From positions 1,271,001 through 1,335,000 of the forward strand of contig NZ_CP097329.1 in assembly GCF_030323025.1 (NCBI RefSeq): a stretch of DNA of 64,000 nucleotides, in the 5' to 3' direction. This DNA is from Pseudanabaena mucicola str. Chao 1806 (GTDB lineage Bacteria > Cyanobacteriota > Cyanobacteriia > Pseudanabaenales > Pseudanabaenaceae). The notes beneath the pieces were generated by a model. That model was not told the origin of the DNA, ran no database searches, and saw nothing but the letters and a program-made list of their open reading frames with translations. A program made the position numbers and the translations under genes. Positions 1 to 64,000 of this stretch are shown one piece after another (within the stretch, counting starts at the first letter, position 1; each line of letters opens with the position of its first letter).

Positions 1-954
1 ATGTTGACATTGCCATTACCAAATATGCGATCCCCTAAAGTTTGTATCATTGGATCTGGCAATGTTGGCGGAACTCTCGCCCATCGACTCGTCGAAAATG
101 ATTTAGCGGATGTGGTGCTGTATGACATTTTGCAAGGTAAACCACAGGGAATTGCTCTAGATCTAATACAGGCAAGAGCGATCGTTAATCATGCTCGCCA
201 AATCATCGGCACAAATGACTTTAGCGATACAAAAGATGCAGATATCATTGTTCTCACCGCAGGCGTAACGCGTAAAGAGGGCATGACGCGAAATGATTTA
301 TTGCGGATTAATGCCTCCATTGTTAAAGATGTCATTCCTAGGGCGATCGCTCAATCTCCTGACGCAATTTTGATTGTAGTGACTAATCCCCTCGACATCA
401 TGACCTATTTAGCATGGCAAGTTAGTGGGTTGCCACCGCATCGAGTGATGGGCATGGCGGGTGTTTTAGATGCAGCCAGATTTCAGACATTTATTGGGAT
501 GGAGCTTGGCATCTCTGATGCAGATATCCGCGCTATGGTTTTAGGAGCGCACGGGGATACGATGGTTCCATTACCAAGGTTCTCAACTGTGAATGGTGTA
601 CCAATTACGAAGTTAATGAGTCAGAATGCGATCGCTAGTATTGTCCAAAGAACTCTACATGGTGGAACCGAGGTAGTCAAATTAATGCAAACTAGTGCTT
701 ATTTTGCCCCATCAGCAGCAGCTTGTGCCATGATCAGGTCAATTCTATACGATCAGCATCGGCTCATGTTTACCTCGGCATATCTTACGGGACAATATGG
801 ATTAACTGATTTATGTATTGGCGTACCTGTAAAGCTAGGAAAAAGCGGGATTGAACAAATAATTGAACTGCAATTAACATCTGATGAAACTAGCGCATTG
901 CATAATTCAGTTACATCAATTAGAGAAAGTATTAACCTGCTCCAACAAAAATGA
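1..954 (+). CDS. mdh: Malate dehydrogenase (LDH/MDH superfamily)
   Basis: Oxidises malate to oxaloacetate with NAD in the cytoplasm. Seen: a Rossmann nucleotide-binding motif GSGNVGG at residues 18-24; the active-site loop AGVTRKEGMTR with Arg91 where lactate dehydrogenases carry Gln, which indicates malate rather than lactate; the VTNPLD motif; and catalytic His184 in LGAHGDTMVP. The 317-residue length is normal for the tetrameric LDH-like MDH family. The frame opens at the first base of the window, so the start is uncertain; the second Met (residue 9, MRSPKV) lies close to the usual family start. No operon partner is visible, and the 3' side is filled by a repeat and IS debris. Confidence 0.92.
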   Translation: MLTLPLPNMRSPKVCIIGSGNVGGTLAHRLVENDLADVVLYDILQGKPQGIALDLIQARAIVNHARQIIGTNDFSDTKDADIIVLTAGVTRKEGMTRNDLLRINASIVKDVIPRAIAQSPDAILIVVTNPLDIMTYLAWQVSGLPPHRVMGMAGVLDAARFQTFIGMELGISDADIRAMVLGAHGDTMVPLPRFSTVNGVPITKLMSQNAIASIVQRTLHGGTEVVKLMQTSAYFAPSAAACAMIRSILYDQHRLMFTSAYLTGQYGLTDLCIGVPVKLGKSGIEQIIELQLTSDETSALHNSVTSIRESINLLQQK

Positions 955-994
955 TAATACAGATCTTTATGCTTACTTAAGACCCCTTATAAAT

Positions 995-1085
995 AGGACT
1001 TACGCATTGGGTAGATGTAGTGCGGGCGAAGCCCGCACTACATCTACCTCAATCCTAATAAATTCGTTCGGTTTGTGTAAGTCCT
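995..1085. repeat. 91-bp palindromic MITE-like element, copy 1
   Basis: Ends are the inverted pair AGGACTTAC and GTAAGTCCT, flanked by TA on both sides. Inside is a long stem closed by a GAA loop (GGGC-GAA-GCCC). Two further copies lie at 27518-27608 and 45979-46069. This copy has an A-T pair in the stem where the others have G-C. The terminal repeats and TA flanks fit a non-autonomous element moved by an IS630/Tc1-mariner-type transposase; the mover is an inference. Confidence 0.85.
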
Positions 1086-1244
1086 AATAAACTTGAAAGT
1101 GTTATGAAGCAACACTTTTAAGTTTATTAGGTAGCACAGCCATATTCACTTAGCGAAGATTTGAAATAAGGTTTCAATCTACAGTTTAAGAAGGCTTGTA
1201 AAATCTATTCGTTGGGAATCATCACCCAAACCTTAAATGAAAAT

Positions 1245-1570
1245 TTAACTACTGTTAGACGGGAGATCAAGCTCTAAGCCTTGAATCATAAAAGTCAGAA
1301 GATGATCCCAACTATCGCAAATAAGATACCGAGTCAAAGCTCGTAAATCGTTAAAAAAGTTTTTGCATGTAGGCAAATGGTCTCACAATAATTTGTACTT
1401 ATCATCGACCAACTCCAACAATGTGTGAAGTAGGAGGAACAAAATGTTGAACGTGATAATGATGGACTTTGATTGAAAAATTCACTGAAAGCGCTTAGGG
1501 CTGCATCTTCCATGCCATGCTCTTGCCTTGCATCCATCTTGAAGTCATTAACAATATCCCTATATCCACG
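1245..1570 (-). pseudogene. Decayed transposase fragment
   Basis: On the minus strand an upper segment reads NDFKMDARQEHGMEDAAL then SAFSEFFNQSPSLS. After one or more frame changes a lower segment reads NDLRALTRYLICDSWDHLL then TFMIQGLEL, up to a stop at 1245. Both look like the N-terminal part of a DDE transposase, but the frame is broken and the catalytic domain is missing. I take it as IS debris rather than a gene. The family is not certain. It sits between mdh and the GGDEF/EAL gene in an 870-base stretch that otherwise holds only the 91-bp repeat. Confidence 0.5.
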
Positions 1571-1706
1571 GTTTGGCTAGCTTACTTTCATCATGAGAAT
1601 TGTTGATCAATGGGTAATAAAGTTGTTCGATTTGGGTAATTCCTACTTAAAATGCTTATTTGATATTGACTGATTTGCATTAAATTAAATTGATATCCAG
1701 AGAAAT

Positions 1707-1739
1707 TTTTGAAAGCGCGGATAAGAGGTGCTTTCAAAA
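1707..1739. repeat. GAAAGC-type hairpin
   Basis: Arms TTTTGAAAGC (1707-1716) and GCTTTCAAAA (1730-1739) around GCGG-ATAAGAG. Related hairpins occur at 25033-25065, 53426-53477 and, more loosely, 4157-4201. It lies 90 bases past the stop of the GGDEF/EAL gene on the minus strand and may act as its terminator. Confidence 0.55.
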
Positions 1740-1829
1740 TAATTGAAACCTAAATTGGCTGTAAATCAAGGAAAAAGCATTTTGTGGCAATCTAAAAACT
1801 TAACGCAAAAAAATTTATTGCTTTAAAAT

Positions 1830-3926
1830 TTAGATTGTTGTTTGAATCCACTGGGTTGCCTTTTCTGCATCTAGTGGATGTGAAATAAAGTAACCTTGTA
1901 CCTCGATACTGCTACCTCCTGAGGTTTCAAAATAATCTAGCTCTTCAGATGTCTCAACTCCTTCAACGACAATTCCCATACCAAGACTATTGGCGAGCCT
2001 TAGTATTGATTGAACGATTCTTTGACTCTTGATGTCAGTAGAGACCTTACTGATGAAACTCCGATCAATTTTTAAAACATCGATCGGTAAATTTTTGAGA
2101 TAGCTAAAGGACGAAAATCCAGTACCAAAATCATCAATATAGATTTGTACCCCCAATTCTCGCAGTTGCTCCAGTTTTTGTGAAGATACTTCGAAGTTTC
2201 TCATCAAGATTGATTCTGTAATTTCTAGCTTGATTAAATTAGGGGAAATTTGTCGTTCGTTAATTATTTCTTGAATACGTTCAACAAAATCAGACTGAAC
2301 AACTTGCAAAGTGGAAACATTAACTCCCAATGTAAGTTTTGGAATATGTGAAAAAGTCTTTTGCCATTGTTGCAACTGGTTACAAGCCGTTTTTAATACC
2401 CAATAGCCAATCTCAACAATGTCACCCGTTTCTTCAGCGATCACTAAAAATTCCTGTGTAGAAATTAATCCTTGTAGAGGATGTAACCACCGTAATAGAA
2501 CTTCAAATCCTGTTAATTGATGCTGATGTAGTGAAACTATTGGTTGATAAACTAAGTGAAACTCTTGGCGCTCAAGGGCGTGTCTTAAATCATTTTCTAA
2601 TTGCCAACGTACTTTTGCACCTTGGCTCATGCTAGTACTAAATAGTGCATATTTACCTCTACCGAAGCGACGAGAGTAATGCATAGCAATATTAGCATCT
2701 CTGAAAACTTCATTGGCACAAATATATTCCAAGTTGCTAATTGCTATGCCAATACTCACAGAGGTAAAAATTTGATTATCTTCAATGATAAATGGCTGTT
2801 TAATACTTTCGATAACTGTCTCAGCTAGCTCAATAATTGATTCTTGACTATCAATATTTTCAACTAAAATTGCAAACTCATCACTATTAACCCTAGCAAT
2901 AGACACATTAATTTTGTGATAAACATTTAGCCTTTGACTTATTCCTTTTAATAGCTGATCACCTATTGATATACCGAAGTTATGATTAATGGATTGAAAT
3001 CGATCACAATCAATAAAGAGAATCGCAAAATTACGATTAGAAGTAGTTTGCAACTTTGCAAATGCAAGATTGAGTGAATCCATAAAGGAATCATAATTAG
3101 GAAGTCCTGTGAGCGAGTCGTGCAATTGGCTATGGCGCAATCTCTCAATAATCTGTTCTTGTTCTAATTTGATCGAGTCAGATTTGACTAATAATCTCAA
3201 TTGGTGAATTGCGATTGCTAACTGGGTTCCCAATTTTTCGAGTAGTTCAATTTCCCAAGTTTGCCAATCGCGAGCAATCTCATATTTGTGAATGATTAAT
3301 AGCCCCCATGATTTTTTGCCCCTAGGAATCGCGATCGCGATAGCTGATTTTACACCTAAAGGAATAAGTGATTCTTTAACCTTTGGATCAATATTTGGCA
3401 AGTTGATATCATTAATAACTTGGCTAAGACAGCTTTGGTAATTCTCTAGCCAATCGGGATCAGTATAAACTGTGGGGAGACTCCTACCTAATAGCGATCG
3501 ATTCTGATCATTAACCACTTCATATTCAACAAATAGACTATTAGATTCCGAAAAGTGATCACTTAATTGATAAGCAATTACATGATCACTTTGTAGTAAT
3601 TGATGAACTTCAAATACTACTGTTTCCAGTAATTCATCTACAGTAATTGACTGTCGCAGCCTTGCAAACATTAAAGCAAGTAACGTATCAATTTCCCTTC
3701 CGTTCTCCGCATCTGTGTATGGATTAGACTGGTATAACTGCTTGAGTCTTTGTTTGAGGCTAGATATCTCTTTTTCCGCATTATCAAAATATTTGCCTAG
3801 ATTTTCCCCAAGAAATTTGATGCTTTCTAGACTATCTTGCTGTTGACTATTGAGAGTTTCTGATGTCTTAAGGTGATCTACAGTTGTCAATAGATCTAAG
3901 AGAGTCTCAGCAAAATTCTTTTGCAT
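1830..3926 (-). CDS. GAF-GGDEF-EAL cyclic-di-GMP regulator with degenerate GGDEF
   Basis: A cytoplasmic signalling protein of 698 residues with no membrane segment. Order: N-terminal helical/coiled-coil part (about 1-75); a GAF-like sensory domain (about 80-245); a GGDEF domain (about 270-430); and an EAL domain (about 450-695). The cyclase signature reads NSDEF at about 345-349 instead of GGDEF, so diguanylate cyclase activity is unlikely. The EAL domain keeps EVLLRW, GVNVS, LEITES, IDDFGTG, LKIDRSF and EGVE, the residues that bind metal and substrate, so it should hydrolyse cyclic di-GMP. The GAF could bind a bilin or another small molecule, but I see no obvious chromophore cysteine. The gene stands alone. 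Confidence 0.9.
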   Translation of the reverse strand: MQKNFAETLLDLLTTVDHLKTSETLNSQQQDSLESIKFLGENLGKYFDNAEKEISSLKQRLKQLYQSNPYTDAENGREIDTLLALMFARLRQSITVDELLETVVFEVHQLLQSDHVIAYQLSDHFSESNSLFVEYEVVNDQNRSLLGRSLPTVYTDPDWLENYQSCLSQVINDINLPNIDPKVKESLIPLGVKSAIAIAIPRGKKSWGLLIIHKYEIARDWQTWEIELLEKLGTQLAIAIHQLRLLVKSDSIKLEQEQIIERLRHSQLHDSLTGLPNYDSFMDSLNLAFAKLQTTSNRNFAILFIDCDRFQSINHNFGISIGDQLLKGISQRLNVYHKINVSIARVNSDEFAILVENIDSQESIIELAETVIESIKQPFIIEDNQIFTSVSIGIAISNLEYICANEVFRDANIAMHYSRRFGRGKYALFSTSMSQGAKVRWQLENDLRHALERQEFHLVYQPIVSLHQHQLTGFEVLLRWLHPLQGLISTQEFLVIAEETGDIVEIGYWVLKTACNQLQQWQKTFSHIPKLTLGVNVSTLQVVQSDFVERIQEIINERQISPNLIKLEITESILMRNFEVSSQKLEQLRELGVQIYIDDFGTGFSSFSYLKNLPIDVLKIDRSFISKVSTDIKSQRIVQSILRLANSLGMGIVVEGVETSEELDYFETSGGSSIEVQGYFISHPLDAEKATQWIQTTI

Positions 3927-4156
3927 AATTCACAAAAAGTTTAGCTACACGGCAATTGCATAAAAATTATAAATAATCTGAGAGATTATATTTTAAGAGT
4001 ACAATCTCTTAGATTATTCAATTTTATAGATGATTATTGCTATATTCTAAAAACTTTAATTGATGTTGTACTGAATTTTACTTATTATTTAAAGGTTATC
4101 AGCATGGATTGATAAATTAATTACATTACAGCCTATTGAGACTTTGAGAATTACAG

Positions 4157-4201
4157 AAATACTTTTGAAAGTATTTTATCGTGCTACTTTCAAAAGTATT
4201 T
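4157..4201 (-). terminator. Hairpin downstream of ycf51
   Basis: Inverted repeat of 17-base arms (4157-4173 and 4185-4201, core ACTTTTGAAAGTA) placed 24 bases beyond the ycf51 stop on the minus strand. The arms share TTTTGAAAG/CTTTCAAAA with the GAAAGC hairpin family, so it may be one of those repeats acting as a terminator. Confidence 0.6.
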
Positions 4202-4224
4202 CTGGCTTCTAAGTAAGCTCAAGG

Positions 4225-4749
4225 CTATGAAGTTGTATCTTGATTCAGCTTAGCGAATTGATCTGAAAAAACTTCAATTTCAATATTAGGATCATTGCGT
4301 AAACTGAGCGATCGCTTAACCCGACCAAGATATATGGGCTGTGACAATCCTTCTTGGGGATGCACAATGGTTCTTGCGTAAATTGTCAGTTGTTCTTCAC
4401 CTTGACCATTACGCCCAGGTGAAAATAGGTTGTTACTAGCTTGGGCTAGAGTTGACGCTAGTTGTTCAGGTGTGATGGTTGACTCAACAGCGATCGTTGC
4501 TTGGGGACCAAAGCGATCATAAACCAGCTTATATGGGGCAGAGCCTTGAATAGATGAACGGGTAATTGGCTCGAAACTGAGGGAAAATAGCCCGACAACT
4601 AGTACTACTGAAAATAGGGTCACCCCTACCATACGATAGCGCCAACTCCACTGCTGCGACACAGCCAATCCTGTAATCAATGCACATACCAAAACAAATA
4701 TGCCCATTCCCTGTGCAAGCTGAGCAAATAAAGCAGGCGTTAGCAACAT
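4225..4749 (-). CDS. ycf51: Ycf51-family protein
   Basis: A 174-residue membrane protein of the Ycf51 family, conserved in cyanobacteria and some red-algal plastids, with no assigned biochemical role. Seen: two N-terminal hydrophobic helices (about 8-30 and 38-58) separated by the basic stretch QQWSWRYR, then a soluble domain of about 110 residues rich in short strands. Start ATG fits the first helix. It is monocistronic with a hairpin after the stop. The assignment rests on overall sequence character and the cyanobacterial setting. Confidence 0.72.
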   Translation of the reverse strand: MLLTPALFAQLAQGMGIFVLVCALITGLAVSQQWSWRYRMVGVTLFSVVLVVGLFSLSFEPITRSSIQGSAPYKLVYDRFGPQATIAVESTITPEQLASTLAQASNNLFSPGRNGQGEEQLTIYARTIVHPQEGLSQPIYLGRVKRSLSLRNDPNIEIEVFSDQFAKLNQDTTS

Positions 4750-5406
4750 AACTTATCTATTCTTAAATTGTTTAATAAACTACTAAGTTCATTTTATAGT
4801 GGCATGTACTACAAGCAAAAATACTTAGCAATTAACAAATCAGTTAAGAGTAATTAACACAAATTATCTGAGTAATCACATTTGCAAAAAATTGTAGGAA
4901 TTTAGCACGATTAAATACATCACGGTAATGCTTAAATTGTATAGCATTTGCAAGCAAGCGAGGTACATAGCTTTGTTTCCACGCCAAAGTTGGGGAAACA
5001 AAGCTGTACTTCACTAGACTGGTAAACGCTATATTATGCAGTTGAATTTGTGTTTGTCACACATAAATAGGGCTGTAATAGGTCATATCCTGAGAATTCA
5101 AGCAAGCTTAGCTAGTCTTGTCTAGTAACAGTTCGGAAATAATTGTATTCAAAAAATTCATCTGAAATTTTACGTAATATTTTGTTTTTCCGTTTTTTAA
5201 AAGCACATGCTTGTTCAAAAGCCCAAAAACAAGTTTAGTGAGGTATTTGAGTTTTGCTTTTGCTCAAGGAAAAATGTAGACTCTAATATCTTCTTATGTC
5301 TATTTACAGCGATTTGCACTTACTTAAAACTCTAAAGTATTTCTGTACTAATCAAATCCTAAATAATCTGAATATTAACTTAGAGTCAAGGAAAACAAGT
5401 ACTGTC
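4750..5406. other. Intergenic region between ycf51 and the carbonic anhydrase gene
   Basis: Holds one palindromic repeat (4940-5033) and AT-rich DNA with no coding signal. Promoters of both divergent genes must lie here, but I cannot place them with confidence. Confidence 0.5.
4940..5033. repeat. 94-bp palindromic element, copy 1
   Basis: Ends TATAGCRTTT and AAACGCTATA are inverted. The internal motif CAAGCAAGCGAGGTAC, a central stem (CTTTGTTTCC / GGAAACAAAG) and TACTTCACYAGAC are shared with a second copy of the same length at 54684-54777. It resembles a MITE; no partner transposase is seen. Confidence 0.75.
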
Positions 5407-6186
5407 ATGAGTAAGACTAAAAAAAATCACAGCAAGAATGTGGCATTGCTACTAGTTATTGTCATAGGAACTTTTTTGCTATTTTCGTCACCTGTTATTG
5501 CGGGAGAAGTAAATATACATTGGGGGTATGGAGGAGTAGAAAATCCTACTCAATGGGGTTCATTGAGCAAAGATTTTGCGCTGTGTGAGCTAGGTAAAGT
5601 GCAATCTCCTATCAATATAAAAGATGCAGTGATTGGTAGCCCTACAAGTATCAAGTTCGATTACAAGCCTTCTCCTTTGGTTACACTTAATAATGGTCAC
5701 ACTATTCAGGTGAACTATGCTAAAGGTAGTACTATTAACATTAATGGCGAAAAATATTCACTAATTCAATTCCATTTCCATACTCCCAGTGAACATGAAA
5801 TCAACAACAAGGCTTCAGCTTTGGAACTGCATCTAGTTCATCGTAATACCGCAGGAAAGTTAGCGGTAGTAGGTGTTTTGTTGAATAAAGGTAAAGCAAA
5901 TGATTTGATTGAGGAAGTATGGAATAATATTCCAGAAGTTGGCAAGACAAATACTGTTAGCGATCACACAATTAATGCTGTCAATTTATTACCTAAGGGT
6001 AGAGCTTATTATAGCTATGCTGGTTCTTTGACAACTCCACCATGCAGTGAAGATGTGAAATGGCATGTTCTTGTGGAACCAATGACTGTTTCTGAAGAGC
6101 AAATCGAAACTTTTACCAATATGTATCCAGTTGATGCTCGACCAATTCAACCAATCAATGGTAGAACTATCGAGTTACATCGATAA
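5407..6186 (+). CDS. Alpha-type carbonic anhydrase, exported
   Basis: Interconverts CO2 and bicarbonate, most likely in the periplasm. The start at 5407 is preferred over the in-frame ATG at 5296 because it gives a clean signal peptide: basic n-region MSKTKKNHSKN, hydrophobic core, then SPVIAG. Numbered from 5407, zinc ligands fit His123 and His125 (QFHFHTPSEH) and His142 (ELHLVH). NINGEKYSLIQFHFH and YAGSLTTPPCSEDVKWHV are typical of the family. The length of about 259 residues is normal for bacterial alpha enzymes (EcaA type). With the SbtA/SbtB genes at 53.7-55.5 kb this window carries two parts of inorganic-carbon uptake, though they are not linked. Confidence 0.9.
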   Translation: MSKTKKNHSKNVALLLVIVIGTFLLFSSPVIAGEVNIHWGYGGVENPTQWGSLSKDFALCELGKVQSPINIKDAVIGSPTSIKFDYKPSPLVTLNNGHTIQVNYAKGSTININGEKYSLIQFHFHTPSEHEINNKASALELHLVHRNTAGKLAVVGVLLNKGKANDLIEEVWNNIPEVGKTNTVSDHTINAVNLLPKGRAYYSYAGSLTTPPCSEDVKWHVLVEPMTVSEEQIETFTNMYPVDARPIQPINGRTIELHR

Positions 6187-6304
6187 AACATAGATTTTTT
6201 ACAGTAAAGTTTCTTTTTGTCTTGCCTAACTGTATTGGAAACGACAAAATTCCCAAGTATCCTCAAAATTAAGAGACTGTCTTTGCCTAGGGTCGGGCAA
6301 CTTC

Positions 6305-6324
6305 ACTGGAGTTTAGACTAAAAA
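6305..6324 (+). repeat. Solo copy of a probable IS end
   Basis: Twenty bases identical to 44307-44326, where the same sequence directly precedes an IS256-type transposase remnant. That suggests an IS terminal sequence left behind. A 17-base tandem repeat with unit CCTAACGTAGATGAAAA follows at about 6361-6394. Confidence 0.45.
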
Positions 6325-6411
6325 ATGTAAGAAAGGCAGAGAAAAAGATATACAAACTGCCTAACGTAGATGAAAACCTAACGTAGATGAAAAGTAAAGA
6401 GACATCTACAG

Positions 6412-6625
6412 CCATGATTATTGATAAACTACAGGACTTTCGTCAACATGTAAGTAGCTCAACTTAATTAAAACCCAAACCAGAGTTTTGTTCCGCCCGC
6501 TAAGCGGGCGGAACAAAACTCTCGGTTTTTAGTTTACTTATGTCTAGCTACTTATATAGATTTTTAGGGAATGGACGGGATGCAATATTTGACCTGATGG
6601 ATGCAGTTGGCAACTTCAGTGATTG
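6412..6625 (+). pseudogene. Transposase N-terminal remnant interrupted by a 104-bp element
   Basis: The plus strand reads MIIDKLQDFRQHV up to 6452, then a palindromic element. After it the frame resumes as YRFLGNGRDAIFDLMDAV before a stop. Removing the element and one TA joins the halves in frame as RQHV-YRFLG. The text resembles the N-terminus of cyanobacterial transposases seen again at 14608-14742. No catalytic domain is readable downstream; 6626-7029 is undeciphered, probably IS debris. Confidence 0.6.
6451..6554. repeat. 104-bp palindromic MITE-like element, copy 1
   Basis: Ends TAAGTAGCT and AGCTACTTA are inverted. The centre is TTCCGCCCGC-TAA-GCGGGCGGAA. A same-length copy lies at 55009-55112. 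The outermost TA on each side behaves as a target-site duplication, because excising the element plus one TA repairs the surrounding reading frame. Confidence 0.85.
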
Positions 6626-7029
6626 AGAAATCGGCTTAATGCTGTGGCTGATTTCACCTCTGTATGTTCTGGATAGGGATGTCCTTGTGCTTCAAGAAAT
6701 ATTCCCAATATGGCATTCAGACTTGCTTTCTGATACACACTTGGATCAAACACAGAAGACTATACACTAGCCATTGGGCGTGCTTAACGATGCTTTCCAA
6801 AATCGTTATTTAATTTACTACTACTACTTTTTTTCACATTTCTGTTCTTTCTGCAACCTCTTTTCTTGAATGGTGTAAGATCTCAGTTAAGGCTTTTAGT
6901 CCTCAAATTTCATCGAATTCACGTTAAAGATGTTGGGCTTATCAGATCTTCAAATGTATTATGTACAGCAAATTATTGGCAAACTAATTTTTGAATTGGT
7001 ATTATCCCCAATTACTGTAATTGGTTTTC

Positions 7030-7157
7030 CTACGGGACTCTGAAATATTTGTATGGTGATTTTTGAGTGCTGATTGGTGGCAAACCAGAACGACGATCAA
7101 GAATCGCCAACCAATCTGTTTCTAAATTCAATCCCGATAAAGGCTGTATTGCATGAA
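7030..7157 (-). pseudogene. Possible short coding remnant, unidentified
   Basis: About 42 sense codons on the minus strand read VHAIQPLSGLNLETDWLAI then LDRRSGLPPIS and end at a stop at 7030. The composition looks protein-like, but there is no start and I do not recognise the family. It may be a relic of a larger gene. Confidence 0.22.
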
Positions 7158-7309
7158 CAAAAGAAGATTAAAGATTGAGGATATTTAGGATAGATAATTA
7201 ACGAGCAACATACTAGGAGACAGGTGTAGCAAGTTGAATCATCAGATTGAATAGGAGTTTTCCTATCTATACGTCTTTGGCAACCAAAATGGAAAGGGAG
7301 ATAGTCTAT

Positions 7310-7339
7310 AAAAAAGCCCTGCTTTTGCAGGGCTTTTTT
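7310..7339 (-). terminator. Rho-independent terminator of argZ
   Basis: Hairpin AAAAAAGCCCTGC-TTTT-GCAGGGCTTTTTT just past the argZ stop. Runs on both sides make it bidirectional. Confidence 0.9.
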
Positions 7340-7343
7340 TGAA

Positions 7344-9455
7344 TTAGACCGCGATCGCTACAGGGCTATCGAGCTTTTTCAATTGCTGAACAAGGAGACT
7401 GAGGAACAGCCCGACATCGGTGACTACGCCGACAGACTCTACAGAACCGCGATCGGAGAGTTTCGTCACAACGGCAGGGTTAATATCTACGCAAACCATC
7501 TTTACACCTGCGGGAGTCATATTGCCTACACCGATGGAATGAAGCATTGATGACAGCATCAAGATCATATCAGCATTGCGAATTTGTTCGCTGTAGAGGC
7601 GTTGGGCTTCTAGCAAATCCATCACCGTGTCAGGCAGAGGTCCATCATCGCGAATGGAACCAGCGAGAATAAAAGGAACATTATTTTTGACACATTCATA
7701 CATTACGCCAGACTTGACAAAGCCTGCCTCAACTGCTTTTTGAATGCTGCCATAGCGACGGACAGAGTTAATCACTTTGAGGTGATGGCGATGTCCACCC
7801 TTAACACTGACACCACGCTTGAGATCAACACCAAGGGAAGTTCCCATGGCGGACTGCTCCATATCATGAACAGCGATCGCATTACCACCGAGCATCGACT
7901 GGACATAGCCTTCACGAATCAAGTAGGCAAGGTGAGGAGCACCACCAGTATGCACAACTACGGGACCGCATGAGACAACTAATTTACCGCCACGATCGCG
8001 AATTTGGCGCAGTTCCCATGCAATCTGTTCGACCACCAGTTCGACGCGACGTTCGCTAGATACACCCGCACCCATGAAGGAAAATTCTTCTTTCTTAGCA
8101 TTGTCTCGTGCCTCAGGTTTACGCACTGTCCGCACGCCATCGTAACCAACTACAACGCGATCGCCAACAACTAAATCACGCAAGAGTTTACAGGTGGCAG
8201 TTTTGCCATCGGGACTAATTGCGATCGCTGCATCCATCCGTTGATTGGTGCAACGAATCCATTCCCCTTCGACACAGGCATCGGTGGGATAGATGGTGGT
8301 CACATAGAAGTCATCTGGAGCAACGCCATCTTGAAGGACTGGCTCAAGATTTGCATTGGAGGTATCGCGATCCTGTAGGACTGCACCAATTTCAATCAAT
8401 TCACCCATGATTGTTTCCATAAGGTCATGGGATGGGGCAGAAATGCGAATTCTGGCTAAGGATGTACTTTGTCGCTGTTCACCGAGATTAAATTCTAAAA
8501 CTTGGAAGCTACCACCATTATCCGTAACTAGATCGAGCGCCCGATTGATAATGCCCGAATCAAGCAGGTGTCCCGTTAGTTCTACAATTCTAGCCTCAAC
8601 GCCACTAGGCTCAAGAACATCTTGGTCACTAGTAATGGGAACTTCAATAGTTCTGAGGGTTAAGCATTTAGCGGCTCCACCTGCTTTGAGAAATTCCGTA
8701 AGCGGTGTTTCAATTACATTAAAGCCAGCCTTGGTAATGCGCTGTTTTAAGCCATCGCTAATTTTGTTCATCACAACATTGCGATCGACATTCACAGCAT
8801 TACAGGCAAAATTAACTGCGTCAGCCTCCTCAATGGCAATCCGCTTTTCCACTGGAACCCGCATCTCAATCAAACGATTAGAGTAGGAATCAAAAGCTGG
8901 TGGATAGTACAGTAAATAGCCATCAGCTAAGGGACAGAAACAGGTATCTAAATGATAGAAGCGATTGTCTATTAAACGTAGAGATAGGACTTCGACATCT
9001 AACCATTTGGCGAGATAGGGATGGGCATCTAGTTCCGAACGGAAGCCATAACCAGCCCATAGCCAACCACCTGCGCGATCGAATAGAGCATCACCTGCAC
9101 CTTCAAAGGGTAAGTCCTTGGGCAGCTCATACACCGTAAAGCCCTTCGACTCAAACCATGCTTTGAAATAGGGTTCTTCGCCCTGACGCTCTTTATGGAG
9201 GAAACGGCTTAATACAGCTTTATCACCTAGTACCAATCCTGCATTTGCCGTAAATACCATGTCTGGCCATCCCTTCGCAGGGGGCACTAGCTCTACATTA
9301 ACTAAACCCTTGAGGACTCCATATAGTTTTTGCCATTGTTCCACAGCGCGATCGCGGCTAGATTTGTGGACGTTGCCTTCCATCCAAGGATTTATCACAT
9401 AGTCTACATCGTAGTGATCAGGGGCACACATCAAATAATTCAACGAAGAAGTCAT
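7344..9455 (-). CDS. argZ: Arginine dihydrolase / ornithine-cyclodeaminase-like bifunctional protein (ArgZ/AgrE)
   Basis: The N-terminal half is a guanidine-group-modifying domain that converts arginine to ornithine, CO2 and ammonia. The C-terminal half is the LOR/SDH-type domain, which in Anabaena AgrE gives proline from ornithine. Seen: GGAAKCLTLR with Cys264, the same number as the catalytic Cys of Synechocystis ArgZ; the substrate-pocket text MVFTANAGLVL; and the C-terminal nucleotide-binding text VVSCGPVVVHTGG and GSIRDDGPLPDT. At 703 residues it matches the family. It initiates the ornithine-ammonia cycle, which mobilises nitrogen stored as arginine or cyanophycin. Monocistronic, with a strong terminator. 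Confidence 0.95.
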   Translation of the reverse strand: MTSSLNYLMCAPDHYDVDYVINPWMEGNVHKSSRDRAVEQWQKLYGVLKGLVNVELVPPAKGWPDMVFTANAGLVLGDKAVLSRFLHKERQGEEPYFKAWFESKGFTVYELPKDLPFEGAGDALFDRAGGWLWAGYGFRSELDAHPYLAKWLDVEVLSLRLIDNRFYHLDTCFCPLADGYLLYYPPAFDSYSNRLIEMRVPVEKRIAIEEADAVNFACNAVNVDRNVVMNKISDGLKQRITKAGFNVIETPLTEFLKAGGAAKCLTLRTIEVPITSDQDVLEPSGVEARIVELTGHLLDSGIINRALDLVTDNGGSFQVLEFNLGEQRQSTSLARIRISAPSHDLMETIMGELIEIGAVLQDRDTSNANLEPVLQDGVAPDDFYVTTIYPTDACVEGEWIRCTNQRMDAAIAISPDGKTATCKLLRDLVVGDRVVVGYDGVRTVRKPEARDNAKKEEFSFMGAGVSSERRVELVVEQIAWELRQIRDRGGKLVVSCGPVVVHTGGAPHLAYLIREGYVQSMLGGNAIAVHDMEQSAMGTSLGVDLKRGVSVKGGHRHHLKVINSVRRYGSIQKAVEAGFVKSGVMYECVKNNVPFILAGSIRDDGPLPDTVMDLLEAQRLYSEQIRNADMILMLSSMLHSIGVGNMTPAGVKMVCVDINPAVVTKLSDRGSVESVGVVTDVGLFLSLLVQQLKKLDSPVAIAV

Positions 9456-9909
9456 AAATATTAATAATATGATTGAGAGAAAATGCGAAACTCAGCTTAT
9501 GCTTCGGTGAGAGATCCCAAAAATTACCAAACAATGGTGAAACTCCCAATCTTTAATGATACCGAATACGTTATGCCGTAACTCCTTGTAAAAGTTATCA
9601 TCTCTTGATAATTGGACAGGCTAATCAAGGAATCAAATCACAACATTAAATTTCAGAGCGCTAAAAAATTTTTGATAAACTCTTGCAAATATAAGTCAAT
9701 TATTGTATTTTAATATTAGACCCATCCTATTCCCCCCCGTGTGGGTCTAGTATCCCCGAAATGGCAATTACTTCCGAAAGGGGTAAGCGCAAATCAGTAG
9801 ACCTAGAGCTATCCGCTACACATACGGTATGGTGGTTACTGATGCCGAAGGGATATTTTGTATTTCTACAATTAAATAAACAAATAAAGCTCGCTAAGCG
9901 AACCTTATA
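9456..9909. other. Intergenic region upstream of argZ
   Basis: About 450 bases with no credible gene. It must contain the argZ promoter on the minus strand. A short frame at 9761-9943 has no ribosome-binding site or family resemblance. Confidence 0.4.
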
Positions 9910-9959
9910 TTACTTGCGGATTCGCTCAGCCAACGTTGGCTGAGCGAATCCGCAAGTAA
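9910..9959 (-). terminator. 50-bp perfect palindrome after moaA
   Basis: Arms 9910-9934 and 9935-9959 are exact reverse complements with no spacer, centred on AAC|GTT. It begins 3 bases after the moaA stop on the minus strand. It probably works as a terminator or mRNA end, although there is no long T run. Confidence 0.6.
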
Positions 9960-9962
9960 CCT

Positions 9963-10946
9963 TTAGCCGCCAATTTGTGACATGGTACGCACATAACTTT
10001 TTTGAGCACCAGTACCGCGATCGCGTTCTTTAAAATTGATTTCTTCTTTTAAATTAAGTAAATCCCGCACAGCCATCCGCAATTCAGAAAAATGTTTACC
10101 CTGACGCAAGGCTGTTTTGAGATCGATCTGCCCCGATTCATTTAATAAACATGGTCTCAATAAGCCATCTGCTGAGAGCCGCATCCGATTACAGCGATCA
10201 CAAAAACATTCAGACATTTGGCTAATAAAGCCTAAAGTCCCTTTAGCATTAGGGATTTGGAACACATCGGCGGGGCCGTTGCCCTTACAGTTGCCATTTG
10301 CTAAGCCATAGCGATCTCTAATTTGCATCCGTAAAGTTGCTGAATCCACCCAGCCCTTATGGGTAAACAAGCTGTCATTACCAATGGGCATAAACTCAAT
10401 AAACCGAATATGCCAACGGCGTTCGATACTGAGGGCGGCTAAGTCTAAAATTTCACGATCATTCACATCTGGCACAACTACCACATTTAATTTCAAGGGA
10501 TCGAAACCTACTCCATAAGCCGCCAAGATTCCCGCCCACACCTTCTCCCAGAGGTTACGTCCCGTAATTTGGCGAAATACATCACGATCAAGGGAGTCCA
10601 GACTAATATTAATCCGTCTTAAACCTGCTTCGTATAAGGGTTTAGCTAGATCCTCTAATAAAAAGCCATTAGTGGTCATAGATAAATCTTCCATACCTTC
10701 AAGATTAGCGATCGCTTCTACTAGTTGCACCAAATCACGCCGCAACAAAGGTTCTCCCCCTGTCAATCGAAATTTTTTAAACCCTAATGGAATAAATACC
10801 TCTTGCAATAAGTTAATTAATTCTGTGTTGGTAAGGCTTTCCTGAACCTGAATATAATCGACTTCCGAGCTTTCTGGCATACAGTAAGTGCAGCGAAAAT
10901 TGCAGCGATCAATCAAACTGATGCGAAGGTAGTCAACATTGTTCAC
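9963..10946 (-). CDS. moaA: GTP 3',8-cyclase, molybdenum cofactor biosynthesis
   Basis: A radical-SAM enzyme for the first step of molybdopterin synthesis: GTP to 3',8-cyclo-GTP, which MoaC then processes. Seen: the CxxxCxxC cluster motif at Cys15, Cys19 and Cys22; the GGEPLLR motif; a second C-terminal iron-sulfur site [10 protein letters not shown] with the later Cys in LLRPCL; and a C-terminal double glycine, which is required in MoaA. At 327 residues it is of normal length. In cyanobacteria the cofactor serves nitrate reductase. No other moa gene lies beside it. Confidence 0.96.
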
Positions 10947-11086
10947 AGATTTTTATCCTCAGTGCTTGCTTTTAGGAAATTACTTTTAGGAAATTATCTT
11001 TGAGGCTTTACGTCAAAATTAATTTCTGGGTTTTAATTTGTCATAGCTATATGATAGAAAAATAATTGATCCAGATGTGTTAAATC

Positions 11087-12007
11087 ATGACTTCACAGTA
11101 CGCCTATATACGCGGAACATTTGTCCCTCTCGAAGATGCCACAATCAATGTCCGCACTCATGCATTTCTATACGGTACGGCTGTTTTTGAAGGGATTAAG
11201 GCGTATTGGCTACCTGAAGAAAACCGCATAGCAGCGTTTCGGCTAAAAGAGCATTATGAACGTCTAATCCAAAGTTGTCGCATCATTGGTTTGCAACATC
11301 CTCTTGATGTTGACACAATGATTAACCTTACTACTGAGCTATTACATCGCAATCAATGTAACTCAGCTACATATATTCGCCCGATTATCTACAAAGCTGA
11401 CCTCCGAATTGGACCAATTCTCAAGGTTCCCCATACCCATGACGACTTCTGTTTGTTCAGTTTGCCAATGGATGGCTATCTCGACACTAGCAACGGAATT
11501 AAAGTCGGTGTGTCCTCATGGCGACGTTTAGATGACAATGCGATTCCTGCAAGAGCAAAAGTTAATGGTGCTTATGTAAATACAGCCCTTGCTAAGACTG
11601 ATGGCTATGCTTCAGGTTTTGATGACGTTGTCGTTTTGACTAATGAAGGTCATGTTGCAGAAGGAAGTGCGATGAATCTATTTTTAGTGAGAGAAGGAAA
11701 GCTAATTACTAGTTCTATTACCGATAATATTCTTGAAGGTATTACGCGCAGTTCAGTCATTGAGCTAGCTGCCAAAGAATTAGGACTAGAAACCGTATCC
11801 CGTACAATTGACCGCACCGAGCTATATATTGCCGATGAAGCATTTTTTGTCGGTACTGCGACTGAGCTTGCGCCGATCACGAGTTTCGATCACCGTCCTG
11901 TTGGAGATGGCACTATTGGCGAAATTACTAAGAGACTCCGTGATTTATACAGCAAGGCTGTTCAGGGGCTCTTGCCAGATTATCATCACTGGCTAACTAG
12001 AGTGTAA
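11087..12007 (+). CDS. ilvE: Branched-chain amino-acid aminotransferase
   Basis: A PLP-dependent fold-type IV aminotransferase interconverting Leu, Ile and Val with their 2-oxo acids. Seen: HAFLYGTAVFEGIKAY near the N-terminus; Lys158 in RAKVNGAYVN as the Schiff-base lysine; and EGSAMNLFLV and EGITRSSVIELA in the C-terminal half. The 306-residue length fits group I IlvE. The start ATG follows an AT-rich leader and is the family start. A long terminator hairpin follows directly. Confidence 0.95.
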   Translation: MTSQYAYIRGTFVPLEDATINVRTHAFLYGTAVFEGIKAYWLPEENRIAAFRLKEHYERLIQSCRIIGLQHPLDVDTMINLTTELLHRNQCNSATYIRPIIYKADLRIGPILKVPHTHDDFCLFSLPMDGYLDTSNGIKVGVSSWRRLDDNAIPARAKVNGAYVNTALAKTDGYASGFDDVVVLTNEGHVAEGSAMNLFLVREGKLITSSITDNILEGITRSSVIELAAKELGLETVSRTIDRTELYIADEAFFVGTATELAPITSFDHRPVGDGTIGEITKRLRDLYSKAVQGLLPDYHHWLTRV

Positions 12008-12052
12008 ATAAAAAAAGATGATTTGCTAAGCAAATCATCTTTTTTTATTTAC
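12004..12052 (+). terminator. Terminator of ilvE
   Basis: Perfect 23-base arms around a TAA loop (GATTTGC-TAA-GCAAATC) with A and T runs. The left arm covers the ilvE stop codon. Confidence 0.9.
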
Positions 12053-12058
12053 ACGAGC

Positions 12059-12085
12059 AGAAAACCTTGCTCAGCAAGGTTTTCT
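12059..12085 (+). terminator. Second hairpin after ilvE
   Basis: AGAAAACCTTGC-TCA-GCAAGGTTTTCT, 12-base perfect arms. It could be a backup terminator or a small repeat. Confidence 0.55.
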
Positions 12086-12369
12086 CTTGAGGGAGGTTTG
12101 GCTATGCGAAACATCTTTTAGAGAACATTTTAAATCATCCCCAAATCACAGTTTTATAAGTGCAGAGAATATCTAGACACATATATAAAAATCATTTTCT
12201 TGATATATAGATGTATTAAGCATAAAAATAAATGGATACTGACTTTTTCAAAATTTTTTGTGCGCGTTAATACCAATCAAGTGCGATCAAATCGGTATCT
12301 TTTTTAGCTATTTGATAAATATATCTTGAGTATGATTAGAAAAACTTGACAATATCCCTACGAACAACC
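12086..12369. other. glnN upstream region
   Basis: AT-rich leader of about 280 bases holding the glnN promoter. A full NtcA site (GTA-N8-TAC) is not visible, although glnN is NtcA-controlled in other cyanobacteria. Confidence 0.35.
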
Positions 12370-14544
12370 ATGAGCGGAAACGAGTCGCGCCTTCAAGCCA
12401 TTTTTCAAATTACCAATCGCGAGCCACAGCCTAAAAAAGCTCCTAAGCGATTGGAAGAATTGTGGGCGACCGATGTGTTTACTCTGAGCAAAATGCAGGA
12501 ATGCCTGCCTAAGCCAGTTTTTAAATCCATTAAGAAAACCATTCAAACTGGTGACCCCCTTGATAGCTCAGTAGCTGACGCGATCGCCCTAGCAATGAAA
12601 GATTGGGCCATCTCTAAGGGCGCTCTGTACTATGCCCACGTCTTCTATCCCCTAACCAATGCTACTGCTGAAAAGCATGATGGCTTCATTTCAGTCCAAA
12701 GCGATGGATCGGCAATCTCAGAATTTGCAGGCAAATTATTAGTCCAAGGTGAACCTGACGGTTCTTCATTCCCCAATGGCGGCATCCGCTCTACCTTTGA
12801 AGCCCGAGGTTACACTGCTTGGGATGTCACCAGCCCTGCATACATTATGGAAACTGATAATGGCTCTACACTTTGTATTCCTACAGTTTTCGTGTCTTGG
12901 ACTGGTGAAGCTCTTGACAAGAAAACCCCTCTTCTTCGCTCCAACGCTGCAATGAACAAGGCGGCGGCCAGAGTGTTGAAAATCTTGGGTGAAACTAGCA
13001 TTGCTCCTGTCAACTCTAGTTGTGGTGCTGAGCAAGAGTACTTCTTAGTTGATGCCAACTTTGCCAATGCTCGTCCTGACTTGCTGCTTGCAGGTAGAAC
13101 CTTATTTGGTAAGCCTTCGGCCAAGGGTCAACAGTTTGATGACCATTACTTTGGTGCAATCCCAGAGCGTGTACAAGTTTTCATGCAAGACGTTGAAGAG
13201 CGTCTATATCGCCTCGGTATTCCTGCAAAAACTCGTCACAACGAAGTTGCCCCTGGACAATTTGAAATTGCGCCTGTATTTGAGGCAGCCAACGTAGCTA
13301 CTGATCACCAACAAATGATCATGACCATGCTTCGTTTCACTGCGAAGAAGCATGGCTTTGTTTGCTTGCTCCATGAAAAACCCTTTGCAGGTATTAACGG
13401 TTCTGGTAAGCACGTTAACTGGTCAGTTGGTAACGCTACTCAAGGCAACTTGCTCGATCCTGGTGATACCCCTCACTCCAATGCTCAGTTCTTGGTGTTC
13501 TGTGGTGCAGTCATCCGTGGTATTCACAAGTATGGTCCTCTACTCAGGTCTGTGGTGGCAACTGCCAGCAATGACCACCGCTTAGGTGCGAACGAGGCTC
13601 CTCCTGCAATCATCTCTGTCTACCTCGGTTCTCAGCTTGAGGATGTATTTGAGCAAATCCGTCAAGGCGATCTCAAGAGTTCCACTGGCAAAGGTCAGAT
13701 GCACATTGGTGTAGATACCTTGCCTGTTTTGCCTACTGACCCTGGCGATCGCAACCGTACCTCTCCCTTTGCATTCACTGGTAACCGCTTTGAGTTCCGT
13801 GCTGTTGGTTCTGGGCAATCGGTAGCTGGTCCTCTCGTTGCAATGAATACAATCTTAGCTGACTCTCTCAACTGGGTTGGAGATCAACTAGAAGCTGAAC
13901 TTGCTAAGGGAGTGGGCTTAAATACTGCGATTACTACAGTACTGAAGCAAGTAGTAGAACTGCATGGAGCAATTATCTTTAATGGTAATGGTTACTCTGA
14001 AGAATGGCATAAGGAAGCAGTCGAGAAGCGTGGTCTGCGAAATCTCCGTACCACTGCTGATGCCTTGCCTGTACTCAAAGAGCCTGAAATTATAGACTTG
14101 TTTAGCAAGTTGAATGTACTCTCTCCTGTAGAGATGGCTAGCCGCTTTGAGACTTATGCTGAGCAATACATTAACTCTATTGCCGTAGAAGCGAAGCTGG
14201 TTGTAAGCATTGTGAAGACATTGGTCTATCCTGCGGCAACTCGTTATTTGTCTGAATTGGCAACTACTGCTCTAAGCCTCAAGGAAGTTGGTGTTGATTT
14301 TGATAAAGAAGCTCTTGATAAGGTTTCTTCACTTACCAAGTTGGCGATCGATGGTGTTAGCAAGTTGAGTGATGCTTTGGCTAAGCACGACTTTGCTTCT
14401 ACTGAAGAGCATATGCAGTTCACTGCTCAAACTGTGCGTCCTTTGATGGATACAATTCGTGGATATGTTGACGCTCTAGAATCTGAAGTTGCTGATGATC
14501 TATGGCCATTGCCTACCTATCAGGAGATGCTATTCATTAAGTAA
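12370..14544 (+). CDS. glnN: Type III glutamine synthetase
   Basis: ATP-dependent condensation of glutamate and ammonia. It is the alternative cyanobacterial enzyme, usually raised under nitrogen starvation. Start 12370 (MSGNESR) is preferred over the upstream TTG at 12346 because family members begin at this point; this gives 724 residues, the usual GSIII length. Seen: [14 protein letters not shown] (metal site), [39 protein letters not shown] and [20 protein letters not shown], all catalytic-core motifs of GSIII. Codon use looks like a highly expressed gene. A perfect terminator follows. Confidence 0.96.
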
Positions 14545-14564
14545 AGTCAGTTTGACTAAAATGC

Positions 14565-14601
14565 AAAAAAGTAAGAATCACTTTGTGATTCTTACTTTTT
14601 T
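14565..14601 (+). terminator. Terminator of glnN
   Basis: 17-base perfect arms around a TTT loop with a six-T tail, 20 bases after the stop. Confidence 0.92.
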
Positions 14602-14607
14602 GTTTTG

Positions 14608-14742
14608 GGCGGCTATCTCAAAACTACTGATCCGTTCGTGACATAACGGCATTGCCCAACTCCCTGTCATCTCTGGTATCCATGCCAAGGTACTGTGGTC
14701 AGGTCTTAGCACGATCGGTTTGTTGCGTTCAATCAAATTCGG
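14608..14742 (-). pseudogene. Transposase internal fragment
   Basis: An uninterrupted frame of about 45 codons on the minus strand reads NLIERNKPIVLRPDHSTLA, then WIPEMTGSWAMPLCHERI, then SSFE. It resembles the middle of the same cyanobacterial DDE transposase group as the remnant at 6412-6625. It has no start and no catalytic completion. It lies between glnN and pmbA. A following imperfect hairpin (about 14743-14797) may terminate pmbA. Confidence 0.55.
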
Positions 14743-14923
14743 AGGCTTTGACCTCGCTCATCCAAAGTATATTGCTGGATGAGCGAAGCCGAAGCTCTAG
14801 TTCTTGCTTGAAACAGCTATATATCGAGCGGGGTGAAAGTTTTCTTCTACTGTTGATCTTGAAGTCAAGAGCTAAATAAACAAAAACTGGTTGCAAATAT
14901 AAATAATAAGCCTAGCTCCAAGA

Positions 14924-16288
14924 TTATGCTTCGCCTGTAATTGATAATCCTTCCACCCAAACTTGAGGTGCTACACCTGACGGGGTAATTTTTACATCTG
15001 GTTCGACATAAACGATCGCTTTGAGCAATGCCAAAATATCACCAGCGACGGTTGCGGACTCGATACTAATATGTACGCCTTTATTTATGAGCCAACCATC
15101 AAAGGGCAACGAAAAAGAACCCTGTGATGCTTGTACACCCGCATGGAGCGCTTGCAAATCATCAATCAAAATTACATTCTCAACTGTTGCCAAGTCATAG
15201 ACTTTCTCATTGCTAGAGTTAGCGGCTTCACTACGCTCAATATGAAAGAAGTTGGGACTGACTGAAACCTTTGCACCAACACTACCATTACCTGACGGCT
15301 GAGCATTTAAGCGTTTTGCAGTTACAGTACTATGCAGGAAGTTAGTCAAAACCCCATTCACAATTAAAGGAATGCGACGAGTAGGAGTTCCTTCACCGTC
15401 AAAAGTGGATGCGCCAATATTGCCTACATGGAGTTCATCATCGCTCACATTTAGAAGGGGTGAGGCAATCTGAGTACCAATCGATTCGGGTGTGGAGAGG
15501 CTATTTTTATCAAGAATACTTTGGGCATTGAAGAGACTAGAGAAAGCACTAATCAAGCTCAGAAATGCTTCGGGAGAAAATACGACTAAGTATTTGCCAG
15601 ATTTGATTTTGTCGTAATTCAAATGACTAATTGTTTTCTCAGCAGTTTCGTGAATACAACCCTTGACATCTAAACTCGCGAAGTCTCGGCTGACCCGATA
15701 GGCTCCAGCACTGCGAGGTTTTCTACCTTCCTCTTCAGTTTTAGTATACAGATAAATGGAGCTATAGGAGCTACTTTCATTTCGCATTGCGCCATCACTA
15801 TTGAGATAGAAGCGACTGAGATCCCGTTGAGAAAGTCCATTATAGGGAACCCCTGTGATCGCAGGATGTGCATCTAACAATTCCTTTTCAGCATCCAAAA
15901 GTGTCTCTACGAGTTGCTCGATCGCAGTTTGAGGTGCAGTCTGGGGTTCGCGTGCTGGGATATCAGCGATCGCTTCGGGACTAAAATCAGGAATATTTTC
16001 TTTAGCACCAAAGAGACTGGCTTCATGGGCGCTTTGGAGGGCAAGTTCTAAGCCAACGCGATCGATATTGGTGGTGGAAGTCACGCCGACAGTGCCCTCA
16101 TCATTCCAGACGCGCACGGTGATGCTAGCGCGATTGGATGCGGATACTTGTTTGGGTGCGCCACTATCGACTTCAGCGCTAGTTTCATCGACGATCGCGC
16201 CGTAAATATCAAATTTTTTAATTCCTAATTTGCTAGCGGTCTCTTTGGCATCGGAGACGATTTTTTCTACACTGAGCGCTGATGACAT
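14924..16288 (-). CDS. pmbA: TldD/PmbA family protein (TldE-like subunit)
   Basis: Resembles the TldE/PmbA half of the TldD-TldE heterodimeric protease, which cuts unfolded or peptide substrates in E. coli. Seen over 454 residues: the N-terminal DIYGAIVDETSAEVD; WNDEGTVGVTSTTNIDRVGLELAL; the DEGTPTRRIPLIVNGVLTNFLHST segment; and C-terminal FDGWLINKGVHISIESATVAGDILALL. It lacks the HExxxH zinc motif, as TldE proteins do, so it is probably the non-catalytic partner. No tldD is in this window. It borders the DGR island; the island starts just upstream of it. Confidence 0.88.
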   Translation of the reverse strand: MSSALSVEKIVSDAKETASKLGIKKFDIYGAIVDETSAEVDSGAPKQVSASNRASITVRVWNDEGTVGVTSTTNIDRVGLELALQSAHEASLFGAKENIPDFSPEAIADIPAREPQTAPQTAIEQLVETLLDAEKELLDAHPAITGVPYNGLSQRDLSRFYLNSDGAMRNESSSYSSIYLYTKTEEEGRKPRSAGAYRVSRDFASLDVKGCIHETAEKTISHLNYDKIKSGKYLVVFSPEAFLSLISAFSSLFNAQSILDKNSLSTPESIGTQIASPLLNVSDDELHVGNIGASTFDGEGTPTRRIPLIVNGVLTNFLHSTVTAKRLNAQPSGNGSVGAKVSVSPNFFHIERSEAANSSNEKVYDLATVENVILIDDLQALHAGVQASQGSFSLPFDGWLINKGVHISIESATVAGDILALLKAIVYVEPDVKITPSGVAPQVWVEGLSITGEA

Positions 16289-16524
16289 AAAACTTTGATT
16301 CGTTTTTAATTTTTCTAGTTAGCTATTAATCATCATAGCAATCTAAACCACAAAATCTAACAGGTGTAATTCAACTGAATTGAGTCAGCTAATCTTTCGG
16401 TTGCCCTACTAAAATAACTGACTCAGTTTGATATTTGGATGCTGTCGCCAACACCACAGGCACAAATCTGGACTGCCACCATGTACTCTCATTACATTCC
16501 CATGCAATGACTCTGACTATTGGT

Positions 16525-16663
16525 AGTCCTCACGCGAAAAGGCAAACTCACAAAACAACCCGAAAACCGATGTTGTTGTTCCTATTGTCTGCATTGTTCC
16601 TGTTGCGATTCGCCGAACGACAATTGTTCGCATTGTTGTTCCACGAGCCACCACGCAGGGCGC
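16525..16663 (-). other. DGR template repeat (TR)
   Basis: 139 bases, gap-free match to the variable repeat at 18262-18400 (constant offset 1737). In the core 16573-16640 there are 30 template adenines on the minus strand; 17 differ in VR. All 38 other core bases are identical. One further mismatch, at 16554 (minus-strand T against G in VR), lies in the 3' conserved part and resembles the IMH/IMH* difference known from other DGRs. TR begins on the last base of the RT stop codon. Read as protein it would give [19 protein letters not shown], rich in AAC/AAT Asn codons, the most diversifiable codons. Confidence 0.95.
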
Positions 16664-17742
16664 TATGGATTTGCACCTTCTCTAGGATCTTGAGTTCCCT
16701 CAAGATCACTAAATAACTGCTGCTGCAACTGCCATGTATTCCCATGTTGCAGATGTCCTTTCCATGCTTGGATTGAGCGCTGGATTTGGTCTGTATGCGT
16801 TTTACCTAAATTTATCTGTTTGCGTAGTCGGTGAAGACGTTTTCTGCCGCGCCTGATGTTCTTAGATATCACACGAATTTGATTGTTTACGATCCGAAAT
16901 CCCACAAAATTTATACCATGCTTGGTTTCAAAAATTTGTGTTTTGCCTGAATGCAGTTTTAACCTGATTTTTGCAAGATATACTTCTATCTCTAGCTTAG
17001 CGAATTTGAGAAAGTCAGGGTCATCGCAAAATATGGCGAAATCATCGACATAACGCACATATCGCTTAACTTGAAGTTGTTCTTTTACAAAATGGTCAAA
17101 TTCATTGAGATAGATATTTGCGAAAAATTGACTGGTGAGATTGCCGAGGGGTAAGCCTTTGCGATGGACAATTGGAGAGAATAGGTCATCACCTAAAAAG
17201 TATAGTAGAACTGGCTCTTGGGGATTGCTGCGATCAATAATTAGATCAATTAACCAGAGGGTTTTGGGGCATTTAATTTTGCGGCGAATGATTTGTTTGA
17301 GAATTGTGTGATCGATTGTCGGAAAATATTTTTTGATATCGCATTGCAGAACGTAACGACTAATCTGAGCAAATTTGATAAAGCGGCGCAGGGCTTTGTG
17401 CGTACCAAGTCCTCTACGGTTAGCATAGGAATCTGGGATAAAGGACTTCTCAAATATAGGAGCAATAACATTGCAGAGAGCGTGATGTACTACTCGATCT
17501 CTGTAAGGTGCAGCCGAAATTTGACGCGGTTTAGGATCGATGATTTGAAATACTTTGTAATCACTGGGGATGTAGGTTTGGGTTTCTAATTCTTTTTTGA
17601 GGATTATTATTTCATTTTCTAAGTTATAATTAAACTCTAAAATATTGGGACGAAATCGTTTACCTCTTTGGGCTTTTTGGGCAGCTAATATAATATTTTG
17701 ATAGCTAATAATTTCTCCCCAAAGATTGCCAATTCGTTTCAT
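16663..17742 (-). CDS. DGR reverse transcriptase
   Basis: Makes mutagenised cDNA from TR RNA for transfer into VR. Its 359 residues hold the RT palm motifs: [64 protein letters not shown], the fuller SQ motif typical of DGR RTs; the catalytic YVDD at 231-234; and GINFVGFRI. There is no maturase or endonuclease domain, which argues against a group II intron. The order on the minus strand is target, avd, RT, TR, and the RT stop codon touches TR. The frame is intact, so activity is possible. Confidence 0.95.
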
Positions 17743-17801
17743 AATAAATTACAAGCTAATTTTATAATTTGATTTTGTTACAACTAATCAAAATTTTTTA
17801 A

Positions 17802-18155
17802 TTACTTTTTGTTTTTTTGATATTTTAGCCAACCGCCTATTTCATTACCTATTTCTTGTAATTGGCTGTTAATATAAATATATCTTTCTGTTTTAATGAG
17901 ATTAAAATCTAATAATAATCTCGATTGATACCTGAGTATATCTAGCTTGGCATTGAGGGTTTCTAAAATAGATATTTTATCCTTTGTATATCTAGCAATA
18001 ATTAGAGATTCCATGATATCATAAAGATAGTTAGTAATTCTATCACCTATTCCAAATTTATGATGCTTAGGCATTCTATTAATAATCGGAATATACCACT
18101 TGATCAGATCATACATTTTTTGAATGACTGGTAAATCAACTGGCTGCGTACTCAT
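17802..18155 (-). CDS. avd: DGR accessory variability determinant (Avd, four-helix bundle)
   Basis: A 117-residue, almost all-helical basic protein of the bAvd/four-helix-bundle type. In the Bordetella phage DGR the pentameric Avd binds RT and template RNA and is required for cDNA synthesis. Seen: MYDLIKWYIPIINRMPKHHKFGIGDRI, then four amphipathic helices with ESLIIARYTKDK and LDILRYQSRLLLDFNLI. It sits 59 bases upstream of the RT gene and 129 bases downstream of the target gene on the same strand. A hairpin separates it from the target. Confidence 0.9.
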   Translation of the reverse strand: MSTQPVDLPVIQKMYDLIKWYIPIINRMPKHHKFGIGDRITNYLYDIMESLIIARYTKDKISILETLNAKLDILRYQSRLLLDFNLIKTERYIYINSQLQEIGNEIGGWLKYQKNKK

Positions 18156-18183
18156 TCTTATTTCGTATTTAGTTTCTAAAAAA

Positions 18184-18205
18184 TAAAAAAAGCGCCACAG
18201 GCGCT
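18184..18205 (-). terminator. Hairpin between DGR target and avd
   Basis: AGCGCC-TGT-GGCGCT followed by seven T on the minus strand: a rho-independent terminator placed about 56 bases past VR. It could limit read-through from the target gene into avd and RT, or mark the VR-side structure found in other DGRs. Confidence 0.75.
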
Positions 18206-18261
18206 AAAGAAAGTATATAGGAAAGAGGGTAAAGGAAAAAAGGACAAAAGTGTAAAGAAAA

Positions 18262-18400
18262 AGTCCTCACGCGAAAAGGCAAACTCACAACACAACCCGA
18301 AAACCGATGCTGCCGCTCCAATTGCCTGCATTGCACCTGCAGCGATACGCCGAACGACAAACGTCCGCATAGTTGGGCCACGAGCCACCACGCAGGGCGC
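18262..18400 (-). other. DGR variable repeat (VR)
   Basis: Copy of TR forming the 3' end of the target gene. It encodes residues from about 675 to 712, ALRGGSWPNYADVCRSAYR then CRCNAGNWSGSIGFRVVL, in place of the Asn-rich TR reading. Substitutions lie only at template adenines (17 of 30) within 18310-18377. The stop codon and the IMH-like end are at the low-coordinate side. Confidence 0.95.
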
Positions 18401-20423
18401 GTCTGTTTTGTTCGCCGCCAGTTAACCATGCAGAGCCATCATTGGGCGCACCGTTATAATTTTCATGCCAAACATCTTCACACCATTCCCAGACATTGCC
18501 ATGCATTTGATATAAGCCCCATGCATTCGGACTGAATTTAGCAAAATTGACATCAACTGTTTTCTGACGATATTCTCCTTTTAGTGCATCACCGTATGGA
18601 TAGTTACCATCATAGTTCACTAGTTCAGGTGTGATCGTTTCGCCAAAATGAAAATCTGTGGTAGTTCCAGCACGACAGGCATATTCCCATTCAGCTTCGC
18701 TGGGCAACCTCACTTTTTTATTGATTTTTTGAGAGAGCTTTTTACAAAACTCTGTAGCATCATCCCACGAAACGTTGATTACTGGTTGGTTTTCGCCTTG
18801 AAACTTTACATCAGAAAGATCCGATGGCTTTGTTCCCATCACTGCATACCATTGGGCATTGGTAATTGCATATTTTCCCATCCAAAATTCTTTTATACTC
18901 ACATCATGAATTGGCTGTTCACTGCTGTATTTATTACTTCCCATGCTAAATTTACCCGCAGGAATTTTTACTAGATCAAGCGTTACGCCATTGCCCAGAT
19001 TCTCACGGATATACTGCACTTTTCCCTTTTTGCGATCTAGCTCAATTTTTGTACCACCACCAATACCAAGAAAACCACTCTCTTTGACTAAACGAACTTT
19101 AACAAATTCAAATTCAAACTCAGGTTGAGCGGGTTTACTCTGTTGTTGATTTTTGACTCGTTCCGCTTCTTCCTGTAAACGTTTTAGCCGTTCTTCCTCC
19201 TCAGCCTGTTTCCTCAACCTCTCTAGGCGATCGCTTTCTTGTCTCTGCCTCTCCGCTTCAGCAACTTGTTGCAATCTCAGCCGTTCCTCCTCTTCTTGTT
19301 GAAGTCTCAGACGTGCGGCTTCAGCTTGTGCTTGTTCTTGTTGCAATCTCTGCTCATACTCAACTTGCTTATTCCCAATTATCCGATTCTTAATTTCTTG
19401 CAAATCGCTATCACGCAGACCTAAATGATTTTCATATTCTTGTAATTCTTCCTGCGTAACTTCACTGAAGGGAAACTCTTCTGCAATCATTTGAGTTAAT
19501 GCAGTTTCATATTTTCTAAGCTTTTTCGTATATTCCTGATATGGTCGTAAAACTTCATTAATGATCGCCTCAACATCAAGGGAATCAATTCCTTCCGACT
19601 TCTCAACCAATAGACTCCTAGCAATAGCTGAAATCCTGCCATTACTCCGCTTAACAACTTTCTCAACCTCCTTCCGAAACTTCAGCTTAGGATCGTCCTG
19701 CGCCGCCCTTGCAAGCACGATCCGATGTCCCTCCTTTTGTCCAAAAAACTTTGGCGACATACTGTTATTGACACTCTTAACCTTTCCCTCCACATATACA
19801 TGCAACTCATCCACCGACACATCCCCATCCTCATCACGATCCGCCGCCCCCGTCTTCAGCCCCTCCACAAGGAAATGCGTATAGAGCGACAACTCAAAAC
19901 CCTCTTGCTCAAACGCATATTGACTCGAATCAGCAGCCGTCAAAATTGCCCGACCTTCGCCGCCTAGCTTAATATCCACCGTCCCAATATCCTTCGCCTT
20001 CATCCCCTTAGGAAAAGCCCCACTATGGCAACAGTCCAAAATCGCCACTTGACGCTGTGACCTGCTCCTGTCCATTTCACTCTGCACATACACCGATGAC
20101 ACCGCAGTTGGCGGCAAAGCCTCCTTACTTGTCGAAGTCCCCGAAAAATAAAAATCGCGGCGATCATCGGTCACACCATGACCTGAGAAATAGAAAAGCA
20201 ACAGATCATCGGGTTTCCGATTGGCAAACAAATCATAGATCGCTGTCTCGATCGCCCCTTTCTCCGCATCCTTCAATACCACCACATCCCCATCCGCAAA
20301 GCTGCCAATCTCAGGATTTAGCAAAACTTGCCGCAAAGCATCGACATCCTTCACCGCACTGGGTAAAGGATCAAGCCCCTTAGTGTAATTGCTAATGCCA
20401 ATCAGCAGCGCGTATCGCCCCAT
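18285..20423 (-). CDS. DGR target: caspase-like protease with diversified FGE/C-type-lectin domain
   Basis: A 712-residue protein. Order: a peptidase C14 caspase/metacaspase domain (about 1-240) beginning MGRYALLIGISNY, with catalytic His82 in YFSGHG and Cys132 in LDCCHSG; a helical part; an Arg/Glu/Gln-rich coiled coil (about 355-435); and a formylglycine-generating-enzyme-like C-type-lectin fold (about 475-712) with KIPAGKFSMGS, WEYACRAGTTT, WGLYQMHGNVWEWCEDVW and ALRGGSW. The last 38 residues are the variable repeat, where DGRs place ligand-contacting positions. I infer a protease whose activation depends on what the diversified domain binds. The start overlaps no gene and lies 2 bases after the preceding stop, suggesting translational coupling. 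Confidence 0.93.
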   Translation of the reverse strand: MGRYALLIGISNYTKGLDPLPSAVKDVDALRQVLLNPEIGSFADGDVVVLKDAEKGAIETAIYDLFANRKPDDLLLFYFSGHGVTDDRRDFYFSGTSTSKEALPPTAVSSVYVQSEMDRSRSQRQVAILDCCHSGAFPKGMKAKDIGTVDIKLGGEGRAILTAADSSQYAFEQEGFELSLYTHFLVEGLKTGAADRDEDGDVSVDELHVYVEGKVKSVNNSMSPKFFGQKEGHRIVLARAAQDDPKLKFRKEVEKVVKRSNGRISAIARSLLVEKSEGIDSLDVEAIINEVLRPYQEYTKKLRKYETALTQMIAEEFPFSEVTQEELQEYENHLGLRDSDLQEIKNRIIGNKQVEYEQRLQQEQAQAEAARLRLQQEEEERLRLQQVAEAERQRQESDRLERLRKQAEEEERLKRLQEEAERVKNQQQSKPAQPEFEFEFVKVRLVKESGFLGIGGGTKIELDRKKGKVQYIRENLGNGVTLDLVKIPAGKFSMGSNKYSSEQPIHDVSIKEFWMGKYAITNAQWYAVMGTKPSDLSDVKFQGENQPVINVSWDDATEFCKKLSQKINKKVRLPSEAEWEYACRAGTTTDFHFGETITPELVNYDGNYPYGDALKGEYRQKTVDVNFAKFSPNAWGLYQMHGNVWEWCEDVWHENYNGAPNDGSAWLTGGEQNRRALRGGSWPNYADVCRSAYRCRCNAGNWSGSIGFRVVL

Positions 20424-20425
20424 GT

Positions 20426-20815
20426 TTAAGCCTTATGCTTTTCGATAAATTCGTTAATTTCATTGATCGCAAACTTGATTTCTTCTTGACTAGAAGCACT
20501 GACCTTCATTTTCACACCATTTACCTCAGCCTCTAGGGAAATAGGTTTATTGCCAAGGCGATCGCCCAAAAATTTTAATACCTTCAATGCATTAGGAACT
20601 GTAGCATCTGCCTTTAATAAATCTAATAGCGCCCCACCACTTTTGTTACCATCAGGCGGATTAGGATCGCGTAAGCGTGCAACTGATTCGATAGCAGAAT
20701 TAGCATTTAAGTCCTCTAACAAATTCGCCAACTCATCATCACGTTCCTCATTGGTCAAATCTGGATCGGTAAAGGTGATCGTCAAAGCGAACTGATTTGG
20801 ATTTTCAGAAGACAT
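20426..20815 (-). CDS. Small EACC1-like protein next to the caspase
   Basis: A 129-residue acidic protein. The layout resembles the effector-associated constant component 1 (EACC1) family described from bacterial conflict systems: an N-terminal strand plus TDPDLTNEERDDELANLLEDL, a Pro/Gly-rich centre RDPNPPDGNKSGGALLDLL, and a C-terminal KPISLEAEVNGVKMKVSASSQEE helix-strand unit. EACC1 genes typically precede caspase- or trypsin-type effectors, as here. Its stop is 2 bases before the caspase start, so both are probably one operon. The function is unknown; it may hold or present the effector. The family call is from pattern memory and is moderate. Confidence 0.6.
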   Translation of the reverse strand: MSSENPNQFALTITFTDPDLTNEERDDELANLLEDLNANSAIESVARLRDPNPPDGNKSGGALLDLLKADATVPNALKVLKFLGDRLGNKPISLEAEVNGVKMKVSASSQEEIKFAINEINEFIEKHKA

Positions 20816-20834
20816 AAACTTGAAAAATTTCTGT

Positions 20835-20859
20835 AACTTTTCGATATTGTATCGTATTG
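20835..20859 (-). promoter_or_regulatory. Operator-like palindrome / promoter upstream of the EACC1-like gene
   Basis: Contains CGATA-TTG-TATCG, a 13-base palindrome, and on the minus strand a TACAAT -10-like box, 20-45 bases before the ATG at 20815. An almost identical 25-base block lies at 21546-21571. Confidence 0.4.
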
Positions 20860-20939
20860 ATTAGTGGAAGTATAGTTGATGTCTATTAAGCGTAGCGACT
20901 TAGTGAAATATTTCGCACTTCACAATTTTACCCTTGGGT

Positions 20940-21419
20940 CTAATCTTCCCAAATTGTATAGACTTCTTCAAATACTTCAGCCCAGCTTAAGGACGTAGTT
21001 AGGGGCTTTTTGCCCATTTCATCCCGCGCATCCTGTTTAGCTGCGGCAAAACATTTATCCCAAATCGAAAGCAAAAAATCGCGATTGAGACTTGGCATTT
21101 CTTCTTGGCTATCTGCAATTTCGCGCCTTGCCGAACGAATCGAAATCATCCAGCTAGGGCTACGTTTTTCAGGTTGGTCTCGCCATTTAATGATATGCAG
21201 CATTAACCGCGTCAATTGGCTGCTGACAGCTTTCCTTTCCGATCGCCCCATTGATTCCGCTAAACTCTCTAAAACGTTATAGGCTTCTGTCATTTGTCCC
21301 TCCTGCAATAGTTCCTTGGCTTTGATCACTGCTAAATATGGTGATTGAAATACCAGTTGTTCCCATTGTTCGTAGAGCGATCGCGCCGACTTATCTACTT
21401 CTGTTAATATTTCTGTCAT
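20940..21419 (-). CDS. DUF29 family protein
   Basis: A 159-residue helical protein of the DUF29 family, abundant in cyanobacteria and without known activity. Seen: LYEQWEQLVFQSPYL at the N-terminus, LTRLMLHIIKWRDQPEKRSPSW (the most conserved family stretch), then SIRSARREI and FAAAKQDARDEMG. A second DUF29 gene occurs at 62089-62526, again beside mobile or defence-type genes. Upstream is a duplicate of the CGATA-TTG-TATCG block. Confidence 0.8.
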   Translation of the reverse strand: MTEILTEVDKSARSLYEQWEQLVFQSPYLAVIKAKELLQEGQMTEAYNVLESLAESMGRSERKAVSSQLTRLMLHIIKWRDQPEKRSPSWMISIRSARREIADSQEEMPSLNRDFLLSIWDKCFAAAKQDARDEMGKKPLTTSLSWAEVFEEVYTIWED

Positions 21420-21545
21420 CCCTTTATCCTGATCAAGGCTCTTTAATGTCTTTCAAGTCCCATAGTAGTGCTACATTTTTTGACAACTTAACTCCTATTC
21501 TAACCAAGCTTATTTTTAGAAGACCTAAACTTAGAAAACCTCAGC

Positions 21546-21571
21546 AACTTTTTCGATATTGTATCGTATTG
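21546..21571 (-). promoter_or_regulatory. Second copy of the CGATA-TTG-TATCG block
   Basis: Differs from 20835-20859 by one added T. It lies 127 bases upstream of the DUF29 start on the minus strand, in a 334-base gap. A 19-codon frame (21631-21690, MTQLPVNLDNIFTLFRESK) also lies in this gap; it looks like the orphaned start of a lost gene. Confidence 0.4.
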
Positions 21572-21753
21572 TTTAAGCGATCGGAATTGATAAAATATTC
21601 ATGTAGATCTAAATCGCTTTACATATCACCATGACTCAGCTCCCTGTAAACCTAGACAACATTTTCACCCTCTTCCGCGAAAGTAAATAGCAACCCCGCA
21701 AAAGTAAAGAAGAGTGAGTCTAAAAATCTGGTAATTAACTGGTAATTAAATCT

Positions 21754-22740
21754 ATGATCTTCATTAATCCTAAAATTGACTTTGCATTCAAAAAAATCTT
21801 CGGTTCCGAAGATAGCAAAGATATATTAATTAGCTTCCTTAATGCACTGATCTATGAAGCTCAACCTGTTATCCAAGACATAGAAATCATTAATCCCTAT
21901 GTTGCGCCAAAAATTCGGGGACTCAAATCAACCTATCTAGATATCAAAGCCAAAATCATTGAAGCAGAAACAGGCGAACAGCGTACTGTAATCATTGAGA
22001 TGCAAGTCTTAAACATTGAAGGATTTGAGAAAAGGATTTTATACAATGCTGCTAAATCCTATTCCACCCAACTTGGCTCTGGACATGACTACAGCCTCCT
22101 CAATCCTGTAATTGCCTTGACTATTACAGATTTTGTCATGTTTCCTGAGCTAGGTAATGTTATCTCCAAATTCATTTTAAAAGAAAAAGATTTCCTCATT
22201 GATTACCCCATCTATGACATCGAACTGATTTTTGTAGAACTGCCCAAATTTACAAAAGAGCTATCAGACTTAGTAACTATCATTGATAAATGGCTATATT
22301 TCATGAACAAAGCTCGCTACCTTGATGATGTCCCTGAAGTCATGGGTAACATTCCTGAAATTAGAAAGGCATTTTATATTGCCAATCAAGCTAACCTCAC
22401 CCTTGATGAGTTAGATGATCAAGAAAAAAGTGAGTTTTTCATTCAAGATCAGCGTGGAGCAGTTACAAAAGCGGTAAAAAAAGCTGTTAAGCAAGCTCTG
22501 CGTGAAGGTCGTGAGCAGGGTATTCGCCAAGGACTAGAGCAAGGACTAGAGCAAGGACTCGAACAAGGACTCGAACAAGGACTCGAACAAGGACTCGAAC
22601 AAGGACTACAGCAGGGATCAAGACAAAAAGCTCTTGAGATTGCCAAGAAAATGTTGAATTTGATGGACGATCGCACTATTTGTGATTTGACAGGCTTATC
22701 TTTAGATGAATTGACTGCACTAAAAATTTCAGAACAATAA
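21754..22740 (+). CDS. Rpn/PD-(D/E)XK nuclease family protein (PDDEXK_2)
   Basis: A 328-residue member of the Rpn-like group often annotated as a transposase. E. coli Rpn proteins are DNA endonucleases that raise recA-independent recombination. Seen: INPKIDFAFKKIFGSEDSKDILISFLNAL at the start; the catalytic-type pair LDIKAKI and VIIEMQV (D...ExQ); and KRILYNAAKSYSTQL. The C-terminal tail has a run of EQGL tetrapeptides encoded by a 12-base tandem repeat (about 22530-22613), then a short RHH-like helix. It lies 24 bases before the helicase gene on the same strand, so probably co-transcribed. Confidence 0.85.
   Translation: MIFINPKIDFAFKKIFGSEDSKDILISFLNALIYEAQPVIQDIEIINPYVAPKIRGLKSTYLDIKAKIIEAETGEQRTVIIEMQVLNIEGFEKRILYNAAKSYSTQLGSGHDYSLLNPVIALTITDFVMFPELGNVISKFILKEKDFLIDYPIYDIELIFVELPKFTKELSDLVTIIDKWLYFMNKARYLDDVPEVMGNIPEIRKAFYIANQANLTLDELDDQEKSEFFIQDQRGAVTKAVKKAVKQALREGREQGIRQGLEQGLEQGLEQGLEQGLEQGLEQGLQQGSRQKALEIAKKMLNLMDDRTICDLTGLSLDELTALKISEQ
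22530..22613 (+). repeat. 12-bp in-frame tandem repeat in the Rpn gene
   Basis: About seven units of CAAGGACTMGAR encode Gln-Gly-Leu-Glu. Whole-unit gains or losses keep the frame, so length variation between strains is expected. Confidence 0.85.
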
Positions 22741-22764
22741 ACATAAATTTGCAATAAATCATCT

Positions 22765-25014
22765 ATGGTCTTGTCCGAAGCTCTCAATGAATTACGCAAA
22801 ACACTCCGTAAGGGTCAGCAAACAATGGCGGACTGGCAGGGTGGAGAGCTTGCCGTTTCCGCAGTCCCAGGGGCAGGAAAGTCAACGGGTATGGCAGTTG
22901 CCGCCGCGATCGCGATCGCTAATTTCAATTTACATCGCCAAAAGCAATTAGTAATCGTCACCTTTACGCGATCGGCCGTCAGCAACATTCGCAAAAAAGT
23001 ATCAGAACATTTAAAAAATTTGCGATTGCCCCAGAGTGCTTTTACTGTTAGTACTTTGCATAGCTTGGCATATACCATTGCGAGCAACCATCGTGATCTA
23101 TCAGGATTTGGTGCAGGCGAAACGATCATTGTTTCTGAATCTCAAAAACAGCGCTTAATTCGCAATGCGACAAATCTTTGGGTGAAAGAGAATCCCAAAT
23201 TATACGATCTACTTCTAGAAGGCAGAAGCTTTGATGGGGAAGATACGGAACGCTTGCGACGACAGACTGTATTACGCACTGATGTTTTGCCGAGCTTAGC
23301 GAGAGAAGCGATCGCAACGGCAAAGAGTTCTGAATTAACGCCAGAAGATTTGCGCCAAGCCGAATCTTCCGATGGTGGAACTATTTTAGAAATTGCCGCA
23401 GGACTTTATGAAACCTATGAGCGACTCTTAAGGCAAGAAGGGGCGATCGACTATGACGATATGATTTTAGGCGCGTTGCGAGTCTTAAAAAATGACAGTA
23501 TTCGCAAATATTGGCAAGAGCGTGTTTTTGCAGTATTTGAGGATGAAGCACAGGATTCTTCACCATTACAAACGGATTTGTTGGAGATTCTTGCCTTGTC
23601 TCCCCTTGAAGAAAATATCAAAAATTTGATGCGGGTCGGTGATCCAAATCAAGCGATTAATTCCACATTCACCACAGCCGATCCGCGTTTTTTTAATGAA
23701 TTTTGCGATCGCTGCCAACTTAACTCCCAACTCTCCACCCTCGATCAAGCAGGACGTAGCACAGTCAATGTGATGCGAGCCGCTAATTACGTTTTGCATT
23801 GGGTCAATCATTCCGAATATGCCAAATTAGAAAAACCCTTCCGTCAACAAAGAATACATCCTGTAGATGCCAACGATCCACAGACAAATGCTAATCCTGA
23901 ACCCATTGGCAAGGGTGTAGAAATTTATTTACCGAATACAGTTGATGATATTGAGCATGAAATTGAGTTGATAGGTTTACGGATTAAGCAACTGCATGAA
24001 CAAGATCCTAAACTCAGTATGGCGATTTTAGTGCGCCAACATAATCAAGGACGCTTCGTGGCGGATTCTTTAGCATGGCTGACCAAGGAGTATGACATTA
24101 AAATCTATGATGTGGAACAGAGTGATCGGCGATCGCGTGTACCAATAGATATGTTGGCAATTTTGCAATTTATAGAGCGTCCCCATTCGCCCGATAATCT
24201 CAAATCTGCTCTAGAAGTTCTCAAAGATCGCCTCAAAATTTCATCACAGCAAGATTTAAATGCTCTTGCTAGCAATCCCGAACAGTTCCTCTATCCCACA
24301 TTATTAGATCCTACACTAACGTCACTTGCTCAAGATGCTCAATCTAAATGTAAGGCTTTACTCCGAGCCAAAACTGAACTTCCTCTCTATAACCTGATTC
24401 CATTTATTGCCTTTACTCTCTATGATGATGAAGCGGGACTATTAGCGACAGCCGATAAATTAGGTGATCGCCTCAATCAACAACTTGTGGGCAATTACTC
24501 CATGCAAACGGTGATTGCGGAATTAAAGGAAATTGTCGAGTCTGAGAACTTTGAAGCAGTGGAAGATGAGAATCTGGAAGGGCGCTATATGGCTGCGGGA
24601 CAGTTGACGATTATTAGTCTACATAAAGCTAAAGGTCTAGATTGGGATGTGGTCTTCTTGCCCTTTTTACATAAGCGCATTTGTCCAGGGGAAGCCTATA
24701 TTCCTGAATCTGCCAAATTTCTAGGGGATTTTGGTTTGCCTGAAGTGGCAAGAGCGCAGATTCGAGCGATCGTGCATCATGAGCGAGTTCCCAATGCTGA
24801 GGAAGCATGGAAACAATGTAGTTATCTCAAACAAGCAGAGGAATTTCGTCTACTCTATGTGGGAATGACTCGTGCGAAAAAATTGTTATGGCTATCAGCA
24901 GCACAATCTGCTCCCTTTAGTTGGAATACTTTAGAGAATCGTACTGATAATGCCACAGTTTGTCCTGCGATTACAGAACTAGCGAAGAAGTTTCCTGAAT
25001 TCATCTCATGGTAA
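22765..25014 (+). CDS. UvrD/Rep-like superfamily I DNA helicase
   Basis: ATP-dependent 3'-5' DNA unwinding is the expected activity. Seen over 749 residues: Walker A VPGAGKST (about 33-40); motif Ia VTFTRSAVSNIRKKV; FTVSTLHSLAYTI; Walker B VFEDEAQDSSPLQ (DEAQ); motif III GDPNQAIN; motif V TIISLHKAKGLDWDVVFLP; and motif VI RLLYVGMTRAKKLLWLS. There is no extra nuclease domain. It follows the Rpn nuclease gene after 24 bases, and a nuclease plus UvrD-like helicase pair is a common layout in repair and defence. It is not close enough to UvrD or PcrA to name as the housekeeping copy. Confidence 0.88.
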   Translation: MVLSEALNELRKTLRKGQQTMADWQGGELAVSAVPGAGKSTGMAVAAAIAIANFNLHRQKQLVIVTFTRSAVSNIRKKVSEHLKNLRLPQSAFTVSTLHSLAYTIASNHRDLSGFGAGETIIVSESQKQRLIRNATNLWVKENPKLYDLLLEGRSFDGEDTERLRRQTVLRTDVLPSLAREAIATAKSSELTPEDLRQAESSDGGTILEIAAGLYETYERLLRQEGAIDYDDMILGALRVLKNDSIRKYWQERVFAVFEDEAQDSSPLQTDLLEILALSPLEENIKNLMRVGDPNQAINSTFTTADPRFFNEFCDRCQLNSQLSTLDQAGRSTVNVMRAANYVLHWVNHSEYAKLEKPFRQQRIHPVDANDPQTNANPEPIGKGVEIYLPNTVDDIEHEIELIGLRIKQLHEQDPKLSMAILVRQHNQGRFVADSLAWLTKEYDIKIYDVEQSDRRSRVPIDMLAILQFIERPHSPDNLKSALEVLKDRLKISSQQDLNALASNPEQFLYPTLLDPTLTSLAQDAQSKCKALLRAKTELPLYNLIPFIAFTLYDDEAGLLATADKLGDRLNQQLVGNYSMQTVIAELKEIVESENFEAVEDENLEGRYMAAGQLTIISLHKAKGLDWDVVFLPFLHKRICPGEAYIPESAKFLGDFGLPEVARAQIRAIVHHERVPNAEEAWKQCSYLKQAEEFRLLYVGMTRAKKLLWLSAAQSAPFSWNTLENRTDNATVCPAITELAKKFPEFISW

Positions 25015-25032
25015 AGTTTATGCAATTTAGAT

Positions 25033-25065
25033 TTTTAAAAGCGCGGCGAAACAGTGCTTTCAAAA
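25033..25065. repeat. GAAAGC-type hairpin between convergent genes
   Basis: TTTTAAAAGC and GCTTTCAAAA arms around GCGGCGAAACAGT. The right arm contains the TGA stop codon of the ABC ATPase gene (25060-25062, minus). It likely serves as the shared terminator of the helicase and ABC genes. Confidence 0.6.
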
Positions 25066-26211
25066 CTTTTGATAGGGATGATGCAACGTAATCCCTGAAT
25101 CGGCATCAAAGGCGTAGAGTTTATGCAATTCAAAGTGCCAAAAACTGCGATCGCCTATTTGCCAATCATATTCCAAACTAATATCGGCGGAAACCCTTGC
25201 TCTAATTTCTGTATCCGCGATTTTTAGTAATACAATCGTTTCTGATCCAAGTGCTTCCACTAGTTCAACAATACCTTCTAACTGAGCATTCTCAGCATTT
25301 GAAGGTTGTAAATCTTCAGGACGGAATCCTAGCGTAAAAGGACGATCGCATCCAATCTGATTAAGGGATAAATCATTAATGGAAATTGGCTGATGCAAAC
25401 TCTCACCATACAGATTTCCATTGCTATCAACCTGTACGGACAGAAAATTCATCGGTGGAGAACCCATAAATCCAGCTACAAAAGCGTTGGCAGGTTGGCG
25501 ATAGATATTTAAAGGAGTATCTACTTGCTGAATGTCACCTTTGTTTAAAACGACAATGCGATCACCCATGGTCATTGCTTCCACTTGATCGTGGGTCACA
25601 TAGATAGTCGTTACTTGTAATTGCTTTTGTAACTGCACAATTTGCGATCGCGTATCACTGCGTAACTGAGCATCGAGATTGGATAGAGGCTCATCCATTA
25701 AAAAAACTTGGGGATTGCGGGCGATCGCACGACCAAGAGCCACACGTTGTTTTTGTCCGCCCGATAGTTCCTTGGGTTTGCGGCTTAGTAAATGGGAAAT
25801 TTGCAGGGATTCGGCAACCTGTTGTACCCGTTGATCGATTTCAGCCTTTTGTTTTTTACTGGTGGGTGATAGCCATGCAAGGGGGGACAAATTACGCGAT
25901 CGCTGCCGTCTCAAGCCAAAGGCAATATTGTTGTAGACGGTCATGTGGGGATAAAGCGCATAGCTTTGAAATACCATCGCAATATCGCGAACCTTGGGCG
26001 GAAGGTGATTAATTTGGCGATCGCCTAGGTATATGGAGCCGTCGGTTACTTCTTCTAAGCCAGCGATTAACCGCAATAATGTACTTTTGCCGCAACCTGA
26101 GGGACCAACTAAGACCAAAAATTCGCGATCGGCTACTTCTAGATCAATTTCTCGAAGAACCGTATTTTCTGCAAATTTTTTGGTAACACCACATAGACGA
26201 ACGGGAGCCAT
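25060..26211 (-). CDS. ABC transporter ATP-binding protein, MalK/UgpC type
   Basis: The ATPase subunit of a carbohydrate- or glycerophosphate-type importer, acting at the inner face of the plasma membrane. Start 26211 (MAPVRLCGVTKKF) is chosen over the in-frame ATG at 26319, because the longer form would overlap the divergent methyltransferase start. Seen: Walker A GPSGCGKST; Q-loop VFQSYALYPHMTVYNNI; signature LSGGQKQRVALGRAI; Walker B VFLMDEPLSNLDAQL; H-loop YVTHDQVEA; and a C-terminal TOBE/OB domain (about 240-380) as in MalK. No permease or binding protein is adjacent, so it may serve several importers. The substrate is not decided by sequence. Confidence 0.9.
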   Translation of the reverse strand: MAPVRLCGVTKKFAENTVLREIDLEVADREFLVLVGPSGCGKSTLLRLIAGLEEVTDGSIYLGDRQINHLPPKVRDIAMVFQSYALYPHMTVYNNIAFGLRRQRSRNLSPLAWLSPTSKKQKAEIDQRVQQVAESLQISHLLSRKPKELSGGQKQRVALGRAIARNPQVFLMDEPLSNLDAQLRSDTRSQIVQLQKQLQVTTIYVTHDQVEAMTMGDRIVVLNKGDIQQVDTPLNIYRQPANAFVAGFMGSPPMNFLSVQVDSNGNLYGESLHQPISINDLSLNQIGCDRPFTLGFRPEDLQPSNAENAQLEGIVELVEALGSETIVLLKIADTEIRARVSADISLEYDWQIGDRSFWHFELHKLYAFDADSGITLHHPYQKF

Positions 26212-26284
26212 TTTGAATGTCCTAATAACTGGTTTTAACCGTAAAATATTAAACCAATAATAAAACAATTCTAAAAAATTACCC

Positions 26285-27493
26285 ATGTCCGATCCCAAAG
26301 TCAGCGAAGCCGTTGCCAAACTCTACAACACCTACCCCTTTCCACCAGAACCTCTCCTTGATGAACCACCTCCCGGATATAACTGGCGATGGAACTGGCA
26401 AGCTGCCTACAACTTCTGTACTGGACAAAAGCCTTCTAAAAATAATATTCGTGTTCTCGATGCAGGCTGTGGTTCAGGCGTAAGCACCGAATATCTTGTC
26501 CATCTAAACCCCGAAGCCCATGTTGTCGGTATCGATCTTAGCGAAGGAACCCTCGCCGTTGCCAAAGAACGCTGTAAAAGATCAGGAGCAACCAGAGCCG
26601 AATTCCATCACCTCAGTCTATTTGATGCTGACCAATTAGAAGGAGAGTTTGATCTAATCAATTCCGTAGGCGTTCTTCACCATACCACCGATCCTATCCG
26701 TGGCATACAGGCTCTAGCAAATAAGCTTGCTTCTGGAGGATTGCTACATATTTTTGTATATGGCGAACTAGGACGTTGGGAAATTCGCTTGATGCAGGAA
26801 GCGATCGCTTTATTACAAGGTGATAAGCGTGGCGATTATGTCGATGGTGTGAAAATTGGTAGAGAGATATTTGCAAATCTACCTGAGACGAATGCGCTCC
26901 GTCGTCGTGAAACTGAACGTTGGGCAGCAGAAAATCAACAGGATGCCTGTTTTGCGGATATGTATGTACATCCCCAAGAGCTTAATTACAATGTGAATAC
27001 TCTCTTTGAATTAATTGATGCTTCAGGTTTGGAATTTCTTGGTTTCTCTAATCCGCAAGTATGGGACTTAAATCGCTTGATCGGTAAAGCTCCTGACTTA
27101 ATTGCGCGATCGCAACATCTCACGGAGCGCCAACGCTATCGCCTCATCGAAGTTCTCGATCCACAGACAATTTCCCATTATGAGTTCTTTTTAGCACGTC
27201 CACCCCTTGAGAAGAAGAATTGGCAAGTTGATGAGGAATTACTAAGAGCCATTCCTGAGCCAAGTCCCTGTATTTATGGCTGGCGCGATAGTGCTCATTT
27301 CTTTGATTACAACTATCAACTTGTGAAAATCAGTGAGTCCGCATGGAAGTTCCTATTAGCAACTGATCATAGTCAATCTCAAGGGCAAAATCAGGGTCAA
27401 ACTGTCGCGCAGATCCTAGAGACTGTTGAGGCAACTTTAGTAGATGTGCGATCGCTCCAGCAGCAACAAATCATCTTATTAACGCCACAATAG
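26285..27493 (+). CDS. Class I SAM-dependent methyltransferase
   Basis: A 402-residue protein. Motif I LDAGCGSG is at 58-65; an acidic loop GIDLSEGTLAVA and the post-motif LINSVGVLHHTTDP match class I methyltransferases of the UbiE/COQ5 kind. The N-terminus has KLYNTYPFPPEPL, common in cyanobacterial proteins of this group. The C-terminal 200 residues (helical, ending in a Gln-rich stretch) are of unknown role, possibly substrate recognition. Divergent from the ABC ATPase with a 73-base gap. The substrate is unknown. Confidence 0.8.
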   Translation: MSDPKVSEAVAKLYNTYPFPPEPLLDEPPPGYNWRWNWQAAYNFCTGQKPSKNNIRVLDAGCGSGVSTEYLVHLNPEAHVVGIDLSEGTLAVAKERCKRSGATRAEFHHLSLFDADQLEGEFDLINSVGVLHHTTDPIRGIQALANKLASGGLLHIFVYGELGRWEIRLMQEAIALLQGDKRGDYVDGVKIGREIFANLPETNALRRRETERWAAENQQDACFADMYVHPQELNYNVNTLFELIDASGLEFLGFSNPQVWDLNRLIGKAPDLIARSQHLTERQRYRLIEVLDPQTISHYEFFLARPPLEKKNWQVDEELLRAIPEPSPCIYGWRDSAHFFDYNYQLVKISESAWKFLLATDHSQSQGQNQGQTVAQILETVEATLVDVRSLQQQQIILLTPQ

Positions 27494-27517
27494 CTAATAT
27501 AGCAACCTCAAATAATT

Positions 27518-27608
27518 AGGACTTACGCATTGGGTAGATGTGGTGCGGGCGAAGCCCGCACCACATCTACCTCAATCCTAAGAAATTCGTTCGGTTTGCG
27601 TAAGTCCT
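27518..27608. repeat. 91-bp palindromic MITE-like element, copy 2
   Basis: Same ends and length as 995-1085, with G-C in place of A-T at one stem pair (GATGTGG / CCACATC). TA precedes it and A follows. It lies 24 bases after the methyltransferase stop. Confidence 0.85.
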
Positions 27609-27713
27609 AGTAATGTTGAAGCACAATCATACTAACCTGAAATCTATACATGTTCTTTCTGCTTTGTTTATTAAATGCCACTTCAGTCTTTTTCCTCGCC
27701 TTTTGTTTGCCAT

Positions 27714-29249
27714 ATGAGGAAGCTTAGTCTCCAAGGCTCTGTATTTTCAGCGATCACCCTAGTTGCAATTCCTCTGATTGCGCCATTGTCAATCCAAGCT
27801 AATCCTGATCGCATTTGTCCCGCGCAGTTGCAACAGGAATTGTCTCAAGTTGCCCAATCTCCACAATTACAGGCTTCACGAGTGGGGGTATTTGTTCAAA
27901 CTAATGAGACGAAACCAAAAGTATTAGCCAATCTTGATGGCGATCGCTATTTCATTCCTGCATCTAATACCAAACTATTTACCACTGCGATTGCTTTAAA
28001 AGCTTTAGGATCAGACTATCGCTTTGCAACCAAGTTGATGTCCAATGATTTGCCCAATCCTCAAGGTACTCTAGAAAATGGATTATGGTTGGTGGGTTCG
28101 GGCGATCCCAGCTTTAACTCAGAGACAGGATTAAAATCCCTCGTCACTCAACTCAAAAATAGAGGGATCAAGCAGATCAATGGAGGGATTTGGACAAGAA
28201 CTATTCGCAGGGGTGACGAACTTGTAGATAGTTGGGAATGGAAAGATCTCCAAGAATATTATGCAGCCAAGGTATCACCCTTCACGATTAATGAAAATTC
28301 CTTGAATTGGTCTATCCGACCTAACACAATTGGTCAACCCGCAATCTTTGAATGGGAAAATCCTGCATTGGCTAAAGATTGGCTGGTGGAGAATAAATCC
28401 TACACAGCCAGTGATGACTCTATGCTGTATATGATGCCTAATCATGCTTTGAGTGTTGTCCGTCCCTATGGTCAAAAAGTACTGATCATCAGTGGTGCAA
28501 TTTCTGTCAAGTCAGAACGAGAAGATGGTAGTGTGACAGTTCCTGACCCTGAAGCTAATTTTTTACAACTATTGCGTCAAGAACTGGATGCACAAGGAAT
28601 TAAAATCAAACCCTTCACAAATATTACCCCAAAGCTTTCCCCGAGCCAAGACTTAGCGATCGTCTATTCACCACCACTCTCGCAACTGATTACAACTACC
28701 AATAAGGATAGCAATAACCTTTATGCCGAACTATTACTCAGAGCCGTAGGTGAGAAATTCTATACCAAACTATTTCAAAAGCCCCTAGGCGATCGCTTCT
28801 ATGACCATGTTTCCCTCAATAGTGTAAATGGTGGCATATCTTCGCTCAAAGAATATTTAGATGCGAGCAAGATTGGTTCTCATAATGTTTTGCTAGCGGA
28901 TGGCTCTGGACTGTCGCGCCGTAATTTGACGACCCCTAGAGCGATCTCCCAACTTTTGTATAATGTGGCTGATGACCGTACTTTCCGTAATTCTTTGCCA
29001 GTTTCAAAAGTCGATGGCACAGCAGATGGTACTTTAACTAATCGGTGGAGATCAAATCCTTTGTCACTTCAAGCTAAAACTGGCACATTAACGGGAGTAA
29101 GTGCCTTATCAGGGTACGCTAAACCTAAACATTATCCTGAAGTGATTTTCAGTATCATCATTAACAATAGCAACTTGCGACTGAGGGAATTAAACAGATA
29201 TGTAGATGCGATCGTTGGTCTTATCAATCGCCTTGAGCCTTGTCAATGA
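27714..29249 (+). CDS. dacB: D-Ala-D-Ala carboxypeptidase/endopeptidase, PBP4 family (S13)
   Basis: A periplasmic penicillin-binding protein that trims or cuts peptidoglycan cross-links. Start 27714 (MRKLSLQGSVFSA) is preferred to the ATG at 27675 because it places the signal peptide (hydrophobic stretch to SIQA-NP) at the N-terminus. Numbered from there: SNTK with Ser84 and Lys87, the active-site SxxK; SNN at 333-335; and KTG at 455-457, the three signature motifs of S13 enzymes. At 511 residues it is of normal family length. Monocistronic. Confidence 0.92.
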   Translation: MRKLSLQGSVFSAITLVAIPLIAPLSIQANPDRICPAQLQQELSQVAQSPQLQASRVGVFVQTNETKPKVLANLDGDRYFIPASNTKLFTTAIALKALGSDYRFATKLMSNDLPNPQGTLENGLWLVGSGDPSFNSETGLKSLVTQLKNRGIKQINGGIWTRTIRRGDELVDSWEWKDLQEYYAAKVSPFTINENSLNWSIRPNTIGQPAIFEWENPALAKDWLVENKSYTASDDSMLYMMPNHALSVVRPYGQKVLIISGAISVKSEREDGSVTVPDPEANFLQLLRQELDAQGIKIKPFTNITPKLSPSQDLAIVYSPPLSQLITTTNKDSNNLYAELLLRAVGEKFYTKLFQKPLGDRFYDHVSLNSVNGGISSLKEYLDASKIGSHNVLLADGSGLSRRNLTTPRAISQLLYNVADDRTFRNSLPVSKVDGTADGTLTNRWRSNPLSLQAKTGTLTGVSALSGYAKPKHYPEVIFSIIINNSNLRLRELNRYVDAIVGLINRLEPCQ

Positions 29250-29355
29250 ACCTTATCAGTGAGTCTTGCCAATCATATCAATCTTATCAAGCTAATCCAT
29301 AAAGTCCCTGAACCTAATCCACGCAGAGCTACCGATTGCCTTCCATAAATTTCTG

Positions 29356-29796
29356 GTGGCGGCGATCAGAGCTTTAAGCACAGGTGCTGTGTCTATACTG
29401 ATGACAAACTTCTCACCTAAAATTCCAGAGAACTTAAACCTAAATTCTTCTCTATGTTCGACGATGACAGAAATTAGAAACTCAACTAGCTTAAAATTTT
29501 ATCCAGTTAAGATTGTGGCAGAACCTTGGCGAGGTGAGCATAATGTTTATGCTGTCTTTGCTCTACCACTGCAATATCAAGAAATCTTCTATCGTTCTTT
29601 CTTAGTCGTCAAAGGTACTGATACGCATTGGTATGCCATAGTTACTGATGGTAAGAAGTATGGAGTAGCAGTGCCTAAAGATTCTTTTTTGATGGTTGGT
29701 TTCTTTCGGACTCGGCTCGCAATTTGGTACTGGCTCACTGGTAAGTTTAGCGATCTTCAGCAACCCTGTAACTGGACATTACATTTATTTCCTTAG
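29356..29796 (+). CDS. Hypothetical protein
   Basis: 146 codons in the longest form; the conserved-looking part starts near ATG 29464 (MTEIRNSTS), which would give 110 residues, so the start is uncertain. Seen: KIVAEPWRGEHNVYAVFALP, YRSFLVVKGTDTHWYAIVTDG and a hydrophobic tail FRTRLAIWYWLTGKF. No motif that I recognise. It sits between dacB and the MlaE gene on the same strand; 120 bases precede the latter. Confidence 0.55.
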   Translation: MAAIRALSTGAVSILMTNFSPKIPENLNLNSSLCSTMTEIRNSTSLKFYPVKIVAEPWRGEHNVYAVFALPLQYQEIFYRSFLVVKGTDTHWYAIVTDGKKYGVAVPKDSFLMVGFFRTRLAIWYWLTGKFSDLQQPCNWTLHLFP

Positions 29797-29916
29797 ATGA
29801 GAGATAACCCAGAGCGCCATTTCTTATGTAGGGAAATCTTCTGCTGGTTTAGGATGGGCAGCACTCCAATACCCTTTTACTATAGGATCAAAACAATAAA
29901 ACAGGAACTTTAGGGT

Positions 29917-30696
29917 ATGGGCAATTTTGGTGGTTGGCTAATTAAAGTGGGACAAAGTTGTCTACTCGTCGGACAAATCATCACCCATATCTTGATCTAT
30001 CGACGTTTCCATTGGCGCAATACAATCGAGCAGATGTCTATAGTTGGCACAGAATCTCTGTTGATTACCTTGATTACGGCTTCGTTTGTCGGTGCGGTGT
30101 TTACAATTCAAGTTGCCCGCGAATTTATTCACTTTGGCGCTCAACAGGCGATCGGGGGGATTTTAGCGATCGCTTTGAGCCGTGAGTTAATTCCTGTGTT
30201 GACGGCTGTGATTATTGCAGGACGGGTTGGCTCTGCCTTTGCTGCAGAAATCGGCACAATGCAGGTGACTGAGCAAATTGATGCGCTTTATATGTTGCGG
30301 ACAAATCCGATTGATTATTTGGCAACCCCTCGCGCGATCGCCTGTATTTTGATGTTGCCAATCCTCACGATTATGGGCTTTTTAACAGGGATGGCTGGCG
30401 GTTTATTTCTCTCAGATGCGATGTATGGTATTTCTTCGACCATGTTTCTCAATTCTGTGCAGGATTTACTCAAGCCTTGGGATTTGATCGCTGCCTTACT
30501 CAAATCGAGCTTTTTCGGCTTGTTGATAGCTGTAATCGGGACAACATGGGGTTTAACCACTACAGGTGGTGCAAAAGGTGTGGGTGAGTCTACAACTACC
30601 GCAGTTGTTACCGCTTTACTAGCTATTTTTATTAGCAACTTCTTTCTATCATGGGCTTTCTTCCAAGGTATCGGCTCCTCACTAACCGCATCATAG
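29917..30696 (+). CDS. MlaE-family ABC transporter permease (Ycf63-like)
   Basis: The membrane subunit of an Mla/Tgd-type lipid transporter. The family moves phospholipids between envelope layers in bacteria and chloroplasts. Seen over 259 residues: five or six hydrophobic segments; the conserved loop VARIGS-type text AGRVGSAFAAEIGTMQVTEQIDAL, which is the family signature; and LATPRAIACILMLPILTI. The N-terminus and length match Ycf63. The ATPase and MCE subunits are not adjacent. Several hairpins follow the gene. Confidence 0.92.
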   Translation: MGNFGGWLIKVGQSCLLVGQIITHILIYRRFHWRNTIEQMSIVGTESLLITLITASFVGAVFTIQVAREFIHFGAQQAIGGILAIALSRELIPVLTAVIIAGRVGSAFAAEIGTMQVTEQIDALYMLRTNPIDYLATPRAIACILMLPILTIMGFLTGMAGGLFLSDAMYGISSTMFLNSVQDLLKPWDLIAALLKSSFFGLLIAVIGTTWGLTTTGGAKGVGESTTTAVVTALLAIFISNFFLSWAFFQGIGSSLTAS

Positions 30697-30703
30697 GACA
30701 GTC

Positions 30704-30747
30704 GCTTCGACTTCGCTCAGCCTGCGTTGACTGAGCGAAGTCGAAGC
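30704..30747 (+). terminator. Hairpin after the MlaE gene
   Basis: 17-base arms GCTTCGACTTCGCTCAG and CTGAGCGAAGTCGAAGC, 10-base loop, 7 bases after the stop. Confidence 0.65.
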
Positions 30748-30790
30748 TATATTTGGTGGCATATTTTTTCTCAGTGCTGGCAAATTTTAA

Positions 30791-30839
30791 AAGCTCAAAA
30801 TTAAAAGCCTTGCTACGCAAGGCTTTTAATTTTGAGCTT
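30791..30839. terminator. Long hairpin between the MlaE and NERD genes
   Basis: 23-base perfect arms (30791-30813, 30817-30839) around TAC (CTTGC-TAC-GCAAG). A second hairpin with the same TTGC-TAC-GCAA core follows at 30840-30872 (one mismatch) and ends just before the NERD stop, so both may be terminators for the convergent genes. Confidence 0.65.
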
Positions 30840-31712
30840 AGAGAGAGGATTTGCTACGCAAACCCTCTCTCTAAGTTTTAGGTGTTTGTTGAGTTGGTAT
30901 GAAATAAGCGTGAAGTACGACATTTTTCGCATTCAGTAAAAAACTGTAGGCTGCTTTTTCTGACTTTCTCGCGATCGCCACAGGATGGACATAAATTTTT
31001 AATCGCTGTATTTTTGCCACAATCGTTACATTTAAAGAAGTAACTATGAACATACAAAATTGACAGATTCAGACTTTGACAATGGGAACAGATGTTCTTT
31101 GCAGTTGGCTTTGCTTCTTTAATGATCGGCTTAGTCTTGATTTCTGGTTTCTGAATACCCTTAGGCGCAACCGAAACAGTTTTTTTGTGAGTTGCGGCTG
31201 GTTTGTGGCTAGTTACCAAAAATTGACTAATTCTTGGGATTTCATCTTTAGCAAACTCATAGGGAATCTCTAAGCTAAGGTTGAAGAGACTATCTTTTTT
31301 CCGATATTCCGTTGCGATCTCTTTAACCTTATCAGGAACTTGATCCGCCTTACAAACAAGATCGAGCTTTTCATTCTGAGGACGATTGATAATTCCAGCA
31401 TCAGAAATTGCGACCAAAACATCAATTGGCATTTTCATAAAATGGGTTTGATTGCCCAAAAGGTTCTTATTTAGAAGATTCTCAACATGATTCTCCAAAT
31501 AATCTTTAAGAAATTTCCCCTGTCGTTGTGCCTGCAAAATTGGTGATGGCATTCCTTGCCAAGCGTTATTAAACCAACGCTTCCACTCACCATGCTCATT
31601 AACCTCAACACGAGTAGTAACGCTTTTACTCTCGATAATTATCATTCCATAACGATGTAATACCAAATGATCGATCTGACAAACATCATCAGCATTTACT
31701 AACCGTAGATTA

Positions 31713-32715
31713 ACGTGAGTTCGACGAACTAAAAGCAAGCAGGAGGTAGAGCAGGCAAGCCTTTGACTTGAAGATCCAAAGCAGGTTTAGTCTCGCGATA
31801 GGAATAAGCAACTAACCCAGCCAAAAGGTTAACTAGGAAATTGAAAAAGCTGCGATGTCTTGAATGCTCAATCTGAGAAATGTTTTTCAGTTGGTCATTG
31901 ACCGCCTCAATAATTGCTCGTTTGCGGAGCAAAATCTTATCGATTAGCTTGACTAGACAGTTTTTCATTTTTTTCTTACGCTTGGTAATCAGTTCTAACC
32001 CTTGCTGATACAACTGCTCAAATAGTTTTTGGGAGATATAACCACGGTCGCCAAATAGCTTTCCAAATAGATCCTGAGTCATGTCAGGTACAGGTTCACG
32101 ATCATCGACATTGGCGGGAGTAAGTTTAAAAGCTAGCAATTCTCCCTTGTCATTGACAATCACATGGAGTTTGAAACCAAAGTGCCAACCAACGGAGTTT
32201 TTACCCCAATTGACCATTCCTTTGAATACTTTGTGGGCATGGGCGCGACAGTTTACACAGACATCGATTGGGGTTGAGTCAATGAACGATATACCTGTCA
32301 CTTCCCCTTTGCGTGTATGCAGGAAGCAACATAACAACATCAATGTCCATGGCATTAACTCCACAAATCTTGTATAACTTACCAAGTGTGGGAAAGCCTT
32401 TCGCCAAAATGGTAATACGGTCATCGTGTAGAACTCTTTGAATGTCTTGTATCCTGACCCATGAAAGCCAATCACGATGGTCATCACTTCACTTAGTCTC
32501 ATTCGTGACTGGCTTTTCCTTTCTCCTATCATTGACGGTAACATTGGTTGCTCTTGCCAGTGTTTTTCAAAACTTTGGCAGAAATCATCGACTTCACAGA
32601 AGATTTGGGTGATATCCAAGTGCGATACGATATTGTCCATATTGCTGAGGCTTTTAGTTCTTCAAACCTAGTCTCAGCTTTTCTTTTGCTTTTGTCTACT
32701 CCGTCGAACTCACGT
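31713..32715 (-). mobile_element. IS982-family insertion sequence (1003 bp)
   Basis: Perfect 14-base terminal inverted repeats ACGTGAGTTCGACG at 31713-31726 and 32702-32715, flanked by the 7-base duplication TAGATTA (31706-31712 and 32716-32722). It contains a single transposase gene. Length, short TIR and 7-base duplication fit IS982. The clean duplication and intact gene suggest a recent insertion. Confidence 0.93.
31729..32640 (-). CDS. IS982-family transposase
   Basis: A 303-residue DDE transposase. Seen: MRLSEVMTIVIGFHGSGYKTFKEFY; first catalytic Asp in ISFIDSTPIDVC; AHKVFKGMVNWGKNSVGWHFGFKLHVIVNDKGELL; second Asp in LFGDRGYISQKLFEQL; and a C-terminal ITKRKKKMKN ... RAIIEAVNDQLKNISQIEHSRHRS with the third acidic residue. 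The frame is complete, so the element may be active. It ends 16 bases from the left IS end. Confidence 0.93.
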   Translation of the reverse strand: MDNIVSHLDITQIFCEVDDFCQSFEKHWQEQPMLPSMIGERKSQSRMRLSEVMTIVIGFHGSGYKTFKEFYTMTVLPFWRKAFPHLVSYTRFVELMPWTLMLLCCFLHTRKGEVTGISFIDSTPIDVCVNCRAHAHKVFKGMVNWGKNSVGWHFGFKLHVIVNDKGELLAFKLTPANVDDREPVPDMTQDLFGKLFGDRGYISQKLFEQLYQQGLELITKRKKKMKNCLVKLIDKILLRKRAIIEAVNDQLKNISQIEHSRHRSFFNFLVNLLAGLVAYSYRETKPALDLQVKGLPALPPACF

Positions 32716-32916
32716 TAGATTATTAAAAATTAGAAACTGTGGATCATCTTTAAATTCACGTTTGAGATAAAAAGCAAGTTGGGATTCAGCATAATATCCT
32801 GCTTGCTCAAATTTATCGCTTGGTTCTAGACGATCTAATTCTTTAACAATCATTACTTGGATACACCCCCTAAACGCCTTTTCCTTTTTAGCATAGCTGT
32901 GCGACTCTTGAAACCC

Positions 32917-32956
32917 AAATAGTGTAAGGCTGCGCTTGCGCCGCCTTACACTATTT
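32917..32956. repeat. Intergenic hairpin 1 upstream of the split NERD gene
   Basis: 14-base arms AAATAGTGTAAGGC and GCCTTACACTATTT around TGCGCTTGCGCC. A second hairpin (33009-33051, 17-base arms CAAAATACAAGTAGCAG) follows. These stems fill the gap between the NERD start and pnp and have no coding role. Confidence 0.6.
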
Positions 32957-33008
32957 CCTGATACAGGTGACTATAAGCTGTAAGTCGCTAGGTGTAATTA
33001 TCTGTAGC

Positions 33009-33051
33009 CAAAATACAAGTAGCAGTGCTTCGCGCTGCTACTTGTATTTTG
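33009..33051. repeat. Intergenic hairpin 2
   Basis: Perfect 17-base arms around TGCTTCGCG; the inner bases GC-TTC-GC also pair. It lies 50 bases past the pnp stop. Confidence 0.6.
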
Positions 33052-33065
33052 CGATCGCTCGTCCT

Positions 33066-33100
33066 AAAAGAGAAGGGTCGCTAAGCGACCCTTCTCTTTT
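33066..33100 (-). terminator. Terminator of pnp
   Basis: AAAAGAGAAGGGTCGC-TAA-GCGACCCTTCTCTTTT, 16-base perfect arms, directly after the pnp stop on the minus strand. Confidence 0.92.
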
Positions 33101-35242
33101 TTATGTATTAGCTGCTGCTGCTCTTGCTGCTGCTGCCTCATCGGGATGAATACCCAGACGAGTGAGATTGAAGCGTCCGCGACTATCTACTTCGCGAATT
33201 TTAATTAAGACTTCATCACCAACGGCCACTTCATCTTCGACTTTGCCCACACGACCTTCCGCCAATTGGGAAATATGTACCATTCCTTCCTTACCAGGGA
33301 GAAACTCAACAAACGCACCAATGGGAATAATCCTTGTGACCTTACCCAAATAGACATCACCTGAACCAACGCGACGGGTCATATTTTCGATGATGCGTTT
33401 TGCCTTGAGCGCACCTTCGCCACTCATTGAGGAAATCATCACTGTACCATCATCTTCAATATCGATCTTGGCTCCAGTCTCCTCGGTGATGCCCTTGATG
33501 TTTTTACCACCAGGACCAATAATCATGCCGATTTGCTCTGGATCAATGCGAATTGTTAGCAAGCGTGGCGCATAGGGTGATAGCTGTAGTCTTGGCTCAG
33601 GAAGAATTTCCAGCATCTTTTGCATGATGTGAGCGCGACCAGTTTTGGCTTGGGTGATCGCTTCACGCACTGTATTCATGGAGATGCTAGTAATCTTCAT
33701 ATCCATTTGCAGCGCTGTGATACCTGTATCAGTACCTGCGACCTTGAAGTCCATGTCACCAAGGAAATCTTCGATCCCTTGAATGTCAGTCAAGATACGA
33801 ACTTCATCCCCTTCTTTGATCAAGCCCATCGCTACACCGCTTACAGGTTTAGAGATCGGCACACCTGCATCCATCAATGCAAGGGTCGAACCGCAAACGG
33901 AACCCATTGAGGTGGAACCATTGGAGGACAAGACTTCGGATACAACTCTCAGAATATAGGGAAATTTATCCTTAGGTGGTAATACAGGCTCAAGGGCGCG
34001 TTCGGCTAGGGCTCCGTGACCAATTTCACGACGACCTGGCGATCGCATCGGTCTAGCTTCACCCACAGAGTAGGGCGGGAAGTTGTAATGATGCATATAG
34101 CGCTTCTTGGCATCAGGATGCAGGTCGTCAAGCTCCTGTGCATCACCAGGAGTTCCAAGGGTGGCGATCGATAGGACTTGGGTTAGCCCACGGTTAAATA
34201 GCCCACTACCATGCACACGAGGCAATACGCTGACCTCTGTCCAGATGGGGCGAACTTCATCAAGTTTGCGTCCATCAATGCGGATATTCTGCTCGATCAC
34301 CTGCGATCGCATCAGTTTTTTGGTCAGTTCCTTGTAGGTCGAGCTAATCACCTTCTTATCAGATGCTAGTTTGATAGGATCTTCATCGGGCAACGCGGCA
34401 ATTACTTCTAGTAGCTCGGCTTTGATCGCATCGAGGTTAGCATCACGGACATTGCGATCCCTTTCACAGCTAGCAACTACTTGGGCAACTTTATCCTTAA
34501 CTTGATCCGCAATAAAGTTTTCTAGAGTGGAATCGGTTTCAGGAGGGGTCAGGTCTGATGGCGCAATCCCTAACTCTTGGATTAGATCAAGTTGGGCTTT
34601 GATTAGCTCTTGCACAGCCTCATAGCCAAAATCGATCGCCTCAATCATGTCCGCTTCAGGCAACTGGTTTGCCCCTGCCTCCACCATGATGATCCCTTCA
34701 GAAGTACCAGCCACTACTAGATCAAGGTCGCCTGCTTCTACTTCTGCATAGGTTGGATTAATGATAAATTCATCACCAACTAAGCCAACGCGCACACCCG
34801 CCATGGGTCCACTAAAGGGCAATCCTGCAATTTGAGCTGCGATCGATGCTCCTGTTACTGCCAAGACATCGGGGGGCACTTTTTCGTCGATCGCCATTGT
34901 CGTGGCAACGATCTGCACATCATCGCGCAACCAATTAGGGAATAAAGGACGCATCGGGCGATCAATTAAACGGCAAATTAGAGTTGCTTTTTCAGGTGGT
35001 CTACCTTCACGGCGCAAGAAGCCACCAGGAATCCGACCTGCGGCATATAAACGCTCTTCGTAATCAACAAGGAGGGGTACAAAATCTACACCTTCACGAG
35101 CAGGACCTCTGGTCGCTGTCACTAAGATTGCGGTTTCCCCACACTGGACTAATACTGAGCCACCAGCTTGGGGCGCAAACGTACCAATTCTTAATTTAAT
35201 TTCCCTGCCATAAAAAGGGATAATTTTTGTTACGGCATCCAT
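33101..35242 (-). CDS. pnp: Polyribonucleotide nucleotidyltransferase (PNPase)
   Basis: Phosphorolytic 3'-5' RNA decay and tailing. Cyanobacterial PNPase also adds heteropolymeric tails. Over 713 residues: two RNase PH domains (about 1-220 and 300-530; [30 protein letters not shown] and [19 protein letters not shown]); a KH domain ([25 protein letters not shown]); and an S1 domain ([33 protein letters not shown]). All catalytic text is intact. It lies alone with a strong terminator; the first residues [17 protein letters not shown] match the family start. Confidence 0.98.
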
Positions 35243-35405
35243 CTATACTCTTCTTCCGTTTTGACTTTTTTCTCTTTATATATCTCGCAATGTTAGCACT
35301 GATATAGTAAAGTCTGGTGTTTACTGTCAAGAAAGTGGATAGGAAGGCTTTGCATCCCTATCTATTTTATTAAGTATTACAACCTATTTAGTTTTTGTGT
35401 GGTCT

Positions 35406-35454
35406 AGAGCAACCTTCAAAAAGCTTAATTTGCAAGCTTTTTGAAGGTTGCTCT
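35406..35454 (-). terminator. Terminator of the 81-residue gene
   Basis: Perfect 21-base arms AGAGCAACCTTCAAAAAGCT(T) around AATTTGC, 28 bases past the stop at 35483 on the minus strand. Confidence 0.8.
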
Positions 35455-35482
35455 GAGTTTTAAGAAAATGCAAAGCGCTGTA

Positions 35483-35728
35483 CTAACGTTTGTCAGTTTG
35501 CAACTGAATTAATAATCGTTTAATTAACATGATCACGGTCTTCTTTATAGAACTTAATAATTGACGAATTCCGCCAAAGCTACCCATCATTTTCCAGATA
35601 AATACAACCCAATGCCAACCTTTAATAATCTCTCCCCATAGAGTAATCTTTTCTTGAACAGGTTCTTCTGTGACAGATGTAACGGAAGTTGCTGTGTCTG
35701 AATTGTGTAAGTTTGATTCTTGTGGCAT
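35483..35728 (-). CDS. Small hypothetical membrane-associated protein
   Basis: 81 residues: a Ser/Thr-rich acidic N-terminus (about 1-28), then an aromatic and basic amphipathic region EIIKGWHWVVFIWKMMGSFGGI and a basic helical tail SIKKTVIMLIKRLLIQLQ. This suggests a peripheral membrane helix. A Shine-Dalgarno-like AGAGAGAAA precedes the ATG. I do not recognise the family. A strong terminator after it supports a real transcription unit. Confidence 0.55.
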   Translation of the reverse strand: MPQESNLHNSDTATSVTSVTEEPVQEKITLWGEIIKGWHWVVFIWKMMGSFGGIRQLLSSIKKTVIMLIKRLLIQLQTDKR

Positions 35729-35988
35729 AAATTTTCTCTCTTTAGTGCAATGGCGATCGCGATCCGTAATCAGTATTTTTAGCGAAGGTCAGGATTTCGT
35801 TATATAGTTTCTAAGTAGAATTATCTAGCCATTAGCGGATTGAGTAAAGTTGGCTATAGTTAACTATCATGTTAAAAATTAAGAAAATTAAATCCTTGCG
35901 ACCCGTTCGTCATTAAAATGGAATAAAGAGAATAAAAATTTCTCAAGTCCAAAATTTGTTGACTGAATTGCAGTGTTAGGTAGGAATT

Positions 35989-36378
35989 ATGTTCAAAACT
36001 GTTTTATTCCCTTTAAACAGAAGTCAAGAAACCCGCCAAGCTGTAGCTATCGCGATCAATCTGATACAGAAATATCAGGCGCAACTATATGTACTGTCGG
36101 TTACTGAACCTGATGCTAAAGATAGTGATCGCACTTCATCCCAAGATTTAATCGAAGAAGTCAAGACTTATTTTGCCGAAGTCGGTATTTCAGTTCATAC
36201 CAAAGTTGCTGAGGGCAAGACTGCTTTTGTAATTTGCGATTTTGCCGATGAAATTAATGCTGACCTAATTGTTATGGGTTCACGGGGAGTTAGCTTGACA
36301 GAAGAACATCCTGAGGAGCATAGCGTAAGCCAGAAGGTTATAAACTTGTCTCCTTGTCCTGTTCTCGTCGTGCCATAA
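35989..36378 (+). CDS. Universal stress protein (UspA family)
   Basis: A 129-residue single-domain USP. Seen: MFKTVLFPLNRSQETRQAVAIA (strand, loop and helix 1); DLIVMGSRGVSLTEEHPEEHSVSQKVINLSPCPVLVVP, where G-S-R-G and SVSQ fit the ATP-binding G2xG9xG(S/T) type, although the loop is longer than usual. The ribosome-binding site TAGGTAGGA is 5 bases before the ATG. Monocistronic, with a bidirectional terminator shared with the convergent cysteine desulfurase gene. The role is inferred from the family. Confidence 0.88.
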   Translation: MFKTVLFPLNRSQETRQAVAIAINLIQKYQAQLYVLSVTEPDAKDSDRTSSQDLIEEVKTYFAEVGISVHTKVAEGKTAFVICDFADEINADLIVMGSRGVSLTEEHPEEHSVSQKVINLSPCPVLVVP

Positions 36379-36390
36379 GTATATTTACGA

Positions 36391-36433
36391 CTATAAGTAG
36401 GTTTGCCTGCTCCGCAGGCAAACCTACTTATAG
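36391..36433. terminator. Bidirectional terminator between usp and the cysteine desulfurase gene
   Basis: Perfect 20-base arms (GTTTGCCTGC-TCC-GCAGGCAAAC core), between convergent stops at 36378 and 36443. Confidence 0.88.
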
Positions 36434-36442
36434 CTATATTTT

Positions 36443-37576
36443 TTAAACTCGGCTTAGAATTTGATGTATTGCTAATGCTGTCCACTCGATATCGGCTTCG
36501 GTGGTGGATTTGCCGAGGGTGATGCGGATACTGTTTCTAGCTTCGGAATCCGAATATCCCATTGCTAATAAGATTGCGCTTGGCTCGATCGCGCCGCTAC
36601 TACATGCCGAACCAGAACTAATTGCAATCCCTGCGTAATTGAGTTCACGCACAAGCCGACGACCATCAAGGTATTTATGGTAAAAGCTCAGATGATGGGG
36701 TAAGCGGTTAGAGCTGCCCGTGGGAATAAGATCAGGAATATCAGTTAGTAATGCATAGAGGTGATCACGCAATTTTGTCAAACGTTGTGATTCGCTCACT
36801 AATTCCTTGGCTGCTAGTTCAGCCGCAAGTCCTAATCCTGCGATCGCGGCAACAGCCTGCGTCCCTGAGCGATAACCACGTTCCTGTCCACCACCTAGGT
36901 TGAGAGGAACTAGTCCATTTTTTTGAATAATTAACGGATTAACATATAACGCGCCAATGCCCTGTACACCATAGAACTTATGAGCGGAAAGAGATAACAG
37001 ATCGATCGGTAAAGTCTGGACATTGATGCTCATTTTGGTAATCGCTTGCACCGCATCAGTATGAAATGGCACATTGGCATTACGACAAATTTGACCAAGC
37101 TTATCAATTGGTTGAATTGTCCCCACTTCATTTTGAGCAGCAATTACTGACACCAGTACTGTATTCGGACGTAGAGATCGACCTAAATCTTGTGGTGATA
37201 CTTTCCCATCGCGATCAACAGATAATCTGGTAATTTCCCAACCATGTTGCTCTAAGTACTGAGCAGACAAACGTACAGCAGAATGCTCCACCGATGAGAT
37301 GATTATGTGCTGTGGTGTTTGATATAGCCGTGCAATCCCCATCAAAGCCATATTGTCTGCCTCTGTTCCCCCAGAAGTAAAAATAATCCCTTCAGGATCG
37401 GCGTTTAATAAACTTGCCACCTGCAACCGCGCCCGTTCGATCGCCATGGTAGAACGCTCACCCCACGCATGGAGGCTAGAGGGATTGCCCCATTGAGATC
37501 GCATTACTTCTGTCATCAGCTCAATGACTTCGGGGCGTACAGGACTAGTAGCACTATGATCTAGGTATATTTGCAT
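36443..37576 (-). CDS. Cysteine desulfurase (NifS/IscS-like)
   Basis: A PLP enzyme that takes sulfur from cysteine for iron-sulfur clusters and thio-modifications. Over 377 residues: MQIYLDHSATSPVRPEV; GGTEADNMALMG; HTDAVQAITK; the PLP lysine Lys200 in LSAHKFYGVQGIG; and catalytic Cys325 in SGSACSSGAIEPS (class I, long active-site loop). The next gene on the strand, tatD, is about 100 bases upstream. iscS and nifS are both plausible names, so no symbol is given. Confidence 0.93.
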   Translation of the reverse strand: MQIYLDHSATSPVRPEVIELMTEVMRSQWGNPSSLHAWGERSTMAIERARLQVASLLNADPEGIIFTSGGTEADNMALMGIARLYQTPQHIIISSVEHSAVRLSAQYLEQHGWEITRLSVDRDGKVSPQDLGRSLRPNTVLVSVIAAQNEVGTIQPIDKLGQICRNANVPFHTDAVQAITKMSINVQTLPIDLLSLSAHKFYGVQGIGALYVNPLIIQKNGLVPLNLGGGQERGYRSGTQAVAAIAGLGLAAELAAKELVSESQRLTKLRDHLYALLTDIPDLIPTGSSNRLPHHLSFYHKYLDGRRLVRELNYAGIAISSGSACSSGAIEPSAILLAMGYSDSEARNSIRITLGKSTTEADIEWTALAIHQILSRV

Positions 37577-37681
37577 AAATCAATTTTAGCGGTATGTGGG
37601 ATGGGCTTATGAGCACCGCTAAGCACAATGACAAGTGCAAAGGCTGACAAAACAATCGTTCTAGCTATTTTGTAAATATTC

Positions 37682-38476
37682 TTAAGCTATGGCAAACAGC
37701 TTCAAAGCGTTATCAGTAGTTTGAGCTGCAAGAGTCTCTAAATCTACATTTCGTAACTTAGCGACATGTTCAGCAACGTGCAACACATAGGCAGGTTCAT
37801 TGCGCTTGCCACGCATTGGAACTGGTGCGAGAAATGGGCAATCGGTCTCTACTAACAAGCGATCATTCGGTACAATTTTTGCTGACTCATGCAAATCATG
37901 GGCATTTTTGAATGTGACTACACCACTAAAGCTGATATACATTCCCAGATCCACAAACCATTGAGTTTCCTCTGGATTACCTGCCCAGCAATGCATCACC
38001 CCACGAATAGGTTCTTGTGGTAATTCGACATTTATTTCTTGCAATACTTGACGGGTGGCGACTGCGGCTTCACGCGAATGAATTATTACGGGCAAATTTA
38101 GTGCTCGTGCTGTGCGTAGTTGTGATTTAAACGCTTCGATTTGAGCAGCTTGGTTATCAGATTTAAAAAAATCTAAGCCAGTCTCCCCGATCGCTACTAC
38201 CCTCGGTTCACTACTAGCCAAAGACTTAATGCGATCGCCAATTTCAGGATTCCAGCCAGTTGTGTTGAGATTTTTATCAAGAGGATGTAGTCCAACCGCT
38301 AAGCTAACCTCAGGAAATTGATCAGCGATCGCTTGCAGTTGAGGAAATTCATCAGGGCTAACGCAGGAATGTACGAGTTTGGTGACACAGTGATCTAACC
38401 AGCGATCGCGCACTGCATTGAGATCATCCTGAAAATCTTTGAAGTTAATGTGGACATGTGTATCGACAAGCTGCAT
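37682..38476 (-). CDS. tatD: TatD family metal-dependent hydrolase
   Basis: A TIM-barrel metal hydrolase; relatives are 3'-5' DNA exonucleases. Over 264 residues: the metal site DTHVHIN (Asp5, His7, His9); [34 protein letters not shown]; and [22 protein letters not shown], all conserved in order. The start ATG follows a purine-rich leader. It precedes the cysteine desulfurase gene with the same orientation, but the 100-base gap leaves co-transcription open. Confidence 0.92.
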
Positions 38477-38693
38477 AGAAACAAAAACCTAGAAAGCAAA
38501 AGTTATATTGATAAAAATCAGAATAAATAAAAAAACGAGAAAATGAACTACTCCATATTAAGCAGCATCAATCTTCTCGATTAGTTTTACTAGTTAAATA
38601 GTTACTTAAAATACAAGTCTTAGTCTTCTCATAAATATGCTTTACAGACTATAAGCTTAAACGTAACTTGTATATAGAAGTAGATCGATATAT

Positions 38694-39086
38694 TTATTCT
38701 TCGCCATCCTCTGGTTGATCATTAGTCAACTGAATCAGGTGGATATGCTTATATCCTAGTTTAATTTCAAACTCATCCCCTTCATTCAACCCCATTGACT
38801 TTGTATAGGTGGAACCAATCACGATTTGACCATTCTTATGAACACTAACACGGAAAGTTGGTTCGCGCCCTCGACCATCTTTATTCTGTTCAGGATTAAT
38901 GGCAAAACCTCTAGCAGCAAGTACAGCTTCGTAAAATTCTGTCAAATTAACTCGGTCTACGCCATCTTTTCCCCTAGTGAAATAACCACATTTTTTGGCT
39001 TGTTCACGTTTAGGCAAGTTATTTAGCTCTTTTGCCTTTTGAAGGAGAGCCTTTCCTGTTAAAGGAGTAGTTACAATGTCTGTCAT
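38694..39086 (-). CDS. cyAbrB-type transcriptional regulator
   Basis: A 130-residue cyanobacterial AbrB-like regulator. In Synechocystis the two cyAbrB proteins influence nitrogen and carbon-uptake genes and hydrogenase. Seen: LTGKALLQKAKELNNLPKREQAKKCGYFT; VNLTEFYEAVLAARG; and a C-terminal swapped-hairpin AbrB domain FRVSVHKNGQIVIGSTYTKSMGLNEGDEFEIKLGYKHIHLIQL. It ends in an acidic tail. The gene is followed by a long AT-rich upstream region that probably contains its promoter. The paralogue class is not decided. Confidence 0.9.
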   Translation of the reverse strand: MTDIVTTPLTGKALLQKAKELNNLPKREQAKKCGYFTRGKDGVDRVNLTEFYEAVLAARGFAINPEQNKDGRGREPTFRVSVHKNGQIVIGSTYTKSMGLNEGDEFEIKLGYKHIHLIQLTNDQPEDGEE

Positions 39087-39994
39087 AGTATTATCAGAAA
39101 TTTGAAGGTTTCAAAATTGTAAAATCTCTCTTTAAAACCTAAAAAGAGTGATTTGACAAATTTGGTGATTCTATCTACTAAAGGGTTATCTTCTTATTGT
39201 CGTACATTTTTAAACACATTGTACAAAAATATTACCTAAAACTTGAAAATACTTGAAAATGTCTTTAGAAATATTAGGAATTTCCCAAAATTATAACAAA
39301 ATGAAATTATACAGATATAGAAAATGTATGGAAATATGAAAGAAATAATTCTAAGATCCAACTTATTTCTAACAATGATTATCATGACAGAGATTAGCTA
39401 TGTCACTTAAAAGCACTTTTTCTTAATGATGACTATTTGTTTTCGCTAAAGTTAGCATCAGATTTTTGGCTATATTTTGTTATGTTTTATTGATGGTAAA
39501 TTACTAGGTGTGATTTCAATATAGATAGCTAGAACACTAATTTTAGCTAGTTATTTTTCTCAGCTAATATCCATCCTGTCAAAACTTCACACGAATTAAA
39601 GTTATATTTCTTCACTCACTTAGGTGATTTGACAGTCTTTAGGAAAATGTTCATTGCTATAATACCGAAATTTCAATCCAACAACTTTGAGAATTAGGAG
39701 ACCTCACCATATTATCGGTATATTTTCATTACTCCAAGAAATTGCTGGGCTAAGACTAAGTTGCAAGGAATGGAATTGAAAACTTGCAATTATGCATCAA
39801 ATGTTTCTACCTAAACAAATTTTCCAATTTACGGTGATTACATACGATACAGATGCGTTATCTTTACACTGCATATTTTTAGCGATCACAAATCCAGTAT
39901 TTGCCAAATATGAATTGAGGTTAAATACTTGGCTTGTGCTAAGTTATTACCCCAAACTCGCATAGCATTTTTAATATTTTGATGGAGTAAATTT
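39087..39994. other. 908-base AT-rich region between cyabrB and argC
   Basis: No frame with a ribosome-binding site and protein-like composition, and no strong hairpin. It is the upstream region of both divergent genes and the longest plain non-coding stretch in the window. It could hide a small RNA or long 5' leaders, but I see no family signature. Confidence 0.4.
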
Positions 39995-41053
39995 ATGAGC
40001 GCACAGAATCGTATCCCTGTAGGTATTATTGGCGCATCAGGTTACGGTGGCATCCAATTGGTCAGATTGCTGCTAGAACATCCATTAGTGGACATTACCT
40101 ATATGGGTGGAAGCGGTTCTGTTGGTCAAAATTTTGCGGATCTCTATCCACATATTTCCCATGCTGTAAATTTACCAATCGAAAATCTCGAACCAGAAGA
40201 GGTCGCCGATCGCGCCCAAGTCGTGTTTTTATCATTACCAAATGGTCTAGCGAGCAAAATTGCTCCAAGGCTATTAGCTAAGGGCTGCAAAGTACTGGAT
40301 CTGTCTGCCGATTATCGCTTTACCGATCTGCAAGTCTATGAATCTTGGTACAAAGAAACACGCACCGATGGCGAGGTCAATTCTAAAGCTGTGTATGGTT
40401 TGCCAGAAATTTACCGCGATCGCATTGCTACAGCCAATCTTGTCGGTTGTGCAGGTTGTTATCCAACGGCAAGCTTATTAGCTTTACAACCTTTGCTCAA
40501 ACAGGGATTAGTTGATCCTAGTACGATCATTATTGATGCTAAGTCAGGAACATCAGGTGGCGGTCGTCAACCGAAAACCAATTTATTGCTAGCCGAAGCT
40601 GACGGATCTCTGGGAGCTTACGGAATTGCAAACCATCGCCATACGCCTGAAATAGAACAGGTTTGTAGTGATCTGGCGGGTCAAGAGGTACTAGTACAAT
40701 TTACTCCGCACTTAATTCCGATGATACGCGGCATTCTATCGACGGTATATGCCAAATTACGCGACCCCGGGTTAGTTAAGGACGATATTCTCACGATCTA
40801 TAAATCCTTTTATCGCAATTCTGAATGGGTACAGGTATTACCCAAAAATATCTTCCCTCAAACGAAATGGGCTTTAGGTACAAATCTCTGTTATCTCGGT
40901 GTGGAAGTCGATCCGCGCACAGGTCGCGTCATTGTCGTTTCAGCGATCGATAATCTGATGAAAGGTCAAGCCGCCCAAGCGGTACAATGCATGAATATCA
41001 TGATGGGTTGGGAAGAGTCATTAGCTTTACCAAAGCTAACTTTCTATCCATAA
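39995..41053 (+). CDS. argC: N-acetyl-gamma-glutamyl-phosphate reductase
   Basis: Third step of arginine synthesis, NADPH-dependent. Over 352 residues: [21 protein letters not shown] (nucleotide-binding turn); [23 protein letters not shown]; the catalytic Cys in [18 protein letters not shown]; and [12 protein letters not shown]. The ribosome-binding site GATGGAG is 8 bases before the ATG. The stop is 39 bases before the thiL start. With argZ at 7.3 kb the window holds both synthesis and breakdown genes for arginine, not linked. Confidence 0.97.
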
Positions 41054-41092
41054 TTGAACAAGGGGCTTAAGCCCATTGTTCTTTGGGAAACT

Positions 41093-42106
41093 ATGACAGA
41101 AAAGATTAAAGATTTAGGTGAACAAGGATTGCTGAAAATCTTTCGGCAATATTGTAGTGCAGTTGTTGGCGACGATGCCGCACCGATGGGGGGGACTTTA
41201 GCTGAGCATCAGATGGTCGTAACTACGGATATGTTGGTGGATGGTGTGCATTTTAGCGATCGCACTACCAGTCCTGAAGATGTCGGTTGGCGTGCTGCTG
41301 CTGTGAATTTATCAGATCTAGCCGCAATGGGCGCTAAACCTTGGGGGTTAGTCATGTCTGTGGGCTTACCGTCTGATACCACGGTTGAGTGGATTGAAGG
41401 TGTTTATCGTGGCTTTAGTGAATGTTTACGAACCTATGGCACAGAATTAGTCGGTGGGGATACTGTGCGATCGCCAATGCGGACATTATCAGTAACTGCT
41501 TTCGGACAGGTTCGCCAAAGTCAAGTTATCCATAGGCATACTGCAAAAGTGGGCGATGCCATCGTGGTGACAGGACTGCATGGTCTTTCCAAGGCAGGGT
41601 TAGAAATGCTATTGGATGAAAACTTACAAGAGAAACTATTAGCGCCCTTAAAAATTGGTAATCGGATTTTGGCGGGGAAAGAGCTAGGGCAAGCAATTTG
41701 TCGATATCATCAACGTCCAACACCGCGTTTTGATGCGATCGCCCTTTTACATAAATTGCTTAAACAACATAATCATTTAAAGGACTTCCCAATCTCAGGT
41801 ATGGATAGCAGCGATGGGCTAGCCGATGCGATCGCCCAAATTTGTCGAGCTAGTCAAGTCGGCGCAAAAGTATTTTGGCGTTCATTACCAATTCATCGAG
41901 CTATCCGTATTCTGGCAGGCGATAGCGCATTAGATTGGGTCTTGTATGGGGGAGAAGACTTTGAACTTATTTTATGTATGCCCTTTAAACTTGCCGAACC
42001 ATTTGTGCATCAACTACCAAATTCGGCAATTATTGGCGAGATTATTGAAGGCAATCAAATTGATGGATTAGAAATGCGATCGGCTTTTCAGCATTTCGCA
42101 AATTAA
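41093..42106 (+). CDS. thiL: Thiamine-monophosphate kinase
   Basis: Phosphorylates thiamine monophosphate to the diphosphate cofactor. Start 41093 (MTEKIKDLGEQGLL) is preferred over the in-frame start at 41054 that abuts the argC stop. Seen over 337 residues: GDDAAPM near the N-terminus; VTTDMLVDGVHF; AAVNLSDLAAMGAKP (metal-binding Asp); GGDTVRS; and ISGMDSSDGLADAI. These are the AIR-synthase-like motifs of ThiL. Close behind argC; likely in one transcript, ending at the terminator at 42115-42147. Confidence 0.95.
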   Translation: MTEKIKDLGEQGLLKIFRQYCSAVVGDDAAPMGGTLAEHQMVVTTDMLVDGVHFSDRTTSPEDVGWRAAAVNLSDLAAMGAKPWGLVMSVGLPSDTTVEWIEGVYRGFSECLRTYGTELVGGDTVRSPMRTLSVTAFGQVRQSQVIHRHTAKVGDAIVVTGLHGLSKAGLEMLLDENLQEKLLAPLKIGNRILAGKELGQAICRYHQRPTPRFDAIALLHKLLKQHNHLKDFPISGMDSSDGLADAIAQICRASQVGAKVFWRSLPIHRAIRILAGDSALDWVLYGGEDFELILCMPFKLAEPFVHQLPNSAIIGEIIEGNQIDGLEMRSAFQHFAN

Positions 42107-42114
42107 AGCAAATT

Positions 42115-42147
42115 AAAAGAGAGTGGTGCAAAGCACCACTCTCTTTT
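42115..42147. terminator. Terminator between thiL and the ferritin-like gene
   Basis: 15-base perfect arms AAAAGAGAGTGGTGC around AAA; serves both convergent genes. Confidence 0.9.
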
Positions 42148-42150
42148 GGA

Positions 42151-43041
42151 CTAATAGGTTCCAGCCTTATGCGCTGTATCTTTGAGATTGGCATTAAAGA
42201 ACATGGGAATAAACTTTTCCACAAAAGAAGAAGGGTCTTTTCCCCATGCTTTGCGAGCAAGCTCGATTCTTGCCTTTTGCAATTCAGGCGATAATAGGGT
42301 CTTAGGCAGTTGATCGATGATATATTGAGGACGTTGCCAGATTGGCAATGTATCGGCAATCTTCATCAAGTTCTCCATGCGGCGAACCTCAGCACCAGCA
42401 AGAACATCCATTCCTGATTCATAGGCTGCTTGCTCGATCGCGGCATATTTGCGCTTAGCGGTATCAACCTTGGCGTAGTGAGCTTCACTTTTTTTAGCAA
42501 TTTCCGCAAGCTTGCGATTGCCCCAACGAACGTGAGCCACTTCTTCAGGAAGAATCCTTTCGATAGTTTCGCGAATCTTAATATTTTCGGGGGTTTGCTC
42601 TGCTTTTTGGAGCGATCGCACATGAGCTGCAAAGTATTCACAACCGCGCTTTTCTGTGACATTGATCGCTGCTAAGGACTCAATGATTCCATCTTCTGGA
42701 TCATTCCCGATGGTTTCATAGCTAATCAGGCGCTCAAACTCATCAATGTAGGAAGTACCTGGGGGAGTACCAATCTCTTCACCAAGTTCATAGAGTAGAT
42801 CGGTCAGCCAGAGGGCATGACGAGATTCATCGGCAATATGGTGCGATAAGTCTTTAATTAAATCCCTTGGCTTGCCATCTAGTCTCTCAATCAAGTCGGT
42901 AAGGTCTTTGCAGCTACGCTGCTCATTAAAACGGTAGCGATTGATCGTTACCATGTGGATTTCACGCTGACGCACCACTTGATCGAGAATGTCTTGGGCG
43001 CTTAGCTGTCCACGAAGTTTGCGAGGATATGCAACAGTCAT
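42151..43041 (-). CDS. Ferritin-like diiron protein
   Basis: A 296-residue helical protein with carboxylate/His motifs of the ferritin-like superfamily: REIHMVTINRYRFNE, LSHHIADESRHALWL (ExxH-type), INVTEKRGCEYFAAH and LPEEVAHVRWGNRKL (ExxH). A four-helix diiron core therefore spans about residues 25-185. A C-terminal helical extension follows (QYIIDQLPKTLLSPELQ). Similar proteins occur across cyanobacteria with no proven reaction; an oxidase or hydroxylase is possible. Monocistronic, convergent with thiL. Confidence 0.8.
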   Translation of the reverse strand: MTVAYPRKLRGQLSAQDILDQVVRQREIHMVTINRYRFNEQRSCKDLTDLIERLDGKPRDLIKDLSHHIADESRHALWLTDLLYELGEEIGTPPGTSYIDEFERLISYETIGNDPEDGIIESLAAINVTEKRGCEYFAAHVRSLQKAEQTPENIKIRETIERILPEEVAHVRWGNRKLAEIAKKSEAHYAKVDTAKRKYAAIEQAAYESGMDVLAGAEVRRMENLMKIADTLPIWQRPQYIIDQLPKTLLSPELQKARIELARKAWGKDPSSFVEKFIPMFFNANLKDTAHKAGTY

Positions 43042-43129
43042 TTTTTAAACCTTGATAATAACGGTAGGATCAATGGCGCGATGCGTCACTTATCCTTCTA
43101 TCCAATTTTAAACTGATTTGTAAAGAAGT

Positions 43130-44302
43130 GTGAAGAATGAACCCATATCTACGCCCTACGACTGGCTCGATCGCAATTTAGCCTCAATTCATAAAGCTAA
43201 TTGGTATCGTTCTACGCAAACAATCACCAGTAAGGCAGGAACGATCGCGACCATTGATGGGCGCGAAATGCTGATGTTTGCCAGTAACAACTATTTGGGG
43301 TTAGCTGGCGATCGCCGTTTGATTGAGGCTGCCATTAGCGCGACGCAAATCTATGGCACTGGTTCGACGGGCTCGCGCTTGGTGACAGGTCATTTGGCTT
43401 TACACGAGGAATTAGAGCAAGCGATCGCGAATCTCAAAAATACTGAAGCAGCTCTTGTTTTTAGTTCAGGCTATTTAGCAAATTTAGGAGCTATCTCCGC
43501 AGTTGTCGGCCCACGCGATTTGATTTTAGGCGATGCATATAACCATTCTTGTCTGAAAAAAGGCGGATTACTAAGTGGTGCAATGTCGATCAATTATTTA
43601 CATCTCGATATCGCTGACCTTGCCACCAAATTGAAGGAATATCGCGCCAAATACCGCCGTTGTCTAATTACAACTGACAGCGTATTTAGTATGGATGGCG
43701 ACCTTGCCCCATTACGGAAAATTATGGACTTAGCTGCTCGCTATGACTGCATGGTGCTCGTCGATGAGGCTCATGGAACAGGCGTATTTGGCGATCGCGG
43801 TGGTGGTCTAACTCAATCGTTAGCAATTGAGCAGGATTTAATCCAAGTGGGAACCCTTAGCAAAGCCTTGGGAAGTTTAGGTGGGTATGTCGCTGGCTCA
43901 GCAAAATTAATCGACTATTTACGCAATCGGGCAGCGACTTGGATCTATACCACTGCTCTTTCACCTGCGGATACTGGGGCTGCGATCGCGGCAATTAATC
44001 TGGTGCAAAAGGAACCTGAGCGTCGTCAGCAACTTTGGCAAAATGTCAAATTTTTGCAACAAGGCTTACAGGATTTAGGAATTCATGCAATTGCGTTTGA
44101 TTCACCGATTATCGCGCTCAAGTTTGGTGATGGTGATATAGATGTGACCATGCATATTTCCCAACAACTGCGACAGAATGGCTTTTTTGCACCTGCAATT
44201 CGTCCGCCGACGGTTCCAACTGCACGAATCCGTCTGACTCTGATGGCAACCCATACAACTAGCCAAATTCAAACATTACTCCAATGTTTGGCAAATATTT
44301 AA
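43130..44302 (+). CDS. bioF: 8-amino-7-oxononanoate synthase
   Basis: PLP-dependent condensation of pimeloyl-ACP/CoA with alanine in biotin synthesis. Over 390 residues: [66 protein letters not shown]; and the PLP lysine Lys245 in [16 protein letters not shown]. The predicted start is GTG (MKNEPIST); the ribosome-binding site is poor, so the start is somewhat uncertain. The C-terminal half keeps [20 protein letters not shown], typical of BioF rather than Kbl. No other bio gene is adjacent. Confidence 0.93.
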
Positions 44303-44306
44303 CGTG

Positions 44307-44500
44307 ACTGGAGTTTAGACTAAAAAGGGTAGAAGAAGCATGAATCCAGACCAGAAGGACAAACCAACAGTCGCAATGGTTATAGTCAGAAAAAATTGCA
44401 AAGCGAACTTGGCATAGCAGAAATCACAGTCCCCGAGCAGCTGCAAGAAAAGTATGGTAATCACGCTTTAGATTTCCTAGTAACGATTTTAATAAAGCTA
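44307..44500 (+). pseudogene. IS256-family transposase remnant
   Basis: Begins 4 bases after the bioF stop with a 20-base block also found at 6305-6324, a probable IS end. From about 44355 the plus strand reads GQTNSRNGYSQKKLQSELG and IAEITVP, the N-terminal region of IS256/Mutator transposases, then loses resemblance. No catalytic residues remain. A 41-codon frame at 44566-44691 (MLETIGINTIFKLSNLSEQG) follows and is unidentified; it may be chance. Confidence 0.65.
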
Positions 44501-44750
44501 AATTATGCTAAAAACAAGTTTTTCACTCTTATAATTTCCTTGGAATTTTTAATAAAAAAACCTAAATGTTAGAAACAATAGGGATCAATACTATCTTTAA
44601 ATTATCTAATCTATCTGAACAAGGGCTGATTGGTGCAGAAAACTTGTTGAGGTCTTATTTAAGATTTTATTCGGGTAAATTGATCTCTTGAAATAGCCTA
44701 TTTACAAATATTTGAGTAAAAGCTGTTAAAATAGGTCTTCTGCCTGTAAT

Positions 44751-45773
44751 TTAGGGAATCAAAGGAATAATCTTGCTACGAGTAAACTGCTCATAGGCTG
44801 ACTCTAAATTGAGAGGGTAGATGTCCTTAAATTTGTAATCTCTGTAAGCATCAGGTACTTTCGCAAATTTCTCCAATACTTGCTCTTTAGTTAAAATCTG
44901 CGCTTTCCATTCCAAAGCCGTGCGCTCTAACCAACTGAAATAAGCCTGCTGTGCTTGTAAGCCCGTTACATCAGTGACATCACCATGCCCAGGGACAACC
45001 TTTGCTTCGGGGAAAGTGGCAATCAAGCGATATAGGCTACCTTGCCATTGACGAATATCGCTATCGCCTGTGTAGGGAATCCGCTTATTGAAAACCATAT
45101 CACCAGTAAATAGAACTTTAGCATCAGGGACATAGGCAACTAGATCCGTACCTGCCGAATGTCCATCGACACGTTCAATGCGGACTTGGCGATCGCCTAA
45201 CCAAATATCAGTCTGACTATTGACAATGACCGTTGGAGGGGTAATGCCATTCGTATTATTTTTGCCACTTTGGATATACTCACGAATTACACCACGTCCA
45301 ATTACAGGAATATTTTGCTTGACAAAGGCAACGTTACCGCCTGTATGGTCAAAGTGGTAATGGGTATTCAATACATACTTGATGGGCTTATCTGTCAGTG
45401 ATTTCACCGTTGCAATCAATAATTCAGCTAAATCTGAGTTTTGAAATGAGTCTATCACCAATACACTTTCACTACCGATGACAATCCCACCATTGGCGAT
45501 CGCTAATGTAGGGCTGGCTGGTGGAAAATCAGTGCTAGCAATCAATGCATATACACCTTGAGCAACCTCTTGTAACTGTAAACCTGCATTTTGCAAACTA
45601 ATGGTTTGAAGGGGGGCTTCCACAGTTTTTTGGGCTTGCTTCTGCACTTGAGTTTGTGACTGATTTTGAGCTACTACAGGCTCCCAACCTTGCCCAATTG
45701 TCATTGACATGATGGCAGCGATCGCCGCAATGGCAAAAGTAAGCAGATGATTAAGCTTTAGCTTTTTCAGCAT
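44751..45773 (-). CDS. Exported MBL-fold metallo-hydrolase
   Basis: 340 residues with an N-terminal signal peptide (hydrophobic core, then VVAQNQ). Seen: HYHFDH with His138, His140, Asp142 and His143 as zinc ligands; VDGHSAGTDLVAYVPDAKVLFTGDMVF; and VVPGHGDVTDV. These are the metallo-beta-lactamase fold motifs of the class-B-like/quinoprotein-relay type. A Gln-rich stretch follows the signal peptide. The substrate is unknown; beta-lactam hydrolysis should not be assumed. Monocistronic; a hairpin and the 91-bp repeat lie upstream. Confidence 0.85.
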   Translation of the reverse strand: MLKKLKLNHLLTFAIAAIAAIMSMTIGQGWEPVVAQNQSQTQVQKQAQKTVEAPLQTISLQNAGLQLQEVAQGVYALIASTDFPPASPTLAIANGGIVIGSESVLVIDSFQNSDLAELLIATVKSLTDKPIKYVLNTHYHFDHTGGNVAFVKQNIPVIGRGVIREYIQSGKNNTNGITPPTVIVNSQTDIWLGDRQVRIERVDGHSAGTDLVAYVPDAKVLFTGDMVFNKRIPYTGDSDIRQWQGSLYRLIATFPEAKVVPGHGDVTDVTGLQAQQAYFSWLERTALEWKAQILTKEQVLEKFAKVPDAYRDYKFKDIYPLNLESAYEQFTRSKIIPLIP

Positions 45774-45926
45774 TTTTATTCCGTATATATTTCACTAATA
45801 TTTACTAATAACCAGAAAACCAGAAACTTCCTGCTTCAGTAAAGGGAAATGGATCTTTTCCCATTACAAATAAAACCACGGTTGCCCATGACGTAGACGA
45901 CTAGCAATATTTTTGCGTGAATTTGT

Positions 45927-45975
45927 AATCAAAAAGATAAGGGAGGTGTAATACGACTCCCTTATCTTTTTGATT
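45927..45975. terminator. Hairpin upstream of the MBL gene
   Basis: 19-base arms AATCAAAAAGATAAGGGAG and its complement around GTGTAATACGA. It overlaps neither gene; possibly a terminator for transcripts from the rpsJ side. Confidence 0.6.
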
Positions 45976-45978
45976 TAT

Positions 45979-46069
45979 AGGACTTACGCATTGGGTAGAT
46001 GTGGTGCGGGCGAAGCCCGCACCACATCTACCTCAATCCTAAGAAATTCGTTCGGTTTGCGTTAGTCCT
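45979..46069. repeat. 91-bp palindromic MITE-like element, copy 3
   Basis: Nearly identical to copy 2 (27518-27608); one change in the right end (GTTAGTCCT). TA lies on both sides. It is inserted between the hairpin and the rpsJ terminator. Confidence 0.85.
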
Positions 46070-46083
46070 AATTTAATAAGAAA

Positions 46084-46132
46084 AACCCAGAGTTATGAAA
46101 GCAATATTAAATACTTTCATGATTCTGGGCTT
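46084..46132 (-). terminator. Terminator of rpsJ
   Basis: Arms AACCCAGAGTTATGAAAG and CTTTCATGATTCTGGGCTT pair with few mismatches; a T run follows on the minus strand, 19 bases past the stop. Confidence 0.82.
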
Positions 46133-46150
46133 TGCTTGAAGATTTAGACG

Positions 46151-46465
46151 TTAGAGTTTTACTTCGATATCAACACCAGCAGCTAGATCGAGCTTCATGA
46201 GAGCATCAATAGTTTTGGCTGAGGGTTGATAAATATCGATAATCCGACTATGGGTACGAGTTTCAAAATGTTCGCGAGAGTCCTTATCTACGTGGGGAGA
46301 TCTGAGAACACAGTAGATACGACGGCGTGTTGGCAGGGGGATTGGACCAACAGCAGCCGCGTTTGTACGATTAGCAGTTTCGACGATTTTTTCGCAGGAA
46401 GAATCTAGCAGGCGATGATCGAAAGCTTTGAGACGAATCCGAATCTTTTGTTGTTGAGGTGCCAC
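46151..46465 (-). CDS. rpsJ: 30S ribosomal protein S10
   Basis: 104 residues of the small-subunit head protein S10, also the transcription-antitermination factor NusE in other bacteria. Seen: [98 protein letters not shown] in whole, in short overlapping family blocks (for example [10 protein letters not shown] and [13 protein letters not shown]). In many cyanobacteria it closes the fusA-tufA string; the upstream genes are not here, and an ndhL unit diverges instead. Confidence 0.98.
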
Positions 46466-46669
46466 AGTCTTAGGGATGTATTCGGGTAAAATTTTCAGCG
46501 TTTCTTATATTAGCACTCTAGCAAACTAAAATCAAACACAAATTTTTCTAGATTCTGTACAACCATGAAATCAAGATGAACAAAGCTCCATCTTGATTTT
46601 GTGAGTTGAGTGATTACTAAACTGTTACAATCTATTAACAGATAAACCTACACAATCCTGTATAGAAAT

Positions 46670-46900
46670 ATGTCGTTTCTTCTCTCTTCTCCAATACTTG
46701 CTGCCATTGTATATGCTGCGATCGCAGGTACATATTTGCTTGTTTTGCCTCTAATCATTTTGTTTTACTTCAAGGCTCGTTGGTACAAAACTGGTTCGAT
46801 TGAAAGAATATTCATTTGTTTTTTGGCATTTTTCTTTTTCCCTGGTTTATTAGTCCTATCACCCTTCTTTAACTTCCGTCCCGAAGCACGCACTATTTAA
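46670..46900 (+). CDS. ndhL: NAD(P)H-quinone oxidoreductase subunit L
   Basis: A 76-residue thylakoid membrane subunit of the NDH-1 complex, which serves cyclic electron flow, respiration and CO2 uptake. Seen: two transmembrane segments (about 8-32 and 44-64) with the linker [15 protein letters not shown] and the tail [10 protein letters not shown], typical of NdhL. The next gene is DUF3007, a neighbour commonly seen beside ndhL in cyanobacteria. Confidence 0.9.
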
Positions 46901-46949
46901 AGTATTAGTTAAAAATGACTTTAAATCAGTATTTGAGAGATTGAAGATT

Positions 46950-47279
46950 ATGCGCCGCATTGATGCCATAGCAATTATGGTTGCTTTTTTCGGATTTGGT
47001 GGAATCGCCTTTTGGGTATTTCGTGCTAATGGTTTCGATGCAACTAATGCAGGCGTTTGGAGTCAAGTTGTGCTTGTCGGTGTGTTGCTTGCTTGGATCT
47101 CAACCTATGTGTTTCGGGCTATTACGCAAACCATGACTTACAATCAGCAACTTGATGATTATAAAAAGGCAGTTTTAGCAAAGCAACTCGAAGAAATGTC
47201 TCCTGAAGATCGTGAAAGGTTGCTTGCTGAGGTAGATGCAGAAAAGAAACAAATTCAAAATGCTGTCAAAGATGAATGA
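46950..47279 (+). CDS. DUF3007 membrane protein
   Basis: 109 residues starting at the ATG 46950 (MRRIDAIAIM), preferred to the TTG at 46941. Two transmembrane segments (about 5-25 and 37-58), then a charged coiled-coil tail LDDYKKAVLAKQLEEMSPEDRERLLAEVDAEKK. The family is confined to phototrophs and often follows ndhL; the function is not established. It overlaps the next gene by 4 bases (ATGA), so the two are translationally coupled. Confidence 0.85.
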   Translation: MRRIDAIAIMVAFFGFGGIAFWVFRANGFDATNAGVWSQVVLVGVLLAWISTYVFRAITQTMTYNQQLDDYKKAVLAKQLEEMSPEDRERLLAEVDAEKKQIQNAVKDE

Positions 47280-48952
47280 ATCAGCGATCGCCATATTATT
47301 CTCTGTTTCATCCTAAGCCGCTCGCGAGGCGGGTTAGTTCCTTTGGCTTTCCGAGAGACTTGGGCGATCGCTTTCAAATTATTCAACGATGGTTAGGTTT
47401 TGCTAATGATTATGAACCGTCGAATCTAATTGCGGAAGCACAGTTCTTACACGATATTTTTGTTGATATTTTGGGGTATAAATCACCCTTTGAGACGGCA
47501 GGTTTGGATTGGGAACTAGAGCTACACCCCAATCCAGCATTGGGTTTTTTTACGGAAACTTCAGTTAATGTTATTGCTGAAATTATTGTCAATGCTGCCG
47601 AGGAAGGGGCGATCGTCAAGCCTGAGCCACAGCATGAGACAACTGAATGGATGATCGTGCTTGACTACCGTGAGATTTGCCTCTACCATCGCGATGTTTC
47701 AGGACTGTTTTGCCAAAGGTTTGCATGGGAATCACTGGCGGATTTAGGACAACTGAAGGCTTTTTATTTTTTACTATCACGGCGGACACTTTTGCGAGGT
47801 ATTGCTATCAGTGAGGATCGCTCCCGAACTACCCAGCTATTAGATGAATCCCACCAACTTGAAACCGAGGTTCTTAAAAATTTTTATAGTCACTATTACA
47901 AAATTCGCAGTCAATTAATCAAGGATTTTCGCTATCGGTTGCTCTTACTGGCTCAAGCCTCTAAGACTAACAGTTTGGACGCACATCTGCAAATTCATAC
48001 GGAAGATGTGATTACGATCGCAATTTATCAAGCCCAGAAATTGTTGAATCGCATCTTATTTGTCGCTTGTTGTGAAGATCGCGGATTACTGCCTAAACAT
48101 CTGATTAAAGATGCTTATGAATTTGTAAATCCCTATGTAGAGCAACATATTTGGGAAAATTACAAAGCAATTTTTCGTTGGGTACAAAAGGGGAATTCCA
48201 ATTACCACAGTCCGATTAAGGCTTATCCATCGGGCTTATTTGCAAACGATCACATTTTAGATCAGGCCCTATTTGTGGGGGATGAGCTAAGTCGGCAGAT
48301 TAAGGAGATTACGCGGTTTGACTTTAGCGAAGATGTGACGCGCCATATTCTGACGGCTCTTTTTGATGATTCCATTAGAGAATTGTCGCAATATCGTAAG
48401 GATCTGGGCAATCTCAGCAAAAGACGTACTCCCAAGCTACCTTGCAAGGTGATTCTCCAAAGTGAGTCTGTTATTCGCACTTTACAGCAGCATTTGTCTT
48501 TAGCAGATCAAGATGATGATCGCGATCGCCAGTTTGCTCAAGACACCTTGGCATATTGCAAGGCATATCAAGAGCGCTTACTCAATATCAAAATTGTGCA
48601 TCCCAAATGTGGTGCAGGTGTATTTCTGACTACGGCGCTAGAGTTTTTAATTTCTGAACATGAGCGTATTCATCATCTCTTGACCAAATTCTCTCCCCAT
48701 CCTGAAGTCCTTGTGCATAGGAATCCCACGGAAGTGATCGCACATATTTTGCAGCATAATCTCTTTGGCTGTGATGTGGTCGAGGAGTCCATCGAAATCA
48801 CCCGATTGTCCCTATGTCTGCGATCGCTCGAAATTGATCCTGAAATTCCCAATTTTGAGCAGAATATTCAACTAGGAGAATTAGCAAATTGTGATTTTGG
48901 TGAGGAATATCGACAAGCAAGTGATCGTGGTGAGATCGTAATTCTCAAATAA
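47276..48952 (+). CDS. Truncated type IIG/Eco57I-like restriction-methylase-type protein
   Basis: 558 residues resembling the N-terminal and early catalytic part of single-chain restriction-modification proteins. Seen: a helical region with LNRILFVACCEDRGLLP, common to this group; HPKCGAGVFLTTALEFL (about 439-455) where active enzymes read DPACGSGxFL; and NLFGCDVVEESIEITRLSLCLRSLE (motif II type). The frame stops soon after NIQLGELANCDF, before any NPPY motif and target-recognition domain. The Asp of motif I is His. So methylation activity is unlikely. It starts inside the DUF3007 gene (ATGA overlap), which suggests a stable, possibly repurposed gene. A simple decay product is the alternative. 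Confidence 0.65.
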   Translation: MNQRSPYYSLFHPKPLARRVSSFGFPRDLGDRFQIIQRWLGFANDYEPSNLIAEAQFLHDIFVDILGYKSPFETAGLDWELELHPNPALGFFTETSVNVIAEIIVNAAEEGAIVKPEPQHETTEWMIVLDYREICLYHRDVSGLFCQRFAWESLADLGQLKAFYFLLSRRTLLRGIAISEDRSRTTQLLDESHQLETEVLKNFYSHYYKIRSQLIKDFRYRLLLLAQASKTNSLDAHLQIHTEDVITIAIYQAQKLLNRILFVACCEDRGLLPKHLIKDAYEFVNPYVEQHIWENYKAIFRWVQKGNSNYHSPIKAYPSGLFANDHILDQALFVGDELSRQIKEITRFDFSEDVTRHILTALFDDSIRELSQYRKDLGNLSKRRTPKLPCKVILQSESVIRTLQQHLSLADQDDDRDRQFAQDTLAYCKAYQERLLNIKIVHPKCGAGVFLTTALEFLISEHERIHHLLTKFSPHPEVLVHRNPTEVIAHILQHNLFGCDVVEESIEITRLSLCLRSLEIDPEIPNFEQNIQLGELANCDFGEEYRQASDRGEIVILK

Positions 48953-49036
48953 GCAAAGGACGACTCTTCACGCCACCCTTTCCGTTTAAGGTAAAATATT
49001 CACTCTTACCGTGATTATGTAATATTTGAAGGGCTT

Positions 49037-49807
49037 ATGCTGGCGAAACGGATTTTGCCTTGTCTTGATGTAAAAGCAGGTCGAGTCGTCAAAGGAGTGA
49101 ACTTTGTCGATCTTAAGGATGCTGGCGATCCCGTAGAACTAGCACAGGCTTATAACCAAGCAGGAGCCGATGAACTGGTATTCCTTGACATCACTGCTAC
49201 CCATGAAGATCGCGGCACAATTTTAGATGTGGTCTATCGCACTGCTGAACAGGTTTTTATTCCCCTTACAGTTGGCGGTGGTGTTCGCAATCTCGACAAT
49301 ATTCGCGAACTGTTACGAGCAGGAGCCGATAAGGTCAGCATGAATTCTGCTGCCGTTCACGATCCTGATCTCATTAACCGCAGTAGTGATCGCTTTGGCA
49401 ATCAGTGCATCGTCGTGGCGATCGATGCCCGTCGCAGAAACGATCCCCAGAACTTAGGCTGGGATGTCTATGTCCGTGGTGGACGCGAGAATACAGGCAT
49501 AGACGCGCTCTGGTGGGCGCAGGAAGTCGTTAAGCGCGGTGCAGGTGAAATCTTGCTGACTAGTATGGATGCTGACGGAACTAAGGCTGGTTACGATCTT
49601 GAACTGACGCGCCAAATTGCGGATTTAGTAGAAGTGCCTGTAATTGCTTCAGGTGGGGCAGGTAATTGTGAGCATATTCTTCAAGCGCTCACAAAAGGTC
49701 ATGCCGAAGCTGCACTGCTAGCCTCATTACTGCACTATGGCGAATTGACCATTTCGGAAATTAAAGAATATCTCAGCGCTCATCAAGTGCCAGTGCGATC
49801 GCTTTAA
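49037..49807 (+). CDS. hisF: Imidazole glycerol phosphate synthase, cyclase subunit
   Basis: A TIM-barrel subunit that, with the glutaminase HisH, makes IGP and AICAR in histidine synthesis. Over 256 residues: [23 protein letters not shown] (catalytic Asp11); [41 protein letters not shown] (catalytic Asp); and [14 protein letters not shown] (phosphate loop). All are intact. Monocistronic with its own terminator. Confidence 0.98.
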
Positions 49808-49839
49808 ATAAGGTGCGGTACGAAGCGCCGCACCTTATT
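49807..49839. terminator. Terminator between hisF and nadE
   Basis: AATAAGGTGCGG and CCGCACCTTATT arms around TACGAAGCG; it overlaps the last base of hisF and ends 3 bases from the convergent nadE stop. Confidence 0.85.
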
Positions 49840-49841
49840 AC

Positions 49842-51560
49842 TTAAGGGGTAACCTTACTGGCGATCGGCATTCTCCAACCAGAACCAAAGGCGCGATCGG
49901 TAATTTTGAGACCAGGAGCAGCTTGACGACGTTTAAATTCGGCAGTTTTGACCAGACGCACTACGCGATCAACCGTTGCTTGGTCATGTCCAGAGGCAAT
50001 GATCTCAGTGGCCGATAAATGCAGATTAATTAACTTATGCAAAATATCATCGAGAATATCGTAGGGCGGTAGGGAATCTTGATCGACTTGATCGGGCTTT
50101 AGCTCTGCACTAGGGGGCTTAGTAATGATATTTACAGGAATTACTTCCGCAACACCCTGCTTAATTGCTAGCGGAGAATTAGTGCGATTCAGCCATTCGC
50201 AAATCGAAAATACTCGCGTTTTCGGAACATCAGCGATCGCTGCTAGACCACCATTCATATCTCCATAGAGAGTGCAATAGCCCACAGACACTTCAGATTT
50301 ATTCCCCGTAGAAATTAGCAAATGCCCGAATTTATTGGAGATCGCCATGAGCAAGCTCCCCCGAATCCGCGATTGTAAATTCTCCTCAGTGACATCACTA
50401 GCTTGTCCCGCAAATAGATGCGCCAAACTCTGATCAAAAGCCGACATCATTGGCTGAATAGGAATCGTTTCTGTCGTAATTCCTAAATTCTGGGCAAGGT
50501 CGATCGCATCAGTAATTGAATGATCGGAACTATAGGGAGAAGGCATCAGCACACCCAAGATGTTCTCTTTGCCGATCGCTTCTGTGGCGATCGCTGCAAC
50601 TAGCGCCGAGTCAATACCGCCACTTAACCCAATGACGACCTTCCGAAAGCGACATTTCTGTATATAGTCCCGCACACCAAGAACCAGAGCCGCAAAGACT
50701 TCTGCATCATCACTTTCAAAGGTTGATAAATTTGGAATATGACCAACTTGATTAAAATCAATTAGATTAAAATCAATTACAAGTAAATCCTCTTCAAACC
50801 CTTTGCCCCGTGCCACAATTTCACCACTGCGATTAAACGCCATACTGCGCCCATCAAAAATTAGATCATCATTTGCGCCGACTTGATTGGCATAGAGCAA
50901 TGGCAAGTTATGGACAATCGCACTATGGCTGAGCATGGCTTCACGCAACTTTTGCTTACCGACCGCATAGGGAGAAGCAGATAAATTAACTAGCAAATCT
51001 ACTTCTTTTTGTGCCAATTCCGCCACGGGATCATCAGCATAGTTCCTTTTTCCCCAAAACTTCTCATCATTCCAAATATCCTCACAAATGGTCACGCCCA
51101 CTCGCAATGACGCTTGGTCTGGTAGCTTTAACGTAAAAACTTGACTCCCCTCCCCCGCCTGAAAATAACGATCCTCATCAAATACGTCATAGGTTGGTAG
51201 CAATCTCTTAAGGAAAATTTGCTGTACTTTACCATCCTGTAACAAAGCGGCACTATTAAATAGATGTTTACCTCCCACTTGATTTGCCTGAGGATTGACA
51301 GAAACTGTCCCCACAAGTACTGCCACATCATGGGGCAGTTTCAAGGCTAAATCAGCGATCGCGGAGTCCATATCACTCACAAACTGGTGATTCATCAAGA
51401 GGTCGCGCGGCGGATAGCCACAAACTGAGAGTTCAGGAGTTATGACTAACTGCACAGCTTGGACTGCTAATTTTTGGACAGCAGCTAACAAGCGATCGCA
51501 ATTACCCACCAAATCACCAATGATCGGATTAAGCTGTGCGATCCCAAACTTTAAGGTCAT
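49842..51560 (-). CDS. nadE: Glutamine-dependent NAD+ synthetase
   Basis: Amidates nicotinic acid adenine dinucleotide to NAD. Start 51560 (MTLKFGIAQLNPIIGD) is chosen over the frame start at 51635; the extra upstream codons come from a low-complexity repeat. Over 572 residues: an N-terminal nitrilase-type glutaminase (about 1-265) with TPELSVCGYPP, KRLLPTYDVFDEDRYF and the nucleophile in TICEDIWND; and a C-terminal synthetase (about 290-572) with the PP-loop GLSGGIDSALVAAI and STGNKSEVSVGYCTLYGDMNGG. Both halves are complete. Confidence 0.96.
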   Translation of the reverse strand: MTLKFGIAQLNPIIGDLVGNCDRLLAAVQKLAVQAVQLVITPELSVCGYPPRDLLMNHQFVSDMDSAIADLALKLPHDVAVLVGTVSVNPQANQVGGKHLFNSAALLQDGKVQQIFLKRLLPTYDVFDEDRYFQAGEGSQVFTLKLPDQASLRVGVTICEDIWNDEKFWGKRNYADDPVAELAQKEVDLLVNLSASPYAVGKQKLREAMLSHSAIVHNLPLLYANQVGANDDLIFDGRSMAFNRSGEIVARGKGFEEDLLVIDFNLIDFNQVGHIPNLSTFESDDAEVFAALVLGVRDYIQKCRFRKVVIGLSGGIDSALVAAIATEAIGKENILGVLMPSPYSSDHSITDAIDLAQNLGITTETIPIQPMMSAFDQSLAHLFAGQASDVTEENLQSRIRGSLLMAISNKFGHLLISTGNKSEVSVGYCTLYGDMNGGLAAIADVPKTRVFSICEWLNRTNSPLAIKQGVAEVIPVNIITKPPSAELKPDQVDQDSLPPYDILDDILHKLINLHLSATEIIASGHDQATVDRVVRLVKTAEFKRRQAAPGLKITDRAFGSGWRMPIASKVTP

Positions 51561-51587
51561 ATCGGTATATCTCGTAGGAAAGTGGCT

Positions 51588-51636
51588 TTTGGCTTTTAGC
51601 TTTTGGCGATTAGCTTTTAGCTTTTGGATTGCCATA
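51588..51636. repeat. Degenerate AGCTTTTGG tandem repeat
   Basis: Several copies of a 7-9-base motif (AGCTTTT, GGCTTTT) run just upstream of nadE. A related piece (CCAAAAGCTAATCGCTAA) is at about 51724-51741, beside the CPP1-like stop. These are low-complexity repeats of the kind common in cyanobacterial intergenic DNA. Confidence 0.6.
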
Positions 51637-51641
51637 TCTTA

Positions 51642-51692
51642 AAAAAGGTATTGTGAGATGCTTGTCTTGCAATATGCTCACAATACCTTTTT
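51642..51692 (-). terminator. Terminator of the CPP1-like gene
   Basis: 16-base arms AAAAAGGTATTGTGAG and CTCACAATACCTTTTT around a 19-base loop, 51 bases past the stop at 51743 on the minus strand. Confidence 0.78.
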
Positions 51693-51742
51693 AGTCATTC
51701 ATAGACACAGCGATTCTCTATAGCCAAAAGCTAATCGCTAAA

Positions 51743-52363
51743 CTAACGCAAGAAACAAGCATGTAGCCACATGACTAACAAAATAATTACCATTTGGATG
51801 GGGCTGGGGAAAAATCCATCACTTACCAAACGGGACAATACCAAAACTTGGTTAGTCAAAGCTGCAAGCATTACCCCCACAGTGATCCCCGACAAGGAAA
51901 TCAACAGAGCGCGTCCAAAACGATTTTCTTTGCGTGTGAGTAAATAGACACTAACAATCAAACCAAACGAAAGCCAAGTGGTGGTGGCGTTTGGTACAAA
52001 AAAGCTGATTGCGCCAAGTCCAGTAAAAATCCCCAGAGAAATGTAAATGTCTTTTTGGCTAGGATTGTCTAATAGTCTTGATAACCAAGAGGGAGCGCGA
52101 CGTTGGGGATTGTTTTGCAAAGCCGCAGGAATCGCTGTTGATAGGCGTTCAGGATAGCGAATTCGATCAGGGACAGCTATCTTACCTTCCTTTCGGGCGC
52201 GTAAACGATCCATAAGGATGGCATCGTAGGCAACCTCGATTATTTCTTGTTGAGACTCATCCCCCTCATATTCGCGCAATAGGCGATCGCGTGCATCACG
52301 CACTTCTTCAAAGGAGGCTTCGTCATGGACTCCTAGTTTTTCGTAGGGAGTTGGTTCGCTCAT
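51743..52363 (-). CDS. CPP1-like J-type membrane protein
   Basis: 206 residues from ATG 52363 (MSEPTPYEKLGVHDEASFEEV), preferred over the longer frame from 52438. The N-terminus is a J-like domain without the HPD tripeptide (PYEKLGVHDEASFEEVRDARDRLLREY). It is followed by four hydrophobic segments (about 110-205) and the motif SRLLDNPSQKDIYISLG. This is the layout of the chloroplast chaperone-like protein CPP1 and its cyanobacterial relatives; CPP1 stabilises the chlorophyll enzyme POR in plants. The role here is inferred. Confidence 0.85.
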   Translation of the reverse strand: MSEPTPYEKLGVHDEASFEEVRDARDRLLREYEGDESQQEIIEVAYDAILMDRLRARKEGKIAVPDRIRYPERLSTAIPAALQNNPQRRAPSWLSRLLDNPSQKDIYISLGIFTGLGAISFFVPNATTTWLSFGLIVSVYLLTRKENRFGRALLISLSGITVGVMLAALTNQVLVLSRLVSDGFFPSPIQMVIILLVMWLHACFLR

Positions 52364-52522
52364 TTTTCCAACTGTAATTTCTAACTTTAAGTGTTTGGAG
52401 AATTCACTATGGAATTCACGCACAAGACAGCCTAGCAACTAAATCAGAAAATAGTATGCAGCCTATATCTAACCATAGTATAACGCCTGATTTAAAATCC
52501 TTATGTGAATTTTTAGATATAT

Positions 52523-52577
52523 AGAGAGTTTCGGATTGTTTCCCCGCCGAAGGCGGGGAAACAATCCGAAACTCTCT
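52523..52577. repeat. 26-base-arm hairpin
   Basis: Perfect arms 52523-52548 and 52552-52577 (TTTCCCCGCC-GAA-GGCGGGGAAA centre). It lies between the Uma2 stop and the CPP1-like start, and is a possible terminator of the Uma2 gene or a single-copy palindromic repeat. Confidence 0.7.
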
Positions 52578-52657
52578 TGATTAAAGATCGTTATATTTCT
52601 ATAAAAAATCATGACACAATCATATATCTACTGTGCGAAGCACAGTAAATATATAAA

Positions 52658-53344
52658 CTAGCGATCGCTATATTTTTGTAAAAGCCATGCCCCAACTTCA
52701 GATTGAGATTTTTCGCGGCTGAGTTGCAGGGCAAATTCGAGATCAGCGATCGCTAAACTACCTAGTAACTTCGATTCTGTAATCTGACGACTGCCTCCAT
52801 CGATCATTTCAAAGGCGATGATTCTTACTTCTTGGACATCAACGACCCAATATTCACTAGTCCCCAATTGTTCATAAAATAATCGTTTCTTGCCTAAGTC
52901 GTCGCCTAGCGTAGAACTAGATATTTCGATCACCAAATTAGGCACGGCAAATTCATCGAGATTTACTACAGAGCTACTACGTGGCGCTAAACTTGCGGAT
53001 TCACCGATGTAGTAAGCGATGTCAGGTTGACAGCCTTGAACTCCCGTTTTTGTAAAGCTGCAATTGGTCAAGCCTCTCGCTGGGATGGCAGATAATGTGC
53101 AATATAAACTAATAGCAAAGATGATTAAAGTATTATCGTCTGCGTGTTCTGAGCCAACAGGCATAGTCTCAATCCTCATTTGCCTAAATTGATTTTTGTC
53201 GTAATAGCATCGCGAGTCTGCATATAGAGGATTTTCGAGAATCTGCACAAACTCTTCCCATGTTGCACTAATCCATTGATCGGTAAGGAGTGACTGGGAT
53301 ATTGGCTCTTGATTTTTGAGAGGGGGAGTAGCGATCACTGTCAT
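52658..53344 (-). CDS. Uma2 family (DUF820) PD-(D/E)XK protein
   Basis: 228 residues. Uma2 proteins are very frequent in cyanobacteria and carry a restriction-endonuclease-like fold; the physiological role is unknown. Seen: TWEEFVQILENPLYADSRCYYDKNQFR; GCQPDIAYYIGES (catalytic-type Asp); VPNLVIEISSSTLGDDLGKKRLFYEQLGTSEYWVVDV (E-x-x ... K-x-x-x-Y, family signature). The usual ExK becomes EIS, as in many members. Monocistronic. Confidence 0.88.
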   Translation of the reverse strand: MTVIATPPLKNQEPISQSLLTDQWISATWEEFVQILENPLYADSRCYYDKNQFRQMRIETMPVGSEHADDNTLIIFAISLYCTLSAIPARGLTNCSFTKTGVQGCQPDIAYYIGESASLAPRSSSVVNLDEFAVPNLVIEISSSTLGDDLGKKRLFYEQLGTSEYWVVDVQEVRIIAFEMIDGGSRQITESKLLGSLAIADLEFALQLSREKSQSEVGAWLLQKYSDR

Positions 53345-53666
53345 CTTAATAATCTCCCAAAGACAAAACTTTGCTATATGCTAGCAAAAGTAGCTAATAC
53401 AGCGCTTTGTGCTGACTTAAAACCCAGAAAATTTTTTGAAAGCGTCCGCTTTGCTACACTTTCAAAAAATTTTCTGTACTACTTAACGAACGCAACCCTT
53501 CGAGGTGCGCTTCCACACATCAACCAATGATTTCAGACTGCTAGCTTAATGAAGCTAAATATATAACAAGACTCCATAGGTGATAACGATACAATTCAGT
53601 AGACTGACATCATTGTTAAATTACTCTCTTAGAAAATCTTTTACTTAATAATATGGATCTGTCCAC
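53345..53666. other. Uma2-sbtA intergenic region
   Basis: 322 bases with the GAAAGC-type hairpin at 53426-53477. The remainder is AT-rich and should hold divergent promoters. No gene seen. Confidence 0.45.
53426..53477. repeat. GAAAGC-type hairpin, long-arm copy
   Basis: Perfect 18-base arms CAGAAAATTTTTTGAAAG and its complement around CGTCCGCTTTGCTACA. Located upstream of both divergent genes, so it is not a terminator here. Confidence 0.6.
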
Positions 53667-54653
53667 ATGGATTTAGACCTAATTGTTTCTAATGTTCTCA
53701 ATCCGCCGATCTTGTTCTTTTTCTTAGGCATGATAGCAGTATTGATTAAGTCGGATTTAGAAATACCGCCGCCAATTCCGAAATTATTCTCACTATATTT
53801 ACTTCTCGCGATCGGTTTTAAGGGTGGTGTCGAGCTAGTCAAAAGTGGAATTAATCAAGAAGTAGTCATGACGATGGTTGCAGCCATCCTTATGGCTTGC
53901 CTTGTCCCTGTCTATTCATTTTTCGTTCTCAAGGTCAAACTTGACTCTTACAACGCCGCAGCGATCGCTGCAACCTATGGCTCGATTAGTGCTGTTACCT
54001 TTATTACCGCTAGCTCATTTTTGGGACAGTTAGATATTCCTTTTGATGGCTATATGGTTGCTGCTTTGGCGCTGATGGAGTCCCCCGCAATTATTGTCGG
54101 ATTAGTCCTTGTCAGTCTATTTACTACCGCAGAAAAAGCCGAAAAAGGTGAAGAACGCGAATTTGCATGGGGGGAAGTACTCCGCGAAGCTTTTCTGAAT
54201 AGCTCCGTATTTTTGCTGGTCGGTAGCTTACTTATTGGCTGTCTCACAGGCGAGAGAGGCTGGCACGTCCTATCTCCCTTTACCCAAGATATGTTTTATG
54301 GCGTGTTGACTTTCTTCTTGATGGACATGGGGCTAGTCGCCGCAAAACGTATTAGAGAATTACAAAAAACAGGTGTATTCCTGATTGCCTTTGCGATTTT
54401 GATGCCAATCTTAAATTCAGGTGTGGGGATTGCGATCGCCAAATTAATTTCAATGTCGCAGGGAGATGCCCTTTTATTTGCAGTGCTATGTGCTAGTGCA
54501 TCTTATATCGCTGTACCTGCTGCGATGCGTCTGACTGTGCCAGAAGCAAATCCTAGCCTATATGTCTCGACGGCCCTAGCCGTCACCTTCCCCTTTAACA
54601 TTATTGTCGGAATTCCTTTATATTTATATGTAATCAATTTATTTTGGGTATAG
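53667..54653 (+). CDS. sbtA: Sodium-dependent bicarbonate transporter SbtA
   Basis: A high-affinity Na+/HCO3- symporter of the plasma membrane and part of the CO2-concentrating mechanism. 328 residues with about ten hydrophobic segments. Seen: MDLDLIVSNVLNPPILFFFLGMIAVLIKSDLEIPPPIPKLFSLYLLLAIGFKGGVEL in family order; AATYGSISAVTFITASSFL (substrate-site repeat 1); and FAVLCASASYIAVPAAMRLTVPEANPSLYVSTALAVTFPFN (repeat 2). The cytosolic loop KAEKGEEREF is short. The paired regulator sbtB lies 520 bases downstream, separated by a terminator and two palindromic elements. Confidence 0.95.
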   Translation: MDLDLIVSNVLNPPILFFFLGMIAVLIKSDLEIPPPIPKLFSLYLLLAIGFKGGVELVKSGINQEVVMTMVAAILMACLVPVYSFFVLKVKLDSYNAAAIAATYGSISAVTFITASSFLGQLDIPFDGYMVAALALMESPAIIVGLVLVSLFTTAEKAEKGEEREFAWGEVLREAFLNSSVFLLVGSLLIGCLTGERGWHVLSPFTQDMFYGVLTFFLMDMGLVAAKRIRELQKTGVFLIAFAILMPILNSGVGIAIAKLISMSQGDALLFAVLCASASYIAVPAAMRLTVPEANPSLYVSTALAVTFPFNIIVGIPLYLYVINLFWV

Positions 54654-54683
54654 ACTCAAAATAATATTCTAACTTTCTATTGA

Positions 54684-54777
54684 TATAGCGTTTTCAAGCA
54701 AGCGAGGTACGGAGATTTGCTTCCTCTTTTAAAAGCGAGGAAACAAAACCTTACTTCACCAGACAAGAAAACGCTAC
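54684..54777. repeat. 94-bp palindromic element, copy 2
   Basis: Same length and ends as 4940-5033; it starts 31 bases after the sbtA stop. The stem centre differs but remains self-complementary (CTTCCTCTTTTAAAAGCGAGG). Confidence 0.72.
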
Positions 54778-54865
54778 ATTTGCCAGTAAGGTGACTTCCT
54801 GAAAAGCTTGCAACATAAGTTTTTCAGGAAATCAATAGGGTTTCAATTAGTACAAAGCAATCCCA

Positions 54866-54895
54866 ACAGTCTTGCTATGCAAGGCTGTTTTTTTA
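54866..54895 (+). terminator. Terminator between sbtA and sbtB
   Basis: ACAGTCTTGC-TAT-GCAAGGCTGT followed by seven T on the plus strand. It would end an sbtA-only transcript. Confidence 0.82.
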
Positions 54896-55008
54896 CCAAA
54901 TGTTAACTAGTCAGAACTTAAGTTAAATAAAATGCAAAATCATCCACCTTACAAATAAAAGCACCCATAATTTAAGTAGATCTGCATATTTAAGTAGCTC
55001 TGCATATT

Positions 55009-55112
55009 TAAGTAGCTCAACTTAATTAAAACCCAAAACGAGAGTTTGTTCCGCCCGCGTAGCGGGCGGAACAAACTTCTCGGTTTTTAGTTTACTTATG
55101 TCTAGCTACTTA
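55009..55112. repeat. 104-bp palindromic MITE-like element, copy 2
   Basis: Same ends and length as 6451-6554, with TTCCGCCCGC-GTA-GCGGGCGGAA in the centre. It is preceded by a short direct repeat of TAAGTAGMTCTGCATATT (from about 54972), which duplicates its left end two more times. Confidence 0.85.
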
Positions 55113-55173
55113 GAATAGATAGCGCTAAGCGTTAGCCATTCTAGAATTTATTATTTTTAGTTGAGATAAAACT

Positions 55174-55488
55174 ATGCACGCGGTGAAACGGATCGAAATT
55201 GTATCTGATTCTGTTGAATCCCATAAAATCACCAAGGTTTTAGAAACTGTTGGGGTTTTAAACTATACTGTCATCCGTAATGTGATTGGCAAAGGCGTAA
55301 GTGGCACTAATTCGGGCGATTTAGATATGAGCATGTTGGAAAACGACTATGTGATTGCTTTCTTCTTGGCGGATAAGACTAAGCATCTGATCGAACAACT
55401 AAGACCAATCATCAATAAATTTGGTGGTGCTTGTTATATTTCCGATGCTATGGAAATTATATCGATTCAATGTGTTGCATCCCTTTAA
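55174..55488 (+). CDS. sbtB: SbtB, PII-like regulator of SbtA
   Basis: A 104-residue PII-superfamily protein that binds adenyl nucleotides (cAMP, AMP, ADP, ATP in Synechocystis) and controls SbtA. Seen: KRIEIVSDSVESHKITKVLETVGVLNYTVIRNVIGKGVSGTNSGD, where the T-loop region follows; ENDYVIAFFLADKTKHLIEQLRPIINKFGG; and CYISDAMEIISIQC. The short C-terminus has no clear CGPxGC redox motif. The gene follows sbtA in the same direction but behind a terminator, so it probably has its own promoter. Confidence 0.92.
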   Translation: MHAVKRIEIVSDSVESHKITKVLETVGVLNYTVIRNVIGKGVSGTNSGDLDMSMLENDYVIAFFLADKTKHLIEQLRPIINKFGGACYISDAMEIISIQCVASL

Positions 55489-55574
55489 GAACAAAAGGAT
55501 TTACTGAGTAAAGTCTTTCGTTTAATAAAGGGTTGAAGGCGCTATAGTAAGAAGCAAATGTAATTTGAGTAGCT

Positions 55575-56003
55575 ATGACTCCATTACCAAAATATCGACC
55601 GAAACAACTATCGCTTGGTCCATTAGAGTCTGAGCTTCTCAATATTATTTGGGATAGCACAAGGATTAGTGCAACTGATATCCACGATCGCATTCTTGCT
55701 GATCCTGATCGCGAGTTAGCCTATGGCTCAGTGATGACCGTGTTGCGTCGCCTCGAACAAAAGGGTTGGATTGCTTGTGACAAAGAGGGACGCACTTTCT
55801 ATTGGCATACCCTAATTTCGCGCGAGGAGGCGCAAGCCTTAACTGCCTATCACCAACTCAATCGTTTCTTAGAAGTGGGTGATGCAGACATTGTGGCAGC
55901 CTTTGCCAATGACCTTGATCGCGCCAGTATGGACAAGCTCGAAGCGATCGCTACCCGCCTTAAAACGATTCGCCAATCTAGAGAACAGTCACTGGAAGGT
56001 TAA
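55575..56003 (+). CDS. BlaI/MecI-type transcriptional repressor
   Basis: 142 residues with an N-terminal winged helix: LSLGPLESELLNIIWDSTRISATDIHDRIL; AYGSVMTVLRRLEQKGWIACDKEGRTFYWHTLISREEA, the family signature; then a dimerisation helix. In beta-lactam resistance systems BlaI is cleaved after BlaR1 signalling. Here it precedes an M56 peptidase gene by 2 bases, the same pairing, so a membrane-peptidase-controlled repressor is likely. The target genes and signal are unknown. Confidence 0.9.
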   Translation: MTPLPKYRPKQLSLGPLESELLNIIWDSTRISATDIHDRILADPDRELAYGSVMTVLRRLEQKGWIACDKEGRTFYWHTLISREEAQALTAYHQLNRFLEVGDADIVAAFANDLDRASMDKLEAIATRLKTIRQSREQSLEG

Positions 56004-56005
56004 TC

Positions 56006-56881
56006 ATGCTATTTTTCTCGATGCATTCAGTGATGCTTTTGGGTTCTCTCGGCTTAGCGTGGGGGTTGCGTTACGATTGGCAGAGTAGCCATAATGTTTC
56101 AGTAACTTGGCAAATCCGTTGGCATAGAGCCTTATTTTGCTTTGTCCTGCCTCCCCTGCTGGTCATCACGACCGCGATTGCCGTGCTATGTATGGGATCT
56201 GAAGGTCAAATGATCGGTTTGCAAGCTGGCTATGTTAGCTATGCGATCGCCCTAATATTTTTGGTCTATAGCATCTTCCGTGCTGGGCAACTTGCCTTGA
56301 CAGGTTGGCAATCCTTACAAAAGTTGAAAAAGTTAGTCATCCACAGAGATGCGACAGCTAGCAACGATGATATGCAATTGCTAAATATTCCAATGCTCTT
56401 CGCCGCACAAATTGGCTTTTGGCGATCACATCTTTTTGTGAGCCAAGGTTTACTCGATACCCTTGATTCCGAACACCTAGAAGCAGTCTTACTCCATGAA
56501 CGAGCTCATGCCCATTACCACGACACATTCTGGTTTTTCTGGCTAGGCTGTCTGCGTCAAATCATGCCTTGGTTGCCCAATACCCAAGTACTATGGGAGG
56601 AGTTGCTGCTATTACGTGAACTACGTGCTGATCGTTGGGCAGCTCAGTATTTAGATGGCTTATTACTCGCGGAATCACTATTAGAAATGGTCAGTCATAA
56701 TATGCTGCCGTCTGAAACCTTTACTGCTGCTTTTGGTTCAACAAATACAAGTGATCGCTTAGAAGAACGGATTAATTTTTTATTAACTGAGCCTGAGCCT
56801 TTACCAAAATTCTCTTGGCGATCACTATTTTGGCTAGGATTTTCCCTCTTACCGCTTGCAGTACTACCATTGCATTCATGA
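56006..56881 (+). CDS. M56 family membrane metallopeptidase (BlaR1-like)
   Basis: 291 residues with N-terminal transmembrane segments (about 3-20, 42-62, 75-97) and the zinc motif HERAH at 164-168, followed by AHYHDTFWFFWLGCLRQIMPWLP and LLLRELRADRWAAQYLDG, giving the third ligand Glu. A last hydrophobic segment is near 275-290. It has no C-terminal penicillin-binding sensor domain, so it is a short BlaR1 form. Operon with the BlaI-type gene (2-base gap). Confidence 0.9.
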   Translation: MLFFSMHSVMLLGSLGLAWGLRYDWQSSHNVSVTWQIRWHRALFCFVLPPLLVITTAIAVLCMGSEGQMIGLQAGYVSYAIALIFLVYSIFRAGQLALTGWQSLQKLKKLVIHRDATASNDDMQLLNIPMLFAAQIGFWRSHLFVSQGLLDTLDSEHLEAVLLHERAHAHYHDTFWFFWLGCLRQIMPWLPNTQVLWEELLLLRELRADRWAAQYLDGLLLAESLLEMVSHNMLPSETFTAAFGSTNTSDRLEERINFLLTEPEPLPKFSWRSLFWLGFSLLPLAVLPLHS

Positions 56882-56992
56882 ATATAAAAAATATAAATGA
56901 CACAATGCGCTGTCTTTATTTTTTGTTTAGCGTTAAAATGTTTAGTCTATCTGAGAAAAATGGCAATTTAGCTATTCTCAATTCTTATAACT

Positions 56993-57628
56993 ATGAATCA
57001 ATTGCCAAAGGAGCTAAAACTTCAGTTTGCCCAAATTGATCGAGGTATTAGTCAGTTTAACAATGACTATTATGCAGCCTTGGGCTTAACGATTACCACC
57101 AATCCTATCTATATTCGTCGTGTCTACCTGAGAATTGTTCGCCTATTGCATCCTGATGTTTACGGCTTTTCGCTAGAAGACAAGGCAGTTGCTACTCAGT
57201 ATCTTGCTAAATTAGTCAATCCAGCCTATGACACTTTAATGCAAGAGCAGGAACGCCATGCCTATCAAGGAATCTTTAAATTACTGGCGAAGCGACTTAT
57301 CCAAAAATCACGCAATGTTCCGATTTATTCGACAGTTGCTTGTGAATTACTCCTTGCACCTAATGATGATCTATACGAAAGTTCTGTTTCCGCGATCGCC
57401 AAAAAGCAATATGAATCTCTCAATACAATCCTAAAATATACGGCGCAAATTAGTGAACTCAATCTGGTTTATATTCTCTACAAAGAGGGTTATACACATG
57501 GTGCTCCGAATATGCCACCTGTACTAGCACCAATGGTGCAGCACAAAAACGCATATTTTCCACCAACTTATCCTAGTGCTCAAGCCTACCCCAATCCAAA
57601 GAATAAACCTAACTCACGGAAATTCTAA
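56993..57628 (+). CDS. J-domain protein
   Basis: 211 residues with a J domain at about 25-85: DYYAALGLTITTNPIYIRRVYLRIVRLLHPDVYGF, including the HPD tripeptide at His53 that stimulates DnaK. The rest has a helical part and a Pro/Asn/Lys-rich tail (MPPVLAPM ... NPKNKPNSRKF). It lacks the Gly/Phe and zinc-finger regions of DnaJ, so it is a type III J-protein with unknown client. Monocistronic. Confidence 0.85.
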   Translation: MNQLPKELKLQFAQIDRGISQFNNDYYAALGLTITTNPIYIRRVYLRIVRLLHPDVYGFSLEDKAVATQYLAKLVNPAYDTLMQEQERHAYQGIFKLLAKRLIQKSRNVPIYSTVACELLLAPNDDLYESSVSAIAKKQYESLNTILKYTAQISELNLVYILYKEGYTHGAPNMPPVLAPMVQHKNAYFPPTYPSAQAYPNPKNKPNSRKF

Positions 57629-57647
57629 CTATGCGATTCCGAACTAT

Positions 57648-57733
57648 AGCAATCCTAAATTTAGTTGTAGAAATCATTGGCATCTCATTTAGGACTACTA
57701 TAGTTTAGTGGAAGCGCACCATTTAGGATTGCT
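57648..57733. repeat. 86-bp inverted-repeat element
   Basis: Ends AGCAATCCTAAAT and ATTTAGGATTGCT are perfect 13-base inverted repeats. The inside has further GGACT and TAG fragments. Single copy in the window; MITE-like in form. Confidence 0.5.
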
Positions 57734-57860
57734 TAACGTTTCTCACAAGATCTAGTTACATAGGCTTGATGCCATGTCGAAATCAGGATAATATACCTGA
57801 CCTTCATTAGGTTGAAAAAAGCTATAAAATATTCTGTAAAACATCAAATCCCTGTAGATC

Positions 57861-58418
57861 ATGTTTAAAGTCAATTTAGTAACGATTACTTTAATAGTTA
57901 GTTCTTTGATTGGGATTGGTGAGTTATGTATCAATCAAACTAAACTTATTAATCACACAAATGCTCAAGCTTCAGATTGCTTTATGGTCAATTCTAAAGG
58001 GCAGCGTATTGATCTCAGTAGTTTATGTAATGGTGGTCAAAATCAAACAGTCAGAATTCCCATCAAGAGACGTGTGCGTGGTATTCCCATTGTTGAAGTA
58101 ACTTTTAATGGTAATCGTATCTATGAAATGATGTTGGATACTGGCGCAAGCAGAACTTTAATTACTGGGGAAATGGCACAAACACTTAATGTTGTACCCG
58201 ATACTTCAGGGCAGTTTGACATTGCTGATGGCAGTAAAGTGAGCTTTCCTATCGGTAAAGTAAAATCAATTTCATTAGGTTCTCTCAAAGTCCAAATGAT
58301 GTCTGTACCGATCGCTACGAAGGCAAGTATGGGATTGTTAGGCTATGATTTTTTCGGTGATCTGGATATTACAATTGGACAAAATATGATTGAGTTATCT
58401 CCTCGTAGATTCTTTTAA
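57861..58418 (+). CDS. Retropepsin-like aspartic protease
   Basis: 185 residues with an N-terminal signal or anchor segment (about 5-20) and a single-lobe clan AA domain: FNGNRIYEMMLDTGASRTLIT with the catalytic D-T-G at Asp93; DIADGSKVSFPIGKVKSISLGSLKVQ; and GLLGYDFFGDLDITI. It should act as a dimer, as retroviral proteases do. It is probably periplasmic or membrane-anchored. Such small proteins occur singly in many cyanobacteria; the substrate is unknown. Confidence 0.85.
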   Translation: MFKVNLVTITLIVSSLIGIGELCINQTKLINHTNAQASDCFMVNSKGQRIDLSSLCNGGQNQTVRIPIKRRVRGIPIVEVTFNGNRIYEMMLDTGASRTLITGEMAQTLNVVPDTSGQFDIADGSKVSFPIGKVKSISLGSLKVQMMSVPIATKASMGLLGYDFFGDLDITIGQNMIELSPRRFF

Positions 58419-58638
58419 TATTTCAACATTCTTAGATCAATTCATCGAGCAGTTGTCGATGGAAACGTTATAAATTTTGATCCGTTTATAGCTTTTTCTC
58501 ATTAAGCATAAAAATAAAAAAATCTTTGCTGTTTTCTCTTAATAATTATAAATACGCGCAATAACCTAAATTATAGCTGAACACTTTTATTTAGTTTTAT
58601 TCATTATAGTTAACTTCACTAGATTGAAATTTATTTAG

Positions 58639-58733
58639 TAGCTAGGTATAATTATGAAATAGTTTCTGATTCCATACTTTAAGCGCATTGTGCGCTATGG
58701 GCTTTGGGGTTTGTATTTAATTGCACCTAGCTA
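58639..58733. repeat. 95-bp inverted-repeat element
   Basis: Ends TAGCTAGGTATAATTA and TAATTGCACCTAGCTA are inverted with two mismatches; an inner stem AGCGCA-TTG-TGCGCT lies near 58682-58696. It fills part of a 340-base gap with no gene. Single copy in the window. Confidence 0.5.
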
Positions 58734-58758
58734 TTTATATTTTTAGGAGAAGATAATA

Positions 58759-58986
58759 ATGATATCTGGGATAGGAACTTTGACATCAAACCCGATCACC
58801 AAAAAACTGAAACTTCTGCCCTATGCTATCGTGGGTGGTGCTGCATTTGCTCTTAATGCTAATCCCGAAACCAATGTCTATTTACAAATTTACATGACCT
58901 TACTTGAAGCCAAATTGGGGGTGGTCTTGGTATATTTATTGAGTAAGAAACTCACAAAGATTCCCAAAGAGAAGCATTCTGCATAA
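58759..58986 (+). CDS. Small hypothetical protein
   Basis: 75 residues after a good ribosome-binding site (AGGAGAAG, 8 bases before ATG). Two moderately hydrophobic stretches (about 18-35 and 45-62) and a Lys-rich tail. It could be a small membrane protein. I do not recognise the family. It lies upstream of the TM2 gene in the same direction. Confidence 0.6.
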   Translation: MISGIGTLTSNPITKKLKLLPYAIVGGAAFALNANPETNVYLQIYMTLLEAKLGVVLVYLLSKKLTKIPKEKHSA

Positions 58987-59067
58987 TAATTTGACATCAT
59001 GTAGCCTAGCAAACTGTGATTTTATTGAGCATTGTCACAACTAAAACAATCAACAAGGGAAATGGTT

Positions 59068-59403
59068 ATGAAAACTAGAACTGGTGCAATTCTTTGGTGT
59101 TTCTTTTTAGGATCGCTTGGGGCACATAAGTTTTATCTTGGTCAGACTGGATGGGGAATTGTTTACCTTCTATTTTGTTGGACGGGAATTCCATCGCTAG
59201 CAGCATTTATTGAATTCATCATGTTATTGCTGATGTCTGACGCTGAATTTAATCGTAGATTTAATGCTGCCGCACCTCAAGCTACAGCATCAGTTCGAGA
59301 CTCTACCGCAGCACTTAGCGATCTGAAGAGACTCTATGATGATGGCGTGATCACAGCCGAAGAATATGAAGAGAAGCGAAAAAAGCTACTTAAAAACATT
59401 TAA
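59068..59403 (+). CDS. TM2-domain protein with SHOCT tail
   Basis: About 111 residues from the ATG at 59068, which has AAGGGA at proper spacing; ATG 59062 is also possible. Seen: RTGAILWCFFLGSLGAHKFYLGQTGWGIVYLLFCWTGIPSLAAFIEFIMLLLMSDAEFN, a TM2 pair of helices; then TAALSDLKRLYDDGVITAEEYEEKRKKLLK, a SHOCT (short C-terminal) domain. The combination is common in bacteria; the role is unknown. It probably shares a unit with the following HhH gene (48-base gap). Confidence 0.88.
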   Translation: MKTRTGAILWCFFLGSLGAHKFYLGQTGWGIVYLLFCWTGIPSLAAFIEFIMLLLMSDAEFNRRFNAAAPQATASVRDSTAALSDLKRLYDDGVITAEEYEEKRKKLLKNI

Positions 59404-59451
59404 TCAGAATTGTGCAAGAATAATATTTAGCAAGAATCTTGAGAAGAAATT

Positions 59452-60162
59452 ATGTCTCAGCCTGCATGGTTTGATCAAACGCCAGCATGGGTTTTTTGGT
59501 CTTTTGTGCCAGTATTAGGTGGTGGCGCGATCGCCTATGCTGGTGTAAAGTCTGGCTCAAATATTTGGATTGGTGTTGGTGCTGGCTTTGTTGCTGGCGC
59601 AATTGTGATCTCCTCAATACCAGTTCTCTCTATACTAGCAAAAATTCTCTGGTTTGCCCAAATTGCCACTGCCTTTGCGCTCAAACGAGCTTATCTAGCT
59701 AAAACCTACCCCAAGGATTTAGCATTACCTGATGATCCTAAACTATTTGCAGTGATCGCGGCTAATCGTCCTAAAGTTGATATCAATACCTGCTCTAAGA
59801 ATGATTTGGTAAATACTTTAGGATTACCGATTGTCTATGCCAATGATATCGAATCCCTCCGCGATGAAGGGCATATTTTCACTAGCATTGAGGAACTTCA
59901 CGACATTTTAGAAATCCCCAACGCTACGCTCAAAAAAATTGAGCCAATAATTATATTTAGCTATGACTATCGCCAAGAGTCAGATTATTCATGGAAGCGG
60001 ATTAACTCTATGTCCACAGATGATCTGATTGGCTCAGGGATAGAACCAAATACAGCTAAAGCGATCGCCGAAGAGCGTCAACGTCGTGGTGAATTCAAAT
60101 CTATTATGGACATTAAAAAACGTACTGGAGTTCCTTTTAGTGCTTATCGTCATCTCACCTAA
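59452..60162 (+). CDS. Membrane protein with helix-hairpin-helix repeats
   Basis: 236 residues: N-terminal hydrophobic region (about 14-75, two or three segments), then two helix-hairpin-helix-like units: KVDINTCSKNDLVNTLGLPIVYANDIESLRDEGHIFTSIEELHDI and SWKRINSMSTDDLIGSGIEPNTAKAIAEERQRRGEFKSIMDIKKRTG. The first resembles ComEA-type DNA-binding repeats, so binding of DNA near the membrane is possible but not shown. It is the last intact core-type gene before the decaying region. Confidence 0.72.
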   Translation: MSQPAWFDQTPAWVFWSFVPVLGGGAIAYAGVKSGSNIWIGVGAGFVAGAIVISSIPVLSILAKILWFAQIATAFALKRAYLAKTYPKDLALPDDPKLFAVIAANRPKVDINTCSKNDLVNTLGLPIVYANDIESLRDEGHIFTSIEELHDILEIPNATLKKIEPIIIFSYDYRQESDYSWKRINSMSTDDLIGSGIEPNTAKAIAEERQRRGEFKSIMDIKKRTGVPFSAYRHLT

Positions 60163-60234
60163 GCATTACTTTTAAGAGCTTATCCAATTACGAGGATGAT
60201 GAGTTTGTCAATAAGATTGTGTCAAGGAAAAGAG

Positions 60235-60608
60235 TTAGAGGGGAAAGCGATCACCAAACTCAATAGCAAAACGATTGAGAGCAGCTTTCCAATCTTTAAT
60301 GGGCAAGGAATCACATGTTGCCAGTGTGTTAACCAAGACTTGCTAATCGCTGGGTAAAGATTGCCCCAGTTCTCGGCAAAATCAACCAGAGCCCGTTCTG
60401 CTGCCTCAGCATTGAGAGCCGTATAAATTTTCTGCAGGTCGGCTGCCACAGATTTGCGGTGTTTCCAAGAAACATAATTCAGAGAATTTCTGACCATATG
60501 CACGATACATAGTTGGATCTGGTTTTTGGGGAAAACGGTTTCTATGGCAGCAGGAAAACCCGTCAACCCATCGACACAGGCGATGAAAATGTCCTTGACT
60601 CCCCGATT
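60235..60608 (-). pseudogene. IS256-family transposase remnant
   Basis: The minus strand reads NRGVKDIFIACVDGLTGFP, then AAIETVFPKNQIQLCIVHMV, as in IS256 catalytic cores. After a deletion and frame change it shows LPIKDWKAALNRFAIEFGD and RFPL, the C-terminal end, with a stop at 60235. The middle with the last catalytic Glu is lost. Its upper end joins the truncated hsdM at about 60608, so an IS event probably removed the hsdM 5' part. Confidence 0.85.
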
Positions 60609-61344
60609 AGAGTCGGTTGATGGCTATACGAAGGCGATCGCTTTATTTCGAGACAAGATGACTCTTTTTGTAAATGGAGTTTCGCAAACGCTCAAAGGTG
60701 AAACCTCACCGATGCAAGAGTTTGAGAAGAGTTTGACGACTTTAATCAAGGATGTGGAGGTGTTTCGAGGGGATGCTAAGACCCTCACCCCTAGCCCCTC
60801 TCCCTCAATGGGAGAGGGGAACCAGAACAAGATGAGTCTCAATGAAGGGGTGGGGAGGCTTGCGCCTCTTGCAGAAACTAGCCGTGATTTGGTGAAGCAA
60901 GCGGATCTCGTTTATAAGTTGGGCTGTCGGGTGATGGACTGGTGCGAGAAGGAACGGTTGGCGAAGGATAGCGATCGCTGGTCGAGTCGGGATGTCACGA
61001 AGGAACGCAAGGCGGCGGATTTGGCGCGACAGGAAGCGGTAGAGCAGTTAAAGCAAGTTCGCTATTTTCATAAACAGGCGGTGTGGCTGACGGAACGTTT
61101 TCCTGATGGCAAGTATCGGGATGTGCAAGGTTTGGTGAAGCTGGTCGATCGCGCTGAGTTGGCGGCGAATGATTGGAGTTTGACCCCTGGGCGTTATGTG
61201 GGTGTCGCTCCTGAGGAGGTGGATGAGGATTTTGATTTTGAGGAGACTTTGCGGGATATTCACATTGAGCTTGATGGTTTGAACGCTGAAGCGGTGGATC
61301 TGGCGGCGACGATCGTGCAAAATTTTAAAGAGTTGGGAATCTAA
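60609..61344 (+). pseudogene. hsdM: Truncated type I restriction-modification methylase (hsdM C-terminus)
   Basis: Only the C-terminal 240 or so residues of HsdM remain: VDGYTKAIALFRDKM; LVKLVDRAELAANDWSLTPGRYVGVAPEEVDEDFDFEETLRDIHIELDGLNAEA, typical of the HsdM tail. The SAM motif and NPPF are missing, so it is not a methylase. The open frame runs from 60526 through IS256 debris. An in-frame palindromic insert (about 60780-60822) encodes TLTPSPSPSMGEG. hsdS and hsdR are absent. Confidence 0.85.
60780..60822 (+). repeat. Palindromic repeat inside hsdM remnant
   Basis: CCCCTCTCCC and GGGAGAGGGG arms around TCAATG, preceded by CCTCACCCCTAG. This is a repeat type widespread in cyanobacteria and found inside and between genes; here it keeps the frame. 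Confidence 0.7.
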
Positions 61345-61349
61345 AATAT

Positions 61350-61774
61350 ATGGCAAGAGATATTTTTCATGACGTTGTTAGGGTTGCCTTAGAACCTTAG
61401 AAAAGGATGGATGGAAAATTACGGATGATCCTTACCGCTTGCGCTATGGTATTGCCGATGTGTATATAGATTTGGCTGCGGAAATGGCGATCGCGGCTGA
61501 GCGAGAAGGACGCAAAATTGCAGTCGAGATCAAGAGTTTTTCTGGTGGTTCCACAATTTCAGAGTTTCATACAGCTTTAGGGCAGTTTCTAAATTACCGC
61601 ATTGCTTTAGAGGTTGCCAATGAGTTAGATCGAGAGCTTTATTTAGCTATTCCGAGTGATGTTCAGAAAGACTTTCTTAGATTTGAACCTGCTAAAATTG
61701 TGATTGCTAGATACCAAGTAAAGCTAATTATTTACGACATTCAAAAAGAGGTGATTACGCAATGGATCGAGTAA
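61350..61774 (+). pseudogene. xisH: XisH-family gene frameshifted by an 8-base duplication
   Basis: XisH and XisI are fdxN-element excision controlling factors in Anabaena, but many cyanobacteria carry xisH/xisI pairs elsewhere. The frame from ATG 61350 (MARDIFHDVVRVALE) stops at 61397-61399 because CCTTAGAA is present twice (61387-61394 and 61395-61402). Deleting one copy continues exactly as KDGWKITDDPYRLRYGIA and on to AEREGRKIAVEIKSF (a PD-(D/E)XK-like core) and VITQWIE. The last 13 bases overlap xisI. Either a recent slippage mutation or a sequencing error. Confidence 0.88.
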
Positions 61775-62079
61775 GTGAGTATCGCCAAATTATTTGTCAG
61801 TTTCTGCAAGATTTTAGTGCGGATGATCCTGATGCGAGGTTGATTTTTGATAAGGAGTGCGATCGCTATTTAGTGTTGCATTCTGGGTGGCGTAATGATT
61901 ATCGATTTTATGGCTGTGCGATTCATCTGGATTTAATCGATGGAAAGGTATGGATTCAACAAAATAGTACAGAGGTGATGGTGGATCAAGAGTTGGAGAA
62001 GCTTGGGGTAAGTCCTAAAGATATTATTCTTGGTTTTCGATCGCCTGAAGTGCGTGAGCGTTTGGCAGCATTGAGATAG
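61762..62079 (+). CDS. xisI: XisI-family protein
   Basis: 105 residues of the XisI family: MDRVSEYRQIICQFLQDF; SGWRNDYRFYGCAIHLDLIDGKVWIQQNSTEV; and LGVSPKDIILGFRSPEVRE, all conserved. It is translated from inside the end of the xisH frame (13-base overlap), so the pair is an operon. With xisH frameshifted its partner function is in doubt. The usual fdxN element is not visible here. Confidence 0.9.
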   Translation: MDRVSEYRQIICQFLQDFSADDPDARLIFDKECDRYLVLHSGWRNDYRFYGCAIHLDLIDGKVWIQQNSTEVMVDQELEKLGVSPKDIILGFRSPEVRERLAALR

Positions 62080-62088
62080 GAGAAATTG

Positions 62089-62526
62089 ATGACGACAAAA
62101 CTTTATGATACAGATTTTTATGCTTGGACTTTGGAGCAGTCTCGGCTGTTGCAATCTGGCAATTTACAGGATTTAGATATTGAGAATTTGGTGGAGGAAA
62201 TTGAGTCTTTGGGTAAGCAACAACGCCAAGAGTTGAGAAATCGATTAGGTGTTTTGATTGGGCATCTTTTGAAGTGGGCTTATCAACCAGAAAAGCGTAG
62301 TAAGAGTTGGCGGTCAACAATTCGAGAGCAACGTAAGGAGGTGTTAGAACTATTAAAAGAAAATCCTAGTTTGAAGTCGTATTTGCCAGAGGCGATCACT
62401 TCGGCGCATGAGTCAGGTTTGGCACTGGTTGTGCGTGAGACTCCGCTAGACTATGAGGATCTACCTGTGGAATGTCCTTTTTCTCTTGAGCAAATTTTCG
62501 ATCTAACTTTTCCTGAAGGTGTTTAG
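62089..62526 (+). CDS. DUF29 family protein
   Basis: 145 residues from ATG 62089 with ribosome-binding site AGGAGA. Seen: YDTDFYAWTLEQSRLLQSGNLQDLDIENLVEEIESLGKQQRQELRNRLGVLIGHLLKWAYQPEKRSKSWRSTI, the full DUF29 core, then QIFDLTFPEGV. It is closer to the DUF29 consensus than the copy at 20940-21419. The function is unknown. It lies between xisI and an antitoxin-like gene. Confidence 0.92.
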   Translation: MTTKLYDTDFYAWTLEQSRLLQSGNLQDLDIENLVEEIESLGKQQRQELRNRLGVLIGHLLKWAYQPEKRSKSWRSTIREQRKEVLELLKENPSLKSYLPEAITSAHESGLALVVRETPLDYEDLPVECPFSLEQIFDLTFPEGV

Positions 62527-62560
62527 TTCACTCTTAATCCAGTTTCTTAGAGGTGAAAAT

Positions 62561-62758
62561 ATGGCAACGATTACTATTGATATTTCAGATAGTCAATTGC
62601 AAAAGCTGCAAGACTTGGCGAGGGTGCATAGGGTTTCCCCAGAGGCACTAATTTCTGCAAATTTGGAGAGTTGGCTGAGTTCGCCTAGTCCTGAGTTTAT
62701 GGATGCAGCGAAGTATGTGTTGAAAAAGAATGCTGAACTTTATCAGCGTTTAGCATAA
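62561..62758 (+). CDS. Antitoxin-like protein of a Doc-type module
   Basis: 65 residues from ATG 62561 with ribosome-binding site GAGGTG. MATITIDISDSQLQKLQDLARVHRVSPEALISANLESWLS fits a ribbon-helix-helix DNA-binding antitoxin. The stop overlaps the next ATG (TAATG), as in toxin-antitoxin operons. The toxin gene that follows is cut by an IS4-family element, so this antitoxin is orphaned. Confidence 0.75.
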   Translation: MATITIDISDSQLQKLQDLARVHRVSPEALISANLESWLSSPSPEFMDAAKYVLKKNAELYQRLA

Positions 62759-62901
62759 TGCGTTATCTCACAGTTATTGAGGTCTTGGCTTTGCATGGTC
62801 AAGTTATCGAGCAATCAGGCGGTAAGGATGGGATCAGAGATCTAGGTTTGCTAGAGTCAGCGATCGCTCAACCGATGATGACATTTAGTGGCATAGATCT
62901 A
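62758..62901 (+). pseudogene. Doc/Fic-type toxin gene truncated by an IS
   Basis: MRYLTVIEVLALHGQVIEQ, then GGKDGIRDLGLLESAIAQP and TFSGIDL, is the N-terminus of death-on-curing family toxins. The Fic motif HPFxDGNKR is absent because the IS begins at about 62899; the open frame runs on to 63012 in IS sequence. The catalytic part may survive beyond the IS, outside the window. Confidence 0.85.
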
Positions 62902-63960
62902 AGTACAGGACAAAAATTTAATGGAGTTGAAGAAAGCCTCGGAATTGAGATGGATGTCAAAGATGATATGACGCAGGTAATCAAAGCCAAGACGAAAAAT
63001 GCTCTTAGGTAAGCGACCGTGCTTTTTAGGTTTGAGGGGATTGAGCTGAGCAAGCCAAAGCCCCGAAGAAAAAGCCCAACATAAAGCGAGGGTGAGTAAA
63101 GCAATAAGCTTAGAAAGGCGTTCAGGGTCTTGAAGGTGAGTCGCCTCCAAACAAAAGCCACGAGATTTAAAACAACCAAACAAAGTCTCAATCGCCCAAC
63201 GCTTTGCATAGTCAGTAATAGCGGTATTCGGATCATGAGCAGTAGCAACAATTAATAAATCGCCATCCTCCAGACGCATCGCCGCAATATAGAGCCAATG
63301 TTGCCAAACTAGTCTGGGCTTGGACAATACCTTGGATTGACCAACTTGGAGATCTTGGAAACAAACGTCAGCTCTTAGTTGTTTCTGCCCATCGTCAAGC
63401 AAGGTGTTTTTACGAATACGGATACGAAAACGGGTACATGGGTCACAAAGCAGGTAATCAAACCACTCTTCCCCCACAAATTCTCGGTCTGCGGTCAAAA
63501 AGTCGATTTTGCGATCTCCAAATATTTCCAGAAATCGATTACACAATTCACAACGTTCACGGGTGTTCGAGTTACCTTTTTTATCCAGCATCATCCATAC
63601 CAATGGGAATGCGATACCGTGATGCACTACTCCCAATGTCAGCACATTAAATACCGTCTTACCAAATCTCCAATCGGTGCGGTCGATACTGATTACCCAT
63701 GGTTCAGGTATTTTCATCACTTTGACGACCATTAAAGCGATGCTTTCATAGTCCACTTCAAACTCTCGAAAAAATCTCTGTAATCTCTTATAGTGTGATT
63801 CGACTTTGGCTTCACCTCTAAATCCTGTAGCGATTTCGTCTAGGTTTACTGTCTTTACTCGCATTAGTGCGATCAGGAACATCGACACAAATAAGAGTCT
63901 TGCTCCATTCCATTGCAGATGTTCATGTAACTTTTCGCGAAATACGCTAATCTCTTTCAT
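62899..63960 (-). CDS. IS4-family transposase
   Basis: 353 residues with intact DDE motifs: ISIDRTDWRFGKTVFNVLTLGVV (first Asp); IDFLTADREFVGEEWFDYLL (second Asp); and YAKRWAIETLFGCFKSRGFCLEATHLQDPERLSKL, the IS4 Y-x2-R-x3-E-x6-K signature. The start MKEISVFREKLHEHLQ is the family form. The frame is complete. The last codons lie at the IS end. Confidence 0.92.
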   Translation of the reverse strand: MKEISVFREKLHEHLQWNGARLLFVSMFLIALMRVKTVNLDEIATGFRGEAKVESHYKRLQRFFREFEVDYESIALMVVKVMKIPEPWVISIDRTDWRFGKTVFNVLTLGVVHHGIAFPLVWMMLDKKGNSNTRERCELCNRFLEIFGDRKIDFLTADREFVGEEWFDYLLCDPCTRFRIRIRKNTLLDDGQKQLRADVCFQDLQVGQSKVLSKPRLVWQHWLYIAAMRLEDGDLLIVATAHDPNTAITDYAKRWAIETLFGCFKSRGFCLEATHLQDPERLSKLIALLTLALCWAFSSGLWLAQLNPLKPKKHGRLPKSIFRLGFDYLRHIIFDIHLNSEAFFNSIKFLSCT

Positions 63961-64000
63961 AGGGGTTTTATTTCTCCGATCGCTTGCGGCTCAGTTCTCC
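62899..64000 (-). mobile_element. IS4-family insertion sequence, right end outside the window
   Basis: The transposase gene fills 62899-63960. The left end is near 62899, where Doc homology stops. The right terminal repeat and target duplication are not verifiable; the window ends 40 bases beyond the gene. Confidence 0.8.

Follow-up and report, generated by a model that had tools for sequence, protein, structure and literature searches.

The DGR-bearing locus examined here lies on the minus strand of a 64,000-nucleotide stretch (the window) of the genome of Pseudanabaena mucicola str. Chao 1806, a freshwater cyanobacterium, and the question it raises is what kind of system a reverse transcriptase-rewritten lectin tip belongs to when it is carried by a caspase-type protein.

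A complete diversity-generating retroelement

Repeat alignment placed the template repeat (TR) at 16525–16663 and the variable repeat (VR) at 18262–18400, both on the minus strand. Over 139 nt the two are 87% identical, and 17 of the 18 mismatches fall at TR adenines, the remaining one being a T>G near the 3' end; the hypergeometric probability of this A-bias is 1.3e-11 for all 139 nt and 7.8e-9 for an 87-nt core. Between the repeats, and likewise on the minus strand, lie a 359-aa reverse transcriptase (RT, 16663–17742) and a 117-aa Avd accessory protein (17802–18155). The RT scored 85.3 bits against RVT_1 (cut-off 29.6, E 6e-24) and carries a YVDD box and the motif LGNLTSQ, which is typical of DGR reverse transcriptases, while Avd exceeded the cut-offs of both NF033474 (130.4 versus 80) and bAvd (67 versus 40). 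The frames of RT, Avd and target are all intact, and the VR sits at the 3' end of a lectin-fold gene. By its TR/VR pair, RT, Avd and lectin gene the locus was thus confirmed, at the sequence level, as the complete minus-strand DGR that an earlier, sequence-only reading had proposed. That reading had singled out 18310–18377 as the variable interval, and these are indeed the outermost A-substituted VR bases (18377 the first, 18310 the last). Its placement of the VR at the C-terminal end also held, but not as the last 38 codons, as the VR spans approximately the last 37 target codons plus 3' UTR. A search of viral contigs with the window RT returned just two distant matches (36% and 25% identity) and no strain variants.

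The target is a predicted caspase-type protease with a lectin tip

The DGR target (712 aa, 18285–20423, minus strand) has the architecture first read from its translation, namely a caspase, a helical linker with coiled coil and an FGE/C-type lectin. Residues 3–219 (19767–20417) matched Peptidase_C14 with E 3.8e-18, and the protein passed NF047832, the NCBIfam "EACC1-associated" caspase family (165.7 versus a cut-off of 140), which matched in none of 14 control genomes. A long helix or coiled coil is predicted from secondary structure at residues 338–407 (19203–19412), overlapping imperfect 30-nt repeats (family D2), and residues 483–711 (18291–18977) form the FGE/C-type-lectin domain (PF03781, FGE-sulfatase, E 1e-52). 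The dyad residues named earlier, His82 and Cys132, are both present, and their columns hold His in 43 and Cys in all 46 of 46 aligned related caspases, a set that includes one fragment of a broken gene (L130). The dyad is thus kept in relatives, caspase dN/dS was 0.08–0.17 in the three pairs computed, and the target is predicted to be a caspase-type protease with an intact dyad. PADLOC assigned it to a generic caspase model only.

By sequence and by model the lectin domain resembles PvdO, FGE and the Treponema denticola protein TvpA (PDB 2y3c). The whole-target model, built with 25 of the 32 named loci whose caspase bears a lectin, was middling (pLDDT 73.7, pTM 0.47) and low in part of the VR. 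An FGE activity of the lectin is unlikely, because in an alignment to a bacterial FGE one of the two FGE cysteines in the aligned segment faces DGR-variable residues; we take these two cysteines to be the catalytic pair, PDB titles naming C336S and C341S.

An EACC1-like gene precedes the target

The range 16525–20815 had been delimited correctly, with a fifth gene inside it left unnamed. This gene (129 aa, 20426–20815, minus strand) lies directly upstream of the target with a gap of 2 nt. PF19953 matched its product with E 0.001 and 19.5 bits, and since the gathering cut-off of 23.6 was not reached we call it EACC1-like. The same profile matched 11 of 38 relatives at E <= 0.01 (best 6.7e-5). 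No transmembrane helix was predicted in the window protein, whose maximum 19-residue hydropathy is 0.94 (above 1.6 in only 2 of 37 homologues), and an AF2 model built with 37 of 56 loci (pLDDT 79.9) has a strand and a helix at the hydropathy maximum; a membrane role is supported neither by hydropathy nor by the model. Foldseek with this model gave 0 of 935 matches at E <= 0.001, the weak fold matches being ferredoxin-like (best VIA, Z 8.0), a predicted soluble fold too common for a function to be named from it. PADLOC returned nothing for this protein. The target and the EACC1-like gene are predicted to constitute an EACC1-caspase two-gene system, itself a predicted conflict system.

The operon recurs in cyanobacteria

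A search for homologous target plus DGR sets in related cyanobacteria, which the sequence-only reading had proposed, found the operon in other Pseudanabaena and in Nostocales. EACC1, caspase-lectin, Avd and RT occur together in the window and in L054, L055, L061, L139, L120, L124, L160 and L162, and a TR is present at all of these loci except L160, where, as at L059, RT and Avd are there and no TR was found. In L120, 10 of 19 TR/VR mismatches over 143 nt are at A, the rest lying mostly at the repeat ends. With a profile made from the cyanobacterial EACC1 versions, an EACC1 homologue was detected directly upstream of the caspase in 37 of 46 loci and went undetected in 9; the corresponding figures among the best 80 matches listed were 56 and 24. 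The RT search, and not the family search, supplied three of the 46 loci (L054, L055, L061), and with L054/L140, L055/L141 and L097/L137 taken as the same records, the 46- and 80-locus counts partly overlap. On these sequences both the EACC1-caspase neighbourhood and the caspase dyad are evidently conserved.

Within the best 80 matches listed, all cyanobacterial and hence uninformative on other phyla, Avd and RT adjoin 5 of the 32 EACC1-type caspases that bear a lectin and none of the 48 that do not; they were not found beside the other 27 lectin-bearing ones, in a count that covers at most ~6 kb downstream, with several contigs ending earlier. A Pfam scan of 20 of the 26 non-lectin caspases (all but L101, L110, L111, L125, L130 and L134) detected binding-type C-terminal modules (PBP types, GUN4, TPR, Clp_N) in 12, and no second named domain in 8.

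Within the P. mucicola genome, five remote lectin genes aligned to the TR with moderate A-bias (P 1e-4 to 0.23), and for the one in a second EACC1-caspase-lectin pair 16 of 33 mismatches are off-A. On these grounds the remote lectin genes were not called current targets of the window TR. The same genome also holds a kinase-lectin gene (L050).

A near-identical strain differs in tip and in EACC1-caspase half

A single near-identical strain was found: L139, a MAG contig that matches the window almost completely across 12.4 kb. Where the two share a TR base, their VRs differ at 23 of 33 adenines and at 0 of 103 other sites (Fisher 1.5e-18), whereas their TRs differ at 3 positions in 139 nt and the lectin immediately before the VR at 3 of 878 nt. 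The binding tip thus varies between strains as had been anticipated, and a VR identical in all strains, the outcome that would have spoken against this, was not what L139, the one strain compared, presented.

Upstream, a block of ~1.4 kb is divergent (19288–20731, minus strand, from the first and last block mismatches and a 100-nt profile). It comprises EACC1 from about codon 29, the caspase and part of the linker, and 469 of 1431 aligned nt (33%) differ over 19294–20734. Its edges are sharp, the flanks differing at 10 of 2082 and 33 of 2609 nt. Between the two strains dN/dS is 0.13 for the caspase and 0.21 for EACC1, values that are rough as dS exceeds 1. The caspase tree separates the window from L139 (p-AU 0.033); the EACC1 tree joins them (support 53/23), with the window EACC1 on a long branch, and leaves a clade of L061, L137 and L138 unrejected (p-AU 0.138). 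The A-only VR differences, the near-identical lectin and the sharply bounded block point to a tip that the DGR has rewritten and to an exchanged EACC1-caspase half. Mosaics were also seen in L137 versus L138 and in L140/L141, and in the sequences compared the EACC1-caspase half and the lectin half evidently recombine as separate modules. The exchange of EACC1 and caspase is not always joint, since L054 and L055 share 90% aa identity in EACC1 and 68% in the caspase.

Could the swapped block be an artefact that arose when a metagenome bin was assembled? A mixed population could yield a chimera in a MAG contig such as L139, and the L140/L141 mosaic also involves a MAG (L140). Against this, the EACC1 and target frames of L139 are open across both block edges, the flanks are nearly unchanged, L137 and L138 are mosaic with neither labelled a MAG, and even a chimera would presuppose a population in which some member joins the same flanks to the other block. 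We accordingly regard an artefact as very unlikely.

Relation to known systems and a proposed mechanism

Each half of this operon has a published counterpart. Cyanobacterial DGRs with a C-terminal VR lectin, an orthocaspase-like N-terminus and remote lectin paralogues were described by Vallota-Eastman et al. (2020; PMC7517822), whose available text does not use the term EACC1 and reports no between-strain allele exchange of the kind seen here, and whose main text has no occurrence of Pseudanabaena. EACC1-caspase 'System 4' of Kaur et al. (2020; PMC7159879) likewise has a 5' EACC1-type gene and a 3' N-terminal caspase with an exchangeable C-terminus, but is said there to be prevalent among actinobacteria and to occur sporadically in proteobacteria, with a conserved transmembrane helix in EACC1 and C-termini that are effectors, whereas the window system is cyanobacterial, its EACC1 has no predicted transmembrane helix and its C-terminus is a DGR-diversified lectin. 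The treatment of DGRs in that text concerns VMAP ternary systems, from which the window differs in that none of the six proteins scanned (14924–21419) is a MoxR ATPase or vWA protein, genes further out having been judged by eye. The idea of DGR lectins as antigen sensors is also in print (PMC8195603, PMC10907252). The Clade 5 DGR sensors of Thiohalocapsa PB-PSB1 (Dore et al., 2024; PMC10907252) are similarly tied to conflict-system proteases, and domain shuffling and hypermutation are named there as two dimensions of variation; as presented, that shuffling takes place between loci within a single genome and involves ternary and STAND systems, whereas the window gene pair differs in one half at the same locus in near-identical strains. 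The Nostoc punctiforme DGR (mBio 2025; PMC12691664), again cyanobacterial, is active, with adenine-specific variation in culture; its targets adjoin MoxR and vWA genes, and 'caspase' does not occur in the main text. TvpA, which carries a VR according to PMC7159879, matched the target with E 1.3e-25, the solved chain corresponding to the lectin part only. Neither an EACC1-DGR pairing nor a same-locus EACC1-caspase swap was found in the literature.

This recurring operon unites EACC1-caspase conflict pairs with DGR-diversified lectins, each of which had been predicted separately, and argues that the exchangeable C-terminus of EACC1-type caspases is the sensor. We consider it somewhat more probable than the contrary that the locus is an EACC1-caspase-type conflict module with the DGR target as its sensor end. 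RT-Avd would make cDNA from TR RNA, introducing errors at A, and this mutated cDNA would replace the VR; the lectin tip, multimerised via the coiled coil, would bind a ligand, most likely of a phage or another cell, and binding could gather the caspase domains or release them from EACC1, with proteolysis arresting or killing the cell and so protecting the filament. Ligand, protease activity and cell death are all inferred.

Other roles were weighed against this one. The lectin tip might instead select substrates, with VR variants retuning caspase cleavage for regulation or development and not for defence, an alternative already given for DGR kinases (PMC7517822); a C-terminal ligand-binding domain fused to an enzyme and the kinase-lectin gene would fit, but a randomly rewritten protease specificity seems hard to keep safe, and the way these caspases swap C-terminal modules (PBP, GUN4, TPR, lectin) looks like input more than like a choice of substrate, so that we think this unlikely. 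Self/non-self recognition among cyanobacterial strains, in which the variable tip and the polymorphic EACC1-caspase allele would serve as kin labels, would agree with near-identical strains holding 33% divergent alleles of low dN/dS at one locus; resting on one strain pair, and with allele diversity equally expected from phage-encoded inhibitors, it seems to us quite improbable. Least probable of all is the direction published for EACC1-caspase pairs (PMC7159879), in which EACC1 senses at the membrane and the caspase frees the C-terminal domain, here the lectin, as a variable effector. The hydropathy and the predicted fold of the window EACC1 do not favour it, a hypermutated tip suits a sensor better, and in a later paper by these authors' group FGS is regarded as a sensor (PMC8195603).

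Under the conflict-module reading the locus resembles an immune sensor of bacteria whose evolution proceeds at two levels. The sequence-only reading had arrived at a variable tip on an intact caspase-type protease, which stands; it had missed the EACC1-like partner, the EACC1-caspase exchange and the prior publications. Our more specific proposal, that a caspase receptor diversifies within one species both by an RT-rewritten tip and by a recombinational swap of its EACC1-caspase output half, at the same locus and on an unchanged sensor scaffold, is put forward tentatively, as a possibility somewhat short of even. With two near-identical strains that carry unlike tips and unlike EACC1-caspase alleles, sensor and output can be tested apart from each other, which opens a direct way of asking whether DGRs serve adaptive-like immunity in bacteria. 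Such two-level diversification would loosely parallel the pairing of a hypermutated variable region with constant regions that can be exchanged.

Organization of the DGR operon

The operon reads 5' to 3' on the minus strand (20815 to 16525) in the order EACC1-like gene, target, Avd, RT and template repeat (TR). The TR (16525-16663) and the variable repeat (VR, 18262-18400), each of 139 nt, differ at 18 positions, 17 of which are TR adenines, and domain scans placed the caspase, FGE/lectin, Avd and RT domains all above their cut-offs. The coordinates of the sequence-only reading were right, as were its catalytic residues, and the dyad is evident at the sequence level. At E <= 1e-20, a search of the window's own genome revealed only one such RT. 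With a score of 165.7 against a cut-off of 140, the caspase of the target (18285..20423, minus strand) belongs to the NCBIfam family 'caspase, EACC1-associated type'; the DGR is real and its target is an EACC1-type caspase. The earlier reading had recognized a caspase and overlooked both its EACC1-associated type and its partner, a 129-aa gene (20426..20815, minus strand) located 2 nt upstream, which matches Pfam EACC1 below the Pfam cut-off.

In predicted models, the caspase part of the target matched MALT1 and a metacaspase, and the lectin part PvdO, TvpA and FGE. The EACC1-like protein was predicted to adopt a ferredoxin-like fold with no TM helix, in contrast to EACC1 as given in PMC7159879, which has a single one.

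A DUF29 gene (20940-21419) lies just upstream of the operon. At the locus L052, a 158-aa gene (4071-4547), similar-looking by eye alone, lies just upstream of a different target; the DUF29 protein gave no match to L052 at 1e-10.

Comparison with a near-identical strain

Over 12.4 kb, the window and L139 (JADBWH010000036.1, a MAG of Pseudanabaena sp. M53BS1SP1A06MG) were 98-100% identical in most 100-nt windows, with a few at 94-97% in RT and its neighbourhood. Two regions departed clearly from this pattern. The first was VR, which differed at 23 of the 33 shared TR-adenine sites and at none of the 103 shared non-A sites, and the TR itself at 3/139 sites. The strain-variable binding tip proposed earlier is supported by this one near-identical strain: VR varies solely at TR adenines among shared TR sites, which at the sequence level demonstrates A-only rewriting between two strains. 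Judging from this strain pair, the DGR appears to have been recently active.

The second was a divergent block at 19288-20731; a count across 19294-20734 gave 469 mismatches in 1431 nt. Differences amounted to 10/2082 nt upstream of it, 3/878 nt in the linker and lectin before VR and 33/2609 nt in the downstream stretch. The two sequences are identical over the 250 nt preceding the left edge of the block, and its right edge falls within the coiled-coil repeats. Both EACC1-caspase alleles are open reading frames, and dN/dS between them is low (0.13 for the caspase, 0.21 for EACC1), albeit rough because dS exceeds 1. A smaller third exception was observed near 22525-22609, in the neighbouring gene 21754-22740, where the GLEQ-repeat length differs from that of L139 (24 gap positions).

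EACC1-caspase pairing and modular exchange in relatives

Using a profile of cyanobacterial versions, an EACC1 homologue was detected directly upstream of the caspase at 37 of 46 loci and at 56 of the 80 named loci, making the gene pairing apparent from gene order. In the phylum sample, EACC1-associated caspases above the cut-off occurred in 28 of 292 genomes, and none of 14 control genomes had any match to the family. A lectin C-terminus was present at 20 of the 46 loci. Of the 26 non-lectin caspases, 20 were scanned and carried GUN4 (5), TPR (3), periplasmic-binding types (3) or Clp_N (1), or, in eight, nothing besides the caspase domain that the scan could find. Among the named loci, Avd and RT adjoin 5/32 lectin-bearing caspases versus 0/48 others, both lower bounds because some contigs end early.

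Within the same operon, TR/VR mismatches fell at TR adenines in 16/17 cases at L054, 15/15 at L055, 15/16 at L061, 17/17 at L139, 12/14 at L162, 10/11 at L124 and 10/19 at L120. DGRs of the genus Pseudanabaena also serve non-caspase N-termini, as in genome G001 (RT 90% identical), where no caspase was detected in the DGR target and the window's flanking genes were not found beside the DGR. The RT genes of two relatives, L041 (G019:C135) and L044 (G040:C31), have one in-frame TGA apiece and may represent decayed DGRs.

Modular exchange is visible in the alignments. L137 and L138 share 98% aa identity in EACC1 and caspase versus 57% in the lectins; L054 and L055 share 90% in EACC1, 91% in the lectin and 68% in the caspase (nucleotide profiles made as L140/L141). 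Although the caspases of L061, L137 and L138 are 95-98% identical, tree tests, whose p-values are optimistic because the groups were named after identities seen, rejected a clade of these three on lectin data (p-AU 0.0075). Caspase data mildly rejected a window-L139 clade (p-AU 0.033), although the lectins of this pair are identical ahead of VR; the EACC1 tree gave no such signal, the window and L139 joining weakly and L061, L137 and L138 not being rejected (p-AU 0.138). In one pair EACC1 and caspase were exchanged jointly, which suggests a matched pairing; L054/L055 argue against a strict match.

Proposed mechanism

The target is best read as a caspase receptor, the tip of which the DGR would rewrite, with EACC1 as the putative partner of the caspase half and proteolysis as the probable output; we infer its ligand, oligomerisation, cellular place, the EACC1 role and death. 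Earlier reports describe cyanobacterial DGR proteins bearing orthocaspase (PMC7517822), the FGS as a hypermutated sensor (PMC8195603), DGR antigen sensors whose domains are shuffled (PMC10907252) and adenine variation in Nostoc culture (PMC12691664). Searches of main texts in open-licence PMC yielded no report of EACC1 joined with a DGR target or of a same-locus swap. The value added here lies in the two near-identical strains and in the exchange of modules.

Related loci

In the relative G020, no fewer than five caspase-lectin genes are of the EACC1 type (L097, L109, L116, L126, L133), and no DGR RT was detected at E <= 1e-20, reflecting either a repertoire without a rewriting engine or a draft gap. 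The window's own genome carries a second EACC1-like and caspase-lectin pair (G000:C1:3693896-3696130; L048:3897-6131), with no match to Avd or RT in the surrounding 14 kb. The 3' end of this pair resembles the TR, with 17/33 mismatches at TR adenines and the last 11 nt kept.
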